From contig CAMJWS010000002.1 in NCBI GenBank assembly GCA_946409515.1, forward strand, positions 140,506 to 204,505: a stretch of 64,000 nucleotides of DNA, given 5' to 3'. Under the pieces are notes generated by a model. That model saw only the letters and a list, made by a program, of their open reading frames with translations, was not told the DNA's origin and did no database searches. A program made the position numbers and the translations under genes. Numbering within the stretch: position 1 is the first letter of the stretch; the number at the start of each line of letters is the position of its first letter. The DNA comes from an uncultured Caryophanales bacterium. Lineage in GTDB: Bacteria > Bacillota_I > Bacilli_A > RFN20 > CAG-826. Shown here piece by piece: positions 1-64,000 of the stretch.

Positions 1-715
1 CTTCATTATAAGAGACTGATAAGGTCACAGAAGCGACACTTCTCATACGAGACATGTTCACAACAGTCACAATAGAACTATTAGTAATTGATTTGATGTT
101 ACCACCGAAATCTTGAAGTTTAGTGGTCTTTAGACCAACATCAACAATTGTGCCTCTAAAGCCATCAATAATGACAGTGTCACCGACAGCGAAATAATCA
201 TCAAAGACGATGAAGATACCACTGATAACATCTTGGATAAGAGATTGACAGCCAAGACCAACGATAAGAGTTAAAACACCAACACCAGCGATAATGCCAA
301 CAACATCCACGCCCCAAACGACAAGAATGACACAAATCATCGCAATAATGATGACGTATTTGAATAAAGATCTAAGCAAAGCGGATATTGTTTTAGCTTT
401 TCTGGATTTGCCATCAAAGATGTGGGTGATAAATGTCGCGATGAAAATAAGAGTGATGCCAATCGAGATGATGAGCATGCTAACAAGCCAACGGACACCA
501 CCACTGATAAGATTTTCACCAATGATGACCCAGCCATTAGCCTTACCTTCACCAAAGAATTTATCACCAAATTCATCGCCGAATAATGTACGGCCATTCA
601 TCAATAAGATGAAACCTGCTAACGAGAGAACGAATAATACCGCTCCAACGATGAAACTAGCTTTTTGACCTGGAGTTTTTCTTCTCCACCAGTTTTGTTT
701 CTTTTCTTCTGCCAT
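1..715 (-). CDS. Mechanosensitive ion channel, MscS family (partial, runs off the window)
   Basis: The frame opens at an ATG at 715 and stays open to base 1, so the C-terminus lies outside the window. About 238 residues are visible. A short basic N-terminus (MAEEKKQNWWRRK) is followed by three hydrophobic segments. The last has the glycine-rich pore-helix look of MscS (VVGIIAGVGVLTLIVGLGCQ). The beta-domain start follows, with VFDDYFAVGDTVIIDGF and GTIVDVGLKTTKLQ, which are hallmarks of the family. The product would be a membrane channel that opens under osmotic downshock. It starts 3 bases after the stop of the 719-1234 gene, so the two are probably co-transcribed. The family call is firm; the subfamily cannot be set without the C-terminus. 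Confidence 0.88.
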   Translation of the reverse strand, partial: MAEEKKQNWWRRKTPGQKASFIVGAVLFVLSLAGFILLMNGRTLFGDEFGDKFFGEGKANGWVIIGENLISGGVRWLVSMLIISIGITLIFIATFITHIFDGKSRKAKTISALLRSLFKYVIIIAMICVILVVWGVDVVGIIAGVGVLTLIVGLGCQSLIQDVISGIFIVFDDYFAVGDTVIIDGFRGTIVDVGLKTTKLQDFGGNIKSITNSSIVTVVNMSRMRSVASVTLSVSYNE

Positions 716-718
716 ATT

Positions 719-1234
719 TTATTCCTCCACAGTGTATTTGTAATTATCAATTGTTTTGGTGTAATCAACTTCATTTGTGAACTGCACATAGAAGTGTAAT
801 TTATCACCTTTATTAAGACCTTCATAAGAGCCGGTATAAGTTTTTTCCTCTGAGCAATCACCTGCGATGACTTTATTGTTATTTATTTCTAAGAAATAAT
901 TGACTGTGTATTTACCAGGATTAGAAATGGTAAATTCATAGTTAAAAACATGCTCGGTTACTGCATAACTAGGAGCGCTTATTGAAGGTGGATTAAGAAT
1001 ATAAGCGTTAGCGATTAAACTGCCTGTCTTAATGGCTGCGGCAGTCAACAGTAAAGATATGCCAGTGATATTAATGGCTTTAGTAATTGCTCTAGCACGA
1101 GAATAGGCTGTGCCCATTTTATCTTGATAAATAGGAGCAGCTTCTAGTTCATCACTTGTGGCAATGTTATCTGTTTTACCAGTGAATGTCACTTTTGCGT
1201 TATCGTATTCTAAGACGTTTAATTCTTGTTCCAT
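719..1234 (-). CDS. Hypothetical single-pass membrane protein
   Basis: I do not recognise the family of this 171-residue protein. It has a charged N-terminal part (about 1-50), one hydrophobic segment at about 55-77 and a C-terminal part rich in Tyr, Asn and Thr (about 85-171) that looks like a small extracytoplasmic beta domain. It lies 3 bases upstream of the mscS-type gene and probably shares its transcript. No Shine-Dalgarno site precedes the ATG. Instead TTGATT, 17 bases, CATACT and 6 bases lead straight into the ATG, which suggests a leaderless mRNA. The -35 lies inside the hairpin at the end of the upstream gene. A role linked to the channel is only a guess from position. Confidence 0.6.
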   Translation of the reverse strand: MEQELNVLEYDNAKVTFTGKTDNIATSDELEAAPIYQDKMGTAYSRARAITKAINITGISLLLTAAAIKTGSLIANAYILNPPSISAPSYAVTEHVFNYEFTISNPGKYTVNYFLEINNNKVIAGDCSEEKTYTGSYEGLNKGDKLHFYVQFTNEVDYTKTIDNYKYTVEE

Positions 1235-1261
1235 AGGAAAAGTATGAACGAAAATGAAAAT

Positions 1262-1285
1262 CTAATCAACATTTACGCTGATTAG
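1262..1285 (-). terminator. Weak AT-rich hairpin at the end of the ATP-grasp pair
   Basis: The 7-bp arms CTAATCA and TGATTAG enclose a 10-base loop, and ATTTTCATTTT follows on the minus strand. The stem overlaps the stop codon of the 1282 gene and the probable -35 of the next gene. Termination may be partial. Confidence 0.4.
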
Positions 1286-2067
1286 ATATTATTTTTTATG
1301 TGCTCGATGAAGAGCCTGATGATATCTAGTTGTGGCTTTAATTTATAAACCATTCTGGAGCCAACTGGATCTTCTAGTTCAATGATTTTATAGCCTTTTT
1401 TAGTCAATAAGAAGTCCACTCCTATGAAATCTGCTTTTAGCAGAGTGGCAATTTTAACTGCCACATCCACCATTTCTTTAGAAGGCTCGTATAGTTCAAC
1501 TTCTCCACCTAAGGAATAGTTATTGCGATAATCTTTTTGGTTCTTTCTTTTGATGGAGATTAGAACTTTCTTATTCAGAACATAGATTCTGACATCACCA
1601 TTATTTTCCAAGAATTCTTGATAGATAAACTTGAGATTAGGATGTTCCGATTTAATTTGATTCACTTCCTCAAGTCCATTAACAAAGAACACTTCTTGTC
1701 CACCATGGCCTGAAACACTCTTCATGATGCAAGGGAATGACTTTGCCTCTAGATATGTTTCAATGTATGGAAGACTATTTTCTTTAAGAAACTCGTAAGT
1801 TAGACACTTATCATTCGCGGTCTTATTTGTTAAAGCGTTATTGAATGCCTTAATGCCTTTATTCTCTAATTCTTCTAAAAGAAGAGAGTTACGACCACGG
1901 TAAATGACAAAGCCCACTTTGTTAGTGGCAACATATTCAAGGAGCTTTTCTTCAACTAAAAACTTCAAAGAAAAAAGATCATCGTTTAATAGTTCTAGGC
2001 ACTTATTAATGAAGAAACGATTACATTTAGCGTCGTGATTGTTATAAACTATTAACCCACTTATCAT
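1282..2067 (-). CDS. ATP-grasp (RimK-like) ligase, diverged copy
   Basis: This 261-residue protein has the ATP-grasp layout: an N-terminal Rossmann-like part, KSFPCIMKSVSGHGGQEVFF (nucleotide-binding lysine and glycine-rich loop), YQEFLENNGDVRIYVLNKK, and ADFIGVDFLLTKKGYKIIELEDP. Family members use ATP to join an amino acid or carboxylate to an amine. The usual metal-binding E-x-N near the C-terminus is here ELED, with Glu where Asn is expected, so activity may be altered. Its ATG overlaps the stop of the upstream ATP-grasp gene as ATGA, so translation is probably coupled. The substrate is unknown. Confidence 0.75.
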   Translation of the reverse strand: MISGLIVYNNHDAKCNRFFINKCLELLNDDLFSLKFLVEEKLLEYVATNKVGFVIYRGRNSLLLEELENKGIKAFNNALTNKTANDKCLTYEFLKENSLPYIETYLEAKSFPCIMKSVSGHGGQEVFFVNGLEEVNQIKSEHPNLKFIYQEFLENNGDVRIYVLNKKVLISIKRKNQKDYRNNYSLGGEVELYEPSKEMVDVAVKIATLLKADFIGVDFLLTKKGYKIIELEDPVGSRMVYKLKPQLDIIRLFIEHIKNNI

Positions 2068-2924
2068 AGATTATTTAAGATATAGTCAGCAATGACTTCT
2101 GCGAGATTAACTCCAGTATATTGGAGCGTGCTCGCAAACTGTGGATTGCTATTAAGTTCACAAATAATTGGTTCATCATTAGGACCAAACATGACATCTA
2201 CACCAGCGAAGTCTAGGTCTAATGCTTTCACTGCTTTAAGAGCTAAATCAATATATTCTTGTTTAGGTTCAAATTTACTGCCTGTACCACCATTAGAGAT
2301 GTTGCTTCTAAAGTCATTTTTGTTTTCTCTAAGCATAGAGACAATGGCGTTATTGCCTACGACATTAATGCGGATATCCTTGCCTTTGGAAGAGGTAATA
2401 TATTCTTGCATTAAGAAATCTTTATAGCCGATTTGATCAATAATCTTATTTGCTTCTTCTAAGCTATTAGCGAGATAGACTTGTTCACCAAATGAACCAT
2501 AAGCTTCTTTAATTACCAACGGTAAACCAATTTCTTTAATGACATCATTAATAAAACCACGCTTCGAATAATTAAGGCCTTCGAATGTTTTAGGGGCAAT
2601 AAATGTACGTGGGATTCTAACGTTAGCGTTCGCCAAAGCTTGATACATTAAAATCTTGTTATCGCATAGCTCAACTGCTCTCGCAGAGTTAAATAATTTA
2701 TAGCCTTGTGCTTCTAGTCTTTGAGCGAGATAGATATCTTTATCCCAGAAGATGATGAAATCGATTTTTTCATCGATCTTCTTATTTACTTCTAAAGAGA
2801 TATCGGAAGCGGTTTTAATATCTAAAGAAACGCCTCTTTTATTAAAGGCAAGTGAAAGCATTTCGTATAAGTGTTTAAACTTATCAGTGTTCATGAATGA
2901 ATTAACGACTAACCACGCTTTCAT
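2064..2924 (-). CDS. ATP-grasp (RimK-like) ligase
   Basis: This 286-residue RimK-type ATP-grasp protein shows EIGLPLVIKEAYGSFGEQVY (ATP-binding lysine and glycine loop), the segment QEYITSSKGKDIRINVVGN, DFAGVDVMFGPNDEPIICEL and an intact metal-binding ELNSNPQF. It is first in a two-gene unit with the diverged copy at 1282-2067, sharing an ATGA overlap. AGAGGT precedes the ATG by about four bases. Its stop is TGA followed at once by TAA in frame. RimK-like enzymes add glutamate or other amino acids to proteins, cofactors or peptides, but nothing here fixes the substrate. A cytosolic ligase working with its partner is the likely picture. Confidence 0.8.
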   Translation of the reverse strand: MKAWLVVNSFMNTDKFKHLYEMLSLAFNKRGVSLDIKTASDISLEVNKKIDEKIDFIIFWDKDIYLAQRLEAQGYKLFNSARAVELCDNKILMYQALANANVRIPRTFIAPKTFEGLNYSKRGFINDVIKEIGLPLVIKEAYGSFGEQVYLANSLEEANKIIDQIGYKDFLMQEYITSSKGKDIRINVVGNNAIVSMLRENKNDFRSNISNGGTGSKFEPKQEYIDLALKAVKALDLDFAGVDVMFGPNDEPIICELNSNPQFASTLQYTGVNLAEVIADYILNNL

Positions 2925-3067
2925 ATTAACCTCTTATTTGATATTGTTTATTAAAACTGTTTCTATTCAATAACTTTGTTATCAGTTTTTAATATTCTAT
3001 ACCACTATTTGTGGTTTGTAATTAAAAATAAGAGTCAACTCTTATAATTTAATGCTAATATAGGAGC

Positions 3068-4141
3068 ATGCACGTTTTAGATTACTTGTACCGCTATCAA
3101 AATATTGATTTTAGAGAAGTACCATTCAACGAAGTGGACGCTCTTGTTTTAGCGATGCTTTCTTATTTTCCTTTTGATGAACTTAAAAACCAAAAAGATA
3201 TCTATTCCAGTGATGAACTATTAAAAAGGATTGCTGAATATAATCCACCTAGAAGCGTGGGAGAAAGAAAACTCAATTATATTGAACTAGTCAAAGTTGT
3301 TTGTCGTTCGATCAGATTTAAGCATGCCAAATTTGCGTGGTTTGCCAAAGAAAGAGATGTCGTTAACTCTAAACAGTTCCAGGCTATCACTATTATCTTG
3401 CATGATTTTGCCTATGTTTCTTTCTGTGGCACTGATTCCACGACTTTAGGTTGGAAAGAAGATTTCAATATGGCCTACTTAGATACAGTGCCTTCTGAAA
3501 TCGAAGCGGTCCACTATTTGAAGGAAGTCTCTAATAACTTCATCTTTAAAAAGATGTATGTCGGCGGTCACTCTAAAGGTGGTCGTTTAGCGATCACTGC
3601 TGCTAAACGTTTAAACAAACGATATAAGCTTATTGAAGTATATTCTTTTGATGCCCCTAACTATCCTCAAGATTGTTACGATACTGAATATAAGAGTATT
3701 CTTCATTTGTTACGTGAATACACCCCTGATGAATCCATTATTGGCCGGCTCATGAATGAATATCGTGAAAAGAAGATTATTTCTTCTAGTAACGGTCTTT
3801 TACTCCAACACGATGCTTTTTCATGGGATATTGAAGGTCATAACTTTATTCGTAAGCAAGCTTACACTCCAAGATCCACTCATATTGTTGATACGATGAA
3901 CTATGCAATGAATAACTATGATGAAGATATGAAGAAAGACTTCATCGATGGAGTATTTGATTTCTTAGCTAATCTCAATGTTGAGAAATTACCTAACGAA
4001 AGAGAATTACTACCATTCTTTGCTTCTAAATTCAAACTCATTAGAGATGAATGGAAAAATACACCGAAAGAAAAAAGAGCGGTCTTTAGGAAGATGCTCT
4101 TTAATCTCTCTAAGGACTATTTATTTAAGAAGAAGGGTTAG
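3068..4141 (+). CDS. DUF2974-type alpha/beta hydrolase (lipase-like)
   Basis: This 357-residue protein matches the DUF2974 family of lipase-like proteins. The N-terminus has the family's FNEVDALVLAMLSYFPFDEL. The nucleophile elbow is VGGHSKGGRLAI (Gly-His-Ser-Lys-Gly), with serine as the likely nucleophile at about residue 178. The aspartate may be in YSFDAPNY. No signal peptide is seen, so it is probably cytoplasmic. The start is unusual: TAATAT is followed by AGGAGC and then the ATG. The GGAG is too close to act as a normal ribosome site, so the mRNA is probably leaderless. Its last four bases overlap the convergent gene at 4138. The substrate is unknown. Confidence 0.78.
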   Translation: MHVLDYLYRYQNIDFREVPFNEVDALVLAMLSYFPFDELKNQKDIYSSDELLKRIAEYNPPRSVGERKLNYIELVKVVCRSIRFKHAKFAWFAKERDVVNSKQFQAITIILHDFAYVSFCGTDSTTLGWKEDFNMAYLDTVPSEIEAVHYLKEVSNNFIFKKMYVGGHSKGGRLAITAAKRLNKRYKLIEVYSFDAPNYPQDCYDTEYKSILHLLREYTPDESIIGRLMNEYREKKIISSSNGLLLQHDAFSWDIEGHNFIRKQAYTPRSTHIVDTMNYAMNNYDEDMKKDFIDGVFDFLANLNVEKLPNERELLPFFASKFKLIRDEWKNTPKEKRAVFRKMLFNLSKDYLFKKKG

Positions 4142-4443
4142 TCTTGAAGAATTGAATCTTCCACTTCTTCTTTTTTCTTCCTTTTAAGGAAGTCTGGTTT
4201 TTTAAGTCTTATTAATAGAACGATGCCATAAACGGCTCCTAAAAATCCAATTAAGGATAAAACAATATAGAAAATCGTTATACCAATTTGACCAGAATTA
4301 AGAGTAAGGATTAAACCCATCACACCCAAAATTAACGCCACAATTCCAGTAATTGGTAATAAGAAACTTAAAATTTTATTTTCAATATAAATAGCTCTTT
4401 GTTCTTTTTGCTCTCTATCGAGCGCTTTTTTATTTTCGTTCAT
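4138..4443 (-). CDS. Small two-pass membrane protein, hypothetical
   Basis: This 101-residue protein has a charged N-terminus (about 1-22), two hydrophobic helices (about 27-48 and 55-82) rich in Ile, Gly and Leu, and a basic then acidic tail (LKKPDFLKRKKKEEVEDS). The layout resembles generic DUF4190-like small membrane proteins, but I see no diagnostic motif. The stop overlaps the end of the convergent DUF2974 gene. No Shine-Dalgarno site is visible, and a TAATAT lies 7 bases before the ATG, so the mRNA may be leaderless. It sits just past the terminator of the phosphatase gene and so has its own promoter. Confidence 0.55.
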   Translation of the reverse strand: MNENKKALDREQKEQRAIYIENKILSFLLPITGIVALILGVMGLILTLNSGQIGITIFYIVLSLIGFLGAVYGIVLLIRLKKPDFLKRKKKEEVEDSILQD

Positions 4444-4473
4444 ATAGGTTATATTATCATTAATTTCAGAAAT

Positions 4474-4505
4474 AAAAAAGACCCCATGCGTTGAGCATAG
4501 GAGTC
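4474..4505 (-). terminator. Rho-independent terminator of the phosphatase gene
   Basis: An 11-bp stem (with G-U pairs) closes a TCAA loop and is followed by six T on the minus strand. It lies about 20 bases after the stop of the 4527-5960 gene. Confidence 0.85.
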
Positions 4506-4526
4506 TTAGTTTCTAATTATTAATAA

Positions 4527-5960
4527 TTAAGCAACGATTGGTTCTTCGAGTTCGCCGTATTTAGCAAACATTTCTAACAATTGAGCAGAAGATGTCGGAA
4601 GTTCGTCTGTACCGTTTTCATTAACTGTTTCAACTGGTTGCATACCTGTTTCGTAACCAGGAATCATAACTTTACGACAAGCTTCGATTGTTTCATCGCT
4701 AACGCCGACTTTCTTTAATAATGTCACAGCGTTTTCATTAACTGTCTTTTCGAAGTCAAAGCCTTCCATTTGTGTGAATTCATATAAGAATTTTGGGAAG
4801 TGTGCACTACTTGAATTGTGCATATGGCATCTCTTGTTGTTTGTTTGGCTTGTGATTTCGAAGTCGATGATTAAGTCAGTGTAACTGACACCACAGATAG
4901 CGTTGAGTAAAAAGGCAATTGTACCAGTTCTATCAGCACCACCCCAGCAGTGGAAGTAAACGTGTTTTTCTTCAGCGTTTGCTAAGGCTTCAAAGATTTC
5001 TTGTGGAAGATTTCTATCAGCGTTTTCAGATTCACTTGTCTTATTTGGATCTTTGATGAAGTCATCATAAGAGTTAATAGCACATCTCTTATATTCAACG
5101 CCTTCAACTGCGGATTTTTCTTGATTTCCTTGGTATGTGCCACTCTTGGCTCTTAAGTCTAATTCAAGAGCAAGATTCATATCTCTTTCAGCAACAAGTT
5201 GAACTTCTTCAGAATATGTCTTTTGGTGAGTACCACTATGTGAGAATTGGCCTTCGTTGATTTCGTAACCACGGAAGATTAATCCTTGTCTTGTTCTAAC
5301 GCCATAGGAAGTCATATGGCCACCTAAGTCACGGACGTTGTTAACAGCGCCCATTGTCATAACTCTAGTATAGTCAGCGGTTTCAAAGTTGCCCATTTGG
5401 GAAACATCTTCGCCATCGACTAATTGATAGTAATAAGTTGTGGCTCTCTTGAGGTTTGGTAACTTAGCAGAAGCACCACCTTCTTCGAGTTTCACTGCGT
5501 GAACATCACTCTTATCAAATTCTGTCCAGTAACGAATGGTAGCGTCTTCAGAGAATTCTCTTTCACCTTTTTCCCATTTAAGTTCGATTGGGACATTTTG
5601 ATATTTTTGCTTATTATCAAGCATTTGGCAGACATCAACACCACCGGTTTCATCGGCAGGATAATCCTTATGGGAATCATCACTATCAGCTTTACCAGCC
5701 ATTTTCTGTAAGTCTGTTGGACCGAATAAGTAACTGATACGATGTGGATAGGTAATGTTCTTTTCTTGTTCGTGCATCGCATCGATATAAGCTTTAACTT
5801 CTGGAGTAACACCAACATTACTTTCTAATTCTTGGAATTTGACTTCCATAGTTGGAGTCTTTTCAGGCTCCATTTTTGGTTCCGATGGCGTACGATTGTT
5901 TTGGCAAGCGCATAAACAAAGGGCCATAACTGCGGAAACTAAAAGATAATTTCTTTTCAT
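4527..5960 (-). CDS. Secreted lipoprotein with tyrosine-phosphatase domain
   Basis: This 477-residue protein begins with a lipoprotein signal (MKRNYLLVSAVMALCLCAC, cysteine about residue 19), so it should be lipid-anchored outside the membrane. A fibronectin-like region (about 115-200) is followed by a phosphatase domain containing NVRDLGGH, FRGYEI and the active-site loop HCWGGADRTGT, that is C-x5-R with Cys about 338 and Arg about 344. This matches the bacterial Tyr_phosphatase3 type (PF13350), whose members act on phosphotyrosine or phosphoinositides. AGAGGA lies nine bases upstream of the ATG. It is a single gene with its own terminator. Target and role outside the cell are unknown; host or surface substrates are possible. 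Confidence 0.85.
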   Translation of the reverse strand: MKRNYLLVSAVMALCLCACQNNRTPSEPKMEPEKTPTMEVKFQELESNVGVTPEVKAYIDAMHEQEKNITYPHRISYLFGPTDLQKMAGKADSDDSHKDYPADETGGVDVCQMLDNKQKYQNVPIELKWEKGEREFSEDATIRYWTEFDKSDVHAVKLEEGGASAKLPNLKRATTYYYQLVDGEDVSQMGNFETADYTRVMTMGAVNNVRDLGGHMTSYGVRTRQGLIFRGYEINEGQFSHSGTHQKTYSEEVQLVAERDMNLALELDLRAKSGTYQGNQEKSAVEGVEYKRCAINSYDDFIKDPNKTSESENADRNLPQEIFEALANAEEKHVYFHCWGGADRTGTIAFLLNAICGVSYTDLIIDFEITSQTNNKRCHMHNSSSAHFPKFLYEFTQMEGFDFEKTVNENAVTLLKKVGVSDETIEACRKVMIPGYETGMQPVETVNENGTDELPTSSAQLLEMFAKYGELEEPIVA

Positions 5961-6059
5961 TATAAAATCCTCTTCATTTCTAATTGTTTATAGTTTACAA
6001 AAAACTATTACTAGTTTCAACATTATAAAAGCCATTAACAACAATGTCGCACGCTAATC

Positions 6060-6079
6060 AAAAAAAGGCCTATAAGGCC
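6060..6079 (-). terminator. Rho-independent terminator of the 6098-6688 lipoprotein gene
   Basis: A GGCCT-TAT-AGGCC hairpin is followed by seven T on the minus strand, about 20 bases after the stop codon. Confidence 0.8.
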
Positions 6080-6097
6080 CTTTAGAAGTATTTTCTA

Positions 6098-6688
6098 TTA
6101 TGGTCTTGGATTATATGAGTATAGCGTTGTCACATTGAATGAGTTAAATGAAGCAGGATTACTACCATAGAGTTTAGTGTCCGCTTCAGCGGTCTTCATA
6201 AAAGATTCTAAAGAAACATAGGTTCCATCTTCATTGATAACATATTCTGCACTAACCATTGTGTAACCTTTAAAATCTTCTGTTGGAACAAGTTCTTTCT
6301 TTTCAGCATCGCCAGGAACATTCTTTACGAGATATTCCGCAATTCTAGCTTCGTATAGTTTCATTGATGTGACATGCATCTTACTTGTATCAATCCTAGA
6401 AGGATAGGATTCGTATTCTATATAATCGCCTATGTAATTAATTTCTAAATGATCACCTGCAACAATATTATTGATACCAAAATCACTAAGCTTAAAAGGA
6501 ATAAGCGCTGTACCAAATAACAAAGTAACATGCTCTTGAACATGCAAGCCATAGTCAGGAGTAATCATTCTTGAAGTCACTTTCTTTTCTTCATGTATTT
6601 CTTCTTTAGAAGTAGAGAAAGAGCACGCTGAAATCGATAGAGCGATTAATGGTAGACCAATGTGAATCAATATTTTATTCATTTTCAT
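6098..6688 (-). CDS. Hypothetical lipoprotein
   Basis: I do not recognise this 196-residue protein. It carries a clear lipoprotein signal (LIHIGLPLIALSISAC, cysteine about residue 22), so it should be lipid-anchored and then processed by the signal peptidase LspA encoded at 17666-18325. The mature part is soluble and mixed alpha/beta, with a short OB-like stretch around IVAGDHLEINYIGDYIEYES. A strong site (GAAGAGGA) precedes the ATG, and TATAAT lies just upstream of that. ATG codons at residues 1 and 3 are both usable. It is transcribed alone toward its own terminator. Confidence 0.65.
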   Translation of the reverse strand: MKMNKILIHIGLPLIALSISACSFSTSKEEIHEEKKVTSRMITPDYGLHVQEHVTLLFGTALIPFKLSDFGINNIVAGDHLEINYIGDYIEYESYPSRIDTSKMHVTSMKLYEARIAEYLVKNVPGDAEKKELVPTEDFKGYTMVSAEYVINEDGTYVSLESFMKTAEADTKLYGSNPASFNSFNVTTLYSYNPRP

Positions 6689-6856
6689 AATTTATCCTCT
6701 TCATTATACAAGACGAATTAAATATGGAAAACTGTTAAAAAAATAGACAGAAATGAATACAAAAATATGTCAAAAATACGATTTTATCGATATTTACGAT
6801 ATTTATTGATAAATATAATATTTTTTTCCTACAATAATAGACGAGGTACTTAGAAT

Positions 6857-7234
6857 ATGGAAACAATTAATGGTTATTCTGTTAATGATAAAAGCAGATT
6901 ACAAGCTGAAATTGATAGTTTTAGAAGAAAAAGAAATACCGCTCTTGGTGTTGGCATCACAATGAGTGTTGTGGCAATTGTCGCTATCATCATTATCGTT
7001 GTGGCTTTAATGAGTAAAGTTTATGACTATGCCGCTGAAGCAGCATCCGGTCCTGGCGGTTCAATTTCCGAAAATGAAATTATGACCAAATTTGCAGGTC
7101 AAATCGCTCTTATCTATTTGTTCTCTTTTGTCGAAACCGCTGGTAACATCATTGCTTTAGCGGGTGGCATTTCTAACCACGTTAAAATGGCCAATAGAAG
7201 AAGAACACTTCAAAGATTAAGAAATCTTGAATAA
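6857..7234 (+). CDS. Small membrane protein, hypothetical
   Basis: This 125-residue protein has an N-terminal basic region (about 1-28), a strongly hydrophobic helix (about 30-53, VVAIVAIIIIVVAL), a polar loop with GPGGSISENE and a second helix (about 82-106), ending in a basic tail (NRRRTLQRLRNLE). No family is recognised. A possible promoter is TTGATA, 18 bases, TACAAT, and GAGG lies about 12 bases before the ATG. It is monocistronic and shares a bidirectional terminator with the convergent nuclease gene. Confidence 0.6.
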   Translation: METINGYSVNDKSRLQAEIDSFRRKRNTALGVGITMSVVAIVAIIIIVVALMSKVYDYAAEAASGPGGSISENEIMTKFAGQIALIYLFSFVETAGNIIALAGGISNHVKMANRRRTLQRLRNLE

Positions 7235-7256
7235 TCTTCATTAACTAGACAAAAAT

Positions 7257-7281
7257 AAAAGCCACTTAGTTGTGGCTTTTT
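7257..7281. terminator. Bidirectional terminator between 6857-7234 and the nuclease gene
   Basis: GCCAC-6 bases-GTGGC is flanked by A-rich sequence on the left and T5 on the right, so it can end transcription from both sides. Confidence 0.8.
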
Positions 7282-7287
7282 GTTTGT

Positions 7288-9108
7288 TTATTTATTGCTT
7301 TTCTTGTAAGCTTTCGCGCCTTTTTTCGCTGCTTTTAGCATCTTCTTTCTAGTCTTCTTGCTGCCTTTAACAAAGATGACAATTAAGATGATAAGCACTA
7401 AGACACCAACGCCCACTGCGATATAGATATAAAGCATCGGAATAGGTGCTTTAGCGATATTAATCTTATAAGAAGTAGAGATATCTTGATAAGTAACAGT
7501 GACTGTTTGTTCACCTTCTTTATTCATATCAGGTTTACTGACAGTAAAACCAGTTGTAACTTCTTCACTTGTACCGTTTTTATAGTTAACTTTGACTTTT
7601 AATCCTTCAGTGGAGAATTCATCACCCACTTTGAATTCAGTTTTCATACCTGAAACAGAAATGCTTTCAATGATTAAGTCATTGACAGTTACACTGATTG
7701 TTTTATTAATTAAGTCACCACCAGTATAAGCTGAAGCACGGATTGTGGTTGTGCCGTTTTTTAAAGCAGTTACTGTCACTTCTTCATCGTTTAATGTGCT
7801 TGTTTTATCAATACTAACCACACTATTATCATCGACTGACCAAGCGATATCAGCATCAGCGTTCTTACCTGAGACTTTAGTTGTTTCACCCACTGAAAAT
7901 TTGATATCTTCAACGGAGACTTCAAATGTATCGCCAGCTTGACCAATGACATCAGTAGCAGGTTTAGCTGCACCTTTAGGTGTCGCATCATAACCTGTGC
8001 CATCATAATTAGCTGTGCCCCAGATATATTCCGCCCATTCTGGGAAATCGATGAATGGGTTTCTATTATTTGTGTAGTTCTTATAAAGAAGATTGTTTCT
8101 ATGGGCTTCGTATTCATCAACTGGATCAAGTTTATTCCAGGCTAATAAGTCGCTTAATAAACCCATGGAAAATGGATTGTCATAGGATGATGTCCCTGTC
8201 CTATTGTTTTCGCTTAGATTATTAGCTAACACAAGGTTTGGATTATCAGCGTCAAAGCCTTCTGTTTCACCAGCATAGTTGTTGTATCTAGCCACCATAT
8301 AGAAGATAGCTCTAGCGATATCGCCTTTATCACAGTCTTGTGGTTCAAAGACTGTTTCAGTAGAAGAACTCAATGTTCTTGACTTGCCAGTTAGATTACC
8401 ATAAGCGGTTTGGTACTTAGTACCAGCGTCACTATATGATTTATTTTTATCTACAAAAGCAAAGAAATAGTTACTGTGTTCATGGTTAGCCCAACCATTA
8501 CCAGCCCATAAGTGCATTGGGTCACCTCTTGCACCCCCACTGGAATTTGTATCATCATCAAAACCATGTGATTTAGCCCAAATATGCTCTCTATTTATGC
8601 CCCAAGCATCTTGATTGTGATCATCCCACGCTGTTGTTTGGTTATCTAATTCTCTATTGATGTATAAAGCATGGATATATGGATTATTTTTACTATTAGA
8701 AGCGCTATCACCATATTGATAGCCTGTAATCTTATTAGTTACAGGATCATATGTACCATATGTAGTCGAACTGGCAGGAGATTTTTCCCAGTCACGGTCA
8801 GTAATTTCATACATTTTCCAAATCTTTTTATCATTGTTGTATGCATAGTATTTTTGGCCATTGGAAATGATAGGCTTTAAATTCTTAAGGAGGTTAGTGC
8901 CTTGTCTTTCACCTTCGCCAAGCGAATTAAGACCAGCATAATAACTTCTGATTTCATCATCGCTGCAATCGTTTAAATCAATTGTAGTAGCCAAAGAAGA
9001 AACTGTGTACGCCGATACTTCTTGATAGCTCTTGTTTTGGAAAATAACAAGGGCACTAGCAAGAGATAAAACAGATACCGCTAAAGCGGGCATGATATAT
9101 TTCTTCAT
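7288..9108 (-). CDS. Surface-anchored endonuclease I family nuclease with Ig-like domains
   Basis: This 606-residue protein starts with a signal peptide (about 1-33). The nuclease domain (about 60-365) has NREHIWAKSHG (beta-beta-alpha metal motif, residues 172-182), the following MHLWAGNGWANHEHSNYFF region, and the family's C-terminal WNKLDPVDEYEAHRNN and NRNPFIDFPEWAEYIW. Two Ig-like domains follow: one Big_2-like (about 390-475) and one group-3-like with VGDEFSTEGLKVKVNYKNG (about 480-555). A transmembrane helix (about 558-581) and a lysine-rich tail end the protein, so the enzyme faces outward and stays on the membrane. A GGAGG site precedes the ATG. It probably degrades extracellular DNA or RNA for nucleotide scavenging. 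Confidence 0.88.
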   Translation of the reverse strand: MKKYIMPALAVSVLSLASALVIFQNKSYQEVSAYTVSSLATTIDLNDCSDDEIRSYYAGLNSLGEGERQGTNLLKNLKPIISNGQKYYAYNNDKKIWKMYEITDRDWEKSPASSTTYGTYDPVTNKITGYQYGDSASNSKNNPYIHALYINRELDNQTTAWDDHNQDAWGINREHIWAKSHGFDDDTNSSGGARGDPMHLWAGNGWANHEHSNYFFAFVDKNKSYSDAGTKYQTAYGNLTGKSRTLSSSTETVFEPQDCDKGDIARAIFYMVARYNNYAGETEGFDADNPNLVLANNLSENNRTGTSSYDNPFSMGLLSDLLAWNKLDPVDEYEAHRNNLLYKNYTNNRNPFIDFPEWAEYIWGTANYDGTGYDATPKGAAKPATDVIGQAGDTFEVSVEDIKFSVGETTKVSGKNADADIAWSVDDNSVVSIDKTSTLNDEEVTVTALKNGTTTIRASAYTGGDLINKTISVTVNDLIIESISVSGMKTEFKVGDEFSTEGLKVKVNYKNGTSEEVTTGFTVSKPDMNKEGEQTVTVTYQDISTSYKINIAKAPIPMLYIYIAVGVGVLVLIILIVIFVKGSKKTRKKMLKAAKKGAKAYKKSNK

Positions 9109-9185
9109 AGTTATACCTCCATGAATTTAATGTTATTTTTATTGTCGCATAAAAGCATGTATACGCGCACCACTTTTTTAGAAAA

Positions 9186-9208
9186 AGAAAACCACCGAAA
9201 GGGTGGCT
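9186..9208 (-). terminator. Terminator of clpB
   Basis: A CCACC-loop-GGTGG stem with an extra G-U pair is followed by a T-rich tract on the minus strand, just after the clpB stop. Confidence 0.7.
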
Positions 9209-9216
9209 TCCCAGGA

Positions 9217-11331
9217 TTAAACTTGTTTGACTATGACTTCTTGGCCGTTATAATCAACTGAGTATTTGTGTTTGGTGTCAACCTCTTGTGAAATAATCTT
9301 ATTCGCAATAATGGTCTCCACTTTATTCTGGATGAATCTCTTAATCGGTCTCGCACCATAGATTGGTGAATAAGCACTATCGAGGATCCAACTCTTTAAA
9401 GCGTCAGAGAATTCGAACGAATAATAAGATTCTTTTAATCTATCATTGAGATTGTTAAGCATCTTATCAACAATCTTAGATTGAGTCTCTTTAGATAATG
9501 GGGAGAAGTACACTATTTCATCGATACGATTTAAGAACTCAGGCTTAAAGGTTTGATGTAATAATCCTTCCACTTTATCTCTTTCATTATTGAGGAGATA
9601 TTCACTACCTAAATTACTAGTCATGATGATAATCGTATTCTTGAAGTCCACGACCCTTCCTTGACTATCGGTAAGTCTCCCATCATCTAACATTTGTAGT
9701 AACAAATTAAAGACTTCAGGATGAGCTTTTTCGATTTCATCGAATAAGACGATAGAATAAGGATTTCTTCTTACCTTCTCAGTAAGCTGTCCACCTTCTT
9801 CATATCCGACATATCCTGGAGGGGCACCAATAAGACGAGAAGTGCTATATTTCTCCATATATTCACTCATATCGATACGGATGATATGACTCTCCGAATC
9901 GAACAAGGATTCCGCCAAAGCACGAGCGACTTCGGTTTTACCCACACCAGTAGGACCTAAGAACAAGAAACTACCAATGGGTCGATTGCTATCTTTAATC
10001 CCCGCTCTCTGACGGAGAATCGCATCGCTAACTAAAGTTAAAGCTTCTTCTTGACCGATTACTCTCTTCGATAAAGTCTTCTTTAAATCGAGAACTTTCT
10101 CTCTATCGCCTTTTTCAATCTTGCTGAGAGGGATGTTGGTCATACGAGAGATAATCTTCGCGATTTGTTCTTCATCCACGACTTCGGATAAGAGTTTCTT
10201 CTCGCTTTGAGAATTATCGTTCTCTTTTAATTTCTTCTCTAATTCTGGGATGGTCTTATATTGTAATTCACCCGCTTTTTCGTATTCGGAATGACTTAAA
10301 GCGACATCCAAATCAAACTTCGCTTTTTCGAGTTTCTCTTTAATGTCTTTAACTTTGAGAATTTCATCTTTCTCTTGTTTCCATCTCTTCTTGAGTTCGT
10401 TATCTTTCTCATTAAGAGAAGAGAGTTCTTTTTCGACATCCGCGAGTCTCTTCTTGCTCGCTTCATCACTCTCCTTCTTTAAAGCAGCCTTTTCAATCTC
10501 TAATTGCCTAATCTTTCTCTCTAATTCATCGAGTTCGCTAGGCATAGAGGCGAGTTCCACTTTGATGGAAGCACAAGCTTCATCCACTAAGTCGATAGCT
10601 TTATCAGGAAGGAAACGAGATGTTAAATAACGATTGGATAAACTTGCCGCGGCGATTAAAGCATTATCGGTAATCTTCACACCATGGAATGATTCGAACC
10701 TATTCTTTAATCCTCTTAATATAGAAATAGTATCTTCCACAGTCGGTTCATTGATAAGAACGGGTTGGAATCTTCTTTCTAGAGCGCGGTCCTTTTCAAT
10801 ATATTCACGATATTCTTTTAATGTCGTCGCCCCGATACAATCGATTTCTCCTCTCGCAAGCATCGGTTTGAGCATGTTAGAAGCATCGAGGGCACCATCC
10901 GCTCGACCAGCGCCGACAATGAGGTGGATCTCATCGATAAAGAGAATGATTTTGCCTTCGCTTTCCTTAATTTTATTAAGGACTGCTTTTAATCTCTCTT
11001 CAAATTCACCACGGTATTTTGCACCCGCTACTAATGCGCCCATATCTAATTCATAAATAGTTTTATCCTTAAGTATGGTCGGCACATCATCTTTGACGAT
11101 ACGTTCCGCAAGACCTTCAAGTATTGCGGTTTTACCAACGCCAGGTTCACCTAAAAGAATGACGTTGTTTTTAGTTTTTCTGGCTAATATTTCAATGATT
11201 TTTCTAATTTCCTCATCACGACCGATGACGGGATCAATTTTCCCTTTCTTAACTTCTTCGTTAATGTTACGGCCAAATTTTTGAAGGACATCTTTATCAT
11301 TTTCATAGTCAGGCATTTGTTCCATTTGCAT
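9217..11331 (-). CDS. clpB: ClpB-type disaggregase lacking the N-terminal domain
   Basis: This 704-residue Hsp100 ATPase has its first AAA+ module with GEPGVGKT at 61-68 and ILFIDEIH. A long coiled-coil middle domain (about 265-395) with [16 protein letters not shown] identifies ClpB rather than ClpC. The second AAA+ module has [16 protein letters not shown] and [12 protein letters not shown]. The usual N-terminal substrate domain of about 140 residues is absent, as known in mycoplasma ClpB. The start is fixed by AAGGAGGATTAATTTATG. A CIRCE operator lies 40 bases upstream, so HrcA should repress it until heat stress. With DnaK it would rescue aggregated proteins in the cytoplasm; dnaK is not in this window. 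Confidence 0.95.
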
Positions 11332-11356
11332 AAATTAATCCTCCTTTTATAACTCT

Positions 11357-11362
11357 ATTGTA
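11357..11362 (-). promoter_or_regulatory. -10 element of the clpB promoter
   Basis: TACAAT preceded by TGC (extended -10) lies between CIRCE and the clpB ribosome site. The -35 would fall inside the CIRCE operator, which explains repression. Confidence 0.6.
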
Positions 11363-11370
11363 GCACAAAA

Positions 11371-11397
11371 TTAGCACTCGTTAAGTGAGAGTGCTAA
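11371..11397 (-). promoter_or_regulatory. CIRCE operator (HrcA binding site)
   Basis: TTAGCACTC, a 9-base spacer and GAGTGCTAA match the consensus CIRCE without mismatch. It lies directly upstream of clpB. HrcA is not encoded in the window. Confidence 0.97.
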
Positions 11398-11528
11398 AAA
11401 TTTTATTAATAACTTTGTTATTACTTTTTTGCATTTTATCTTAAAACACACTTTTTATGTCCAAAAGCTTTGCAGTGAATAAGCTCTAAAAATAAGGTAA
11501 ATCAAATGATAAACAACTAATAAATAAG

Positions 11529-11550
11529 AAAAACAGCCCCTTAGGACTGT
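11529..11550 (-). terminator. Terminator after tRNA-Arg
   Basis: ACAGTCC-loop-GGGGCTGT, a stem with a G-U pair that forms only on the minus strand, is followed by a T-rich run. It lies 12 bases past the tRNA 3' end. Confidence 0.75.
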
Positions 11551-11561
11551 ATTTTTCTTAA

Positions 11562-11638
11562 TGGCACGCTTGAAGCGACTCGAACGCTTGACCCACAGCT
11601 TAGAAGGCTGTTGCTCTATCCAACTGAGCTACAAGCGC
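11562..11638 (-). tRNA. tRNA-Arg (anticodon UCU)
   Basis: The minus strand folds as a full cloverleaf. The acceptor GCGCTTG pairs with CAAGCGT (last pair G-U), the D arm has AGCTCAGTTGGATAGAGC, the anticodon stem is ACAGC/GCTGT with loop CTTCTAA (anticodon TCT), and the T arm is AAGCG-TTCGAGT-CGCTT. CCA is encoded. It reads AGA codons, which are common in these genes. It lies 48 bases after uvrC, may be partly co-transcribed with it, and ends at a terminator. Confidence 0.97.
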
Positions 11639-11686
11639 ATGTCAGCGATAATTATATTAAATAATTCTCAGATTGTTTGCAAGTAA

Positions 11687-13438
11687 TTAATAACGAAGTT
11701 TCATATAGAGGGCTTCCGCTACTTCTTTAGGAAGAAGTTGGCTTAACTCTTCGATTGTGGCTTCTTTTAATAAAGTGATATCTGGATAGGCTTTATTGAT
11801 TAACTCTTTACGCTTATCACCTAGGCCTTTGATATCATCAAGGATTGAAGAAGTCATTTTCTTATTTCTTAATGATTGATGGAAAGTAATCGCAAAGCGA
11901 TGGACTTCATCTTGCATTCTGGTAAGCATGAAGAAAATATTCTTATTTTCGATATCATAGACATTGCCGTTTATATCCATTAATCCTGCGGTTTGGTGTT
12001 TATTATTTTTCACTAAGCCAAAGAGATTAATAGAAACTTCCGCCTTCTTAAGGGCAGTGTCCGCGGCTTTGATTTGATTAAGGCCACCATCAACGAGGAT
12101 TAAATCTGGTAAATCTTTACCTTCGTCTTTTAGACGTTTATACCTTCTATAGACAATTTCTTCCATAGACTTAAGGTCATCTCTCGCCTCATCATGTTCG
12201 ATATGATATTTGCGGTATAACTTCTTCGCGGGTTCACCGTTAATAAAGACAACTGCGGCGCCTACTGGGCTAGAGCCTTGTAAGTGTGAGTTATCGAATA
12301 GTTCGATTCTATAAGGTGTATCAATATGGATGATTTGACCAAGTTCCTCTAAGAGGGCTAATTTATCACTATCTAGTTTACTAGATAAGAAGTATTCATC
12401 TAAAGCGTTATTCGCGTTTTGTTTCGCGGTTAGGATTAAATCATGAATCTTCCCTTTAGTGACACTATAGACGGTTGGATCAATTAAATCACTTAATAAG
12501 TCCACGACTGTTTCATTATTAATGACTACTTCTTGTGGGAGAGGAACATTTTGATAGAACTGTAAGATTAAATCGGCGACTTGTTCTTCGTTATTATCAA
12601 ACTCTTCGACGATATAAACTTTTTTATCCAAAAGAGTGCCTCTACGGAACAGAAGAACCGCTAACGATAAATAACCCTCTCTACTGGAGAACGCGAAAAT
12701 ATCGCGGTCTTTTTTATCGTTATTCTCCATATTCTGTGGAATATTGATGTGGTTAATCGCTTCTAAAGTGTTCTTATAGTCATTCGCAGATTCATAGTCC
12801 ATTTTCTCACTCGCGGCCATCATCTTACTTGTGAGTTCTCTTTTGACATCCGTATTATTACCACGCATAAAGGATTTGACCTTTTCGCGTAGGTCATCTT
12901 CAACTTCTTTAGAAATATCATTGATACAAGGGGCTAAGCATTGTCCGAGATGATAATATAGACAAGCGGTATTAGGAATCTTATTACATTTCCTTAAAGG
13001 AAAGATTTTATTTAATAAGTCGATAGTCTCATACGCACTTATGCTTCTAGGAAATGGACCAAAATAATCATATTTCTTATCTTTAGTGTTTCTTTTGATT
13101 TGTAAGTATGGATAGCCATCTTTTCTTAAAGCGATATATGGGTAATGGCTACCATCCTTTAATAAAATATTAAATTTAGGATAATGCGTTTGGATAAGGT
13201 TCATCTCAAGGATGAGCGCTTCTTTTTCATTATTGGTGATAATTGTTTCAAAATATTCCGCTTCAAAGGCCATCTTTGCGACTTTACCCACTTGTGGTCT
13301 TAAGAAATATTGAGATACTCTTTTATATAAGTCTTTAGCCTTACCGATATAGATGATTTTATCATCTTTATCATGCATTAAATACACGCCTGGTAGGTGT
13401 TTTAAATTACTAATACATGACTTGATTCTTTCTTTCAT
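11687..13438 (-). CDS. uvrC: UvrABC system protein C
   Basis: This is a 583-residue excision nuclease subunit. The N-terminal GIY-YIG domain (GVYLMHDKDDKIIYIGKAKD, about 15-35) makes the 3' incision. A cysteine-containing region (KCNKIPNTACLYYHLGQCLAPC), a UVR motif around residue 205, the RNase H-like 5' nuclease domain with ELFDNSHLQGSSPVGAAVVF and LPDLILVDGGLNQI, and C-terminal helix-hairpin-helix motifs follow. The start MKERIK at 13438 is chosen because it overlaps the mutS2 stop as TAATG and fits the family. Longer in-frame starts lie inside mutS2. It acts with UvrA and UvrB, not in this window. Confidence 0.95.
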   Translation of the reverse strand: MKERIKSCISNLKHLPGVYLMHDKDDKIIYIGKAKDLYKRVSQYFLRPQVGKVAKMAFEAEYFETIITNNEKEALILEMNLIQTHYPKFNILLKDGSHYPYIALRKDGYPYLQIKRNTKDKKYDYFGPFPRSISAYETIDLLNKIFPLRKCNKIPNTACLYYHLGQCLAPCINDISKEVEDDLREKVKSFMRGNNTDVKRELTSKMMAASEKMDYESANDYKNTLEAINHINIPQNMENNDKKDRDIFAFSSREGYLSLAVLLFRRGTLLDKKVYIVEEFDNNEEQVADLILQFYQNVPLPQEVVINNETVVDLLSDLIDPTVYSVTKGKIHDLILTAKQNANNALDEYFLSSKLDSDKLALLEELGQIIHIDTPYRIELFDNSHLQGSSPVGAAVVFINGEPAKKLYRKYHIEHDEARDDLKSMEEIVYRRYKRLKDEGKDLPDLILVDGGLNQIKAADTALKKAEVSINLFGLVKNNKHQTAGLMDINGNVYDIENKNIFFMLTRMQDEVHRFAITFHQSLRNKKMTSSILDDIKGLGDKRKELINKAYPDITLLKEATIEELSQLLPKEVAEALYMKLRY

Positions 13439-15741
13439 TATTTGAAGAGCACGACTGTGCAACCTCCACCACCTTCATGTTCACCGCCCGGACGATGAGT
13501 TAAGTCTTTTTGCGTATCTAAATAGCTTCTAGTCATATTGCGAAGTGCGCCACTACCAAAGCCGTGGATAATACGGACTTGTGATAAATGTTTTAAACGA
13601 CAGTTATCTAAATATTTAATTAAAGCGTTCTTGGCTTCTTCAACACGCATACCAATGAGGTTCAATTCAATACCCACTTTAGTGTTGATCGCTAAATCGT
13701 AGTTAGTTTTCTTTACTTTAGATGTACCAACTTTAGGTTGAGCGACTTTATGTAATTTATTTTTATCAACGTCAAAGGCTAAGCCACCATCACTGACGAT
13801 ATGGGCTTTATTACCTTTCATACGCATAACGCGACCATAGATGTTCATACTTGGGATAGATACATAATCGTTAATTGCGATATCTTCGTTATAGACGACT
13901 TCTTCTTCCTTTTCTTCTAACTCTTCAAGTTCTTTTTTGAGTTCAATCACTTCGTGAACGCGCATATCAGAGTTATGCATCTTAGAGATGATATCAGAGA
14001 TTTCTTTTTTAGCGTTTTCAATGAGTTCCGCTTTTTCTTCTTTGACATCCTTAAGCATGTTTTCTTTACGATTCTCAAAGAGTTCTTCCTCATTAGCAAG
14101 TTTCTTTTCGCGCTTTTCTAGTTCAATTTGTTTTCTATCTAATTCATCTTGTAACTTATTAGCCTCTTCTACTTTCTTTTGAAGAATGTCGAGGAGTTCA
14201 CCAACATCGTTAGTCTCGTGGCTCTTTAAGAATTCATGGGCTTTAGTGATGATATCTTTATCAATGCCATAGCGAGATGCGACCTCTAAAGCATAGCTTT
14301 TACCAGGAACACCTTGTTTAAAGCGATATGTTGGAGAGAGATTCTCTTCATCAAAGATCATTGATGCATTAGCGATATTCTTGCTTAAGAAAGCATATTC
14401 TTTCATCGCCGCAAAGTGAGAGGAAATCATCGCTAAAGCATGTTTGTTTTCTAAGTATTTGGTTACTTCAACCGCGAGAGCTTCACCTTCTTTAGGGTCA
14501 GTGCCTGTACCAAGTTCGTCAAGTAAGACTAGGTCTTTGCCGCCGACAGCGTGGATAATTTCTCCAATTTGAGAAATATGTGCGGAGAAGGTTGATAAAT
14601 TATCAGATAACGATTGATTATCACCAATATCTATGAAGATATGTTTAAAATAACCGACTTTACCTTTTCTGACTGGCAAGGCTAAGCCTGATTGATGCAT
14701 CAAAGTTAATAGACCCACTGTTTTTAAAGAAACAGTTTTACCACCAGCGTTAGGGCCAGAGATAATAATGATTGGTTCGTTTTCATTTAATTCAAAAGAA
14801 TTAGCAACCACTTTTCTAGGATCAATAAGAGGATGTCTTGCGGATTCTAATATGATTTCTTGTTTATCACTACATTCCGCTATATCAGCATTTATTTCAT
14901 TACCATATAAGGCTTTCGCACTTAGGAAGTCTAATTTCGCAATAATCTTGTTATTAGTGATGATTTCTCCTTCTTGAAGGAGCACTAAAGCGGTTAAAGC
15001 TTTTAAGATTCTTCTTATTTCTTCGTTTTCTTGCACTTTTAAAGCGGTGATTTCGTTATTAATTTGAACGATTTCTAAAGGTTCAATGAAAGTGGTATTA
15101 CCACTATCGGAGACATCATAGACGATACCGTTAACTTTACTCTTATCAACAGTCTTAACTGGTAAAACAAAATGGCCATCACGAATGGTGATATTATCAT
15201 CGTTTAAGTATTTGCCATATGAGAAGGCTAAAGAGGCAATCTTACTTTGTAAGTTTGCTTCCGCTTTCTTTAGTGATTTTCTAATTTGATTTAAATCAGG
15301 AGAAGCATTATCTGCGACCGTTAATGAATTAGTGATAACTCGATGGATTTCTTTTTCTAAGTTAGATAAATCAATAAAGCCTTCAGTCATTTGACTAACG
15401 CGAGGATATAAAGAATCTATTTTCTTAAGAAAAGCAGAGATTTTACCAATAGTTAAAACATCTTCTGCGATTAAAGATAAATCACGAGGTGTTAATAAGC
15501 CTGTTTTCTTCGCTAAATCTATAAGCACTAGAGCATTCGCGGAATTATGGATTGGTAAAGGGCCAAATCTGACAATGATTGAACTGATTTCTCTAAGATC
15601 CTCTAAAGCATTTTTGACTTCATTAGAAGATTCATACATCTTTAGTTCATCAATATAGACTTTGGCTAATTCCGTTTTAGCGTATTCTAATAAATGTTCT
15701 TTAATTCTATTAAACTCAAATGTTTCGTAAATGTTTTGCAT
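13438..15741 (-). CDS. mutS2: Endonuclease MutS2
   Basis: This 767-residue protein has an N-terminal MutS core and clamp (about 1-310), an ATPase domain with ISGPNAGGKTVSLKTVGLL (Walker A, about 330), DELGTGTDPKEGEALA (Walker B and signature), a long coiled coil (about 505-610) and a C-terminal Smr nuclease domain (DLIGMRVEEAKN, VRIIHGFGSGALR). Family members act on recombination intermediates and, in Bacillus, on collided ribosomes. It is co-transcribed with uvrC through TAATG. No Shine-Dalgarno site is present. TACAAT lies exactly 6 bases before the ATG, and TTGTGT-16-TATAAT lies just upstream, so the mRNA would have little or no leader. Confidence 0.95.
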   Translation of the reverse strand: MQNIYETFEFNRIKEHLLEYAKTELAKVYIDELKMYESSNEVKNALEDLREISSIIVRFGPLPIHNSANALVLIDLAKKTGLLTPRDLSLIAEDVLTIGKISAFLKKIDSLYPRVSQMTEGFIDLSNLEKEIHRVITNSLTVADNASPDLNQIRKSLKKAEANLQSKIASLAFSYGKYLNDDNITIRDGHFVLPVKTVDKSKVNGIVYDVSDSGNTTFIEPLEIVQINNEITALKVQENEEIRRILKALTALVLLQEGEIITNNKIIAKLDFLSAKALYGNEINADIAECSDKQEIILESARHPLIDPRKVVANSFELNENEPIIIISGPNAGGKTVSLKTVGLLTLMHQSGLALPVRKGKVGYFKHIFIDIGDNQSLSDNLSTFSAHISQIGEIIHAVGGKDLVLLDELGTGTDPKEGEALAVEVTKYLENKHALAMISSHFAAMKEYAFLSKNIANASMIFDEENLSPTYRFKQGVPGKSYALEVASRYGIDKDIITKAHEFLKSHETNDVGELLDILQKKVEEANKLQDELDRKQIELEKREKKLANEEELFENRKENMLKDVKEEKAELIENAKKEISDIISKMHNSDMRVHEVIELKKELEELEEKEEEVVYNEDIAINDYVSIPSMNIYGRVMRMKGNKAHIVSDGGLAFDVDKNKLHKVAQPKVGTSKVKKTNYDLAINTKVGIELNLIGMRVEEAKNALIKYLDNCRLKHLSQVRIIHGFGSGALRNMTRSYLDTQKDLTHRPGGEHEGGGGCTVVLFK

Positions 15742-15803
15742 GCAATTATTGTATCATTATAAAACTTGATTTTATATACACAAAAAAGTGTTATCATTAT
15801 TTT
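15742..15803. promoter_or_regulatory. Divergent promoter region of mutS2 and rnhC, both apparently leaderless
   Basis: Only 62 bases separate the two start codons. Leftward, TTGTGT-16-TATAAT and a second -10 (TACAAT, 6 bases from the ATG) serve mutS2. Rightward, TATCAT lies exactly 6 bases before the rnhC ATG. Neither gene has a Shine-Dalgarno site. The overlapping promoters could compete for polymerase. Confidence 0.55.
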
Positions 15804-16715
15804 ATGAGCAAAGAGATTGTATCATTTCCTATCACTAGTGAAAAAGCTGATGAATTGATGGCTTTTTATTTGTCTTATCAAAAACTAAATAACGGCGAAT
15901 ACATCGTTTTCCAAGCGGATTATTCTGGTGTCATTATTACGATTTATCGTGATAAAAAGAATAAACATAAGGTTGTCTTCTCTGGTGAAGGTGCTTTAAC
16001 TGAGGCTAAGAAATGGAATATCGAAGCGGAAGCAAAAGAGGCTAAAGCCGCGATTAACGGTGGCTGGCTTTGTAAAGATAATCAAATTGGTAGCGACGAA
16101 GTCGGTGTTGGTGATTTCTTGCTTCCTGTTATCGTTGTCGCCGCCTTTGTCCGTGGCAAAGACTTAAAAGAATTAGAATCCTTTGGGGTGAAAGATAGTA
16201 AGAAACTAACTGATGAAAAGATTAGAGAAATCGCCCCACTTTTACTTAAGAAATTCTTCGTTAGTAAACTAGCGCTTCCCAATGAGCACTATAACGAACT
16301 CATTGAACAAGGCGAAAATCTTAATTCTATTAAGGCTAAGATGCACAATAGAGCGTTACTTAATATGTTTAAGAAATTCCCAGACACTAAAAACATCTTC
16401 GTGGATCAATTTGTCGCGGAATCTAAATACTTTGGTTATCTAAATGATCCTAAAGAACAAAAGGTCTTAAATATTACTTTTAAAACTAAAGGTGAATCAT
16501 ATTATCCATGTGTCGCTTTAGCGAGCTGTATTGCTAGATACGCCTTCTTATTAGAAAAAGAAGCCCTAGAAAAGAAATACAAAATGACTTTCCCGTTTGG
16601 GGCGTCTTCTAAGGTCAATGAATTCTCTAAGGAGTTCATTAAGAAATACGGCTTAGAAGAATTCAATAAAATCGCTAAAAAGCACTTCGCTAATTATAAA
16701 GAGGTCGTTGAATAG
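15804..16715 (+). CDS. rnhC: Ribonuclease HIII
   Basis: This 303-residue protein has an N-terminal substrate-binding domain (about 1-80) typical of RNase HIII, then the type 2 RNase H fold with GSDEVGVGDFL (the first Asp-Glu of the active site), FGVKDSKKLTDEKI, NIFVDQFV and ALASCIARYAFL. It removes RNA from RNA-DNA hybrids in the cytoplasm. The start MSKEIV is chosen on family length; an upstream in-frame extension would run into the divergent promoter. No Shine-Dalgarno site is seen, and the -10 is 6 bases from the ATG. It is convergent with rluD, sharing a terminator. Confidence 0.92.
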   Translation: MSKEIVSFPITSEKADELMAFYLSYQKLNNGEYIVFQADYSGVIITIYRDKKNKHKVVFSGEGALTEAKKWNIEAEAKEAKAAINGGWLCKDNQIGSDEVGVGDFLLPVIVVAAFVRGKDLKELESFGVKDSKKLTDEKIREIAPLLLKKFFVSKLALPNEHYNELIEQGENLNSIKAKMHNRALLNMFKKFPDTKNIFVDQFVAESKYFGYLNDPKEQKVLNITFKTKGESYYPCVALASCIARYAFLLEKEALEKKYKMTFPFGASSKVNEFSKEFIKKYGLEEFNKIAKKHFANYKEVVE

Positions 16716-16737
16716 AAAAACCCAGCATTTGCTGGGT
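16716..16737. terminator. Bidirectional terminator between rnhC and rluD
   Basis: ACCCAGC-4 bases-GCTGGGT has a T-rich tail on the right and A5 on the left, so it ends both rnhC and the ileS-lspA-rluD unit. Confidence 0.85.
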
Positions 16738-16743
16738 ATTCTT

Positions 16744-17643
16744 TTATCTTAAGTCCTCTAAGACTTTTTGGAAGTAATCTGGAAGGTCAATATTGAAGAC
16801 CATTTCTTTCTTAGTGGTTGGATGAATAAGTTTCAACTTATAGGCCACTAAAAGTTGACCGTCTTTATATAACTTATCGTAATTCTTGCCAGCGTATAAT
16901 GGATCGCCTTCGACAGGATAGCCAATCGCAGACATATGCACACGTATTTGGTGCGTACGGCCACTGACGAGTTGGCATTTGATTAAAGTATGGTTGGCGA
17001 ATCTTTCCACGACTGCGAAATGCGTAGTAGCGGGCTTACCGTCTTTAACAACCGCCATTTTTTGACGGTTATTCTTATCTCTGCCTATAGGCATATCGAC
17101 TGTGCCACTATTTTCTTTAATAACACCGCGGACTAAAGCCATATATTCTCTAGCCATTGTGTGATCTTTAAGTTGCTCAGCTAGGAAATGATGAGCGTTA
17201 TCATTTTTAGCGACACATAATAAACCAGATGTATCTTTATCGATTCTATGGACGATACCTGGACGGACAACACCATTGATAGAAGAGAGTGAATCTTCCA
17301 TGAACATTAAGGCGTTAACAAGTGTACCCGAATAATGACCGTTCGCGGGGTGAACAACCATGCCTTGAGGCTTATTGATAATGAGGATATCATCGTCTTC
17401 ATAAACGACATCTAATGGGATATCTTCTTCCTTGATATCACTCTTCACATCGACGATTTCTTCGATATTAATTTCATCATTTTCTTTAACCTTAAAAGAA
17501 GGCTTTTCTACTTTTCCATTGATGGTGATTTTGCCCTCGTCAATAAGCTTAGTAATAAAGCTACGAGAAAGCTCGCTGTTAAGCATTGCTACAGCTTTAT
17601 CTAATCTTTGTCCGTTTTCTTTAAAGGTTACTGTGTATTTCAT
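16744..17643 (-). CDS. RluD-type 23S rRNA pseudouridine synthase
   Basis: This 299-residue protein has an N-terminal S4 RNA-binding domain (about 1-75) and an RluA/RluD catalytic domain with VVHPANGHYSGTLVNAL and the active-site GIVHRIDKDTSGLL, whose Asp is the nucleophile, and SGRTHQIRVHM. It converts uridines in large-subunit rRNA to pseudouridine. It is last in ileS-lspA-rluD, 22 bases after lspA, the same order as in Bacillus (ileS, lspA, ylyB). No clear Shine-Dalgarno site is seen before the ATG. The exact target base within the RluD/RluA group cannot be read from sequence. Confidence 0.9.
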   Translation of the reverse strand: MKYTVTFKENGQRLDKAVAMLNSELSRSFITKLIDEGKITINGKVEKPSFKVKENDEINIEEIVDVKSDIKEEDIPLDVVYEDDDILIINKPQGMVVHPANGHYSGTLVNALMFMEDSLSSINGVVRPGIVHRIDKDTSGLLCVAKNDNAHHFLAEQLKDHTMAREYMALVRGVIKENSGTVDMPIGRDKNNRQKMAVVKDGKPATTHFAVVERFANHTLIKCQLVSGRTHQIRVHMSAIGYPVEGDPLYAGKNYDKLYKDGQLLVAYKLKLIHPTTKKEMVFNIDLPDYFQKVLEDLR

Positions 17644-17665
17644 AACATTACTAAATAACTACTAA

Positions 17666-18325
17666 TTATTTACTTTCTTCTTGTTCAGCTTTTTCCGCTT
17701 CTAACTTTTCCTTTTCGCTCTTGGAAAGAACCTTTTGATGGTCATTAACGGTCTTGACTTTGGTCTTGTTACGTTCTCTATAGTCCTTAACCTCACTTAC
17801 GATGATGTAAATAATGAGCATAAAGGCCGCGATAACGATGCAGCAGTCCGCAATATTGAAGACATAAGGCCAGAACCAATGGAAGTCAATCCAGTCCACT
17901 ACCTTACCAGAAAATAAACCATTTTCACCTTGTAGAGGACCATAGAAAACACGGTCAATCATATTACCAATTGCACCGGTAATAACCATGATTAAAGCCG
18001 CTCTGATGATGAGCTTTGTTTCTTTTCTTTTGATAATTAAATAGGCGGTAATTCCCGCGGTAATCAATGTCGCTACAACTAGATAAATAATGCGATTAGC
18101 GAGCTCACTACCTGTACCAAAACCAAAAGCCGCACCTTCATTAAGGACATAGCTAATATAAACAAAACCATTTAATAAACTATAGTGAGATTCACGAACT
18201 CCCACTTGAAGTCCACTATGCATGATTAATTGCTTGGTAATAATATCTATCGCAAAAAGCAAAACACCAAGCCAGATATATGATCTATAGAACCATTTAA
18301 GGCCTTTTAATAATTTCTCTTTCAT
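17666..18325 (-). CDS. lspA: Lipoprotein signal peptidase (signal peptidase II)
   Basis: This 219-residue membrane protein has four hydrophobic helices and the conserved LspA blocks: DIITKQLI, YVLNEGAAFGF, GAIGNMIDRVFYG (first catalytic Asp) and FNIADCCIV (second catalytic Asp). A charged tail of about 45 residues (lysine- and glutamate-rich) extends past the usual end. It cleaves the signals of diacylated prolipoproteins; at least four candidate substrates are encoded in this window. The ATG overlaps the ileS stop as TAATG, so translation is coupled. Confidence 0.95.
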   Translation of the reverse strand: MKEKLLKGLKWFYRSYIWLGVLLFAIDIITKQLIMHSGLQVGVRESHYSLLNGFVYISYVLNEGAAFGFGTGSELANRIIYLVVATLITAGITAYLIIKRKETKLIIRAALIMVITGAIGNMIDRVFYGPLQGENGLFSGKVVDWIDFHWFWPYVFNIADCCIVIAAFMLIIYIIVSEVKDYRERNKTKVKTVNDHQKVLSKSEKEKLEAEKAEQEESK

Positions 18326-21057
18326 TATTTAATGACCTCATTACAACGTTTGCATAAGAAGGTTCCATCTTCTTGCATCACTGCATCGCTTTCATAGTTC
18401 CAGCATCTTTCGCAGAAATGACCTGGGTGATGAATGACTTTAACTTGGGTATTTTGATAAGTTGGACCATCGTTATCTTCTTCTTTAATTTCAGAAACAA
18501 CGAATAATTGGTTTCTTAAATGCGAATCAAAGCTATTAAATAACGCTTTTAAGCCTTCGTTAGCGAATTTAACGCTGACATAAGCTTCTTGAGCGGAACC
18601 AATAACTTTGTTATTTCTCGCGTCTTCTAGAGCCTTTAAAACATCATCTCTAAGGAGCTTGAATTGTTCATATTCATCTAAGACTGCTTGGTTAACAGCG
18701 TTTGCCTTTGGATAATCATAGTATTGAGGATTGGATTTTCTTTCACCAGGCATATTGAGATTGAATTCATCCATTGTAAATGGAAGGATTGGATTAAGTA
18801 ATCTTAATAAGGTTTCACCGACTGTATATAAAACAGTTTGGACTTGTTTTCTTCTTAAGGAATCCTTACCTTCGCAGTATAAGACATCTTTATTGATATC
18901 TAAGTAGAAACTACTTAAATCAGTGGACATGAAGGTCATGATATCACTTGTGGCTTCGCCAAAGTTAAATTTATCGAAGGCTTCAGTGACATTTTTCACT
19001 AATAAGTTAAGTGTTTCTAAGATATATTCATCTGGTTTTTCAAATGATGTGGCTTTGTCTTTAGTGTCAAAGTCCACTAAGTTCCAAGAGATGAACTTTA
19101 ATGTATTTCTAATCTTTCTATATTGATCAGCGACTTGTTTAATTAAGTTTTCACCAATACGAACATCTTGTTGATAATCAACACTAGCGACCCAAAGTCT
19201 TAAGATATCAGCGCCGTATACATTAGCAATCTTAGTAGGATCAACGCCGTTACCTTTAGATTTATGCATTTGTTCACCATGTTCATCTAAAACCCAACCA
19301 TGGCTAACAACATTCTTAAATGGCGCAACATCATGAGTGGCGACACTTAGAATAAGTGAAGAGTTAAACCAACCACGATATTGGTCACTACCTTCAAGAT
19401 ATAAATCACTTGGATATTGAATACCTCTATCATTTAAAACGCCATTCCAAGAGGAGCCACTATCGAACCAGACGTCCATGATATCTTTTTCTTTAGTGAA
19501 CTTACCGTTTGGTGAGTGTGGGTTTGTGTAGCCTTCTGGTAATAAGTCTTTTGCATCTCTTTCATACCAAACGTTACTACCAAACTCTTTAAAGAGTTTA
19601 GCGATATGTTCAAATACCGCTTTATCGATAACTGGAGTTTCATCTTCCGTATAGAAGATTGGAATTGGAACACCCCACGCTCTTTGGCGGGAGATACACC
19701 AGTCCGCTCTATCTTTAATCATATTAACCATTCTGGTTTCGCCCCAGGCTGGATACCATTTAACGTTATGGATTTCTTTTAAGAGTTTTTCTCTAATTGG
19801 TTCAATTGAGCAGAACCACTGTTTTGTGGCTCTAAAGATGACTGGTTTATGTGTTCTCCAGTCATGAGGATAGCTATGGGTAAAGGTTGTGTGTTTTAAT
19901 AAAGCACCATTTTCAGTGAGGATTTCTAAAACAACATCGTTAGCTTTTTCATAGAAAAGACCTTCTAATCTTTCACCAGTGCCCTTCATCATTTTGCCGT
20001 GTTCATCAACTGGGCAATATGGATCTAAGCCACGACCTGGATATTTCATACAGACTTGATAGTCTTCAACACCGTGTCCTGGAGCGGTATGGACTAAACC
20101 AGTACCAGCGTCATCAGTAACGTGTGTACCAACGATGACTAAAGAATCCCTATCATAGAAAGGATGTTTACAAACGACGAACTCTAATTCACTGCCTTTG
20201 AAGCGTTTGATGAGTTCGCACTTCTCTAAGCCTAGTTCTTCTTTGAGTTTTTCGGCGAATTCAGCGAGGAAAACAAGTTTTCCTTTGTCCGTATCGTATT
20301 CCCCGTAAACGAAGTCAGGATGAGCGGAAATGGCTAAGTTAGCAGGTAATGTCCAAGGAGTTGTGGTCCAGATGACGAGTCTAGCGTCAGCGTCCACAAC
20401 ACCTTTACCGTCTTTAACAGGGAAAGCGACATAAATACTATGAGATAAGACATCAGCGTATTCGATTTCCGCTTCCGCTAAAGCGGATTCACTACTTGGT
20501 GACCAGTAGACTGGTTTTAAACCTTTATAAATTAAGCCTTGAAGGGCCATAGAAGCAAAGACTTCGATTTGTCTGGCTTCATATTCTTTTTTAAGAGTTA
20601 AGTATGGATTATTAAAATCGCCTAATAAGCCTAAGCGTTTTACTTGTTCTTTTTGTTTAGCGACTTGTGTTAAGGCATATTCTTCACATTTCTTACGGAA
20701 TTCGGTTAATGGAATAGCTTTTCTATCAACACCGCTTTTAGTGACTTGGTTTTCAATTGGAAGGCCATGTGTATCCCAACCAAAGACAAATGGAGTCTTA
20801 TAGCCTTGCATATTCTTATAACGAATGACTAAATCTTTAAGAATACGGTTAAGCATATGACCACAGTGCATATCACCATTCGCATATGGTGGGCCATCAT
20901 GAAGAACGAATTCTTTAGCCTCTTTACGGTTGAGGTTCATGTTTTCGTAAATCTTTTCTTCCTCCCATTTCTTAACAAGGACTGGTTCCTTTTGATTGAG
21001 ATTACCTCTCATTTCGAAATTGGATTTGTTCATTAAGAGTGTTTGTTTGTAATCCAT
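18325..21057 (-). CDS. ileS: Isoleucyl-tRNA synthetase
   Basis: This 910-residue class I synthetase has PPYANGDMHCGHMLNR (HIGH motif as HCGH, about 57-72), the editing domain with WTTTPWTLPANLA, CISRQRAWGVPIP, and GEQMHKSKGNGVDP as the KMSKS loop. The C-terminal zinc finger has HFCERCWNYE and FLCKRCNEV. An AAGGAG site precedes the ATG. Transcription starts after ftsZ from its own promoter and is controlled by a T-box leader that reads uncharged tRNA-Ile. Followed by lspA and rluD. Confidence 0.97.
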   Translation of the reverse strand: MDYKQTLLMNKSNFEMRGNLNQKEPVLVKKWEEEKIYENMNLNRKEAKEFVLHDGPPYANGDMHCGHMLNRILKDLVIRYKNMQGYKTPFVFGWDTHGLPIENQVTKSGVDRKAIPLTEFRKKCEEYALTQVAKQKEQVKRLGLLGDFNNPYLTLKKEYEARQIEVFASMALQGLIYKGLKPVYWSPSSESALAEAEIEYADVLSHSIYVAFPVKDGKGVVDADARLVIWTTTPWTLPANLAISAHPDFVYGEYDTDKGKLVFLAEFAEKLKEELGLEKCELIKRFKGSELEFVVCKHPFYDRDSLVIVGTHVTDDAGTGLVHTAPGHGVEDYQVCMKYPGRGLDPYCPVDEHGKMMKGTGERLEGLFYEKANDVVLEILTENGALLKHTTFTHSYPHDWRTHKPVIFRATKQWFCSIEPIREKLLKEIHNVKWYPAWGETRMVNMIKDRADWCISRQRAWGVPIPIFYTEDETPVIDKAVFEHIAKLFKEFGSNVWYERDAKDLLPEGYTNPHSPNGKFTKEKDIMDVWFDSGSSWNGVLNDRGIQYPSDLYLEGSDQYRGWFNSSLILSVATHDVAPFKNVVSHGWVLDEHGEQMHKSKGNGVDPTKIANVYGADILRLWVASVDYQQDVRIGENLIKQVADQYRKIRNTLKFISWNLVDFDTKDKATSFEKPDEYILETLNLLVKNVTEAFDKFNFGEATSDIMTFMSTDLSSFYLDINKDVLYCEGKDSLRRKQVQTVLYTVGETLLRLLNPILPFTMDEFNLNMPGERKSNPQYYDYPKANAVNQAVLDEYEQFKLLRDDVLKALEDARNNKVIGSAQEAYVSVKFANEGLKALFNSFDSHLRNQLFVVSEIKEEDNDGPTYQNTQVKVIHHPGHFCERCWNYESDAVMQEDGTFLCKRCNEVIK

Positions 21058-21073
21058 ATTTTTCTCCTTAGCA

Positions 21074-21300
21074 ATATAAAAGCGTCCATCTAAGGACGCT
21101 ATTTAGCGCGGTACCACCTTAGTTCTAAAGATTTATCTTTAGCACTTGATTACTTCTTTTCGTAGAAGTTCACGGAGGCTTACTATTAGTTCAGCTCTCA
21201 TACAAAGAAGTGATACCTTCTTATTCTTACTGTTTGGCTTCCACCATCCCAAACTCTCTATGAGCAGTTAATAAGAAGACTTGTCTTCTAGGACGAAATA
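21074..21300 (-). promoter_or_regulatory. T-box riboswitch of ileS
   Basis: The leader contains the T-box sequence AAGGTGGTACCGCG (21107-21120). A terminator hairpin AGCGTCC-TTAGAT-GGACGCT plus T run (21074-21100) follows, and stem I carries an AUC isoleucine specifier at 21212-21214 within GGTATCACTTC. Uncharged tRNA-Ile would stabilise the antiterminator and turn ileS on. Confidence 0.95.
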
Positions 21301-21329
21301 ATAATATTAGATTATTGACTTAAAGGCAA
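21301..21329 (-). promoter_or_regulatory. Promoter of the ileS T-box transcript
   Basis: TTGCCT (21324-21329), 17 bases and TATTAT (21301-21306) lie between the ftsZ stop and the T-box. Confidence 0.65.
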
Positions 21330-21333
21330 TAAA

Positions 21334-22443
21334 TTAGTTTTGTAAGAAATCTGGAAGAATGGAATTGGTATCCATATCTTCTTCGTTATTTTCTTTTGGT
21401 TGTTCTTCTTCTTTTTCAAGATTAGCAAGAACAGGAGATTCAATTGGTCTAGTAGGTGCGGTAAAGGTAGAGGCTTTTGTGAAGTCAAAGTCTTCTTCAA
21501 AGTCACTAGCAATCACACTCACTAAGATTTCATCATTAAGTTGGTCATTAATAGCGACACCGAATTTCACATCGACATCATGGCCAGAAGCGTTAATTAA
21601 TAGGTTAACAGTATCTTGCGCATCAAATAACGAGACATTAGGACCACATGTGACGGCCACAATTGCCTTTCTAGCGCCAGAAACAGAGGCTTCTAATAAA
21701 GGAGAATTGAGGGCAGCATTAGCGGCGTCTTTAGCTCTATTTGGGCCACTACCAACACCAAAGCCGATCATGGAAACACCAGAATCCTTTAAGGTGTTGC
21801 GCACATCAGCAAAGTCTAAGTTAATAACGGCAGGTAAAAGAATTAAGTTAACAACAGTTTTCACTGATTGAGCCAAAACTTTATCAGATTCGTTGAATGC
21901 TTGAGAAATCGAAGCATTACCAGCGGTCATTAAGAGTTTATCGTTACTAACAACGATGATAGAATCGACGTTTTCTTTTAATTTATTTAAGCCAGCGATG
22001 GAATTAACCACTCTCTTTTTACCTTCAAAAGTAAATGGACGAGTGACAATAGCAATAACTAAAGCACCAGCGTCACGAGCAATACGGGCGACAACTGGGG
22101 CAGCACCTGTACCTGTGCCACCGCCCATACCAGCAGCAACGAAGACCATATTAGCATCTTTAACGATTTCTCTAATATCATCAGCGCTTGCTTCAGCGGC
22201 TTTTTCGCCAACTTCAGGCTCACCACCAGCGCCTAAACCGCCAGTGATTTCTTGACCTAAGATTAAACGATGGAGAGATTTACTTGTGCTTAAAGCTTGC
22301 TTATCAGTATTAGCGACCCAGAAATCAACATTTTGGATTTCTTCATCGATCATACGGTTAACAGCGTTATTACCAGCACCACCGACACCGATGACGACAA
22401 TCTTAGCAGCGGGTTCAAAATTATCTAAATCATAATTTTCCAT
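21334..22443 (-). CDS. ftsZ: Cell division protein FtsZ
   Basis: This 369-residue tubulin homologue has [14 protein letters not shown] near the N-terminus, the GTP-binding GGGTGTG at 107-113, and the T7-loop region with [15 protein letters not shown] variable linker (about 315-358) ends in SILPDFLQN, a short version of the FtsZ C-terminal peptide that binds FtsA and EzrA, both encoded here. It forms the cytokinetic ring. GGAGGAGAG precedes the ATG, and it is 14 bases after ftsA. No Z-ring spacing genes are adjacent. Confidence 0.97.
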
Positions 22444-22457
22444 AAGGTTCTCTCCTC

Positions 22458-23672
22458 CTATTTAGTTTGGTTTGAGTTATTACGCGTTAAGACACCAACG
22501 CGTGGGTGAGATTCATCATTTAAGTTTGGATATCGACTTTGAGTAAGAATAGCGCCTAAACAGTTGAAGAAGGTCGCATTTCTTGCTCCTAAGGTCTTAG
22601 GTCTAACGACTTCGACAGTTTCTGACATCACTTTTGGAGTGATATATTGCACTAAACCATTAAGTTCAGCGCCACCACCAATGAGCAACATTGGGAAACT
22701 GCGATAAGATTTATCATGAGAAGCAACTATTTGGTTAATTGCTTCATTTAATTGCTCAACGAATGTTTCAAGTTCACCTTTGATGATTTCGTTTAATTCA
22801 TCATTATAGTGATGTACTTCTTGTCCTTCTGCATCTTCAGTTGTGCAGATTGGAGCTTTGAAATTCATTTCACTATAGTCAATGCCGTACATAATCTTAT
22901 ATTTTTCAGCATCAGCTTCATTGATATTAAATTTCTCAATAATCTTTTCAGTAATGTTGTCCCCGCCCCAATCAAAGTAAGTAGAGCCATAAAGAGCGCC
23001 ATTACCGATGAAAGAAACTGTTGTGACATTACTACCGATATCAACAAGGATATAGGACTGTGGCATATTAGGATAAGAATTAATAAGTTCAGTCGCGGCT
23101 AAGGAAGCAATGACATTTCTTCTAGAAACCATACCACCACTCATTAAGACTGATTGATAATTATCCACTAAGACATTTGGTAAGGTTTGCACTTTCGCAC
23201 TCACAGTTAATGTGCTCGAACTTTCACCCATAGGTGGGCGAGCGAAGATACGTCCATGGTCTAAAGTGAATGACTCAGGAACGACATCCACTAAAGCTTT
23301 ATCGTTTAATGGATAAGCGCTATTTCTAATTAAAGCATAGATATTTTTAATATCGAGGTTACTAATCTTACTATCTTCAGTAACAACGGTTGTGACTTGT
23401 CTAGTTTGATAGATACCTAAACCATATGGAGGTAAGCATAATAAGACATCAGAGATATTAAGTCTCAACTTAGCGGAAGGATCAGTGAATTCACGAATGC
23501 TTCCGATTGTTTCTGCGACTCTATTGGCGTCAACAAAGTTACCACCTTCGATGCAGTTACCATAAGGTTTAGTGAGTGTATATAAAACATATACTTGGCC
23601 ATCGATTTCATAACCGACGACTAATTTTAATTTTTTACTTCCAAGTTCAATAGCAGCAATAGGTTTATCCAT
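22458..23672 (-). CDS. ftsA: Cell division protein FtsA
   Basis: This 404-residue actin-fold protein has IAAIELGSKKLKLVVGYE (phosphate 1), a 1C domain (about 85-165), SYILVDIGSNVTTVSFIGNG (phosphate 2) and PMLLIGGGAELNGLVQY (adenosine motif). FtsA tethers FtsZ to the membrane. The C-terminus ends in LTRNNSNQTK and shows no basic amphipathic helix, the part that normally binds the membrane. It starts after the terminator of the mraZ unit and so has its own promoter. The ribosome site is weak (AAGGTG about 20 bases upstream). A palindrome lies in its upstream region. Confidence 0.92.
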   Translation of the reverse strand: MDKPIAAIELGSKKLKLVVGYEIDGQVYVLYTLTKPYGNCIEGGNFVDANRVAETIGSIREFTDPSAKLRLNISDVLLCLPPYGLGIYQTRQVTTVVTEDSKISNLDIKNIYALIRNSAYPLNDKALVDVVPESFTLDHGRIFARPPMGESSSTLTVSAKVQTLPNVLVDNYQSVLMSGGMVSRRNVIASLAATELINSYPNMPQSYILVDIGSNVTTVSFIGNGALYGSTYFDWGGDNITEKIIEKFNINEADAEKYKIMYGIDYSEMNFKAPICTTEDAEGQEVHHYNDELNEIIKGELETFVEQLNEAINQIVASHDKSYRSFPMLLIGGGAELNGLVQYITPKVMSETVEVVRPKTLGARNATFFNCLGAILTQSRYPNLNDESHPRVGVLTRNNSNQTK

Positions 23673-23727
23673 AATAAAATACCAATTTCACCTTATTTTA
23701 AATGACTTTTTACTAATATACAACAAA

Positions 23728-23746
23728 TTAACTATTTATTAGTTAA
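23728..23746. repeat. Palindrome upstream of ftsA-ftsZ
   Basis: TTAACTA-5 bases-TAGTTAA lies about 56 bases before the ftsA ATG, near a possible -10 (TATATT). It is candidate operator material; no regulator is identified. Confidence 0.4.
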
Positions 23747-23815
23747 GAAAGGCCTATTCGAGGTATTATTGCACTAATTAACTACTAATAAAGCACTAAA
23801 AAATCACTAAATATT

Positions 23816-23846
23816 AAAAAGAAGCCGTAATGTCACTTACGACTTC
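23816..23846 (-). terminator. Terminator of the mraZ-rsmH unit
   Basis: A 10-bp stem (one G-U pair) GAAGTCGTAA/TTACGGCTTC with a 6-base loop and T5 separates the mraZ-rsmH-membrane gene unit from ftsA-ftsZ. Confidence 0.85.
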
Positions 23847-23884
23847 AGTCCATGAGGAAATGGACAAATAAGGAGAAATTTTTA

Positions 23885-24097
23885 TTAATAAGATGATAGA
23901 TCAACACTATCTTCTTCTAATAACTCAGGTTCTTCCGCTTCCGCTTTTTGAGCTTGGGCAGTGATTTCACGCAAGGTGATGTAGGTTGGAACAGCAACAA
24001 TGGTTCCAAGAGATACTGCTGCTAAAAAACAGATTCCTAATTTGCGGAAACGATAATACATTCCCTTATGATGAAATTTGACTAATTTGTCTTTCAT
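23885..24097 (-). CDS. Small single-pass membrane protein in the ftsL position
   Basis: About 70 residues: a basic N-terminus (KDKLVKFHHKGMYYRFRK), one transmembrane helix (about 21-42, ICFLAAVSLGTIVAVPTYI) and an acidic tail (EAEEPELLEEDSVDLSS). It sits right after rsmH, where ftsL is found in Bacilli. However, the part after the helix is too short for the FtsL coiled coil, and no family motif is visible. ATG codons at 24103 and 24097 are both possible; both overlap the rsmH stop. It is ended by a strong terminator. A division role is inferred from position only. Confidence 0.6.
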   Translation of the reverse strand: MKDKLVKFHHKGMYYRFRKLGICFLAAVSLGTIVAVPTYITLREITAQAQKAEAEEPELLEEDSVDLSSY

Positions 24098-25041
24098 TAC
24101 CATGATTGTTGCCCCCTTTCTTTTCTTGCAATAATCCTTAGTTTTGCACTAGCGCTACGGTGATTAAATTCTAATTCACTTTCGCTAGCGGTAATCGGTT
24201 TGTGATTAATAAGGATGTAATCCTTTTCTTGTTCGAGCATTGGACCGTCAAATCTGTTACCAATGCTTACGGCCGCGTCTTTGAAGATGTTTTTAACAAT
24301 TCTATCTTCACCACTGTGGAAGGTAATAACGGCCAATCTTCCACCTGGTTTTAAATGTTTTAAGGCTGCCTTTAAGGCTTTTTCTAAGACATTGAGTTCG
24401 TCATTGACGGCGATTCTTAATGCTTGGAAGACTTGTTTAGCGGGATGACCCACTTTCTTAAGCTCTTTCATTGATTTGCTTCTTTTGATGATGCCCACTA
24501 ATTGGAATGTGGTTTCAATTGGAGCACTTTCGCGAACTTTAATGATGTTTTTAGCGATTGAGAAGGAATATTTCTCTTCTCCATATATCTGGAAGATTTT
24601 TGTCAAATCTTCTAATGAATAAGTGTTAATGATGTTATAAGCGGTAAGATCTTGTCTTTGATCCATACGCATGTCTAGGCGGGCGTCTTCTTTATAAGAG
24701 AATCCTCTTTCTCCTTTATCGAATTGTGGAGAAGAAACACCGAGGTCCATCAAAATGCCATCAACTTCATCAATATTCTTATCTTTTAGAATTTCTTCTA
24801 AGTGAGAAAAGTTGCTTCTCACTATCTCAAAGTTATTTGAGATTTTAGATAATCTGGCTTGGGAAGCGACGATAGCTTCCTCATCTTGATCGACACAGAT
24901 GAGATGACCTTCTTTTAAGCGAGCCAATATTTCACTACTATGGCCACCTCTTCCGACAGTGAGATCAACGTATGTGCCAGATGATTTGATGTTTAGACCG
25001 GTTATAACTTCGTTAAGAAGGACAGGAATATGTTCATCCAT
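24097..25041 (-). CDS. rsmH: 16S rRNA (cytosine-1402 N4)-methyltransferase RsmH (MraW)
   Basis: This 314-residue protein has the MDEHIPVLLNEVITGL start typical of RsmH, then YVDLTVGRGGHSSEIL (SAM-binding motif I), LMDLGVSSPQFDKGERGFSY, DARLDMRMDQ and VITFHSGEDRIVK. It methylates C1402 of 16S rRNA. The start at 25041 is preferred over an upstream ATG at 25062 because it fits the family and sits one base after the mraZ stop. Confidence 0.95.
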   Translation of the reverse strand: MDEHIPVLLNEVITGLNIKSSGTYVDLTVGRGGHSSEILARLKEGHLICVDQDEEAIVASQARLSKISNNFEIVRSNFSHLEEILKDKNIDEVDGILMDLGVSSPQFDKGERGFSYKEDARLDMRMDQRQDLTAYNIINTYSLEDLTKIFQIYGEEKYSFSIAKNIIKVRESAPIETTFQLVGIIKRSKSMKELKKVGHPAKQVFQALRIAVNDELNVLEKALKAALKHLKPGGRLAVITFHSGEDRIVKNIFKDAAVSIGNRFDGPMLEQEKDYILINHKPITASESELEFNHRSASAKLRIIARKERGQQSW

Positions 25042-25042
25042 A

Positions 25043-25474
25043 TTAGTCCCTCTTAGCATCAATATCTTCAGCGAGAGATTCGAATGAATCTTTTACGCTT
25101 TCTTCGTATTCGATATATTTGGCTTTATCCCAAACTTCGATATGGTCGCCAATACCGAGAACGATGACTTCTTTCGAGATATTGTACTTGTTGAGTAAGG
25201 CGGTTGGTAATTGCACTCTGCCTAATTTGTCGACTTCCATTTCGTAAGTGCTGGCAAATTGGATACGGAGATAGTCACGGACTTTTTGTTGATTAAAGGA
25301 AAGTCTAGAAAATTCTTTAACGAGTTCGAGGTATCTTTCTTCGTTATACAAAGAGAGTGAACCGTCAAAGCCTTTCATAATGTAGACCTTATAGCCTAAT
25401 TCTTCTCTCATTTTACGAGGAATCATTAAACGGCCTTTTTCATCTAAGTTATGGACAAAACTTCCGAAATACAT
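25043..25474 (-). CDS. mraZ: Transcriptional regulator MraZ
   Basis: This 143-residue protein has two SpoVT/AbrB-like repeats: HNLDEKGRLMIPRKMREELG (about 9-28) and MEVDKLGRVQLPTALLNKY (about 77-95). MraZ is a DNA-binding ring that controls its own operon and, in mollicutes, activates it. Three GTGGGA-type boxes lie just upstream of the ATG, the expected MraZ target. It is first in the unit with rsmH and the small membrane gene. Confidence 0.96.
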   Translation of the reverse strand: MYFGSFVHNLDEKGRLMIPRKMREELGYKVYIMKGFDGSLSLYNEERYLELVKEFSRLSFNQQKVRDYLRIQFASTYEMEVDKLGRVQLPTALLNKYNISKEVIVLGIGDHIEVWDKAKYIEYEESVKDSFESLAEDIDAKRD

Positions 25475-25479
25475 TATTT

Positions 25480-25506
25480 CCCACTTTCTCCCACTGTGCT
25501 ACCACT
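25480..25506 (-). promoter_or_regulatory. MraZ boxes
   Basis: On the minus strand AGTGGT, AGTGGG and AGTGGG repeat at 11- and 10-base steps between the mraZ -10 and the ATG. They match the known MraZ target pattern. The last one also provides the purine-rich ribosome site. Confidence 0.8.
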
Positions 25507-25515
25507 GGTGTATAT

Positions 25516-25544
25516 ATTATCACACCTAATTTTTGTATTTGCAA
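25516..25544 (-). promoter_or_regulatory. Promoter of mraZ
   Basis: TTGCAA (25539-25544), 17 bases and GATAAT (25516-25521) lie directly upstream of the MraZ boxes. Confidence 0.75.
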
Positions 25545-25573
25545 TATATATTTAAAGAAATATTTTGATAAAG

Positions 25574-25598
25574 AAAAATCCCACTTTTGAGGTGGGAT
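25574..25598 (-). terminator. Terminator of pheS-pheT-DUF177
   Basis: ATCCCAC-7 bases-GTGGGAT is followed by TTTTC on the minus strand. A further small palindrome (AACTTC-TTA-GAAGTT) lies between it and the stop codon. Confidence 0.8.
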
Positions 25599-25628
25599 TG
25601 TTACTTTAACTTCTTAGAAGTTATATAT

Positions 25629-26129
25629 TTATTTATCGTCAAAATCAATCGTATCTAGGATATCAAAAGCGCTATTTCCTTTGTGAGATTTTTCTTTAAT
25701 GAAGTCATCTTCACTTAGGACACGATAACCATTACCACTTTTTGGGAGGCTCGCCCCACTTTTAACGATATTATGTGGGACTTCCGCTAAGATGAGGGCA
25801 ATGATGTGTGGATCTAAATCAATTTCCACATTTGGTTCATAGTAGCAGTCTTCTGCTTCATCATCTTTAGAATCGGTGAAATAGAAGCTATCTTTGAAGT
25901 TAACATCAAGTGGAACATCATCAAGTGTATAAGAGCAAGAGGCCACAACATGAGCCTTACCAGTGATGACGCACTGTAAGACATCACCAAATTCAGTGGC
26001 CACGACTGTGACATTACAAGACTCAATTCTTTTGACGTGATTTTCATCAAAAGTGTGCTCGCTAAAATCTAACTCTTCAGTGAAAGTTTGCGCTTTTTGT
26101 TCTGGTAATGTTGCACGATTTAATTTCAT
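25629..26129 (-). CDS. DUF177 (YceD-family) protein
   Basis: This 166-residue protein fits DUF177/YceD. It has the segment HVVASCSYTLDDVPLDVNFKD, where the family has its cysteine-containing core, an acidic EIDLDPHIIALILAEVPHNI stretch and an acidic C-terminus. Members are linked to 23S rRNA accumulation and usually precede rpmF (L32). Here rpmF is not adjacent: a terminator and then the mraZ region follow. It overlaps the pheT stop as TAATG, so it is coupled to pheS-pheT. Confidence 0.75.
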   Translation of the reverse strand: MKLNRATLPEQKAQTFTEELDFSEHTFDENHVKRIESCNVTVVATEFGDVLQCVITGKAHVVASCSYTLDDVPLDVNFKDSFYFTDSKDDEAEDCYYEPNVEIDLDPHIIALILAEVPHNIVKSGASLPKSGNGYRVLSEDDFIKEKSHKGNSAFDILDTIDFDDK

Positions 26130-28528
26130 TAACTACGGATCTCCGCTTTGAAGTTACGTGATAATTCGAACTTGATCTTTTCTTCAGCATCACTAACTTC
26201 TTTTTCTGTTAATGTGCCATCTTCCTTACGGTAAGTAACAGAGATTGCCATAGACTTTTTACCTTCAGCGATATTAGCGCCTTGATAAATATCAAAGACT
26301 TCACAGCCGACGACATAAGAGCCGCCGACTTTCTTGACTGCTTTAACTAAATCGCCTGAAGCAATCTTAGCGTCTAACACGAATGCTAAGTCTCTAGAAA
26401 CACTTGGGAATTTAGAGATTGGGGCCATTTTAGTTTCACTAACTTTAGCGTCTAATAAAGCTTCAACATCCATTTCTAAAACGACAGCGTTGGTCTTACC
26501 TAAATCATATTTTTCAATTTGATTTGGATGGAGTTCGCCAAGAACACCAATCTTCTTATTTTGGAAAACGATGTTCGCCGCTTTTCCTGGATGGAGTTCG
26601 TGATTAGCGTCGACGAATCTATCAAATCTATAACGAGTTGGTTCAATTCCTAAGATTGTAAATAATCCTTCAACAAGACCTTTCATATGGAAAAAATTAT
26701 AGTTTTCTTTCACGAGTAGACCTTGTCTAGCATCTTGACCCACTAAAACGATGGCGAGGTGCTCACTTCTACTTTGTTTTGAAATCATATTGCTTGTTTC
26801 AAATAAGGCAAGGTTCTTATTTTGTCTAGCGACATTATAAGAGGCAGCGCCTAATAAGGAAGCTAAGATATGAGTTCTGAACACTTCTCTTTCGTCGGTT
26901 AATGGATTTAAGATGACATAATGTTCTTCGTTATGTAATAAGTTGAAGTCATTTTGTTTCTTTTTAGAAACAAGAGAATATGTTAAACATTCATCTAAGC
27001 CTTGAGAAAGGAGATAGCTACGAATGTTCTTTAAGCGTTTTTGTCTTAAGGAGAGCATACCGACTTTAGTGTCTAAGCATGGTAAGATGCTCTTCACATG
27101 TTCTAAACCTAAAAGCCTAATGACTTCTTCGCTTAAGTCAGCGTCACATGTGACATCTAATCTATATAATGGCACTTCCGCATAGAATTCATTATCGTTA
27201 ACAAATTCAAGTTTGAAGTTAAGTCTTGTTAAGACGTTAGCAATTTCATCCTTGCTGAATTCTGTACCTAAACGATCATTAATCTTCTTAATAGAAGTTT
27301 TGATTCTATCTTCTCTTGGTTGTTCACTTTGATAATGGACGTTATTACTATTTTCTTTAGCGTCACATAATTCATTAATTAAGCTAGCAGCATAGTTAAG
27401 AACAAATTCACTTTGGAAGTGATTTGTGCCTTTCACGAATCTTTGAGAAGATTCACTACTTAAACCAAGTCTATTAGATGTATGACGGATAGAAGCACCA
27501 TCGAAAGAAGCCGCTTCAATGTAGATGTTCTTAGTGTTTTCATCAACAGCGCACTCTAAGGAACCCATCACACCACCTAAACACATTGGCTTATTATCAC
27601 AGCAGATAACGATATCTCCTGGGATGACTTTATAGGTCTTTTCATCAAGAGCGACGAAGTCACCTTCATAATCGTCTTGAGCGTATAATTCCGCTTTCGC
27701 TAATTTATCCGCGTCATACATATGTAATGGTTGACCAGTCATGAGCATGACATAGTTACCAATATCAACGATATTGTTAATGCTACGAACACCCATCGCC
27801 ATTAAGTAATCACTCATCCATTTTGGTGATGCCTTAGTAACAATGCCTTTAATCTCTTTACCAGAGAATTGAGAACATCTATTGGTCTTAGAACCCACTA
27901 CTAATTTAGTTTTGAAGTCTTCTTTAGCTTTGACTTCTGGTAAGTTCACTTTACGTTCATATAAAGCACCGATTTCACGGGCGACATTAAAGACGCTTAA
28001 TAAGTCTGGACGGTTGGCTAAAACTGATAGGTTTAAGACCACATCATCTAAACCTAAATAACCTAAGACATCTTCTTCGCCAACTGGAGCATCGGCTGGT
28101 AATTCTTCAATACCGGCCTTTTGATAATCGGATAAGTATTTACCATCCACTCCAAGTTCAAGTAAAGAACAGCACATACCATGGCTTGCTTCACCACGGA
28201 TAACGCCATCTTTGATTTCGATTTGTGGGAGTTTAGCACCTACACGCGCAACAATAACTTTTAATCCCGCACGGGCGTTAGGGGCACCACAGACAATTTG
28301 TGTGGTTCCATATTTTTCACCTAAGTTAACTTGTAAGACATGGAGATGGTCACTATTTGGATGAGCGACACATTCTTTAATTTCACCAATGACAAGATTT
28401 GTTCCACTGGCTAAGCGAGAGATTTCTTCCACTTCCACACCAGCGAAAGTTAACTTATTAGCGATATCTTCTGGAGTTAAGCCTTCTAATGAGACATATT
28501 GACTAATGTTTTTTAAACTAACTAACAT
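26129..28528 (-). CDS. pheT: Phenylalanyl-tRNA synthetase beta subunit
   Basis: This 799-residue subunit begins with MLVSLKNISQYVSLEGLTPEDIA, followed by a tRNA-binding OB domain (VGEIKECVAHPNSDHLHVLQ, about 45-65), the B3/B4 editing region, B5 with DADLSEEVIRLLGLEH and the C-terminal anticodon-binding domain (KFPSVSRDLAFVLD). It forms the alpha2-beta2 enzyme with PheS. GGGAGG lies upstream of the ATG, and it is 18 bases after pheS. Confidence 0.97.
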   Translation of the reverse strand: MLVSLKNISQYVSLEGLTPEDIANKLTFAGVEVEEISRLASGTNLVIGEIKECVAHPNSDHLHVLQVNLGEKYGTTQIVCGAPNARAGLKVIVARVGAKLPQIEIKDGVIRGEASHGMCCSLLELGVDGKYLSDYQKAGIEELPADAPVGEEDVLGYLGLDDVVLNLSVLANRPDLLSVFNVAREIGALYERKVNLPEVKAKEDFKTKLVVGSKTNRCSQFSGKEIKGIVTKASPKWMSDYLMAMGVRSINNIVDIGNYVMLMTGQPLHMYDADKLAKAELYAQDDYEGDFVALDEKTYKVIPGDIVICCDNKPMCLGGVMGSLECAVDENTKNIYIEAASFDGASIRHTSNRLGLSSESSQRFVKGTNHFQSEFVLNYAASLINELCDAKENSNNVHYQSEQPREDRIKTSIKKINDRLGTEFSKDEIANVLTRLNFKLEFVNDNEFYAEVPLYRLDVTCDADLSEEVIRLLGLEHVKSILPCLDTKVGMLSLRQKRLKNIRSYLLSQGLDECLTYSLVSKKKQNDFNLLHNEEHYVILNPLTDEREVFRTHILASLLGAASYNVARQNKNLALFETSNMISKQSRSEHLAIVLVGQDARQGLLVKENYNFFHMKGLVEGLFTILGIEPTRYRFDRFVDANHELHPGKAANIVFQNKKIGVLGELHPNQIEKYDLGKTNAVVLEMDVEALLDAKVSETKMAPISKFPSVSRDLAFVLDAKIASGDLVKAVKKVGGSYVVGCEVFDIYQGANIAEGKKSMAISVTYRKEDGTLTEKEVSDAEEKIKFELSRNFKAEIRS

Positions 28529-28546
28529 ACATAATTCCTCCCATTA

Positions 28547-29584
28547 TTAGCTCATTTTCTTGAATTGTTTCAAGAATCTGACATCGTTTGTGTAAAGCTT
28601 TCTAATATCATCAATGCCATAGCGGAGCACGGCCATACGGTCGATGCCAACACCAAAGGCAAAGCCACTATATTCTTCAGGATCGTAGCCGTTCATCTTT
28701 AAAACATTTGGATGAACCATACCAGCACCTAAGATTTCAATATAGCCAGTACCTTTACACATATTGCAGCCCTTACCACCACAGTTAGCGCAGTTGATAT
28801 CAACTTCAACGCTAGGTTCGGTAAATGGGAAGTAAGAACTTCTTAATCTAATTTCACGTTTTTCGCCAAACATCTTTTTAGCGAATAATTCTAAGGTCGC
28901 TTTTAAGTGACCGATATTAATACCCTTATCGATAACTAAGCCTTCGATTTGAGCGAATTGATGTGAGTGAGTCGCATCATCATCGTCTCTTCTATAGGTT
29001 TTACCTGGGCAGATAATTCTAACTGGAGCACCTTTTTTAGCTTCCATAGTTCTAGCTTGAACTGGGGAAGTATGAGTTCTTAATAACTCATTATCATTGA
29101 TATAGAAGGTGTCTTGCATATCTCTTGCAGGGTGATCCTTTGGAATATTTAAAAGTTCAAAGTTATATAAATCTTTTTCCACTTCCGGACCATCCGCTAC
29201 TTCAAAGCCCATGCCTAAGAAGATTTCAATCATTTCATCTTGAATAACATAGAATGGATCTCTACCACCAGGTTCATAAGAGATACCAGGTAAAGAGATA
29301 TCGATTTGTTCTTTTTCTAACTTTTCTTCTAATTCCTTATTTTTTAAATAAGTCATCTTTTCTTCAATGGCAGAAGTAATTGCCACTCTCACTTCAGTTA
29401 AAGCCGCACCAAAGGCTTTTCTATCTTCTGGTGGTAATTGACCAATTTGTGAAGTTAATGAAGATAGTTCGCTCTTCTTTGATAAGTAGGTATTACGAAC
29501 AGCATTTAATGAATCAACACTGTTAGCTTCTTCAATATCTTTAAGAGCGGCGTTCTTTAGTTTTAATAAATTTTCATTTTCCAT
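28547..29584 (-). CDS. pheS: Phenylalanyl-tRNA synthetase alpha subunit
   Basis: This 345-residue class II catalytic subunit has an N-terminal coiled coil (about 1-85), [25 protein letters not shown] (motif 2 region), [12 protein letters not shown] and the motif 3 region [35 protein letters not shown] cysteine cluster lies before motif 3, as in many bacterial PheS. The start MENENLL is chosen because GAGGT lies just upstream. Unlike ileS, no T-box is seen before it. Confidence 0.97.
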
Positions 29585-29795
29585 AAAGGACCTCACTACA
29601 AAATCGTTATTGATTATAGCATAAAAAACCATATTACATATGCTAATTTGTAATATTGTTTTGTTTTAAATAAAAATAAAGGTCTTAAGAGTTGAATTGC
29701 TTTGTTTTTATGATTCGGTAAGAGCATGATTAGGAATTATCAATAACTATTCTTTAATTGCTGTTAGAATTTGTGTATCATTGTTAAAAAGTACC

Positions 29796-30503
29796 ATGGA
29801 TACAAATCTTTTAGAAAAATTACCAAAAACACAAAAACAGTGGCTTATCTTCTTTAAGAAAGTTGAAAGCATTGTTTTAGAAATGGACAAAAAGTATTCA
29901 AAAGTATCAATTAAAAAGTTGCTCAAAAAAGTGGAAGGTGGAGAAGTTTCCTATTTTAGAGGAAGAGAGTGTCTCTTATCTAAACCAAATGATGACTTAT
30001 CATATCAAGCAACTTATCAAAAAGACGGCATTAAAATTGAAGATGCTTTTAGAGGACAGGATGAAGGTGACATTAGAGATAGAGGCCACTTCTATAATGC
30101 TTCTTTTAATAATGTTATGCTCAAATATCACAACAGTTTTCTTAATTCTATTGTTATTAAAGAAAACATCGATGGCATCGATTTAATAATCATGATTGAA
30201 AAATATATATCACCATTTTTTGAATTTAGAATCGAAGTAGAGAATATGCTCTATAGAGGCATTTATAATGGGCAAGCTTATGATGTCTATAAAATTAACA
30301 AAAATGCACAACCATATGCAGACCCACTTCCTGGCAATTATCTTTTAAGATGTTATAAAAAAGAAATTGTCATGAATCAAGTATCCTTATGGGCGCTTGA
30401 GACTATTGGAAAGACTGTTGAAAGCGTGGCGGCTGAAAACATTGTTCGACTGCTCAAAATGGGATATCGCCCAATTGAATCAGTTGAAAAAGACGAAGAA
30501 TAA
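29796..30503 (+). CDS. Unknown protein
   Basis: I do not recognise this 235-residue protein. It has a helical, lysine-rich N-terminus (KTQKQWLIFFKKVESIVLEM), a middle part with YFRGRECLLSKPNDDLSYQA and EDAFRGQDEGDIRDRGHFYN, and a mixed C-terminus with QPYADPLPGNYLLRCYKKEI. No signal peptide or membrane helix is seen, so it should be cytosolic. The start at MDTNLL is preferred. TATCAT lies 14 bases upstream and no Shine-Dalgarno site is visible, so the leader would be short. It is flanked by convergent and divergent housekeeping genes, with no operon partner. Confidence 0.6.
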   Translation: MDTNLLEKLPKTQKQWLIFFKKVESIVLEMDKKYSKVSIKKLLKKVEGGEVSYFRGRECLLSKPNDDLSYQATYQKDGIKIEDAFRGQDEGDIRDRGHFYNASFNNVMLKYHNSFLNSIVIKENIDGIDLIIMIEKYISPFFEFRIEVENMLYRGIYNGQAYDVYKINKNAQPYADPLPGNYLLRCYKKEIVMNQVSLWALETIGKTVESVAAENIVRLLKMGYRPIESVEKDEE

Positions 30504-30527
30504 AAAGAACCACTATTTTAGGTGGTT
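30503..30527 (-). terminator. Terminator of the metallopeptidase-methyltransferase pair
   Basis: The GAACCAC-loop-GTGGTTC hairpin with a T-rich tail on the minus strand overlaps the end of the methyltransferase gene, whose TAG lies in the hairpin. Confidence 0.75.
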
Positions 30528-31232
30528 CATTAGTATACCCGCGGCTACAGCGACATTGAGTGAGTCGATGTTATCGCTCATTTCTATTTTTACGAAGTCA
30601 TCTGCCATATCGCAGACTTCTTTACTTACGCCATGACTTTCATTACCAAGTACAAGGATGAAATCTTCATATTTAGGTAATTCATTAAGTGGCACTGATT
30701 TTTCATTTAAAGTGCTAACGATTTTACGTTTATTGAAGTTAGCTAAATCATCATAGAAGACATCAATAGCGAATATTCCACCTTTGGTGGCGGCAAGAAC
30801 TTTTTCGTTATAGAGGTCCACTGTTCCATTAGAGAGCACTACTGCATCATAGTTGAATGCCACTGCGGTTCTAATAATTGTGCCTAAGTTACCGGGATCA
30901 GCGATATGGTCGAGGTACACTATTTTCTTATATTCATTTCTTTCTTTTCTTGGTTTTAAGTTTTCACAGATAAAGACAACGCCTTCTGGGTTTTCAGAGG
31001 CCGCTAATTTACGGATTATATCATCATTTACTTTGTAAGTTTCGATATCTTGACCTAGTTTTGGTAAGCCAATACTAGTAAATATTGTTTTAACGTTACC
31101 GTATTTTAAGGCCATTTCTAAATTCTTTAAGCCTTCCATCAGGAAAAGACCTTTTTCTTGTCTAGCCTTCTTGAGTCTTAGACTAGCGGCATCTTTTATC
31201 TTTTGATTATTCTTTGATGTGATTTCAAGCAT
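30513..31232 (-). CDS. SpoU/TrmH-family RNA methyltransferase
   Basis: This 239-residue protein has an N-terminal substrate-binding domain (ITSKNNQKIKDAASLRLKKA, about 4-23, and EGLKNLEMAL) and a SPOUT knot domain with DPGNLGTIIRTAVAFNYDAV (motif 1), LVLGNESHGVSKEV (motif 2) and DNIDSLNVAVAAGILM (motif 3). Such enzymes methylate the 2'-O of ribose in rRNA or tRNA. It starts one base after the stop of the metallopeptidase gene. The exact target (23S rRNA or tRNA) cannot be told from sequence alone. Confidence 0.9.
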   Translation of the reverse strand: MLEITSKNNQKIKDAASLRLKKARQEKGLFLMEGLKNLEMALKYGNVKTIFTSIGLPKLGQDIETYKVNDDIIRKLAASENPEGVVFICENLKPRKERNEYKKIVYLDHIADPGNLGTIIRTAVAFNYDAVVLSNGTVDLYNEKVLAATKGGIFAIDVFYDDLANFNKRKIVSTLNEKSVPLNELPKYEDFILVLGNESHGVSKEVCDMADDFVKIEMSDNIDSLNVAVAAGILMNHLK

Positions 31233-31233
31233 A

Positions 31234-31866
31234 TTAGAAAGTAGCCTTTATTAATTTCTTTCTTAAGATATCATAGTCAGGACAATATTTATATAACAAG
31301 CGATAAAATTTATCGCTATGGTCATAGACAAAGCAGTGAGTGAGTTCATGCACTACGACTGAATCAATAATCTCTGGTGAATAGTAAATTAGCATCATTG
31401 CATAGGTGATAGTCTTTTTACTTTTATTGTTAGTGCCATATCTAGAGCGCATTTCTCTAAGCTTAACTTGATAAATAGGCGCATTCATTAAAGATGCAAA
31501 GTGGGTATTTCTTTCAGTGAGATACTTTAAGAATACTTTTTTAAGTTTCTTATGGAGTTGTTCTTTATTATCAAAAGTGATTAGTTCATTATCAAACACT
31601 ACTGAGCCTGGGAAAGTTAAAGGTGTCTTTTGACCAAAGAGATAAATATAATCATCTCCTTCTCCTTGTTCTTTAGCGTTTCTTTTGATTAATTTATCCG
31701 CGTATTTATCTAACCCACTTTTGATTAAGTGCATTGGGGTTAATCTATGACAACTAATAAAGAAGGCTCCATCCTTATAACGGTAATGGATATTTCTAAT
31801 TCTTTTATAGGTGATATTGACTACATATTCCTGATTGTTATGTAAGTAGACAAATGATTTATTCAT
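31234..31866 (-). CDS. YgjP-like (DUF45) zinc metallopeptidase domain protein
   Basis: This 210-residue protein has LREMRSRYGTNNK (matching the SRWGSC region of the family) and the zinc-binding VVHELTHCFVYDHSDKFY, that is HExxH with a third His six residues on. This fits DUF45/YgjP. It should be a cytoplasmic metal-dependent protease; the substrate is unknown. The start MNKSFVY is chosen because TACAAT lies exactly 6 bases upstream and there is no Shine-Dalgarno site, suggesting a leaderless mRNA. It is first in a pair with the SpoU methyltransferase and divergent from the DUF523 gene. Confidence 0.82.
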   Translation of the reverse strand: MNKSFVYLHNNQEYVVNITYKRIRNIHYRYKDGAFFISCHRLTPMHLIKSGLDKYADKLIKRNAKEQGEGDDYIYLFGQKTPLTFPGSVVFDNELITFDNKEQLHKKLKKVFLKYLTERNTHFASLMNAPIYQVKLREMRSRYGTNNKSKKTITYAMMLIYYSPEIIDSVVVHELTHCFVYDHSDKFYRLLYKYCPDYDILRKKLIKATF

Positions 31867-31925
31867 AGTGATATTGTAAACCAAAACATATACATTATTA
31901 AGCATTTGTGCTTAAATATGAGCGT
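31867..31925. promoter_or_regulatory. Divergent leaderless-type promoters (DUF45 and DUF523 genes)
   Basis: In 59 bases, TTAATA-17-TACAAT-6-ATG runs leftward. TATACA-17-TTAAAT (with a TGC extended -10) ending 8 bases before the ATG runs rightward. Neither side has a Shine-Dalgarno site. Confidence 0.5.
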
Positions 31926-32357
31926 ATGGAAAAGATTTTGATATCTGCGTGTCTTGTGGGTGATAACGTTAAGTATAACGGTGGTAATAATCTCACCCCT
32001 AAACTTGACGCTCTCCTAGAGAAATATGAGCTCATTCCTTTCTGCCCTGAAGTAGAAGGTGGCTTATCTATTCCTCGTTCACCAGCGGAACGTATTGGTG
32101 ATAAAGTTATCAACCAAGATAATGAAGATGTCACGGATGCTTATAGAAGAGGCGCTGAATTAGCGTTTAATATCTGTTTATTTTTAAAGATTAAGAAAGT
32201 TATTCTCAAAGAGAAATCTCCTTCATGTGGATCTAAGATTATCTATGATGGTAGCTTCTCTCATAAAGAGATATCTGGTATGGGGGTAACCGCAGAATAC
32301 TTAAAAGAAAAAGGAATCGAAGTATATTCCGAAGAAGATATCGATTCCATCCTATAA
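31926..32357 (+). CDS. DUF523 protein
   Basis: This 143-residue protein matches DUF523. It starts EKILISACLVGDNVKYNGGN, followed by PFCPEVEGGLSIPRSPAERI, KKVILKEKSPSCGSKIIYDG and GVTAEYLKEKGI. The conserved Cys residues (SACL, FCPE, SCGS) suggest metal or cofactor binding, but the biochemical role is not established. Start at the second ATG by family comparison. No Shine-Dalgarno site is present. Confidence 0.85.
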   Translation: MEKILISACLVGDNVKYNGGNNLTPKLDALLEKYELIPFCPEVEGGLSIPRSPAERIGDKVINQDNEDVTDAYRRGAELAFNICLFLKIKKVILKEKSPSCGSKIIYDGSFSHKEISGMGVTAEYLKEKGIEVYSEEDIDSIL

Positions 32358-32370
32358 CAATATTTAAGAA

Positions 32371-32862
32371 TTAATAGTTTGTGTCTTGGCGATGATAATT
32401 TTCGCCAAGTTTTTTATAATATGCTTTCTCAATTGTGGTCCATCTGACTTTAAGAATTGGCACAATATTGATAAAAGCTTGGAAGGCTTTAACATAGCTC
32501 TTTTCATCTTGTTTCTTTAAGAATATAGCGGCTAGTCTATAGACTTCTAAGATTTGTGCGGTTAGATTATCGCTATGTTTAGTGTAGTGATAAACTTTCT
32601 TACTAGCTTTAATATCAATGCCTAAAGATAAGAAGAAATGTAAACCATCAACATATTCGTCCAAGACGATATCTTGTGCTTCACTTGGTTTATTAGACCA
32701 ATATTTGAAACATCTTGTAGCGTTAGCAAATTCCCCAAACTCCACGAGAAGAGCGAGGATTCTTCTGCTTCTAGTTGTTTCGTATGTGATGTGATGATTA
32801 TCCGCGATTCTAGCGTCTAATTCCGCTTGTTTTTGATATAAATTTGATAAATCTATGGCCAT
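32371..32862 (-). CDS. Dimeric all-alpha dUTPase-like pyrophosphatase
   Basis: This 163-residue helical protein has LLVEFGEFANATRCFKYWS (E-x2-E metal motif) and VLDEYVDGLHFFLSLGID (E-x2-D). These are the signatures of the dimeric dUTPase/MazG-type family (PF08761). It would hydrolyse dUTP to dUMP and pyrophosphate, keeping uracil out of DNA. It lies 2 bases after glgP in the glgB-glgP unit, an odd partner for glycogen genes, so the link is probably only transcriptional. Confidence 0.85.
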   Translation of the reverse strand: MAIDLSNLYQKQAELDARIADNHHITYETTRSRRILALLVEFGEFANATRCFKYWSNKPSEAQDIVLDEYVDGLHFFLSLGIDIKASKKVYHYTKHSDNLTAQILEVYRLAAIFLKKQDEKSYVKAFQAFINIVPILKVRWTTIEKAYYKKLGENYHRQDTNY

Positions 32863-32864
32863 AA

Positions 32865-35276
32865 TTATTTAACCTTCTCTAAGTGCCAAATTTCTTCGGC
32901 GTAACTCTTGATTGTTCTATCACTTGTGAAGAAAGATGAATTAGCAATATTCATTAAGCACATCTTGTTCCAATGCTTTCTGTCTTGATAGAGTTCTTGT
33001 ATCTTTTCTTGTGCTTTAACATAACTATCGAAGTCAGCAAGAATGAAGTATTCATCGTGTTTATTCATAATTTCATCAAAGATGATGGTGAACTTATCAT
33101 GACGGAAACCAGACCATGGACCATTGAATAAGGAATCTAAGACCGCTTTGATGCGGTGATCGTTATTGTAGATATCCCATGGATTATAGTCATTCTTCAT
33201 GTAATGGGCTTCCACTTCTTCAGCGGTTAAGCCAAAGATGACGTTATTTTCTTTTCCACCACGTTGAACGATTTCAATATTCGCGCCATCCATTGTGCCC
33301 AAGGTAATTGCCCCATTCATCATGAGTTTCATATTAGATGTACCACTTGCTTCTTTACCAGAGGTACTAATTTGCTCACTGACGTCTGTCGCTGGGATGA
33401 TGAGTTCGGCAAGAGTGACACCATAGTTTTCAATGAAAACTACTTTGAGGTATTTGTTTGTTTCTTCATCATTGTTAATGACTTCTGCGACAGCGAGGAT
33501 CAATTCAATAATCTTTTTCGCATACACATAGCTAGGCGCGGCCTTCGCACCGAAGATATATGTATGTGGATAGATTCTGAAATTTGGGTCTTCCTTCATT
33601 CTTTGATATAAGTAAATGACGTGGAAGATATTTAAGAGTTGTCTCTTATAAGCGTGTAATCTTTTAATTTGGACATCAAAGATACTATTGATATCAACAT
33701 CGATACCATTATTCTCTTTAATATATTTGGCCAAAGCCATCTTATTAGCGAGTTTGATATTGCCTAAATCTTTTAAGACTTCTTCATCATCTTGATACTT
33801 TTCAAAACCTTTAATGAGGTCCATATTAGTAATCCAATCTTCGCCAATATAACTGCTAATTAAGTTCGCTAATTTTGGATTAGCGTTAACCAGCCATCTA
33901 CGATGAGTAACGCCGTTGGTCTTATTATTGAACTTATTAGGCATATAGTTATAGAAGTCTTTAAAAGTAATACTCTTTAAGATTTTTGTATGTAAAGCGG
34001 CAACACCATTCACGGAGAAGGATGTATAAATCGCTAAATTACACATATGGATTTGACCGTCTTTAATAATGCTCATTTGATATTTAGCGTCATTAGGGAC
34101 GTTATTATTAGCCATTTCAATGGAGAAACGACGGTTGATTTCTTCAATAATCATAAAGACACGTGGAATTAAATCTTGGACGTATCTGACTGGCCACTTC
34201 TCTAAGGCTTCAGGCATAACGGTATGGTTAGTGAACGCCATGGACTGCGTGACTTCTTCCCAAGCTTCATCCCAGCCCATATTGTATTCATCCATCATGA
34301 TTCTCATCATTTCTGGGATGGCTAAAATTGGGTGAGTGTCATTGAGTTGGAAGACATATTGTTCATGAATACCCTTAAGGGTACCATGGTGTCTATAATA
34401 TGAACAAAGTGTAGATTGAAGACCTGCACTAACAAGGAAGTATTGTTGTCTTAATCTAAGGATTCTACCTTCTTCGGTGGAATCATCTGGATAAAGACCG
34501 TGACATAATTCTTCTAAGCCATTGCAGTATTCTTTAAAAGAAACACCTTTTGGTAAAGGATCACTTGTTGGTTCAGCATTCCAGAGCCTTAATGTATTAG
34601 TCACATGGTTACGATAACCAACAACAGGCACATCATATGGAACAGCGCGCACATTTAGTGTGTTTGCGGTTCTTATACCGTATGTACCATCCGGTTTAAG
34701 ATATGTTTCAGGAGTACCATATAATTTCACTTCAACAGCGTACTTGGCTCTTCTTACTTCCCAGGCGTTACCATTAGTTAACCATTGGTCAGGTAATTCA
34801 ACTTGTTTGCCCTTAACAATCTTTTGACGGAAGAAGCCGTATCCATAACGGATACAGTTACCGTGACCAACATAGCCTAAAGAGGCGATACTATCTAAGA
34901 AGCAAGCCGCTAAACGACCAAGACCACCATTACCAAGACCAGCGTCACTTTCTTGTTCTTCTAGTTCATGGATGTTGATGCCATAATCGGCTAAGCCTTC
35001 TTTAACTAAATCATAAATACCCATGTTTTGAAGATTGTTAACTAAGAGTCGGCCAATCAAGAATTCCATGGAGAAATAGATTAATGTTCTTTTACTATCA
35101 ATTGTTTTATCGTGAGTTTTACCCCAGTCCACGTTAGCGTAGTCTCTGACCATTTCCCCTAAAACGGTATATCTTTCAGAGATGTGACTGTTTTCTACAC
35201 TGACGCCATAACGTTCGACGAGACGACGAGCATATTCTTCTTTAAACTGTTGTTTATTTTCAAACATATTTGTCAC
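32865..35276 (-). CDS. glgP: Glycogen/alpha-glucan phosphorylase
   Basis: This 803-residue family GT35 enzyme has YFSMEFLIGRLLVNNL and GLGNGGLGRLAACFLDS near the N-terminus, NDTHPILAIPEMMRI, and EASGTSNMKLMMNGA, where the lysine holds pyridoxal phosphate. It releases glucose-1-phosphate from alpha-glucans in the cytoplasm. It lies three bases after glgB with an AGGAGT-like site upstream. The phosphorylase/branching pair indicates glycogen storage, although glgA and glgC are not in the window. Confidence 0.97.
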   Translation of the reverse strand: MTNMFENKQQFKEEYARRLVERYGVSVENSHISERYTVLGEMVRDYANVDWGKTHDKTIDSKRTLIYFSMEFLIGRLLVNNLQNMGIYDLVKEGLADYGINIHELEEQESDAGLGNGGLGRLAACFLDSIASLGYVGHGNCIRYGYGFFRQKIVKGKQVELPDQWLTNGNAWEVRRAKYAVEVKLYGTPETYLKPDGTYGIRTANTLNVRAVPYDVPVVGYRNHVTNTLRLWNAEPTSDPLPKGVSFKEYCNGLEELCHGLYPDDSTEEGRILRLRQQYFLVSAGLQSTLCSYYRHHGTLKGIHEQYVFQLNDTHPILAIPEMMRIMMDEYNMGWDEAWEEVTQSMAFTNHTVMPEALEKWPVRYVQDLIPRVFMIIEEINRRFSIEMANNNVPNDAKYQMSIIKDGQIHMCNLAIYTSFSVNGVAALHTKILKSITFKDFYNYMPNKFNNKTNGVTHRRWLVNANPKLANLISSYIGEDWITNMDLIKGFEKYQDDEEVLKDLGNIKLANKMALAKYIKENNGIDVDINSIFDVQIKRLHAYKRQLLNIFHVIYLYQRMKEDPNFRIYPHTYIFGAKAAPSYVYAKKIIELILAVAEVINNDEETNKYLKVVFIENYGVTLAELIIPATDVSEQISTSGKEASGTSNMKLMMNGAITLGTMDGANIEIVQRGGKENNVIFGLTAEEVEAHYMKNDYNPWDIYNNDHRIKAVLDSLFNGPWSGFRHDKFTIIFDEIMNKHDEYFILADFDSYVKAQEKIQELYQDRKHWNKMCLMNIANSSFFTSDRTIKSYAEEIWHLEKVK

Positions 35277-35279
35277 TCC

Positions 35280-37112
35280 TTATTTTATTTTCTTAAAGAT
35301 ACAAGCACCAAAGCTTGCAAGTTTGATGTTCATATGGGCTGGTAAACCTTCAAAGCTACCTGGTTCACTATCAACCGGTAAGCCGTTATATTGGTTATCC
35401 CCACCATAAACATCTTTATCCGAATTAAATATTTCTTCATATGTGCCACTTTCCATAAGTGGAATACCATATGATTCATAATAATTAGTGGTCATATTAA
35501 AGACGAAGACTAAAACATCGTCATTAACTTTCCTTTGGAAAGCATAGATACTATCATTCGCGTTATCAACCATTAACCAGTGGAAGTGTTCTGGGTTATG
35601 TTCCTCAAAATACATTGCTGGTTCATGTTGATAGATTCTATTTAAGTCTCTGACTAAACGAGACACACTATCATGAGCAGGGAAGCTCTTTAAAATCCAT
35701 GGTAATGATTTATTTTCATCCCATTCATCAAATGAGCCTAATTCATTACCCATGAAGTTAAGTTTCTTACCAGGATGAGCGAATTGATAAGTATATAAGT
35801 TTCTAATTAAACAGAACTTTTGATAATAGTCGCCCCACATCTTATTAATAATTGTGCCTTTACCATGTACGACTTCGTCGTGAGATAAAGGAAGCATAAA
35901 GTTATCACTATAGAAATAGGCCATAGAGAAGGTGATGTTATAGTGTTCCCATTTCTTATAAACTGGGTCTTTTGAATAATACTTCAACGTATCATTCATC
36001 CAGCCTAAGTCCCACTTATAGTCAAAGCCAAGACCACCATATTCTGTTGGTCTAGTGGTACCTGAATAAGCGGTACTATCTTCCGCAATCATCATCACAC
36101 TATCATGAGCGATATGGAGTTTAGCGTTCAATCTCTTAATGAATTCGACCGCACCGTCGTTTTGACCGATTGAGGAATCACCGTTGTAATAAATGATGTT
36201 ACTAACAGCATCCACTCTAACACCATCAAAATGGAAATAATCGACGAAATAATTCATCGCACTCATTAAGAAACTTCTCACTGGGTCTTTACCTAAATCA
36301 AATTGGTAACTACCCCAAGGAGAAACTCTCCATTTATTAGAATATTCATATAAATATGAACCATCGTATTTCGCTAGTGCCCACTTATCAGTGGCAAAAT
36401 GCACTGGGGCAAAGTCAATAATACAGCCAATACCCGCTTGATGGAGACGGTCCACTAATGACATAAGTTGGAAAGGATTACCATATCGAGAATCTATAGA
36501 AAAGAAGCCAGTTCCTTGATAACCCCATGAGCCATCAAATGGATATTGAATTAATGGCATAAATTCCACATGGGTAAAACCTGCTTCTTTAATATAAGGA
36601 ATAAGAGAATCCGCAACTTCTTCATAAGAAGGTTGATGACCATCTTCCGCTTTGCCTTTCCATGAACCTAAATGCATTTCATAAATGGACATAGGTTTAT
36701 CAAAGTTTCTTGTCCTAGATTTCATCCATGGATCATCATGCCAAGCGAAATTTCTAATATCGAATAAACGGGAACAAGTTCCTGGTCTTAATTCACTATA
36801 AAAAGCATATGGGTCGATTTTATCGACATATTTACCTTTGGCGTTTTTAAAATGGTATTTATAACATTGATAATTCTGTAAGCCTGGGATGGTCACTTCC
36901 CAAACGCCAGCATCATCAATCTTAGACATTTTGTCTTTACCGACATCCCAGTTATTCCATTCACCGATGACTGATACATCATCCGCCATTGGAGCGTATA
37001 AGCGGAAAGTGACATAGCCCTTTCCATCTTTTTCAATAAAGTGGGCACCGAAGTAGTTGTGAGCATCGATGCATTGACCATTGAGAAAGTCGTATAATAA
37101 ACCAAACGCCAT
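35280..37112 (-). CDS. glgB: 1,4-alpha-glucan branching enzyme
   Basis: This 610-residue GH13 enzyme has an N-terminal CBM48 domain (VTFRLYAPMADDVSVIGEWN), EMHLGSWKG, the catalytic nucleophile in YFHFDGVRVDAVSN, the acid/base Glu in MIAEDSTAYSG, and PLSHDEVVHGKG with the third carboxylate. It makes the alpha-1,6 branches of glycogen. AGAGGT precedes the ATG, and a TATAAT lies just upstream in the 265-base gap to ackA. It is first gene of glgB-glgP-dUTPase. Confidence 0.96.
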   Translation of the reverse strand: MAFGLLYDFLNGQCIDAHNYFGAHFIEKDGKGYVTFRLYAPMADDVSVIGEWNNWDVGKDKMSKIDDAGVWEVTIPGLQNYQCYKYHFKNAKGKYVDKIDPYAFYSELRPGTCSRLFDIRNFAWHDDPWMKSRTRNFDKPMSIYEMHLGSWKGKAEDGHQPSYEEVADSLIPYIKEAGFTHVEFMPLIQYPFDGSWGYQGTGFFSIDSRYGNPFQLMSLVDRLHQAGIGCIIDFAPVHFATDKWALAKYDGSYLYEYSNKWRVSPWGSYQFDLGKDPVRSFLMSAMNYFVDYFHFDGVRVDAVSNIIYYNGDSSIGQNDGAVEFIKRLNAKLHIAHDSVMMIAEDSTAYSGTTRPTEYGGLGFDYKWDLGWMNDTLKYYSKDPVYKKWEHYNITFSMAYFYSDNFMLPLSHDEVVHGKGTIINKMWGDYYQKFCLIRNLYTYQFAHPGKKLNFMGNELGSFDEWDENKSLPWILKSFPAHDSVSRLVRDLNRIYQHEPAMYFEEHNPEHFHWLMVDNANDSIYAFQRKVNDDVLVFVFNMTTNYYESYGIPLMESGTYEEIFNSDKDVYGGDNQYNGLPVDSEPGSFEGLPAHMNIKLASFGACIFKKIK

Positions 37113-37322
37113 AAGAAAGACCTCTATTATTTAATTATAATTAAAAATGAAAATAAATAAATTGAAGATTGAAAAAACTTTTCATAGAAAAGAATCGCCA
37201 TCTTAATAATGAGTTTACTTATTTATCAAATATTTAACCTATTTTCATCGATTTTTATATTCATTTTTAGCGTTTGAAAATGGCTATGATAAAAACTTAA
37301 TAATTCAAATTCATATAATGAA

Positions 37323-37351
37323 TTGAAAGAAATGGTCGTTTGTGCCATAAT
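37323..37351 (+). promoter_or_regulatory. Promoter of ackA
   Basis: TTGAAA (37323-37328), 17 bases and CATAAT (37346-37351) are followed by a leader with an AAAGGA ribosome site. The rest of the AT-rich gap from 37113 shows nothing else clear besides the glgB promoter. Confidence 0.75.
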
Positions 37352-37377
37352 ATGTAGTGCTTTGAAAGGATATTATT

Positions 37378-38577
37378 ATGGCTAAAGTAATGACAATTAA
37401 CTCTGGTAGCTCTTCATTGAAGTTCAAACTTTATGAAATGCCAGAAGAAAAAGTTTTATGTTCTGGTAACTGTGAAAGAATTGGTTTACCAGACGGTATT
37501 TTTACAATTAAATATGGTGATAAAAAGGATGTCACTAATCCAGCATTCCCAAATCATGGTGTTGCCGCTCAATTAGTGGTCAAATCTTTTATCGAAAAAG
37601 GTATTATTAAAGATTTTAATGAAATTAAGGCAATCGGTCACCGTATCGTTCAAGGCGGTAAGTACTTCAGTGCTTCTGCTTTATTTAACGAAGATACAGA
37701 AAAGAAGATCGAATCTTTAATTCCACTTGCCCCACTTCACAACGCCGCACACTTAACATGTTTTAGAGCCTTTAAAGAAGCTCTTCCAAACTGCCCAGCG
37801 ATTGCGACATTTGATACCGCTTTCCATCAAACAATGGAACCAGCGGACTATACATTCCCAATTCCTTATGAATTAACAGAAAAATATGACATCCGTAGAT
37901 ATGGTGCGCACGGCACATCTCATAAATACCTAGCCCAAGAAGGCGCTAAATATTTACCAGGTGTGGAACATCCACGTATTATCTCTTGTCACATTGGTTC
38001 AGGTGCTTCCATTACTGCAATTAAAGATGGTAAATGTGTTGCTACATCAATGGGCTTAACACCTTTAGGTGGTATCATGATGGGTACACGTACTGGTGAT
38101 ATGGATCCATCCGTTTTCAACTATGTTGTTAGTGTGACAGGTAAGTCCGCGGAAGAAGTTTACCAAATGTTCAATAAGAAGTCTGGTTTCTTAGGTGTCT
38201 CTGGCATTTCTAATGACTCTAGAGATGTTCTTGCCGCTGCGGAAGCTGGTGATAAACACGCTATCTTAGCTAACGAAATCTTCAACAGAAGAATTGCCGA
38301 TTTTATCGGTCAATATTATGTGAGATTAGGTGGTTGTGACTTAATCATCTTCTCCGCTGGTATTGGTGAAAATGAGCCAAGAACTAGAAGAGATGTTTGT
38401 AAGTTGCTTGAAGAAGCCTTTGGTGTGAAGATTGATAACGATCTCAACATGACATTACGTGGTAAAGAAGCTTTAATCTCCACTGCTGATAGTAAGATTA
38501 AAGTCGCTATCATCCCAACTGATGAAGAAGTGATGATTGCCCGTGATGCCTACGATATGTGTGTGAAAGGTAAATAA
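37378..38577 (+). CDS. ackA: Acetate kinase
   Basis: This 399-residue ASKHA-fold kinase has MTINSGSSSLKFKLYEM, GHRIVQGG, FDTAFHQTM (catalytic Asp), RRYGAHGTSHKYLA, SCHIGSGASI and FSAGIGENEP. It makes ATP and acetate from acetyl phosphate, a fermentation step. The start follows AAAGGATATTATT. nrnA follows after one base, so they share a transcript; pta is not in the window. Confidence 0.98.
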   Translation: MAKVMTINSGSSSLKFKLYEMPEEKVLCSGNCERIGLPDGIFTIKYGDKKDVTNPAFPNHGVAAQLVVKSFIEKGIIKDFNEIKAIGHRIVQGGKYFSASALFNEDTEKKIESLIPLAPLHNAAHLTCFRAFKEALPNCPAIATFDTAFHQTMEPADYTFPIPYELTEKYDIRRYGAHGTSHKYLAQEGAKYLPGVEHPRIISCHIGSGASITAIKDGKCVATSMGLTPLGGIMMGTRTGDMDPSVFNYVVSVTGKSAEEVYQMFNKKSGFLGVSGISNDSRDVLAAAEAGDKHAILANEIFNRRIADFIGQYYVRLGGCDLIIFSAGIGENEPRTRRDVCKLLEEAFGVKIDNDLNMTLRGKEALISTADSKIKVAIIPTDEEVMIARDAYDMCVKGK

Positions 38578-38578
38578 T

Positions 38579-39574
38579 ATGAAACTTGATTCCACTCTTG
38601 CTAATTTCATCAAACCAAACAAGAAAGAAATCACTCGTATTTTAAGCGCGATTAAACGCTATGATAGGATTGCTATTTTTAGACATGCAATGCCTGACTT
38701 TGATGCCCTTGGTTCACAAATGGGTTTAGCCACTTGGCTTAAAGATAATTTCCCAAATAAAGAAATCCATGTTCTTGGTGATAACCATGTGACATTCACC
38801 CCACGTCTATATCCTGAAATGGATCGTTTACCTGAGGAGTGGTTCAAAGAACCATTCTTAGCCATTATTTTAGATACCGCGAACACTTCTCGTATTAGCG
38901 ATCCAAGATGGAAAAAGGCTAAATTTAAAATTAAAATTGACCACCACCCAGAAGTGGAAAAATATGGCAAAGTGCAAGTTGTTAGAACTGATGCTTGTGC
39001 CGCTGCAGAAATTCTTACTGATATCTTACTCTCCTTTAAAGGAAACTATGTTTTAAGTAAGCAAGCCGCTTCATACCTATATTCTGGTATTGCTGGTGAT
39101 TCTGGTAGATTCCAATATTCATCTACCTCAAAAGCAACATTCATCACCGCTTCTTATTTATTAGAAGCCGGTATTGACTTAAGTGAAGTCTATAACAGAA
39201 TGTATCAAAAGAAACTTGATGACTTAAAAGTCACCGCTTATATCCTTAATCACTTCTCTGTTTCTGAACATGGTGTGGCCTATTATGTCCTTGAAGACAA
39301 GATTCAAAAAGAACTTAATATCACCACTGAAAGAGGCAAAGAAAACGTTAACCTATTTTCTAACATTGAAGGTATCAATGCTTGGTGCTCTATTACTGAG
39401 GATCCAAAAGATAACTGTTGGAGAGTCTCAATTAGAAGTAAAGGCAAAGCCATCAACGGTGTCGCTGCGAAATGGGAAGGCGGCGGTCACGCCCAAGCTA
39501 GTGGCGCAAAGATTGATAACTTAAATCAACTTCCAGCTTTCATTAAAGACTTGGATGACTTGTTCCTAGAATAA
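38579..39574 (+). CDS. nrnA: DHH/DHHA1 phosphoesterase, NrnA-like
   Basis: This 331-residue protein has the DHH motifs FRHAMPDFDALGSQMGL, FLAIILDTANTSRI, KIDHHPEVEKYG and YSGIAGDSGRFQY. The C-terminal DHHA1 domain has GGGHAQASGA. NrnA enzymes degrade short RNA (nanoRNA) and pAp, and some cleave cyclic-di-AMP products. It lies one base after ackA and ends at a strong terminator. Confidence 0.9.
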   Translation: MKLDSTLANFIKPNKKEITRILSAIKRYDRIAIFRHAMPDFDALGSQMGLATWLKDNFPNKEIHVLGDNHVTFTPRLYPEMDRLPEEWFKEPFLAIILDTANTSRISDPRWKKAKFKIKIDHHPEVEKYGKVQVVRTDACAAAEILTDILLSFKGNYVLSKQAASYLYSGIAGDSGRFQYSSTSKATFITASYLLEAGIDLSEVYNRMYQKKLDDLKVTAYILNHFSVSEHGVAYYVLEDKIQKELNITTERGKENVNLFSNIEGINAWCSITEDPKDNCWRVSIRSKGKAINGVAAKWEGGGHAQASGAKIDNLNQLPAFIKDLDDLFLE

Positions 39575-39589
39575 AGAAAATTTGAACTT

Positions 39590-39616
39590 AAAAAGGTGCC
39601 ACTAAGGTACCTTTTT
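39590..39616 (+). terminator. Terminator of ackA-nrnA
   Basis: An 11-bp stem (one G-U) AAAAAGGTGCC/GGTACCTTTTT with a 5-base loop ends in a T run. Confidence 0.85.
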
Positions 39617-39642
39617 TCTTTCTCTTTTATGCGCAAGTGCGC

Positions 39643-39654
39643 TACAATAGGAGC
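39643..39654 (+). promoter_or_regulatory. -10 element and start-adjacent box of dnaE
   Basis: TACAAT (39643-39648) is followed by AGGAGC and the ATG. GGAG is one base from the ATG, too close for normal use. A small palindrome (GCGCA-AG-TGCGC) lies just upstream. The same layout precedes the gene at 3068. Confidence 0.55.
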
Positions 39655-42600
39655 ATGAATAACTTCGTCCCACTTCGTGTTGTCTCTTGCTATTCTTTTC
39701 TTCAAAGTGGTTTGACTATTGAAAGAATTGCCACTGGCGTTAATAAAAACGCCTATTTTGGTGTGGGACTATGTGATAAAGGTGTCTTATATGGTGTTCC
39801 TTCTTTTATCAAAGCGATGGAAGCTTTAGGAAAGCCCACTATTATTGGTTTAGAAATTAAATTAGATGATGACACTTTGGGAGTATACGCTATTAACGAA
39901 GAAGGCTATCGTAATTTATTAAAGATTTCTACAGCGATTCAAAAGAAAGAATTCGATAGAAAGTTTTTTGAAGAACACACTAAAGGATTATTAGCCGTTA
40001 TTGAAACATCGAATGGCAAATTTAAAGAACTTTTCGTAGAAAAGAATGATGGCTTTAATAGATACTTATTAAATTGGAACAATCTCTTTAAGAGTGGTTT
40101 TTATCTTGGTATTGAAGTCGTTAAGAAAGAAGATGTGAAATACGCTAATAGCGTTAGAAAGTTTGCAAGTGAACATTCTTATGAGACAGTAGCGTTCCCA
40201 CAAATCAGATATCTTAAAAAAGACGACGCGATCGTTTTAAGAATTGCTGAAGCAATCGCTAATGAAGAGCAGATTAAAGATAAGAAAGCGATTGGTCAAG
40301 AATACTTCATGACTATTGCGGATTATCAAAAAATCTATACTCCTAAAGAAATCTTGAACACCCAAAAGATCTTAGAGAAATCTAAGTTTGATTTCCATCA
40401 GAAAAGAGGGGAACTATTCCACTACCCTGTGGAAGATAGTCCTAAGGCTTTAAAAGATAACTGTTACCAGGCATTAAACAAATTTGGTTTAGATAAAAAC
40501 GAGGAGTACACTAAGCGCTTAGATTATGAATTAGAAACAATTAATTCTCTTGGGTACGCTGATTATTTCCTTATTGTTCAAGACTATGTTAGCTTTGCTA
40601 AAAACTACGATATTATCGTTGGTCCAGGTAGAGGTAGCGCTGCTGGTAGCTTAGTCTCATATTTATTAAATATTACTGAAATTGATCCACTTAAAAATGG
40701 TTTACAGTTTGAAAGATTCTTGAATCCATATCGTAAGACAATGCCTGATATTGACGTTGACTTTATGGATATTAAGCGTGACTTAGTTGTGGATTATATG
40801 CGTGAAAAATACGGTAATGAGCATGTCGCTAATATCGTTACTTTCCAAACAATTCAGGCTAAACAATCTCTTAGAGATATAGGTAGAGTATATGGCTATT
40901 CAAATAACGATATAGACTTATTATCTAAACGTATCACTAATCCTAAATATTCTCTTAGAGAAGCATACAAGAAATTACCTGAATTTAAAAAACTTGTAGA
41001 TAGTGATAACTACTATCTAGAGATTGTCTCCTTAGCGAGTAAGATTGAGGGCCTTATTAGACAAAGTGGCTTACACGCTGCTGGTATCATTTTAAATAAC
41101 GATTCCTTAGAGGAAGCTTTACCAATCCTCACCGATTTTAATAACCACTACATCTCGCAATATGAAATGGGTTACTTAGAAGAGCAAGGCTTCTTAAAGA
41201 TGGACTTCTTAGGGCTTAGAAACTTAACCACGATTGATTATTGTGTTGACTTAATCAAAAAGAACAACCCTAACGCTGATATAGATGTTAAGCACATTCC
41301 ATATGATGACCCTAATGTTTATAAGTTAATTGCCACTCTTCAAACAATGGGTGTTTTCCAACTTGAAAGCTCTGGTATGAAAAGAGCGATATCAATTCTT
41401 AAGCCTAACTGCTTTAATGATATCGTCGCTTTATTAGCCTTATTTAGACCAGGGCCAATGGATTCCATCAATACTTACGCTAAGCGTAAAGAAGGTAAAG
41501 AAAAGATTATCTATGATGATCCATGTCTTGAACCAATCTTAAAAGAAACTTATGGCATTATTGTCTATCAAGAACAAGTCAATATGATTGCCACCACTAT
41601 GGCGGGTTTCTCGATGGGCGAAGCCGATATGTTTAGAAGAGCGATATCAAAGAAAGATATCGATAAACTTTTAGAAAGTGAAAAAGCCTTTATTGAAGGC
41701 TCTATTAAACAAGGCCATAGTGAAAAGACAGCGAAGAAAGTCTTTGACTTTATTAAGAAGTTTGCTAACTATGGCTTTAATAAATCTCACTCGGTAGCCT
41801 ATTCTGTTATCGCTTGCCAAATGGCCTATCTCAAGTATTACTATCCACTTGAATTCTATGCCGCTATTTTAGAAACAAGTAGCTCTACGAGTGACACTAA
41901 GTTCAATGAATATGTTAGTGAAATGAAGCAAAGAAATATTGCGATTATTTCCCCTAATATCAATAAGTCTGCGAAAGACTTTGTCGTACAAAAAGAAGGT
42001 TTATTATTCCCATTAAGCGCCATTAAAGGCATTAATGAACTATTTGTTAATGCGATATTAGAAGAAAGAAATAATAACGGTGAATATAAGGACTTCTTTG
42101 ATTTTGTTGGAAGAATGTATAGATACAAGATTAATGAAGCCCAAATTAATAAATTAATTGACGCTGGATGTTTTGATACATTCAATCCATCAAGAGCGTC
42201 CTTTAGAGCGAGTATTAGAAGTGCATTGCAATATTCTGAACTTGTCTTTAAAGAAAATGACCAACTTAATATTGGATTCTCTGATTTGATTAGTCCATAT
42301 CTCATCGAAGATCATGATGATCCATTAGAGAATTTAGATAAAGAATATGAAGTCTTAGGAATTATGCTTTCTAATAATCCTCTCCACTACAAGGGAGATA
42401 TCTTAAGAGCGAAGAAAGTCACACCGATTATTGAGGCTAAAAACGAATTTAACGCGGTTATAGCCGGTATGATTAGAAGTGTGAAAACAATCACCACTAA
42501 GAAAGGCGCCACAATGGCGTTTATCAAGATAATGGATGAGACTGATGAAATCGAACTCACCTTATTCCCTGAAGCTTATCAGGAAGGTATTTCATTATTA

Positions 42601-42696
42601 GAAAAGAATTCTTTAATCATCGCCACTATTAAACGAGAAAAACGCGATGATAATTATGACTTTATTTGTAATAAAGTAGAACCATTAGAGGAATAG
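39655..42696 (+). CDS. dnaE: DNA polymerase III alpha subunit DnaE
   Basis: This 1013-residue C-family polymerase has its palm with VGPGRGSAAGSLVSYLL, PDIDVDFMDIKRD and FRPGPMDSINTYAKRK. The helix-hairpin-helix region and a C-terminal OB domain (VIAGMIRSVKTITTKKGATM) follow. The N-terminal PHP domain is degenerate: the usual H-x-H region reads LRVVSCYSFL, so metal binding and proofreading are unlikely. In Bacilli DnaE extends primers and PolC does the bulk synthesis; polC is not in this window. The start MNNFVPL is preferred. polA follows after 3 bases. Confidence 0.96.
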   Translation: MNNFVPLRVVSCYSFLQSGLTIERIATGVNKNAYFGVGLCDKGVLYGVPSFIKAMEALGKPTIIGLEIKLDDDTLGVYAINEEGYRNLLKISTAIQKKEFDRKFFEEHTKGLLAVIETSNGKFKELFVEKNDGFNRYLLNWNNLFKSGFYLGIEVVKKEDVKYANSVRKFASEHSYETVAFPQIRYLKKDDAIVLRIAEAIANEEQIKDKKAIGQEYFMTIADYQKIYTPKEILNTQKILEKSKFDFHQKRGELFHYPVEDSPKALKDNCYQALNKFGLDKNEEYTKRLDYELETINSLGYADYFLIVQDYVSFAKNYDIIVGPGRGSAAGSLVSYLLNITEIDPLKNGLQFERFLNPYRKTMPDIDVDFMDIKRDLVVDYMREKYGNEHVANIVTFQTIQAKQSLRDIGRVYGYSNNDIDLLSKRITNPKYSLREAYKKLPEFKKLVDSDNYYLEIVSLASKIEGLIRQSGLHAAGIILNNDSLEEALPILTDFNNHYISQYEMGYLEEQGFLKMDFLGLRNLTTIDYCVDLIKKNNPNADIDVKHIPYDDPNVYKLIATLQTMGVFQLESSGMKRAISILKPNCFNDIVALLALFRPGPMDSINTYAKRKEGKEKIIYDDPCLEPILKETYGIIVYQEQVNMIATTMAGFSMGEADMFRRAISKKDIDKLLESEKAFIEGSIKQGHSEKTAKKVFDFIKKFANYGFNKSHSVAYSVIACQMAYLKYYYPLEFYAAILETSSSTSDTKFNEYVSEMKQRNIAIISPNINKSAKDFVVQKEGLLFPLSAIKGINELFVNAILEERNNNGEYKDFFDFVGRMYRYKINEAQINKLIDAGCFDTFNPSRASFRASIRSALQYSELVFKENDQLNIGFSDLISPYLIEDHDDPLENLDKEYEVLGIMLSNNPLHYKGDILRAKKVTPIIEAKNEFNAVIAGMIRSVKTITTKKGATMAFIKIMDETDEIELTLFPEAYQEGISLLEKNSLIIATIKREKRDDNYDFICNKVEPLEE

Positions 42697-42699
42697 ATT

Positions 42700-45300
42700 A
42701 TGCCAAAGATTACAATCATTGATGGAAACTCCTTGCTCTTTAGAGCATACTTCGCTACAGCGTATCCTGGTGTCGAGATTATGCGCACACAAGATGGTAC
42801 GCCCACTAACGCTATTTTTGCTTTCTCTAGCATGATCAATAAGATTTTATCCACCCTTAAAAAAGATGAGGGTTTAATGGTTGCTTTTGACGCTGGTAAA
42901 GATACTTTTAGAAAAGAACAACTTGAATCATATAAAGCTAATAGAAAACCAACTCCAGAAGATTTAGTAAGACAGTTCCCAATGGCTAGAGACTTCTTAA
43001 AAGCTCTTGGTATTTTCCAATTTGAGCAACATGGTTTTGAAGGCGATGATATTGCTGGTACTGTCGCTAAACTCGCCGAAAAAGAAGGCTATCAAGTTAC
43101 GATCTACACAAGTGATAGAGACTTCCTTCAACTCGTTGATAATAACATCACTGTTAATATCATTAGAAAAGGTATGTCTGATATCGTAGCGATGACTCCT
43201 GAAGTTGTTAAAGAAACGTACGGTTTTGAACCACTTCAAATCATTGATTATAAAGGCCTTAGAGGTGACGCGAGTGATAACCTACCAGGTATTAAAGGTG
43301 TAGGTGAAAAAACCGCGGTTAAATTAATCCAAGAATATGGTAGTTTTGATAATATTATTGCTCATGCGAGTGAGATTAAAGGTAAGCTTGGTGAGGCTAT
43401 TATTGCCGACCAAGAAACAGGTAGATTATCAAGAGATTTAGCCATTATTATAACTGATGTTCCGCTTCCATTCGGCATGAGTGACATTATTTATCGTGGC
43501 TATGATTTTTCTTCAATCAGTGAATACTGCCAAAAATATGAACTTAAACAGTTTATGTCCAAGATTAACCAAAAATGGAAAAGGGTTAATCTAGAAGAAA
43601 CCGAAATAAATGTTACAACCGTTTCTTCGTTCAAAGAAATCGGTTCTCCAAAAGAAGTTGGCCTTGCTTTAGATTATGCAGACGACAATTATTCAATCGG
43701 TTCTTTATATGGCCTTGCGATTGCTATTGAATCAGGTAATTATTACATCGGTTTAGATGATTTGAAGAAAGACAAATATGCTTTAGAATTACTCAAAAAC
43801 CCCGATATTAAAAAGTATTGTTCTGACTATAAAGCCATAAAGGTCGCATTGGCTAAGAATGGCATTGAGATTAATGGTCTTTTCTTTGATTTGTTAGTTG
43901 CTTCATATTTGGTTGACAGTTCCTTAAATCAAAACGATATCGAAATTGCTATGCGCATTTATGGAATCGATATTTCTTCTAGCGGAGAGACTTTGTCTCT
44001 TTTCACAAATGAAGATCCTAAAAAGACCGCAAGGATTGCTTTCTTTAGCTGGAAATTATATGAAAGAATCATCAAGGAATTAGAGGAAAAAGGTTCCTTA
44101 AAACTATATAACGAATTAGAAACACCACTTATCGATACCCTCGCAGATATGGAAATCGAAGGATTCCCATTAGATGCTAAAGTATTGGATGAATTTGGTG
44201 ATGAATATAAAAAGAAAGCTAAAGAGTTAGAAGAAGAAATCTACGCTTTAGCGGGTGAGAAATTTAACATTGCCTCCCCTAAACAAATTGGTGAAATCTT
44301 ATTCAATAAATTAGGGTTATACGCTAATAAGAAGTTATCCACTTCTGTTGATTCTTTAAAAGAAATTGCGGACGAACACCCTATCGTAAATAAGATTTTA
44401 GAATATCGTAAATATTTCAAATTAATCACTACTTACGTTGAGGGTTTAAAGAAGCATATTTATCCAGACGGCAAGATCTATGCGAAGTTTAATCAGGCAT
44501 TGACCACTACTGGAAGATTATCTTCTTCTGAACCAAATTTACAAAATATATCCGTTAGAGATGAAGAAGGCAAACTCATTAGAAAAGCCTTCTATTATCC
44601 AGATGAAAACTATGAGATTTTATCCCTTGACTATTCACAAATCGAACTAAGAGTTTTGGCTACTTTAAGTAACTGCCAAGGCTTAAAAGATGTCTTCCTC
44701 TCTCATGAAGATATTCATAGCGCAACTGCTAAGAAAATATTTAACCTTCAAGGAGAACCAACTCCATTACAAAGAAGAAAGGCTAAAACCGTTAACTTTG
44801 GGGTGGTATATGGTATCTCTGATTGGGGCTTAGCAGAGCAACTTGAAATCGGTCCTAAAGAAGCTAGAGAAATCATTAATTCTTTCTATAGTTCTTATCC
44901 AGAAGTTGCTACTTTCTTCCAACGTATCGTAGCAGACGCTACTAGAGATGGATATGTCTCCACTTTATTAGGAAGGCGTAGATACTTAAGAGAATTACAT
45001 GATGCGAATTATAACGTTAGAGAATCCGCAAAAAGAGCGGCTATGAATGCTCCCGTTCAAGGTACGGCTGCGGACTTGATTAAGTATGCAATGAATAAAG
45101 TCCATCAAGCTTTGCTTGATAATAAGTTAGAAACTCGTATGATTTGTCAAATCCATGACGAACTTATCTTTAGAGTTCCTAAGAAGGAAAAAGAAACTGC
45201 TTATAAATTAATTAAGGATATTATGGAGAATGCCTTACTTATCGATGTGCCATTAGAAGTTGATGGCGGTTTCGGTAGGGATTGGTATTCCGCGAAATAG
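42700..45300 (+). CDS. polA: DNA polymerase I
   Basis: This 866-residue enzyme has the 5'-3' exonuclease domain (IIDGNSLLFRAYFA, about 1-290, with ASDNLPGIKGVGEKTA) and the polymerase domain (TTGRLSSSEPNLQNI, LSLDYSQIELRVLA, RRKAKTVNFGVVYGIS, QIHDELIFRV). The middle 3'-5' exonuclease-like domain lacks the acidic active-site residues, as in Bacillus. It handles Okazaki fragment processing and repair. It is in a run with dnaE upstream and mutM-coaE 10 bases downstream. Confidence 0.97.
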   Translation: MPKITIIDGNSLLFRAYFATAYPGVEIMRTQDGTPTNAIFAFSSMINKILSTLKKDEGLMVAFDAGKDTFRKEQLESYKANRKPTPEDLVRQFPMARDFLKALGIFQFEQHGFEGDDIAGTVAKLAEKEGYQVTIYTSDRDFLQLVDNNITVNIIRKGMSDIVAMTPEVVKETYGFEPLQIIDYKGLRGDASDNLPGIKGVGEKTAVKLIQEYGSFDNIIAHASEIKGKLGEAIIADQETGRLSRDLAIIITDVPLPFGMSDIIYRGYDFSSISEYCQKYELKQFMSKINQKWKRVNLEETEINVTTVSSFKEIGSPKEVGLALDYADDNYSIGSLYGLAIAIESGNYYIGLDDLKKDKYALELLKNPDIKKYCSDYKAIKVALAKNGIEINGLFFDLLVASYLVDSSLNQNDIEIAMRIYGIDISSSGETLSLFTNEDPKKTARIAFFSWKLYERIIKELEEKGSLKLYNELETPLIDTLADMEIEGFPLDAKVLDEFGDEYKKKAKELEEEIYALAGEKFNIASPKQIGEILFNKLGLYANKKLSTSVDSLKEIADEHPIVNKILEYRKYFKLITTYVEGLKKHIYPDGKIYAKFNQALTTTGRLSSSEPNLQNISVRDEEGKLIRKAFYYPDENYEILSLDYSQIELRVLATLSNCQGLKDVFLSHEDIHSATAKKIFNLQGEPTPLQRRKAKTVNFGVVYGISDWGLAEQLEIGPKEAREIINSFYSSYPEVATFFQRIVADATRDGYVSTLLGRRRYLRELHDANYNVRESAKRAAMNAPVQGTAADLIKYAMNKVHQALLDNKLETRMICQIHDELIFRVPKKEKETAYKLIKDIMENALLIDVPLEVDGGFGRDWYSAK

Positions 45301-45310
45301 GTTGATAGTT

Positions 45311-46741
45311 ATGCCAGAATTACCAGAAGTAGAAACAGTTAAAAAGGTCTTATTACCGATTATTAAAGATCGTAAAATCCTTTCTATTGAAGTTTTAAGA
45401 AAATCAATCGTTAACGGTCTTGATAAAGAGTTTATTTCATTCTTTAAGAATGAAACATTTTTAAATATTACTAGACGTGGTAAATTCTTACTTATCCATT
45501 TAAGTAATGATAAAGTACTAATCTCCCATTTAAGAATGGAAGGTAAATATATTGAATTATTAGAAAGTGAAGAAAACACTAAATATGCACGTGTTGTCTT
45601 CCATTTAGATAACGGACATAAGCTTTGCTACGACGATTCAAGATCTTTTGGCAGAATGATTATGTCTAACGAGAAGAATTATCTAAAAGAAAAAGAAATC
45701 GCTAAATTAGGACCTGAGCCTTTTGAAGTTGATGATGTTTCTAACTTAGTCAAACAATGTAATAAAATGAGTCTTCCTATTAAGACCGCTTTACTTACTC
45801 AAACTCTTATTACTGGCTTAGGAAATATCTATGTTGATGAAGTTCTTTTCGCTAGCAAAATTCATCCTTTGACTCCAGCGAAATTCATCACCAAAGACGA
45901 ATGGGAAACCATCATCAAAGAATCAAAGAGAATTCTCACTGAAGCCATCAAAGCTGGTGGCTCCACAATCAAGAGTTATCACCCAGGTAAAGACATCTCA
46001 GGAGAATTCCAAACAAAACTCCTCGCGTATGGCCGAAAAGGTGAAAAGTGTGTTTCACGTCACGCTTTTATGCGATTTATTGCCGTAAATGGCCGTGGGA
46101 CCACATATTGTCCAAAGTGTCAAATCAAGCTTGGAGCGCCTATTAAAATCGCCATTGTGGGTAAGATTGCTTCAGGTAAATCCACTGTTCTAGATGAGTT
46201 TACTAAGGGTGGTTATTGCACTATTTCTTCTGATGAAATCGTCCATAAAATTTATGAGAAAATAGATGTCCAAAATCTCATCAATAAACGTCTTAAAGTG
46301 AAGGGTGAAAAATCGTTCGTTGATAACCTTAGAGATCATATTCAAAAGCATCCCGCTGATTTAGAAAAGTTAGAGAAGATTGTCCATCCATTAGTGAAGA
46401 AAGAAATCGAATCAACATTTAAGAATTCTAAGTCTCCTTTACTTGTGGCGGAAGTTCCTCTTCTTTTCAAAGCCAAGATGCAAGACATGTTTGATGTCAT
46501 CATTGGTGTGGATATCGACGAGAAAATTCAGATTGAAAGACTCAATCTTAGAGATAAAGAAAAAAGCGCTTTTTTAAAGCGCATTAATGATGAAAATAAT
46601 TTGTTTGAAGAACATAAGTTAGATTTAGACTTTATCGTTAATAATAACGATACCTTATCTATTTTAAGAAAAGATACTAAGGCAATTATTGATAAATTGC
46701 TAAGTCGCCTAAATCCACTTCTTGACCGCACATCGATCTAA
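45311..46741 (+). CDS. Fused formamidopyrimidine-DNA glycosylase and dephospho-CoA kinase
   Basis: One open frame of 476 residues joins two enzymes. Residues 1-275 are MutM/Fpg: MPELPEVETVKK with the catalytic Pro and Glu at 2-3, GRMIM, LITGLGNIYVDEVLFAS, the helix-two-turn-helix, and a zinc finger. Residues 278-476 are CoaE: the P-loop GKIASGKST at about 284-292, ISSDEIVHKIYE, HPLVKKEIE and VAEVPLLFK. The linker is only a few residues. The finger keeps C247, C267 and C270, but the second Cys is Arg with a His beside it (CVSRH). The start at 45311 is set by MPELPEVE; no Shine-Dalgarno site is visible. The 3' end overlaps dnaI by 56 bases. Confidence 0.93.
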   Translation: MPELPEVETVKKVLLPIIKDRKILSIEVLRKSIVNGLDKEFISFFKNETFLNITRRGKFLLIHLSNDKVLISHLRMEGKYIELLESEENTKYARVVFHLDNGHKLCYDDSRSFGRMIMSNEKNYLKEKEIAKLGPEPFEVDDVSNLVKQCNKMSLPIKTALLTQTLITGLGNIYVDEVLFASKIHPLTPAKFITKDEWETIIKESKRILTEAIKAGGSTIKSYHPGKDISGEFQTKLLAYGRKGEKCVSRHAFMRFIAVNGRGTTYCPKCQIKLGAPIKIAIVGKIASGKSTVLDEFTKGGYCTISSDEIVHKIYEKIDVQNLINKRLKVKGEKSFVDNLRDHIQKHPADLEKLEKIVHPLVKKEIESTFKNSKSPLLVAEVPLLFKAKMQDMFDVIIGVDIDEKIQIERLNLRDKEKSAFLKRINDENNLFEEHKLDLDFIVNNNDTLSILRKDTKAIIDKLLSRLNPLLDRTSI

Positions 46742-47594
46742 TTGTCTTCACGATTTGTTTAGACATAATCGCACCGGCTTTTGAATTGCATTCATAGAGT
46801 ACTTCGATTTCATCTAATGTGAAATTACTGGTAAAGACTGTGAAGAGTCTTTTGTTATAACGTGAAGAGATGATTTCATTGACGATTGCGTCTCTAATGA
46901 AGTCATTTTTGAATTCATGACCAAAGTCATCGATAACCAAGACTGGAACTGTGCAGTATTGTTCTAATTTTTTCTTGAATTCTTCATTGTTTTTCTTGTT
47001 TAAGTCACTTAATTCAAGAATACGTTTTGAAGCGTTCATGAAGCAGATTGGAATTTTACCTTTAAGTTCTCTTTTTGCTAAGTCGATAACCATCGCTGCA
47101 GCGTAATATGACTTACCACTTCTCATACCACCAGTTAAGTAGATCCAGTTAGTTTCTTCATTCTTGATGTACTTGTTATAAACAACAGTAGCTTTTGTTC
47201 TACCTTTAGTTCTATCAAGTTCTGGCATTGTAACATCAAGCCATTCATTTGGGAAATCTTGAATGAGGAACTGTCTTTCAAAACTGACACGTTTTAGAAG
47301 TGTTGGACATGGAATAAGCTGGGTTTCCACGACACCGTTATTAAATGTAACTTTACTTGTTAAATAAGCATTTTCCTTCTTGCACTGTTTTAGTCCAGGA
47401 CAATTTGAGCAGTAATTGATGTCTCTTGCAAAATCATAGATTTTGATTACGTTAGAATCAATATCTTCATCGCTCATTCCTAAACTCTTACAATACTTGA
47501 TTGCTTTTGGACATTGGTGAATCACTTCTTTCATTTGATCCAACAAGGAGTCATCTGCTGTGATTTTTAAATTTTCAACTTTAAGCCTTTCCAC
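46686..47594 (-). CDS. dnaI: Primosomal protein DnaI, helicase loader
   Basis: This roughly 302-residue protein has an N-terminal zinc-binding region with YCSNCPGLKQCKKE (about 80-95), then an AAA+ ATPase with TGGMRSGKSYYAAAMV (Walker A, about 165-180) and VLVIDDFGHEF (Walker B). It loads the replicative helicase with DnaB and DnaD. The start is taken as GTG at 47594, because the GGAGG inside the dnaB end is 8 bases away; the in-frame GTG/ATG at 47603 and 47600 are too close to it. The 3' end overlaps the convergent mutM-coaE by 56 bases. Confidence 0.92.
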   Translation of the reverse strand: MERLKVENLKITADDSLLDQMKEVIHQCPKAIKYCKSLGMSDEDIDSNVIKIYDFARDINYCSNCPGLKQCKKENAYLTSKVTFNNGVVETQLIPCPTLLKRVSFERQFLIQDFPNEWLDVTMPELDRTKGRTKATVVYNKYIKNEETNWIYLTGGMRSGKSYYAAAMVIDLAKRELKGKIPICFMNASKRILELSDLNKKNNEEFKKKLEQYCTVPVLVIDDFGHEFKNDFIRDAIVNEIISSRYNKRLFTVFTSNFTLDEIEVLYECNSKAGAIMSKQIVKTIRSMCGQEVDLGDLAIYQ

Positions 47595-48897
47595 CGTCAT
47601 CACCTCCGTTTAATTCATCCATTAATCTGTCCCACTCTAATTCCCAGTCACCATCATCATTGGCCTTGGACTTATCAGTGGTATTTTCTTTATTTGGTTT
47701 AATGCTCTCCACGGGGAGCACCATTTTCTTTGTTTCTTTCTTTCCGCGCGTTTTCTTATCTATCTTTCTTAAATAGTTCATTGTATCCACTGCGGTTCTA
47801 GCGTTTTCTCTCACTAAGGAAGCTGCAACTTTTTCAGCATAGGCTCTTGAGAGAACGTTATCCGCTTTTGTGAGAACGTAATCCACGACTGCGTTAATCA
47901 CTGGATTTGGTAGATGGTAGTTCTTAGATAAATCATTGATTAATCTAATATCCGCAGTTGCAGGTTTTGTACCATCTTGTAAGTAAGCTAGATAATCCTT
48001 AGGCGCTTTTGTTTCCATAAGATTGATCTTCTTAGCGAGATCACTTGAACCAGTATTGAGGTTTGGCCCTTCATCTACATCCTTACCTTTATAACGGTAT
48101 TTGTAGTTACTTTGTTCTTGCATGATCTTCGTTAATTTATCGAAGTCAATTCTATGGCCTTTTGGCTTTTCCAAGTCATAGACTTGATTGACAAGATTCG
48201 CTGCATCTTTTTCATTAACACCGTTGAGTGTTGCAAGTCTTTCGACTTCCTTCATTTCTTCTTTTCTGAAGGCTGATTCTTTGAGCTGCGATATTTCCTT
48301 TAAGGAAGCAAAGAACTCTTCATAATTGAACTGTCCTTTAATCTTGCCTCTATTGCGACCTTTGACTACTTGTTTGCTATCAGCCGCTTCGACGAAGGCT
48401 TCATCATCAAGTTGTGGATGGAAGACTTCTGCGAAACTTGCGGTGATTTCTGTGCCGTAGTTTTGTTTAGCGTCCAGTAAGTAGATCTTCTTAAGTCGAG
48501 AAGCATTACTTTCACCGATGCTTCTAATGAGCATGCCATATAGTAACGTATCATCGAAGAAGCCGCTTGGGGACTTAGGAGCATATAGTTCGTAATGGTA
48601 GATTTTGAAATCTTCACCTTCACTGACAAATGTCTTAAGTAGACCCGCTGCTTCGAGATATCTTCTGGCATCAACAAACGCACTAGCAGGCATTCTCATA
48701 CGTAAGAATACTTGCTCGTGTGTGCACAGCGGTGAGACTCTTTCGTTATTAGCTTCACTCCAAAGAGTCATGTACAAAGATAAGGCTTCAAAGCCTATCA
48801 TTGGTTGGTAAAGATTGCTCAAAGTATCACGGTCATAATCCGCGATGAGAGAGGCTAATCTTACTTCTAGAAAATCTTGGTGAGCTAATACTTTCAT
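47581..48897 (-). CDS. dnaB: Replication initiation and membrane attachment protein DnaB (DnaD family)
   Basis: This 438-residue protein has NLYQPMIGFEALSLYMTLWS, the conserved N-terminal block of Gram-positive DnaB, then DnaD-like helical repeats (about 180-360) and an acidic tail (DGDWELEWDRLMDELNGGDDGG). With DnaD and DnaI it loads the helicase at origins. The start MKVLAHQDF is chosen from family alignment; the frame is open further upstream to 48996, adding a hydrophobic stretch, but no ribosome site is there. A GATAAT -10 lies about 35 bases upstream. Four DnaA boxes lie just beyond. Confidence 0.9.
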   Translation of the reverse strand: MKVLAHQDFLEVRLASLIADYDRDTLSNLYQPMIGFEALSLYMTLWSEANNERVSPLCTHEQVFLRMRMPASAFVDARRYLEAAGLLKTFVSEGEDFKIYHYELYAPKSPSGFFDDTLLYGMLIRSIGESNASRLKKIYLLDAKQNYGTEITASFAEVFHPQLDDEAFVEAADSKQVVKGRNRGKIKGQFNYEEFFASLKEISQLKESAFRKEEMKEVERLATLNGVNEKDAANLVNQVYDLEKPKGHRIDFDKLTKIMQEQSNYKYRYKGKDVDEGPNLNTGSSDLAKKINLMETKAPKDYLAYLQDGTKPATADIRLINDLSKNYHLPNPVINAVVDYVLTKADNVLSRAYAEKVAASLVRENARTAVDTMNYLRKIDKKTRGKKETKKMVLPVESIKPNKENTTDKSKANDDGDWELEWDRLMDELNGGDDGGKA

Positions 48898-48988
48898 AAG
48901 GGAGTCTTTCAATGTTGGTGTCGCTATTATCACACATAGAAAAAGCAAAAGTAAAATGAAAAAGATATGCACATTTTTAGGCGCATAC

Positions 48989-49087
48989 TTATCCACATCA
49001 TGTGTATAAGCATTTATATATCAATATATAAATAAGTTGAAAAATCACACTTTTTTAAAACTTATCCACATTAAAATTTGTGGAAAA
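48989..49087. promoter_or_regulatory. Cluster of DnaA boxes around an AT-rich core
   Basis: There are four candidate boxes: TTATCCACA at 48989-48997, TGTGTATAA (reverse of TTATACACA) at 49001-49009, TTATCCACA at 49062-49070 and TGTGGAAAA (reverse of TTTTCCACA, one mismatch) at 49079-49087. Each pair faces inward, and the 50 bases between are nearly pure A/T. The cluster sits between dnaB-dnaI and pfkA. Confidence 0.7.
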
Positions 49088-49170
49088 AAGAGTTTTTGAA
49101 AAGACTTTTGCAAAATTGAGTATATAATGTTAGTCGTAATAATAATTTTATTATTAAGGAGAAATGACTC

Positions 49171-50133
49171 ATGATTAGAAAAATTGCGATCTTAACAAGT
49201 GGCGGTGATGCCCCAGGTATGAATGCGTGTTTACGCGCTTGTATCCGTGCAGGCTTATACCAAGGCAAAGAAATGTATGTTGTCTATGATGGCTTACGTG
49301 GATTAGTCGAAGGTGATATCCGTCAAGTTAATAAAGATTTCACACAAGATATCATTAATAGAGGCGGCACAATTATTAGAAGTGCCCGTATTCCAGAATT
49401 CAAAGAAGAAGCTGTGAGTAAGAAAGCAGCGGATAACCTTAGAGACTTTGAAATCGATGCTTTAATTGGTATCGGTGGCGATGGCACTTTTAGAGGCTTA
49501 CAAGCCTTATCTAAACATGGCGTAATCTGTATTGGTATTCCAGGTACAATTGATAACGATGTCGGTAGCACTGATGAAACAATTGGCTTTGCCACCGCTT
49601 TAAACACTATTTGTGATTGTGTCGATAAACTTAAAGATACATCTGGCTCTCACCAACGTTGTTCCTTAATTGAAGTTATGGGTCGTCACTGTGGTGATTT
49701 GGCAATGTTTGCTGCTTTAGCAGAAGGTGCTGAAGGTGTCATCTGTGTCGAACATCCACTTAAGAAGGAAGTCTTATTCCGTAAATTAAGAAAAATGAAA
49801 GCCCAAAATAAGAGCCACGCGATTATTATCGTCAGTGAAAACTTATTAGACATTAACGAATTAGCGGGTGAAATCGCTAAGGAAACAGGCTTTGATACAA
49901 GAACTGAAGTTCTTGGTAGATTACAAAGAGGTGGTTCTCCAACCGCGCACGACAGAATCTTGGCCGCAAGATTCGGTGCTAAAGCTGTTGAACTCCTTTG
50001 TGATAAAGAACCAACAAGTAGAATTGTTGGTATCAAACAAAACGAAATCGTTGATTACCCAATCGACGAAGCCGTTGAAATGAAACATAGGCATACACAT
50101 GGATTAAGGGACTTAATCGATATGTTGCAATAA
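49171..50133 (+). CDS. pfkA: 6-phosphofructokinase
   Basis: This 320-residue ATP-dependent enzyme has LTSGGDAPGMNACLRACIRA (ATP and substrate loop), IGIGGDGTFRGL, GIPGTIDNDVGSTDETIGF with the catalytic aspartates, and VLGRLQRGGSPTAHDR. It commits sugar to glycolysis. AAGGAG precedes the ATG. A TATAAT lies upstream, close to the DnaA-box cluster. The usual partner pyk is not adjacent; thrS follows after 60 bases. Confidence 0.98.
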   Translation: MIRKIAILTSGGDAPGMNACLRACIRAGLYQGKEMYVVYDGLRGLVEGDIRQVNKDFTQDIINRGGTIIRSARIPEFKEEAVSKKAADNLRDFEIDALIGIGGDGTFRGLQALSKHGVICIGIPGTIDNDVGSTDETIGFATALNTICDCVDKLKDTSGSHQRCSLIEVMGRHCGDLAMFAALAEGAEGVICVEHPLKKEVLFRKLRKMKAQNKSHAIIIVSENLLDINELAGEIAKETGFDTRTEVLGRLQRGGSPTAHDRILAARFGAKAVELLCDKEPTSRIVGIKQNEIVDYPIDEAVEMKHRHTHGLRDLIDMLQ

Positions 50134-50158
50134 ATTAGGCATTAAGCCAAAGGATAAG

Positions 50159-50180
50159 CCCGCTATTGTATTGCGGAGGG
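50159..50180 (+). promoter_or_regulatory. Hairpin next to the thrS ribosome binding site
   Basis: CCGC pairs with GCGG around a 9-base loop, and GGAGGG directly follows, so the ribosome site of thrS lies on the hairpin edge. It may control translation. Confidence 0.35.
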
Positions 50181-50193
50181 AAAGAATTAAATT

Positions 50194-51993
50194 ATGAAAG
50201 TACAACAACATGATGGTTCCATTATTGAAATGGAAAAAACAAGTGCAGAAGCATTAGAAGTATTAAACCATTCTACTTCTCACTTATTAGCGCAAGCTAT
50301 TACTGAACTTTATCCAAAAGCCTTATTTGGTTTTGGACCTGCCATTGAAAATGGCTTCTACTACGATATCGATTTCGGTGAAGATGTAATTACCGAAAAC
50401 GATCTTCCTGCTATTGAAAAGAAAATGAGAGAATTAGCAGGAAAAGATTTAAGAATTGTTCGTGAAGAACTCTCTAAAGAGCAAGCTCTTGAACTCTTTA
50501 AGAACAATCCTTACAAAGTTGAATTAATCAAGGAGATTAATGAAAGCATCACTACATTCAAACAAGGTGACTTTATAGATCTCTGCCGTGGACCACATAT
50601 TATGTCCACAGGACTCATTAAACATTTTAAACTACTTTCTTTAGCAGGTGCCTACTGGAGAGGTAATAGTAAAAATAAACAATTAACAAGAATCTATGGT
50701 ACCTCTTGGTATACCGCGGAAGATTTAAATAAATGGCTCGAAGTTCTTGAAGAAAGAAAGAGAAGAGACCACCGTATCTTAGGCAAACAATTAGGCATCT
50801 TCATGTATGATGACCTCGTTGGTAAAGGCTTACCAATGTGGTTACCAAATGGTTTCTTAGTGAGACGTTTATTAAGTGACTATATCATGGATAAAGAAAT
50901 AGCCTTAGGCTATAAACACGTCTTAACTCCATGTTTAGGCAACGTTGAATTATATAAGACATCTGGCCACTGGGCCCACTACCAAAAGGATATGTTCCCA
51001 AAGATGGATGTTGATAATGAATCATATGTCCTAAGACCAATGAACTGCCCACATCACATGGTCATGTATAGAAGTGCTTTGCACTCTTATCGTGAATTAC
51101 CATTAAAGATTGCGGAAATCGCAGCTGACTTCCGTTTTGAAGCCTCTGGTGCATTAACTGGTATTGAAAGAACAAGAGCGTTCTATCAAAACGACTCCCA
51201 CATCTTCTGTATGCCATCTCAAATCGGTGATGTCTTCAAAGAAGTTACAAAGCTCATTCTTGATGTCTATCATGACTTTGGTTTCCAAAACTATGCATTC
51301 CGTTTATCCTTAAGAGATCCTAACGATACCGAAAAATATTTCGGTAATGATGAGCTCTGGGAAAAGAGTGAAAACCAATTACGTGAAGTTTTAAAAGAAT
51401 TAGGTGTTGAATATTATGAAGCCATTGGTGAAGCCGCTTTCTATGGTCCTAAACTTGACGTTCAAGTTAAAAGCGCTATTGGTCATGATGTCACATTATC
51501 CACTATTCAATTAGACTATCAATTACCAGAAAGATTTGAACTTACCTATATTGATGAAAAAGGTGAGAAAGCTAGACCAGTTGTTGTTCATAGAGCGATC
51601 TTAGGTTCTTTAGATCGTTTCATCGCCTTCTTAATCGAAGAAACAAAAGGTGCTTTCCCAACATGGTTAGCCCCAGTTCAAGTTAACCTATTACCAGTTA
51701 ACAATGATTACCATTTAGAATACGCTAACGAATTATTAGCGAAGTTCAAAGAACATGGTCTTAGAGTGACTCTCGATGATTCTAATGACAAGCTTGGTTA
51801 TAGAATGAGAAGTTCACAAATGAAGAAGATTCCATACACTCTTGTTCTTGGTGATCATGAACGTGATGATAGAACAGTGACTTATAGAAGATTCGGTGTT
51901 CAAGAACAAATCACTGTCAGCATTGATGAATTCTTAAAACTCATTGATGATGAAATCAAAAATAAAGCATTACTCAATACTGAAAACAAATAA
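50194..51993 (+). CDS. thrS: Threonyl-tRNA synthetase lacking the TGS domain
   Basis: This 599-residue class II synthetase lacks the N-terminal TGS domain found in the 640-residue form. The editing domain has NHSTSHLLAQAITELYP (H-x3-H). The catalytic core has MDVDNESYVLRPMNCPHHM, DFRFEASGALTGIERTRAF and HRAILGSLDRFIAFL. The anticodon-binding domain starts at about 500. GGAGGG lies 13 bases before the ATG. No T-box is seen in the 60-base gap after pfkA. A good terminator follows. Confidence 0.97.
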   Translation: MKVQQHDGSIIEMEKTSAEALEVLNHSTSHLLAQAITELYPKALFGFGPAIENGFYYDIDFGEDVITENDLPAIEKKMRELAGKDLRIVREELSKEQALELFKNNPYKVELIKEINESITTFKQGDFIDLCRGPHIMSTGLIKHFKLLSLAGAYWRGNSKNKQLTRIYGTSWYTAEDLNKWLEVLEERKRRDHRILGKQLGIFMYDDLVGKGLPMWLPNGFLVRRLLSDYIMDKEIALGYKHVLTPCLGNVELYKTSGHWAHYQKDMFPKMDVDNESYVLRPMNCPHHMVMYRSALHSYRELPLKIAEIAADFRFEASGALTGIERTRAFYQNDSHIFCMPSQIGDVFKEVTKLILDVYHDFGFQNYAFRLSLRDPNDTEKYFGNDELWEKSENQLREVLKELGVEYYEAIGEAAFYGPKLDVQVKSAIGHDVTLSTIQLDYQLPERFELTYIDEKGEKARPVVVHRAILGSLDRFIAFLIEETKGAFPTWLAPVQVNLLPVNNDYHLEYANELLAKFKEHGLRVTLDDSNDKLGYRMRSSQMKKIPYTLVLGDHERDDRTVTYRRFGVQEQITVSIDEFLKLIDDEIKNKALLNTENK

Positions 51994-52010
51994 GAATCAT
52001 TAACTAAACT

Positions 52011-52034
52011 GCCTACCTATATGGTAGGCTTTTT
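52011..52034 (+). terminator. Terminator after thrS
   Basis: GCCTACC-TATAT-GGTAGGC is followed by TTTTT. Confidence 0.9.
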
Positions 52035-52111
52035 ATTCCACTTTTATCTTGCACACATAATGTGATAAATTAGAGATAATCGGAACATTTTTAAATTTTA
52101 AGAGGTGTTTT

Positions 52112-53638
52112 ATGAAAAAAAGTATTATTGCATTTGCGATAGTTGAAGCTAGTCTATTAGCGACATCTTTATTAGGTTGTTCCACTCCTAATTCTTCTAC
52201 GCCTATTTCTTCAAGCGATAATAGTTCAATATCATCCAGTATAGAATCCAGTTCTTCTAGCGAGTCATCTAGTTCATCTAGTGTACCTGTTCATGAGATT
52301 GATTCTCTTAGAGAGTTGAACTTTACATATAACTCTACTACTGATAGCTATTGGCTTGATGGCGCTAAATCTACAGATATCTCTGGTAATTTAGTCATCC
52401 CAAGTACATATAATGGAAAACCTGTAGTCGGTATTAATATGCAAGCTTTTCAGTTTTGTAAATCATTAAAATCAGTGGTCATTCCAAGTTCTATTAGAGA
52501 AATAGAATCTGAAGCCTTTGCGTTATGTGAAAATTTAGAATCAGTCACCTTGAATGAAGGTTTAACAATAATTAGTTATTATGCTTTTCATAGATGTGAG
52601 AAATTAAAATCAATCGTTATTCCTGATACCGTCACCTTCTTAGGAGACTGTTCATTTTTGGACTGTCTTTCTTTAGAAAGCGCAAAGCTAAGTAAATATA
52701 TTACTGTGATTGGTGACTATATGTTTGAAGGATGTTCAAAATTGAAATCAGTTAACATTCCTGAAGGGGTTACTCGCATTGGCGAATTTGCCTTTAGAAG
52801 TTGTGATTTCAATGCGGTTACAATACCAAATACTGTTAAAGAAATTGCCGTTAGCGCTTTTAATGGCAATAAATCTTTAAAGAGTGTCACTATTCCAGAA
52901 AGTGTGACTACTTTAGATTCTTCCGCTTTTATCAATTGTTCATCATTAGAAGCAATTAATGTAGATACAAACAATACTGTGTATTGTTCTATTGATGGTG
53001 TCCTTTTCAACAAAGAAAAAACTACACTGATGAAATTCCCATCAAACTGGGCAAAGGCTTTTACTTTTCCAAGTAGCGTTACCACTATTGGTGACTATGC
53101 GTTCAATAGCTGTGATCGTTTAGTATCATACGAAGTTCCAAACAACATTACTTCTATTGGTAAAAATGCTTTTTCTAGTTCCAAACATTTAGAATCAATT
53201 AATATTCCAAATAGTGTCACCTCAATTGGAATGTACTGTTTTGCGTGGGATACCGCTTTAAAAGAGATTACCATTCCTGGAAGTGTTTCCACTCTTGATC
53301 AAGGAACATTTAGAGATTGTAGCGTTCTTGAATCAGTAACATTAGAAGAAGGCATTACCTATATTGGCCATTCACCATTTATGTGGTGTACATCTTTAAA
53401 ATCAATTGTTATTCCTCATAGCGTCACTAATCTTGGCTTACAAGCTTTATATGAAAGCTTCTTCAATAATATCTACTACAAGGGAACAGAAGAAGAATGG
53501 AACAATATTGAAAGTCTTTCCAGACCACCATACATTTATAACGTGAGTGAAACCACTTTATCTTTCTATAGTGAAACTATACCAACAGGCACTGGTTCTT
53601 ATTGGCACTATGTAAATGATGTGCCTACCATTTGGTAA
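52112..53638 (+). CDS. BspA-like leucine-rich repeat lipoprotein
   Basis: This 508-residue protein has a lipoprotein signal (VEASLLATSLLGC, cysteine about residue 23), then a serine-only linker (about 28-60) and about 14 repeats of the treponemal LRR_5 type, such as SLKSVTIPESVTTLDSSAF and KSIVIPHSVTNLGLQAL, ending in a tail with YKGTEEEWNNI. Such proteins are exposed on the surface and often bind host or microbial partners; the ligand is unknown. AAGAGGTG precedes the ATG. Its codon use and serine linker resemble the lipoprotein at 63078. It is not in an operon. Confidence 0.88.
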   Translation: MKKSIIAFAIVEASLLATSLLGCSTPNSSTPISSSDNSSISSSIESSSSSESSSSSSVPVHEIDSLRELNFTYNSTTDSYWLDGAKSTDISGNLVIPSTYNGKPVVGINMQAFQFCKSLKSVVIPSSIREIESEAFALCENLESVTLNEGLTIISYYAFHRCEKLKSIVIPDTVTFLGDCSFLDCLSLESAKLSKYITVIGDYMFEGCSKLKSVNIPEGVTRIGEFAFRSCDFNAVTIPNTVKEIAVSAFNGNKSLKSVTIPESVTTLDSSAFINCSSLEAINVDTNNTVYCSIDGVLFNKEKTTLMKFPSNWAKAFTFPSSVTTIGDYAFNSCDRLVSYEVPNNITSIGKNAFSSSKHLESINIPNSVTSIGMYCFAWDTALKEITIPGSVSTLDQGTFRDCSVLESVTLEEGITYIGHSPFMWCTSLKSIVIPHSVTNLGLQALYESFFNNIYYKGTEEEWNNIESLSRPPYIYNVSETTLSFYSETIPTGTGSYWHYVNDVPTIW

Positions 53639-53654
53639 AACTCTAAATAAATAA

Positions 53655-53683
53655 TTGACACATTATATTAATAATGATAATAT
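53655..53683 (+). promoter_or_regulatory. Promoter of infC-rpmI-rplT
   Basis: TTGACA (consensus -35, 53655-53660), 17 bases and TAATAT (53678-53683). Confidence 0.85.
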
Positions 53684-53689
53684 CTTAAC

Positions 53690-53805
53690 GCAAAAACGTA
53701 GAAAGCAGAGGCACCCGCTTCTCGCCAGACTGACAAAAGTTAGTTGGCTAACGCTACTTCTTATGGGCTAAGAATGTTAACGGGTGCTGTACGCATCCGT
53801 TTTTT
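53690..53805 (+). promoter_or_regulatory. L20-type autoregulatory leader of infC
   Basis: GCACCCG at 53711-53717 can pair with CGGGTGC at 53781-53787. The latter alternatively forms the terminator ACGGGTGC-TGTAC-GCATCCGT plus T run (53780-53805). The position before infC-rpmI-rplT and the AGGCACCCGCTTCTCGCC block fit the Bacilli L20 leader, so L20 would favour termination. Confidence 0.8.
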
Positions 53806-53820
53806 AAATCAAAAAGGAGA

Positions 53821-54384
53821 GTGATACTTATCATCGACAATCGCTACGCCAATAACAAAAAACCTGGCAATAATCAAAACAAAGATTTAGTAAATGAAAA
53901 CGTTCGTTTTCCAGAAGTCCTTTTAATCGGACCTAATGGTGAGCAACTCGGAACAATGTCTTCTCGCGAAGCACAATTTAAAGCCAATGAATATGATTTG
54001 GACTTATTATGTGTTGCGCCAGCGGCCAAACCTCCAGTTTGCAAGATCATTAATTACAGCAAATATCGCTTCGAGCAACAAAAGAAAGCTAAAGAAGCTA
54101 AAAAGAAACAACATACTGTAGAAATCAAGGAAGTCCAATTAACACCACAAATTGGTGGTCATGATATGGACACTAAAGCCAGAGCCGCACAAAAATTCTT
54201 AGAAGCGGGTAACAAAGTTAAAGTAGGCGTACGTTTCCGTGGCCGTCAAATGACTCACATCGAAGTCGGCCAAGAAGTCATGGATAAGTTTATCGCTCTA
54301 TTAAGTGATTACGCGAATATTGAAAAGCCATCTGCGATGGAAGGTCGCTGGATGTACGCAATACTCGCCCCAAAGAAGAAGTAG
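53821..54384 (+). CDS. infC: Translation initiation factor IF-3
   Basis: This roughly 185-residue protein has the IF3 N-domain (VNENVRFPEVLLIGPNGEQL, SREAQFKANEYDLDLLCVAP, PPVCKIINYSKYRFEQQ) and C-domain (KEVQLTPQIGGHDMDTKARA, KVGVRFRGRQMTHIEVGQ). It keeps 30S subunits free and checks the start codon. No ATG lies in frame near the beginning. The GTG at 53821 abuts the AAGGAG site and is probably too close. An ATC at 53830 or 53833, or ATA at 53824, is more likely, as infC is known for non-standard starts that allow self-control. Boundaries here use the GTG. Confidence 0.93.
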   Translation: MILIIDNRYANNKKPGNNQNKDLVNENVRFPEVLLIGPNGEQLGTMSSREAQFKANEYDLDLLCVAPAAKPPVCKIINYSKYRFEQQKKAKEAKKKQHTVEIKEVQLTPQIGGHDMDTKARAAQKFLEAGNKVKVGVRFRGRQMTHIEVGQEVMDKFIALLSDYANIEKPSAMEGRWMYAILAPKKK

Positions 54385-54396
54385 GAGGAAAGTATT

Positions 54397-54591
54397 ATGC
54401 CAAAAATGAAAAGCAAAAGAGCTTTAATGAAAAGAATTAAAGTTACCGGCACAGGCAAAGTCGTTAGACATCACGCCTATGTTTCACATTTAGCCCCACA
54501 CAAAACCACAAAACAAAAGAGACACTTAATGAAGTCCGCTGTCTTACACAAGACCGACTACAAGAGAATTAAGTTTCTCATCGTTAAATAA
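54397..54591 (+). CDS. rpmI: 50S ribosomal protein L35
   Basis: This 64-residue basic protein is typical of L35: MPKMKSKRALMKRIKVTGTG, then KQKRHLMK. AGGAGG precedes the ATG. It lies 12 bases after infC. Confidence 0.97.
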   Translation: MPKMKSKRALMKRIKVTGTGKVVRHHAYVSHLAPHKTTKQKRHLMKSAVLHKTDYKRIKFLIVK

Positions 54592-54606
54592 GGAGGACAC
54601 TAGAAT

Positions 54607-54957
54607 ATGGCAAGAGTTAAAGGTGGCACAGTCACACACGCCCGTCGTAAAAGAGTATTAAAAAGAGCCTCTGGTTATTTCGGTAGCAAACACTTATTAT
54701 TCAAAACTGCGAAAGAACAAGTTATGCACAGCTTACGCTATGCGTACATCTCTCGTAAAGACCGCAAGAGAGATTTCCGTAAATTATGGATCAGACGTAT
54801 CAACGCTGCTTGCAGATTAAACGATATCTCTTATAGCAAATTCATGTTCGGTTTAAAACAAGCCAACATCAACATCAACCGTAAGATGTTATCTGAATTA
54901 GCGATCAATGATCCAAAAGCTTTCGCTGATTTAGTGAAAACTGCTAAAAAGGCCTAA
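54607..54957 (+). CDS. rplT: 50S ribosomal protein L20
   Basis: This 116-residue protein has [40 protein letters not shown] and [17 protein letters not shown]. It binds 23S rRNA early in assembly and should bind the infC leader to repress its own operon. AAGGAGG precedes the ATG. Confidence 0.98.
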
Positions 54958-54978
54958 TTAATAATTAAGGTTTGATAA

Positions 54979-55003
54979 AAGGACGAGTAATATCGTCCTT
55001 TTA
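54979..55003. terminator. Bidirectional terminator between rplT and the 55001 gene
   Basis: AAGGACGA-6 bases-TCGTCCTT has a T-rich right side (TTATTT) and an A-rich left side. Confidence 0.85.
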
Positions 55004-55708
55004 TTTATATTCTTTAAATCCCGCTTGCTTTAATAAAGCAATATATTCATCTGAAATATCTATTTTTGATTCTTTCTTACTTTGCTTTATTTCAGCATCA
55101 CTTCGTAAAAACTTATGTATGCTTTTTACTGAATACATATTCATCTTTTCATCAAAGGTTATTTCCTCTAATAAGTCATAAAGAATGTGACATTCTAGTC
55201 GATAATATTTATTGTTTTCTTTTGAATAAATGATACTTGAAATCATTTCCGCGTTTGATTCAATTGTTATTCTTTCTAGATAGGAAACACAATCAGAAAC
55301 TTCCACGATGTAATTTAGGCGATTATCAAGACTAGAGAAAGAATAACGAAAGTTTCCATTTACTTTGTAAATGATATCGCCAAATAAATCTATTTCACCA
55401 TTATTTTCATATACGTATCTAAGGGAATCGTTTTCAAATAAGTAAGTAAAATATGAACCATGTTTTGGTTTATTCTCTAATAGATTATCTACTTTTTTAA
55501 TACCATCTAAATAATCCAAAGAATGAGCATAATATCCTAAATCAGAATAATGATATTTCATACTGATTCTAGAATAGCGAATCATTGTGGGTTTGAATGT
55601 TTTAAAACTATTCATGGCCCCACTATTTAAATAAGAAAGCCAAAGCTCTTTCGCGTGCTTTCTTAAATATAAAACATGTTCATGAAAGTCTTCTTCTTTT
55701 AAAAACAT
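55001..55708 (-). CDS. Unknown protein next to a phosphatidyltransferase
   Basis: I do not recognise this 235-residue protein. The N-terminus is helical (EEDFHEHVLYLRKHAKELWL) and is followed by mixed strands rich in Tyr, Asn and Ser. Segments such as RYSRISMKYHYSDLGYYAHS and KENNKYYRLECHILYDLLEE suggest a beta-rich cytosolic domain. There is no signal peptide or membrane helix. It starts one base after the CDP-alcohol phosphatidyltransferase stop, so the two form a unit that ends at the shared terminator. Confidence 0.6.
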   Translation of the reverse strand: MFLKEEDFHEHVLYLRKHAKELWLSYLNSGAMNSFKTFKPTMIRYSRISMKYHYSDLGYYAHSLDYLDGIKKVDNLLENKPKHGSYFTYLFENDSLRYVYENNGEIDLFGDIIYKVNGNFRYSFSSLDNRLNYIVEVSDCVSYLERITIESNAEMISSIIYSKENNKYYRLECHILYDLLEEITFDEKMNMYSVKSIHKFLRSDAEIKQSKKESKIDISDEYIALLKQAGFKEYK

Positions 55709-55709
55709 A

Positions 55710-56306
55710 TTATTTATCTTCTTCTATGGGATTATTCTCGTTTCTTCTTATAAAGAAGACTGATTTATTTCTCGTGTCATACTTTTTAGCGATGATATGG
55801 ATAAGATTGATTTCTACGCCACTATATAAGGCAATTGTTCCACCCACGATCATATAGATAGTCCATAATAATGGAATCTCTCCTATAAAGAAGAATGGGA
55901 AGGCATAGACTAATAAGCCTAAGGCTTTATTAGCGTATGTATGAATCGCGCTAAACCTATTGAATTTAATCGCACATATAATATAAGCGATAAAGTGTAA
56001 TGCGGTTGGTGTACCAATAATCGCCCATTGATATGGTAAAAGTAATCTTTGGAATGTTGGGAATAGCTTAGCCGCCATCACGCCATAGAATAATAAATCA
56101 GATAAACTATCTAGCGCTGAACCAAAGCTAGATTGTACCCCTAATTTACGGGCCACTAAGCCATCAAAAGCGTCAGATAAGCCACACACACCATAAACGA
56201 TAAAAAATGGCACAGAAAGCGGTTCTAATGCAACCAAAGCAATTGCACCAAAGATACGGATTAATGTAATTAAGTTAGCAGCGTTTTTCTTAAAGAAATT
56301 CATAAC
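55710..56306 (-). CDS. CDP-alcohol phosphatidyltransferase
   Basis: This 198-residue membrane protein has the family signature DG-x2-AR-x8-G-x3-D-x3-D, seen as FDGLVARKLGVQSSFGSALD with SLSD after it, and about five hydrophobic helices. It would join a CDP-diacylglycerol to glycerol phosphate, serine or another alcohol; the exact product (PgsA- or PssA-like) cannot be read. The start MNFFKK is chosen, because TTGTTT-17-TATACT lies 10 bases before it and no Shine-Dalgarno site is present. A longer frame exists upstream. Confidence 0.85.
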   Translation of the reverse strand, partial: VMNFFKKNAANLITLIRIFGAIALVALEPLSVPFFIVYGVCGLSDAFDGLVARKLGVQSSFGSALDSLSDLLFYGVMAAKLFPTFQRLLLPYQWAIIGTPTALHFIAYIICAIKFNRFSAIHTYANKALGLLVYAFPFFFIGEIPLLWTIYMIVGGTIALYSGVEINLIHIIAKKYDTRNKSVFFIRRNENNPIEEDK

Positions 56307-56450
56307 TAACTCTAGTATAGTCTCTTTAAAAAATGTAAACAAGAAAGGTAACAAGATGTTACAGCGAGAATATATATGTTAAGTATTTATCGACTTTTTA
56401 TTGTCTTATTTATTCCTTAATTAATATAGTGAAAGTGTGAGGTAATGCAT

Positions 56451-56792
56451 ATGAAACGCAAATTTCCACCATTAGTATTTGGCATTATTGCTTTAGTTAT
56501 TGTCGTTATCTTGTTCTTACTTTCCATGGTTGTTAGAAGCATGGATCCAGAGGATATAAATTGGTATTGGAACTCACCTTTCTTAATGTGGTTTTGTATT
56601 TTTCCAATATATATGCCATTTGCCGCTGTCGGTATTGTACGCAGCGTTAAGCGTATCCGTTACAAAGAAGAAAGAGAAATGGCTATTACTAGCGCAGCAA
56701 TAGCTGCATCAGCAGTCTTATTAGGCGCCATACTAGTCATCTCTTTTGTCATGTGCTATCAAAATTGGCCACGATTCTGGATCACACATTAA
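56451..56792 (+). CDS. Small membrane protein, hypothetical
   Basis: This 113-residue protein has three hydrophobic segments (about 7-27, 44-65 and 81-102). The order is MKRKFPPLVFGIIALVIVVI, a short polar loop with MDPEDINWYWN, a second helix, a basic loop (SVKRIRYKEER) and a third. No family is recognised. GTGAGGT precedes the second ATG, used as the start. It is single and convergent with thiI. Confidence 0.6.
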   Translation: MKRKFPPLVFGIIALVIVVILFLLSMVVRSMDPEDINWYWNSPFLMWFCIFPIYMPFAAVGIVRSVKRIRYKEEREMAITSAAIAASAVLLGAILVISFVMCYQNWPRFWITH

Positions 56793-56799
56793 AATTAAA

Positions 56800-56825
56800 A
56801 GCGAGCATTCATTGCTCGCTATTTT
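56800..56825. terminator. Bidirectional terminator between the 56451 gene and thiI
   Basis: An 8-bp stem AGCGAGCA/TGCTCGCT has a 5-base loop and is flanked by T-rich sequence on the right and A-rich sequence on the left. Confidence 0.85.
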
Positions 56826-58015
56826 TATAAGAGATCGTTATCTTGTGTTTCGCTTGTAATAATCTTGACTTCGACATTATTAATCGCATCTCTGATCATT
56901 GATTCATAGTCAAATTTCTTTTCAAATTCTTCGACTTCATCTTGATGAGGCATTGTCTTAGGAGCCTTTGGTGTAAAGATTGTACAACAATCTTCATATG
57001 GTCTAATGGAGATATCATATGTTCCAATCTTTTTACTAATCTTAATGATTTCTAACTTATCAGTGGTCGCAAGTGGACGAATAACTGGTGTATTAGTGAC
57101 CGCGTTAATAACGTGCATTGATTGAAGTGTTTGACTGGCGACTTGACCAATAGATTCGCCACTACTGATGACTGGACATTTTCTACGTTTAGATAAAGCA
57201 TCCGCAAGTCTAAACATCATACGTCTCATAAGAGTAATACAGTAGCTTTCAGGAGCGTTATCATAGATCGCTTCTTGAATCTTAGTGAATGGAACAATAT
57301 GCAATCTAATACGAGGTTGATATCTAGTTAAGACTTTTAATAAGTCTTCTAACTTATAGATAACACCCATTTGGGTATATGGAGGAGAAGCAAAATGGAT
57401 ACATTCAATGCTGACGCCTCTTTTCATCATTAAATATGCCGCGACTGGTGAATCAATACCACCACTTAACATATGCATAGTTTTACCGCCTACGCCTAAT
57501 GGGTAGCCACCCGCTCCTAGATATGTCTTACAGAAGATATAGGCAGCTTCTTGTCTAACTTCGATAGAAAGAAGGATATCAGGATTATGGACATCCACTT
57601 TTAAGTGTTCGGTATTTCTTAAGATATGACTAGCCACGATTCTAGTGATTTCATCAGAGATGAGGGGATATGTTTTATCGCCTCTTTTGACTTTAACTTT
57701 AAAGGTTTTACCTTCTTCCTCTTTAATTAGGTTTAAAGTGGACTGTTTCATATCTTCGATTTCTTTAGAACATCTATAGACTAAAGATAAAGCATGGATA
57801 CCAGATACATCTTGTAAACGTTCAATAATTGGATGATAGTCTAAACCATTTAAACCGACATAGATATGGTCATATCTAGTTTCAAATGACAAGCTTGGCC
57901 AATCCTTAAGAGCGTTTTTAACATTATCCGCGAGGGTGCGGATAAAGTCTTTTTTGTTTTTACCTTTAGTGGATAGTTCACCAAAGCGAATCATAATATG
58001 GTCATAAGTGATCAT
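56825..58015 (-). CDS. thiI: tRNA 4-thiouridine synthetase ThiI
   Basis: This 396-residue protein has a ferredoxin-like/THUMP N-terminal half (about 1-165, RFGELSTKGKNKKDFI) and a PP-loop ATPase with HMLSGGIDSPVAAYLMMKRG (about 180). CCTIFTPKAPKT follows. It activates U8 of tRNA and takes sulfur from the cysteine desulfurase encoded just upstream. No rhodanese domain is present, as in Bacillus. The start overlaps the iscS stop as ATGA. Confidence 0.95.
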   Translation of the reverse strand: MITYDHIMIRFGELSTKGKNKKDFIRTLADNVKNALKDWPSLSFETRYDHIYVGLNGLDYHPIIERLQDVSGIHALSLVYRCSKEIEDMKQSTLNLIKEEEGKTFKVKVKRGDKTYPLISDEITRIVASHILRNTEHLKVDVHNPDILLSIEVRQEAAYIFCKTYLGAGGYPLGVGGKTMHMLSGGIDSPVAAYLMMKRGVSIECIHFASPPYTQMGVIYKLEDLLKVLTRYQPRIRLHIVPFTKIQEAIYDNAPESYCITLMRRMMFRLADALSKRRKCPVISSGESIGQVASQTLQSMHVINAVTNTPVIRPLATTDKLEIIKISKKIGTYDISIRPYEDCCTIFTPKAPKTMPHQDEVEEFEKKFDYESMIRDAINNVEVKIITSETQDNDLL

Positions 58016-59148
58016 TGTTTAATCTCCTTAAGGATTTCTTCTAAGTTTTTAATTAGTGCCTCTACTTCTTCAAGGGTGTTATCTTTATCAAAAGATATAC
58101 GAATCGTATTATGGGCAAGATTTAAATCTTGATACATCGCATAGACGACTTTACTATAGTCTTCATTCTTCGCGTGGCATGCGCTTAATGAGGAAACCAT
58201 AATACCGCGATTAGATAAGGCTTCTACTACGACACTGGCTTTATGATGAAGTAGAGAGAAGTTAACGATATATGGATTATCTTCATTATATGAATTAATA
58301 AGATATTTATCTTTGTTATCTTTTAGATAGCATAACAACCTTTCACTTAAGGCTTTAACTTTGTTAAAGTTAGTAGTCTCACCTTCAATCGAAAGTCTAA
58401 GGGCTTTCGCTAAGGAAGCAGAAAGGGCTAAGGTGTTAGTGCCGCTTCTTAAATTGTTTTCTTGCCCCCCGCCTTGGTTCACCGCTTTTAGGATGATTTT
58501 CTTTTCTTTAATTAATAAACCTGAACCTAATAAGCCATGTATCTTATGACCAGCGATAGAGAACATATCGATATTATTGAAATCCAATGGTAATTTACCA
58601 ATGGCTTGAACCATATCAACATGGAAGGCAATTTTAGGGAATTTCTTAAGGTATTCGCCAACTTCTTTAATTGGATTAATGGCCCCGACTTCATTATTGA
58701 CCATCATAAGAGAAACTAGGATTGTATCTTCTCTAATTGCTGCCTTTAAAGAATTAACCTCTATTTGCCCTTCTTTATTAACTGGAAGAACAGTGACTTC
58801 AAAGCCGAAATCTTGCATCTCTAAAACCGTGTTTAAAACTGAAGGATGCTCAGTTGCGCTTGTGATAATGTGTTTACCACGGTTACGATTCGCAAAGCAG
58901 TATCCTTTTATAGCGAGGTTATTAGCCTCTGTAGCGCCACTAGTAAAGATCACCTCGTGATGAGTGAGTTTGAGAACATTTAAAATTTGTTCACGACTTT
59001 TATCTAATAGACGTGAAGATTCTTGACCAAGAGAATGGATGCTGCTCGGATTTGCGAAATATTTAAGTGTAATTTGATTGTAAGAGTTTAATACTTCAGG
59101 ATCAACTTTAGTTGTGGCAGCATTATCTAAGTAGATAACATTAGTCAT
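58012..59148 (-). CDS. Cysteine desulfurase (IscS/NifS-like, partner of ThiI)
   Basis: This 378-residue PLP enzyme has MTNVIYLDNAATTKVDPEVL, IFTSGATEANNLAIKGY, FHVDMVQAIGKL, SIAGHKIHGLLGSGLLI (the PLP lysine in GHK) and the sulfur-carrying Cys in SSLSACHAKNE. It delivers sulfur from cysteine, here most likely to ThiI for tRNA. Its stop is TGA within the ATGA overlap with thiI. Its start overlaps the end of ezrA by 8 bases. The order ezrA-iscS-thiI is known from Bacilli. Confidence 0.93.
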   Translation of the reverse strand: MTNVIYLDNAATTKVDPEVLNSYNQITLKYFANPSSIHSLGQESSRLLDKSREQILNVLKLTHHEVIFTSGATEANNLAIKGYCFANRNRGKHIITSATEHPSVLNTVLEMQDFGFEVTVLPVNKEGQIEVNSLKAAIREDTILVSLMMVNNEVGAINPIKEVGEYLKKFPKIAFHVDMVQAIGKLPLDFNNIDMFSIAGHKIHGLLGSGLLIKEKKIILKAVNQGGGQENNLRSGTNTLALSASLAKALRLSIEGETTNFNKVKALSERLLCYLKDNKDKYLINSYNEDNPYIVNFSLLHHKASVVVEALSNRGIMVSSLSACHAKNEDYSKVVYAMYQDLNLAHNTIRISFDKDNTLEEVEALIKNLEEILKEIKQ

Positions 59149-60877
59149 TAGCGGTACCTGTATCCTCTACGTGCATACGCTTAAAGATAGCGTTGGCTTC
59201 GTGATAAACTTTAACGAATTCGCCTTGATAGAATTCTTGTTCAAGAGCACTTAATTGTTGATGGACATCATCTTGATGATTTCTATCTCTATTAGCGTAG
59301 ACAACCGCTGATTCGGCAAGTTGCATTTCTCTAAACTTGTTTTCGATTTCATCGAATAAGGCATTGGCGTTACCTTTTAAGCTAGCGACCTTTTCGTTGA
59401 TTTCATCAACAGCGATTGGTTGGACTTTAATGGCTTTATCGATTTCGTTTAATAAGTCGTAGCAATCCTCAATACGCACTTTATATGGTTCAGAGAATTC
59501 TGGAATAGCGATTTCTCTAAGTAAGCTTTCTTCTTGTTTGAGTCGATAATAATAAACAAACACTAAAGTGTAGGCTTCTTCACTACTGGTCTTTAAGAAT
59601 TCGATGTATTGTTTGAATTCTTCCATACCTTCTTTAGCGGTAGCATATTGGTTATTTAACTCATCAAGTTTACCTTTTAAGGTAGAGAAAGGTTGTTTTA
59701 AGGAACTATGAACATAGTTATCTAAGGACTGTTTAGTGGTACCTAGGGAGTTCATAGTTTGCTTTAATGCTTCGACCTTTTCTTTACGCTCATCTGTCAC
59801 TACATATGTGCGGTAAAGACCTGGTAAAAGAGAGCAGATCTTTAAGAATGATTTTTCTAAATCGACGACATTTTGATAAATTTCTTCATTATGTGTTTCA
59901 AAGAAGTTCTTATCGCTTTGTTCGTTGTTTAAGAGTTCTCTCATCTCTTCAATTTCACTTTGAAGTGCATCCAAAGATTCCATGATATTACCAATTTGTA
60001 ACTTAGTTAAACGAGTGCGAATGATATTTAAATCATTGTTCCATTCACCTAACTTAGTTTGGAAAGCAAGGTTATATAATGGTAGACCTTGTGCTTCTAA
60101 TGCTTCATAGTCTTTCTTTAAATCTTCGATTTTTTCTGGGATCACTGTATTCACTAAGATACAGAGATTTGGTAATTGGCTTAAAGCGCTTTCTAAAGCA
60201 GACACCACTTTAGTGATTGTTGGTAATAAACTTTGAGCATCATCATATTCCGCACTTTCGATATGTGTTTCAAATTCCACGAACATTTGATCGAGCTTAT
60301 CAAATACTTGGTTAATAGAGGAGCTGACTAAATCTAAGTCAGAGCTATTCGCATAGAATGTTTGTTTAACACGTCTATAACTTTCTTTGAGTTTAAGAAT
60401 GGATTGACGAGAATCTTCTTCTGGCTTAATAAGTGTATATAAGTCATTATCTAATGCGTTAACTTTATCTTCGAAGACTTTCATCGCTTTCTTGGTGTCA
60501 CCGATAACAGTTTTAATATTTTTGAACTGCTTATTATTAATAAGAGCGTTTAATTGTTTGAGCATGGATTCCGCGAACTTATCATCGTTTTCATAGATTT
60601 CTTTAAATCTACGAGAGAACTTTTCATGCTTATCAACATAAAGTAAGTTTGTTCTAGAAATGATTTCTAAACGATGGATGTATTGGGAGTCTTGACCAAT
60701 TAAAAGAGCATCAAGATAGGAGTATTTCTTTTGTAATTCACGAACTTGGTGTTTGATTCTATTTCTGGAAATAACAAAGTGATAAAGAAGGAAGAGTAAA
60801 ACACCGAGCACTATAGAGCCACCAATGGCAGCGACAATAACTGCTACTCGTTCACCACTAGAAAGAAGTATATACAT
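59141..60877 (-). CDS. ezrA: Septation ring formation regulator EzrA
   Basis: This 578-residue protein has one N-terminal transmembrane helix (about 9-32, VIVAAIGGSIVLGVLLFLLY) followed by long helical spectrin-like repeats across the rest, with heptad patterns throughout. The layout and the iscS-thiI neighbours fit EzrA. It sits under the membrane, binds the FtsZ tail and stops extra rings from forming. Length matches the Bacillus protein. AAGGAGG precedes the ATG. Confidence 0.9.
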   Translation of the reverse strand: MYILLSSGERVAVIVAAIGGSIVLGVLLFLLYHFVISRNRIKHQVRELQKKYSYLDALLIGQDSQYIHRLEIISRTNLLYVDKHEKFSRRFKEIYENDDKFAESMLKQLNALINNKQFKNIKTVIGDTKKAMKVFEDKVNALDNDLYTLIKPEEDSRQSILKLKESYRRVKQTFYANSSDLDLVSSSINQVFDKLDQMFVEFETHIESAEYDDAQSLLPTITKVVSALESALSQLPNLCILVNTVIPEKIEDLKKDYEALEAQGLPLYNLAFQTKLGEWNNDLNIIRTRLTKLQIGNIMESLDALQSEIEEMRELLNNEQSDKNFFETHNEEIYQNVVDLEKSFLKICSLLPGLYRTYVVTDERKEKVEALKQTMNSLGTTKQSLDNYVHSSLKQPFSTLKGKLDELNNQYATAKEGMEEFKQYIEFLKTSSEEAYTLVFVYYYRLKQEESLLREIAIPEFSEPYKVRIEDCYDLLNEIDKAIKVQPIAVDEINEKVASLKGNANALFDEIENKFREMQLAESAVVYANRDRNHQDDVHQQLSALEQEFYQGEFVKVYHEANAIFKRMHVEDTGTAND

Positions 60878-61023
60878 AAAGGAAGCCTCCTTGATAATTG
60901 ACTAATAAAACATATGGCTTTAGCCACACTATTATTCTAACGAATTTCACCCTTGAGTTAAAAGTATTTTTAAGAAATATTCTATTTATTAAAGATAGTG
61001 AGACAAAAAACACTAACATAATT

Positions 61024-61052
61024 TTGCATTTTCTTTAGCAGTTTTCTATATT
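61024..61052 (+). promoter_or_regulatory. Promoter of the small membrane-protein cluster
   Basis: TTGCAT (61024-61029), 17 bases and TATATT (61047-61052) would give a leader of about 105 bases before 61165. The leader contains GAGAGGC and GGTCTCTC, which can pair. Nothing else is seen in the 60878-61164 gap except the ezrA start region. Confidence 0.6.
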
Positions 61053-61164
61053 TAATGTGTCTAATAAGCGAGAGGCAAAAGCCACGATTGATATCGATAA
61101 TTAATGGTCTCTCTAGTGTTATAGATTTATAACCTACTTAACCACTAAAGAAAGGAACAATATT

Positions 61165-61467
61165 ATGGGAGCCGTATTTCTCTTATACTTGTTATATCCA
61201 TTCATTATCATCATCGGTGCACTTCTGCTTGGAGCAGTAATTATTTCTTTAATTGTGTTTATTAATAACATGAAAAACGGCGCGAATAATAAATGGCCTA
61301 CAAAGAATATAGTGGGCGCAATTATCTCTGGGATTATTTTCACCATTGCTTTAATCATTATTATTGTTTGTTTCATGGGTACATTTGACTCCTTCTCAAT
61401 TGGTTCTCCAGCTTCTAATCCATCTTCAAGCGAAGCCGCTATTGCTTTGATGGCTATGAATCTATAG
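61165..61467 (+). CDS. Small membrane protein, first of three related genes
   Basis: This 100-residue protein has two hydrophobic helices (about 5-33 and 50-73) separated by the basic loop NNMKNGANNKWPTKNIVGAI. The tail after the second helix is small and serine-rich (SNPSSSEAAIALMAMNL). The NKW motif loop recurs in the two genes downstream. AAAGGA precedes the ATG. No known family is recognised. The set looks like a tandem duplication. Confidence 0.6.
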   Translation: MGAVFLLYLLYPFIIIIGALLLGAVIISLIVFINNMKNGANNKWPTKNIVGAIISGIIFTIALIIIIVCFMGTFDSFSIGSPASNPSSSEAAIALMAMNL

Positions 61468-61485
61468 AAAGGTGGAATAAAGCTT

Positions 61486-61701
61486 ATGATGTCAGGACTT
61501 GGAACTGCACTAGGTAACTTAATAATGATTTTTACGGGACTTTTGCTTATTCCTGCAGTAGCAGTATTCATCATTTTGTTAATAAAATGCATTAAGAATA
61601 AATGGAAAAGAGGATTGCTTGCACCATTTATCGTTATTTCGATAATCATAACAATCATAATCGTTTGTGAAGCTTCTTATCTCATTGATATGATGTTTTA
61701 A
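61486..61701 (+). CDS. Small membrane protein, second and shortest of three related genes
   Basis: This 71-residue protein has two helices (about 7-32 and 43-62) around KCIKNKWKRGLLAPFIV, the same basic loop as its neighbours. It lacks the serine-rich tail. AAAGGTGG precedes the ATG. It lies 18 bases after the first copy, so they are co-transcribed. Confidence 0.55.
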   Translation: MMSGLGTALGNLIMIFTGLLLIPAVAVFIILLIKCIKNKWKRGLLAPFIVISIIITIIIVCEASYLIDMMF

Positions 61702-61741
61702 AACAATTGCGATTAATTCATAAAAAATGTAGAGTATTGTC

Positions 61742-62071
61742 ATGGCGTTTATTGGAGCATTTTTTGTTACAATTCTCATCGGCATCTTTGGTGTACTAGT
61801 CTGGATTGCATTAGCACTCATCGTTTTAGCAATCCTTTTTATTTTCATTCCATGCTTAATCATCGCCATTATCAATTTAATAAAGGGCGCTAAGAATAAG
61901 TGGCCAAAGAGAAATGTAATTCCTCTTGTGATTACTGGTCCAATTTCTATATTGTTCCTTCTTGCAATCACGATTTTTTTAATTGCGGCACTTGTCGTTT
62001 ATATATCAAATCCATCTTTTGGATCTAGCAGTAGCAGTTCCGCTCAAATCGCTCTACTTTACTTCATGTAG
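61742..62071 (+). CDS. Small membrane protein, third of three related genes
   Basis: This 109-residue protein has two helices (about 5-43 and 61-86) around NLIKGAKNKWPKRNVIPL, then a small serine-rich tail (SFGSSSSSSAQIALLYFM) like that of the first copy. No Shine-Dalgarno site is present. TTGCGA-17-TAGAGT-6 bases-ATG suggests its own leaderless promoter. A terminator follows at 62107. Confidence 0.55.
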   Translation: MAFIGAFFVTILIGIFGVLVWIALALIVLAILFIFIPCLIIAIINLIKGAKNKWPKRNVIPLVITGPISILFLLAITIFLIAALVVYISNPSFGSSSSSSAQIALLYFM

Positions 62072-62106
62072 GAGTTATATTTAGACTATTAAACTATTTG
62101 CCACAC

Positions 62107-62133
62107 GACTTGCTTTATAAGCAGGTCTTTTTT
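62107..62133 (+). terminator. Terminator of the small membrane-protein cluster
   Basis: GACTTGC-7 bases-GCAGGTC (one G-U pair) is followed by six T. Confidence 0.85.
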
Positions 62134-62162
62134 ATTGGTGGATTAAAAATATAATTTTTTGG

Positions 62163-62191
62163 TTGACTGATTTAACAGATTTCTATATATT
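62163..62191 (+). promoter_or_regulatory. Promoter of rpsD
   Basis: TTGACT (62163-62168), 17 bases and TATATT (62186-62191). Confidence 0.8.
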
Positions 62192-62197
62192 ATTAAC

Positions 62198-62345
62198 TGC
62201 ATGTAATGCAGCATGTGAATACAATCCGACCGACGTTTGATACGGCTGTGACGAAGTAACCAAAGCTCTAAGGTGAAACGTATAATCAAACATCCGGGAT
62301 AAGGAATTCACACCTATTCATTATTTTGCGAAAGAAAAATAAAGG
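62198..62345 (+). promoter_or_regulatory. S4-type autoregulatory leader of rpsD
   Basis: The leader starts with a TGCAT-GTA-ATGCA hairpin. Two nested helices follow: GTGAAT (62215-62220) with ATTCAC (62306-62311), and GTTTGAT (62235-62241) with ATCAAAC (62285-62291). This resembles known Firmicutes rpsD leaders bound by S4. The structure is read by eye. Confidence 0.65.
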
Positions 62346-62361
62346 AAAGGAAGGATAGATC

Positions 62362-62967
62362 ATGAGATACACAGGATCAGATTGGAAAAGATCTCGTCGT
62401 TTAGGTTTTTCCACATTAGAAACTAACAAAGAATTAGCAAAACGTCCTTATGGCCCAGGCCAACATGGTAACACCCGTCGTAAAAAGAATTCTGAATACG
62501 GCAAACAATTAATTGAAAAACAAAAATTAAGACAAATGTACGGTGTTAACGAAAGACAATTCAGACGTTTATTCATGCTTGCTTTAGCAAGTAAAGAAGT
62601 TACTGGTGTTGCTTTCATGAAATTACTCGAATCCCGTTTAGATAACTTAGTTTATAGAATGGGTTTTGCTAGAACTAGAAGAGGCGCTAGACAATTAGTC
62701 AACCACGGCCACATCGAAGTTAACGGCAAAAAGTTAGACATCCCATCAGCTTTATTAACAGTTGGTGATGTCGTGAGCGTGAGAGAAAATAGTAAAGACC
62801 TCAAAGTGATTAAAGAATCCCTCGAAACCTTAGGCACTAAAGTGGGCTGGGTTGAAGTGGATGCTGAAAAGTTATCTGGTAAATATGTCCGTGAAGTCGA
62901 ACGTAAAGAATTACCACAAGATATCACAGAATCACAAATCGTCGAATACTACAACCGTAAACTCTAA
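62362..62967 (+). CDS. rpsD: 30S ribosomal protein S4
   Basis: This 201-residue protein has [59 protein letters not shown] and the S4 domain [20 protein letters not shown] with [19 protein letters not shown]. It is a primary 16S rRNA binder. AAAGGAAGG precedes the ATG. It is single, with leader control and a strong terminator. Confidence 0.98.
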
Positions 62968-62983
62968 TATTAAAGAGCAAACT

Positions 62984-63013
62984 AAACTGTTCCAGAAATG
63001 GGACAGTTTTTTT
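62984..63013 (+). terminator. Terminator of rpsD
   Basis: AACTGTTCC-loop-GGGACAGTT is followed by a T run. Confidence 0.9.
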
Positions 63014-63077
63014 ATGCTTTTTATTCTTTATTTATCCTATAAATATTTATATAATCATTTTCTTGGAGGGTAAACCA

Positions 63078-64000
63078 ATGAAAAAACATATATTAAAGTC
63101 ATTAGTTTTATTAGCCAGTATCTCTTTAGCCGCTTGTGATATTCAAGGTGGTAAGAGCGATACATCTTCTAATACATCTAGTGAGCAACCAACAGTTACT
63201 TCCAGTTCATCTAGCGAAGTAACAAGTGCGGATTCTACTTCTAGTAACTCATCTAGTAGTACAGTAAGTAGTTCTTCTAGCGCATATAACACAAGTAGTA
63301 GTTCATCCACTACTTCATCAAATCCTATTTCAAGTTCTAGTAGTTCATCTTCTAGTAGCAGTGTCATTCCTGATGATACTTCTTTAGATGCGGTGATTGC
63401 TAAATTCACTGATGGTTTAAATTTTAAAGTGCCATCACTTAACAAATATAGCTTAGATTATTTTGTCTATTACTATTACGCTTATGAGGAATATCGTGTT
63501 GCTGCGACCGCTTTAGTGGGTGGTGATGCAATTGAAAGTGAGCTTGTTACTTTATGTAATAACGAAACCACATTAGTCTCTATGAATGACGATTACCTCT
63601 ACCCTGTGGAAGAAGTCGGTTATATGTATGGTAACGATGAATTTGGTAGCGATGTCTCTATAACATTCTATAGTGAAGGTGACCAATTCTATTTTGAAAT
63701 TGGTAGAGCTGAAGGTGCTGGTAAATTAGATGTCTCTGGCGTTGATACTAATTGGTATGTTGACTATGTCAACTTTGAAGGCTATACCGTTGTGGAAACT
63801 TTCCCAAGTGCCTTAATTAATAGTTTCTTCGAAACAAATGTTACTATCCCATCTATGGGTGAAGGTAACTATCCAGCCTTAATTATTCCTTATACTGAAG
63901 ATGAAGACGGCACAGTCTCTCCTGATTCATTCCGCTTCATCATGGAAGGTGATAAGATTAACGCTTTCGCTACTGCTTTAGAAGGCGCTGGCCTTGGTGT
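63078..64000 (+). CDS. Serine-rich-linker lipoprotein (partial, runs off the window)
   Basis: About 307 residues are visible; the C-terminus is outside the window. The lipoprotein signal is MKKHILKSLVLLASISLAAC (cysteine residue 20). A long Ser/Thr linker (about 27-95) leads to a mature domain with YVDYVNFEGYTVVETFPSAL and IPSMGEGNYPALIIPY, mostly acidic and beta-rich. No family is recognised. GGAGGG precedes the ATG, with TATAAT upstream. It resembles the BspA-like protein at 52112 in signal and linker only. Confidence 0.75.
   Translation, partial: MKKHILKSLVLLASISLAACDIQGGKSDTSSNTSSEQPTVTSSSSSEVTSADSTSSNSSSSTVSSSSSAYNTSSSSSTTSSNPISSSSSSSSSSSVIPDDTSLDAVIAKFTDGLNFKVPSLNKYSLDYFVYYYYAYEEYRVAATALVGGDAIESELVTLCNNETTLVSMNDDYLYPVEEVGYMYGNDEFGSDVSITFYSEGDQFYFEIGRAEGAGKLDVSGVDTNWYVDYVNFEGYTVVETFPSALINSFFETNVTIPSMGEGNYPALIIPYTEDEDGTVSPDSFRFIMEGDKINAFATALEGAGLG

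Follow-up and report, generated by a model that had tools for sequence, protein, structure and literature searches.

To our knowledge, little is known about how bacteria match the supply of helicase loader to the activity of the initiator, and a dense array of DnaA boxes between the leftward gene dnaB and the rightward gene pfkA of an uncultured member of the Bacilli raises the question of what such an array controls. DnaA is well known as a transcription factor. The window (the whole stretch of 64,000 nucleotides that was analysed) covers C2:140506-204505 of a draft genome of 1,323,416 bases in 16 contigs that is 91.75% complete; the host family consists of uncultured gut bacteria, and the array sits at 189.5 kb of C2 in an intergenic gap of 273 bp. 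From sequence comparison, we put at roughly 80% the probability that the array serves to regulate dnaB-dnaI through a family-specific promoter under DnaA control, which would amount to direct wiring of the initiator to the next step of initiation. The features of the locus are the following, with negative distances counted from the inferred dnaB transcription start.

46686..47603, minus strand: dnaI-like loader ATPase with an IstB_IS21 ATPase domain, overlapping the end of dnaB
47581..48897, minus strand: dnaB, helicase-loader protein with a DnaB_2 domain, ATG at 48897
48926..48955, minus strand: inferred dnaB promoter, TTTACT - 18 - GATAAT, with extended TG
48965..48973, plus strand: box-like site R0, ATATGCACA, a weak match that immediately precedes the -35 element on its upstream side, at about -50
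48989..48997, plus strand: DnaA box R1, TTATCCACA, centre at about -74
49001..49009, minus strand: DnaA box TTATACACA, retained at only 6 of the 13 genus loci with this region
49012..49033, no strand: 22-bp A/T dyad, ATTTATATAT-CA-ATATATAAAT, at about -103
49062..49070, plus strand: DnaA box R2, TTATCCACA, at about -147
49079..49087, minus strand: DnaA box R3, TTTTCCACA, facing R2 from 8 bp away, at about -164
49171..50133, plus strand: pfkA, phosphofructokinase, the divergent neighbour, ATG at 49171

The dnaB gene and the dnaI-like gene belong to the same operon. The initial annotation had placed helicase-loader genes to the left of the gap and pfkA to its right, an assignment borne out by the DnaB_2, IstB_IS21 ATPase and phosphofructokinase calls, and had described two perfect boxes and two near matches in inward-facing pairs, all four of which are present as listed. 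These four boxes form two converging pairs around a 52-bp core that is A/T-rich, as had been said of the roughly 50 bases between the pairs, but is not pure A/T. An alternative, longer GTG start of dnaB at 48996 would read through box R1; the start conserved among the aligned relatives is the ATG at 48897. Since the -10 element of dnaB lies at 48926-48931, transcription would start near 48919. The leader at 48898-48925 is short and lacks a clear ribosome-binding site, and the dnaB mRNA may be nearly leaderless because the -10 element is only about 13 nt from the ATG in some relatives.

The array stands out against the rest of the genome. Exact copies of TTATCCACA number 32 genome-wide, 16 per strand, whereas the reversed control occurs 5 and 6 times on the two strands; the two copies in the array are the genome's only pair within 100 bp. 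Among 56 TTWTCCACA sites in the genome, three fall within 150 bp at only two places, here and upstream of dnaA; boxes this dense at many unrelated places, which the initial annotation had named as grounds for abandoning its proposal, are thus not seen. Single-mismatch boxes occur 41 times in the whole window against 18.7 in shuffles, and in view of this excess isolated single-mismatch matches mean little. A chance origin of the array is ruled out by the shuffles, the reversed motifs and the genome-wide counts. As expected of a DnaA-regulated promoter, the array contains at least two DnaA boxes identical to boxes of the genome's own oriC. Outside the window, at C2:98265-98282, two TTTTCCACA boxes lie in direct contact near the terminus-like skew maximum at about 100 kb.

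Within the source genus, dnaB is found in 15 of 16 genomes and all 13 loci that hold the region keep R1, R2, R3, the dyad and the -10 element, with DnaB identity as low as 61%. The weak site R0 reads ATATGCACA or ATATACACA in 13 of these 13 loci, lies 24 bp from R1, slightly more than two helical turns, and is also box-like in some other genera, as judged from alignment by eye outside the genus. Across the family, dnaB is found in 138 of 146 genomes and 35 genera. Upstream DNA was read for 91 family dnaB loci, with some from every genus, and 88 were counted with the source locus included; L055, L063 and L064, in which the contig-edge rule misplaced the dnaB start, were left out of these counts, and L041, L046 and L143 are absent from the locus table owing to upstream sequences that are too short. 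Strict boxes, defined as TTATCCACA, TTTTCCACA and TTATACACA, occur 177 times in the 22,880 bases upstream of dnaB at the 88 loci; 200 dinucleotide shuffles gave a mean of 1.25 and never more than 5, and the reversed motifs gave none. At least one strict box is present at 70/88 loci and in 23/34 genera, and at least two at 55/88 loci and in 19/34 genera. With no prior choice of motif, the commonest 9-mers upstream of dnaB are TTTTCCACA, present in 21 genera, and TTATCCACA, present in 20. Strict boxes are missing upstream of dnaB at 18 of the 88 loci and in 11 of the 34 genera, mostly the more distant ones, and control of this kind is therefore not essential to the family.

The R2-R3 arrangement is even more specific to this position. 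The pair TTWTCCACA-N8-TGTGGAWAA is present in 36 of 146 family genomes, with one copy in each and none for the reversed control, and in 35 of the 36 it sits 139-173 bp upstream of dnaB. Outside the family, the 360 nt preceding the dnaB match contain no strict box in any of 40 genomes, hand-picked from a class search with a dnaB match in 274 of 296 genomes and comprising 6 from one family of the same order and 34 from 14 further families of the class. The array at the dnaB promoter was apparently gained within one family of Bacilli.

The boxes follow the promoter rather than the start codon. Box R1 is carried by 48 loci from 17 genera (a count that leaves out L055, L063, L064 and L059), and in 36 of them, from 13 genera, ATTAT, the complement of ATAAT in the -10 element, starts 61-63 nt from R1; any other offset accounts for at most one match. 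Across these 36 loci the spacing between R1 and the -10 element has a standard deviation of 0.55 nt, whereas that between R1 and the ATG has one of 5.76 nt and spans 70-91 nt, a variation of 21 nt. Conserved boxes at a fixed distance from the promoter, as seen here, are expected of DnaA regulation. The extended -10 element TGnnATAAT of the promoter stands within the first 75 nt at 43 of 88 loci, compared with 0-2 in later blocks on the same strand, and in 16 of 34 genera. Among 30 promoters inspected, the -35 element is at most one letter off TTGACA in 16, being near TTGAAA in relatives, and no strict box overlies the dnaB core promoter. The initial annotation's proposal of a DnaA-controlled promoter gains support from this phasing to the -10 element, from the family-wide conservation and from the way the boxes accompany dnaB.

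That last point bears on whether DnaA could also, or mainly, set the expression of pfkA and so link glycolysis to replication. Such divergent control would fit the position of R3, which ends about 35 bp from a TATAAT of pfkA in the window, and the block from R3 to this TATAAT, which aligns without gaps within the genus. The genomes in which the two genes are apart point the other way. Twenty were searched and 18 read, with pfkA 154 kb off (G021), on another contig or behind intervening DNA; G025 and G134, where pfkA adjoins dnaB at a contig edge, were left out. Boxes are found on the dnaB side in 13 of the 18 (12 of 17 by strict box count, plus G042 by the pair pattern), on the pfkA side in one and on neither side in four, the dnaB copies without boxes being those of G070, G048, G054, G091 and G019. 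G019 is also the only one of the 18 with strict boxes within the 174-300 nt of sequence upstream of pfkA: its three-box array adjoins pfkA right where a contig begins, its dnaB copy has another neighbour, and it is the one case that favours pfkA over dnaB. With G019 excepted, the boxes thus stay with dnaB when neighbours change, as expected of a DnaA-regulated dnaB promoter, and pfkA as the main target is rejected; pfkA is probably not a target of the array, and we regard divergent control as quite improbable.

Dense boxes outside oriC are also known from datA of E. coli and from the oriC-proximal DnaA-box clusters of B. subtilis, which are titration or inactivation sites, and the array could by analogy be a site or cluster that lies in the gap by chance and sequesters DnaA without controlling dnaB. 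Its boxes are strong and clustered, comparable with those of oriC, and they lie upstream of the core promoter without overlapping it, both of which suit titration. A titration site, however, need neither hold a fixed distance to a -10 element nor stay with dnaB where pfkA is elsewhere, and the array differs from datA and the B. subtilis clusters in being phased to a promoter, which leaves this explanation unlikely. The initial annotation had further considered a small origin-like element, and a secondary or cryptic origin would find some support in the paired DnaA boxes flanking an A/T-rich dyad and in the possibility that an alternative origin loads helicase with loaders made next door. The genome has a canonical oriC at dnaA, at about 222.1 kb of C3, in the order yidC-rnpA-dnaA-dnaN-yaaA-recF (dnaA from Pfam, the genes by eye from open reading frames), with DnaA boxes both ahead of dnaA and in the dnaA-dnaN interval, and along C3 the GC skew stays mostly below zero as far as dnaA and is positive over the final stretch. 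The skew of C2 changes sign near 100 kb, going from positive to negative, which is terminus-like, and the array falls within an excursion at 180-220 kb that reverts. The array thus adjoins neither dnaA nor dnaN and marks no lasting skew minimum, and oriC lies elsewhere; with the boxes phased to a promoter as well, the skew profile and the dnaA-dnaN region rule out the origin reading of the array as first proposed, and a secondary origin is extremely improbable. The block at about 180-220 kb of C2, where the GC skew opposes that of the surrounding negative-skew stretch and genes point both ways, is perhaps an inverted segment.

A DnaA-controlled dnaB-dnaI promoter has partial precedents. The array shares its box 9-mers and their clustering with the genome's own oriC, from which it differs in having no dnaA or dnaN and in carrying the R2-N8-R3 inverted pair, which is found at dnaB and not at oriC. 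DnaA-linked operons were reportedly described by Goranov in PNAS in 2005. The sda promoter of B. subtilis likewise has DnaA boxes outside oriC that act in transcription control, although its target is a sporulation checkpoint gene rather than dnaB-dnaI (PMC4447404). The direct DnaA targets named in its introduction are sda, ywlC, vpr, yyzF-yydD, trmE-noc and ywcI-sacT, without dnaB-dnaI, and most B. subtilis DnaA sites bound in vitro are described there as not seen bound in vivo (PMC4447404). This last point counts against the DnaA-controlled promoter. In Caulobacter crescentus, according to another study, the dnaB gene has predicted DnaA boxes upstream and belongs to the DnaA regulon (PMC8203912); that gene, however, encodes the helicase itself in an unrelated phylum, in contrast to the Bacilli loaders DnaB and DnaI with their different array. 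A search of titles and abstract openings found no description of DnaA boxes at a Bacilli loader operon, which does not establish absence from print.

Sequence comparison establishes the array of boxes, their phasing to the promoter and their association with dnaB, and the identity of its boxes with those of the same genome's oriC suggests that DnaA binds them. DnaA would occupy the strong box R1 at about -74, together with a facing or weak partner site at about -63 or -50 depending on the genus, and would also be bound at R2 (about -147) and its partner R3 (about -164); together these sites extend to the -35/-10 core of a sigma-A-type promoter without covering it. R1-bound DnaA may anchor cooperative binding toward the -35 element and, with R2 and R3, form a looped complex, such that the level or nucleotide state of DnaA would set the amount of helicase loader made. 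Activation seems somewhat likelier than repression, at about 60:40, given that the core promoter is free of strict boxes; a looped repressor would fit too, and the near-consensus -35 element of many relatives implies that an activator may be unneeded.

The dyad between the box pairs is an additional, unexplained structural part of the array. Its centre lies 29.5-34 nt from the start of R1 in 39 loci from 10 genera, of which 38 could be anchored on the outer TTTA and TAAA, the exception being L061. Of 24 distinct cases among the anchored loci, 9 have C-G as the third inner pair and 15 have T-A, with no mixed pair, and 26 of the 28 inner G or C letters find a pairing partner. A first test of arm swaps was biased because the dyads had been pre-chosen as the best palindromes; in the anchored test, right-arm swaps reached the observed pairing in 0/2000 trials across genera and 3/2000 within genera, figures from which relatedness is not fully removed. 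By these counts the arms of the dyad covary. With at most one mismatch, the dyad is found at the expected place in 10 of 12 genomes of g22 and g23 and has no match in the other two, and it is single-copy in nine of the 10 genomes with the pattern, G129 having one further one-mismatch site. It is weak or off-centre at loci of g7, g9, g13, g16, g18, g25 and g27, though R1 and R2 are definable there. As a single-copy element, save for the extra site in G129, it is unlikely to be a regulon-wide repressor operator, and the spacing of its outer half-sites, anywhere from 4 to 12 nt, makes it unlike a rigid dimer site. The dyad probably serves in bending or looping, or as the site of a second protein, and its role may be that of a loop apex, a cruciform or the dimer site of a protein with a single target. 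The single-copy dyad keeps its self-complementarity despite changes of sequence and inner length, and on a further reading, rather unlikely in our estimate, DnaA bound on both sides would therefore either drive a structural switch, in which a loop forms together with a cruciform or hairpin, or join the DnaD and DnaB proteins in an origin-like complex at their own promoter. The helicase loader would in that case respond directly to the activity of the initiator and regulate how much of itself is made.

Several other features of the window are of separate interest. Positions 45260-46741 hold a single open frame of 493 amino acids that is MutM-like (formamidopyrimidine-DNA glycosylase) and continues in frame into CoaE (dephospho-CoA kinase), a possible MutM-CoaE gene fusion judged by eye from the translation. 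An ordinary T-box leader (Rfam RF00230, 103.8 bits) lies at 21089-21302 on the minus strand ahead of a leftward gene of 910 amino acids, and 52112-53638 encodes a predicted lipoprotein that has a stretch rich in serine as well as repeats that are leucine-rich-like by eye. The pfkA leader contains an inverted repeat, TAATAATAA-loop-TTATTATTA, at 49137-49156, just before the ribosome-binding site; the stem reaches p <= 0.05 against shuffles in 36 of 71 family loci, and in other genera its arms differ yet match, as in TGCTATTT/AAATAGCA of g23, so that the repeat is possibly an RNA or operator element.
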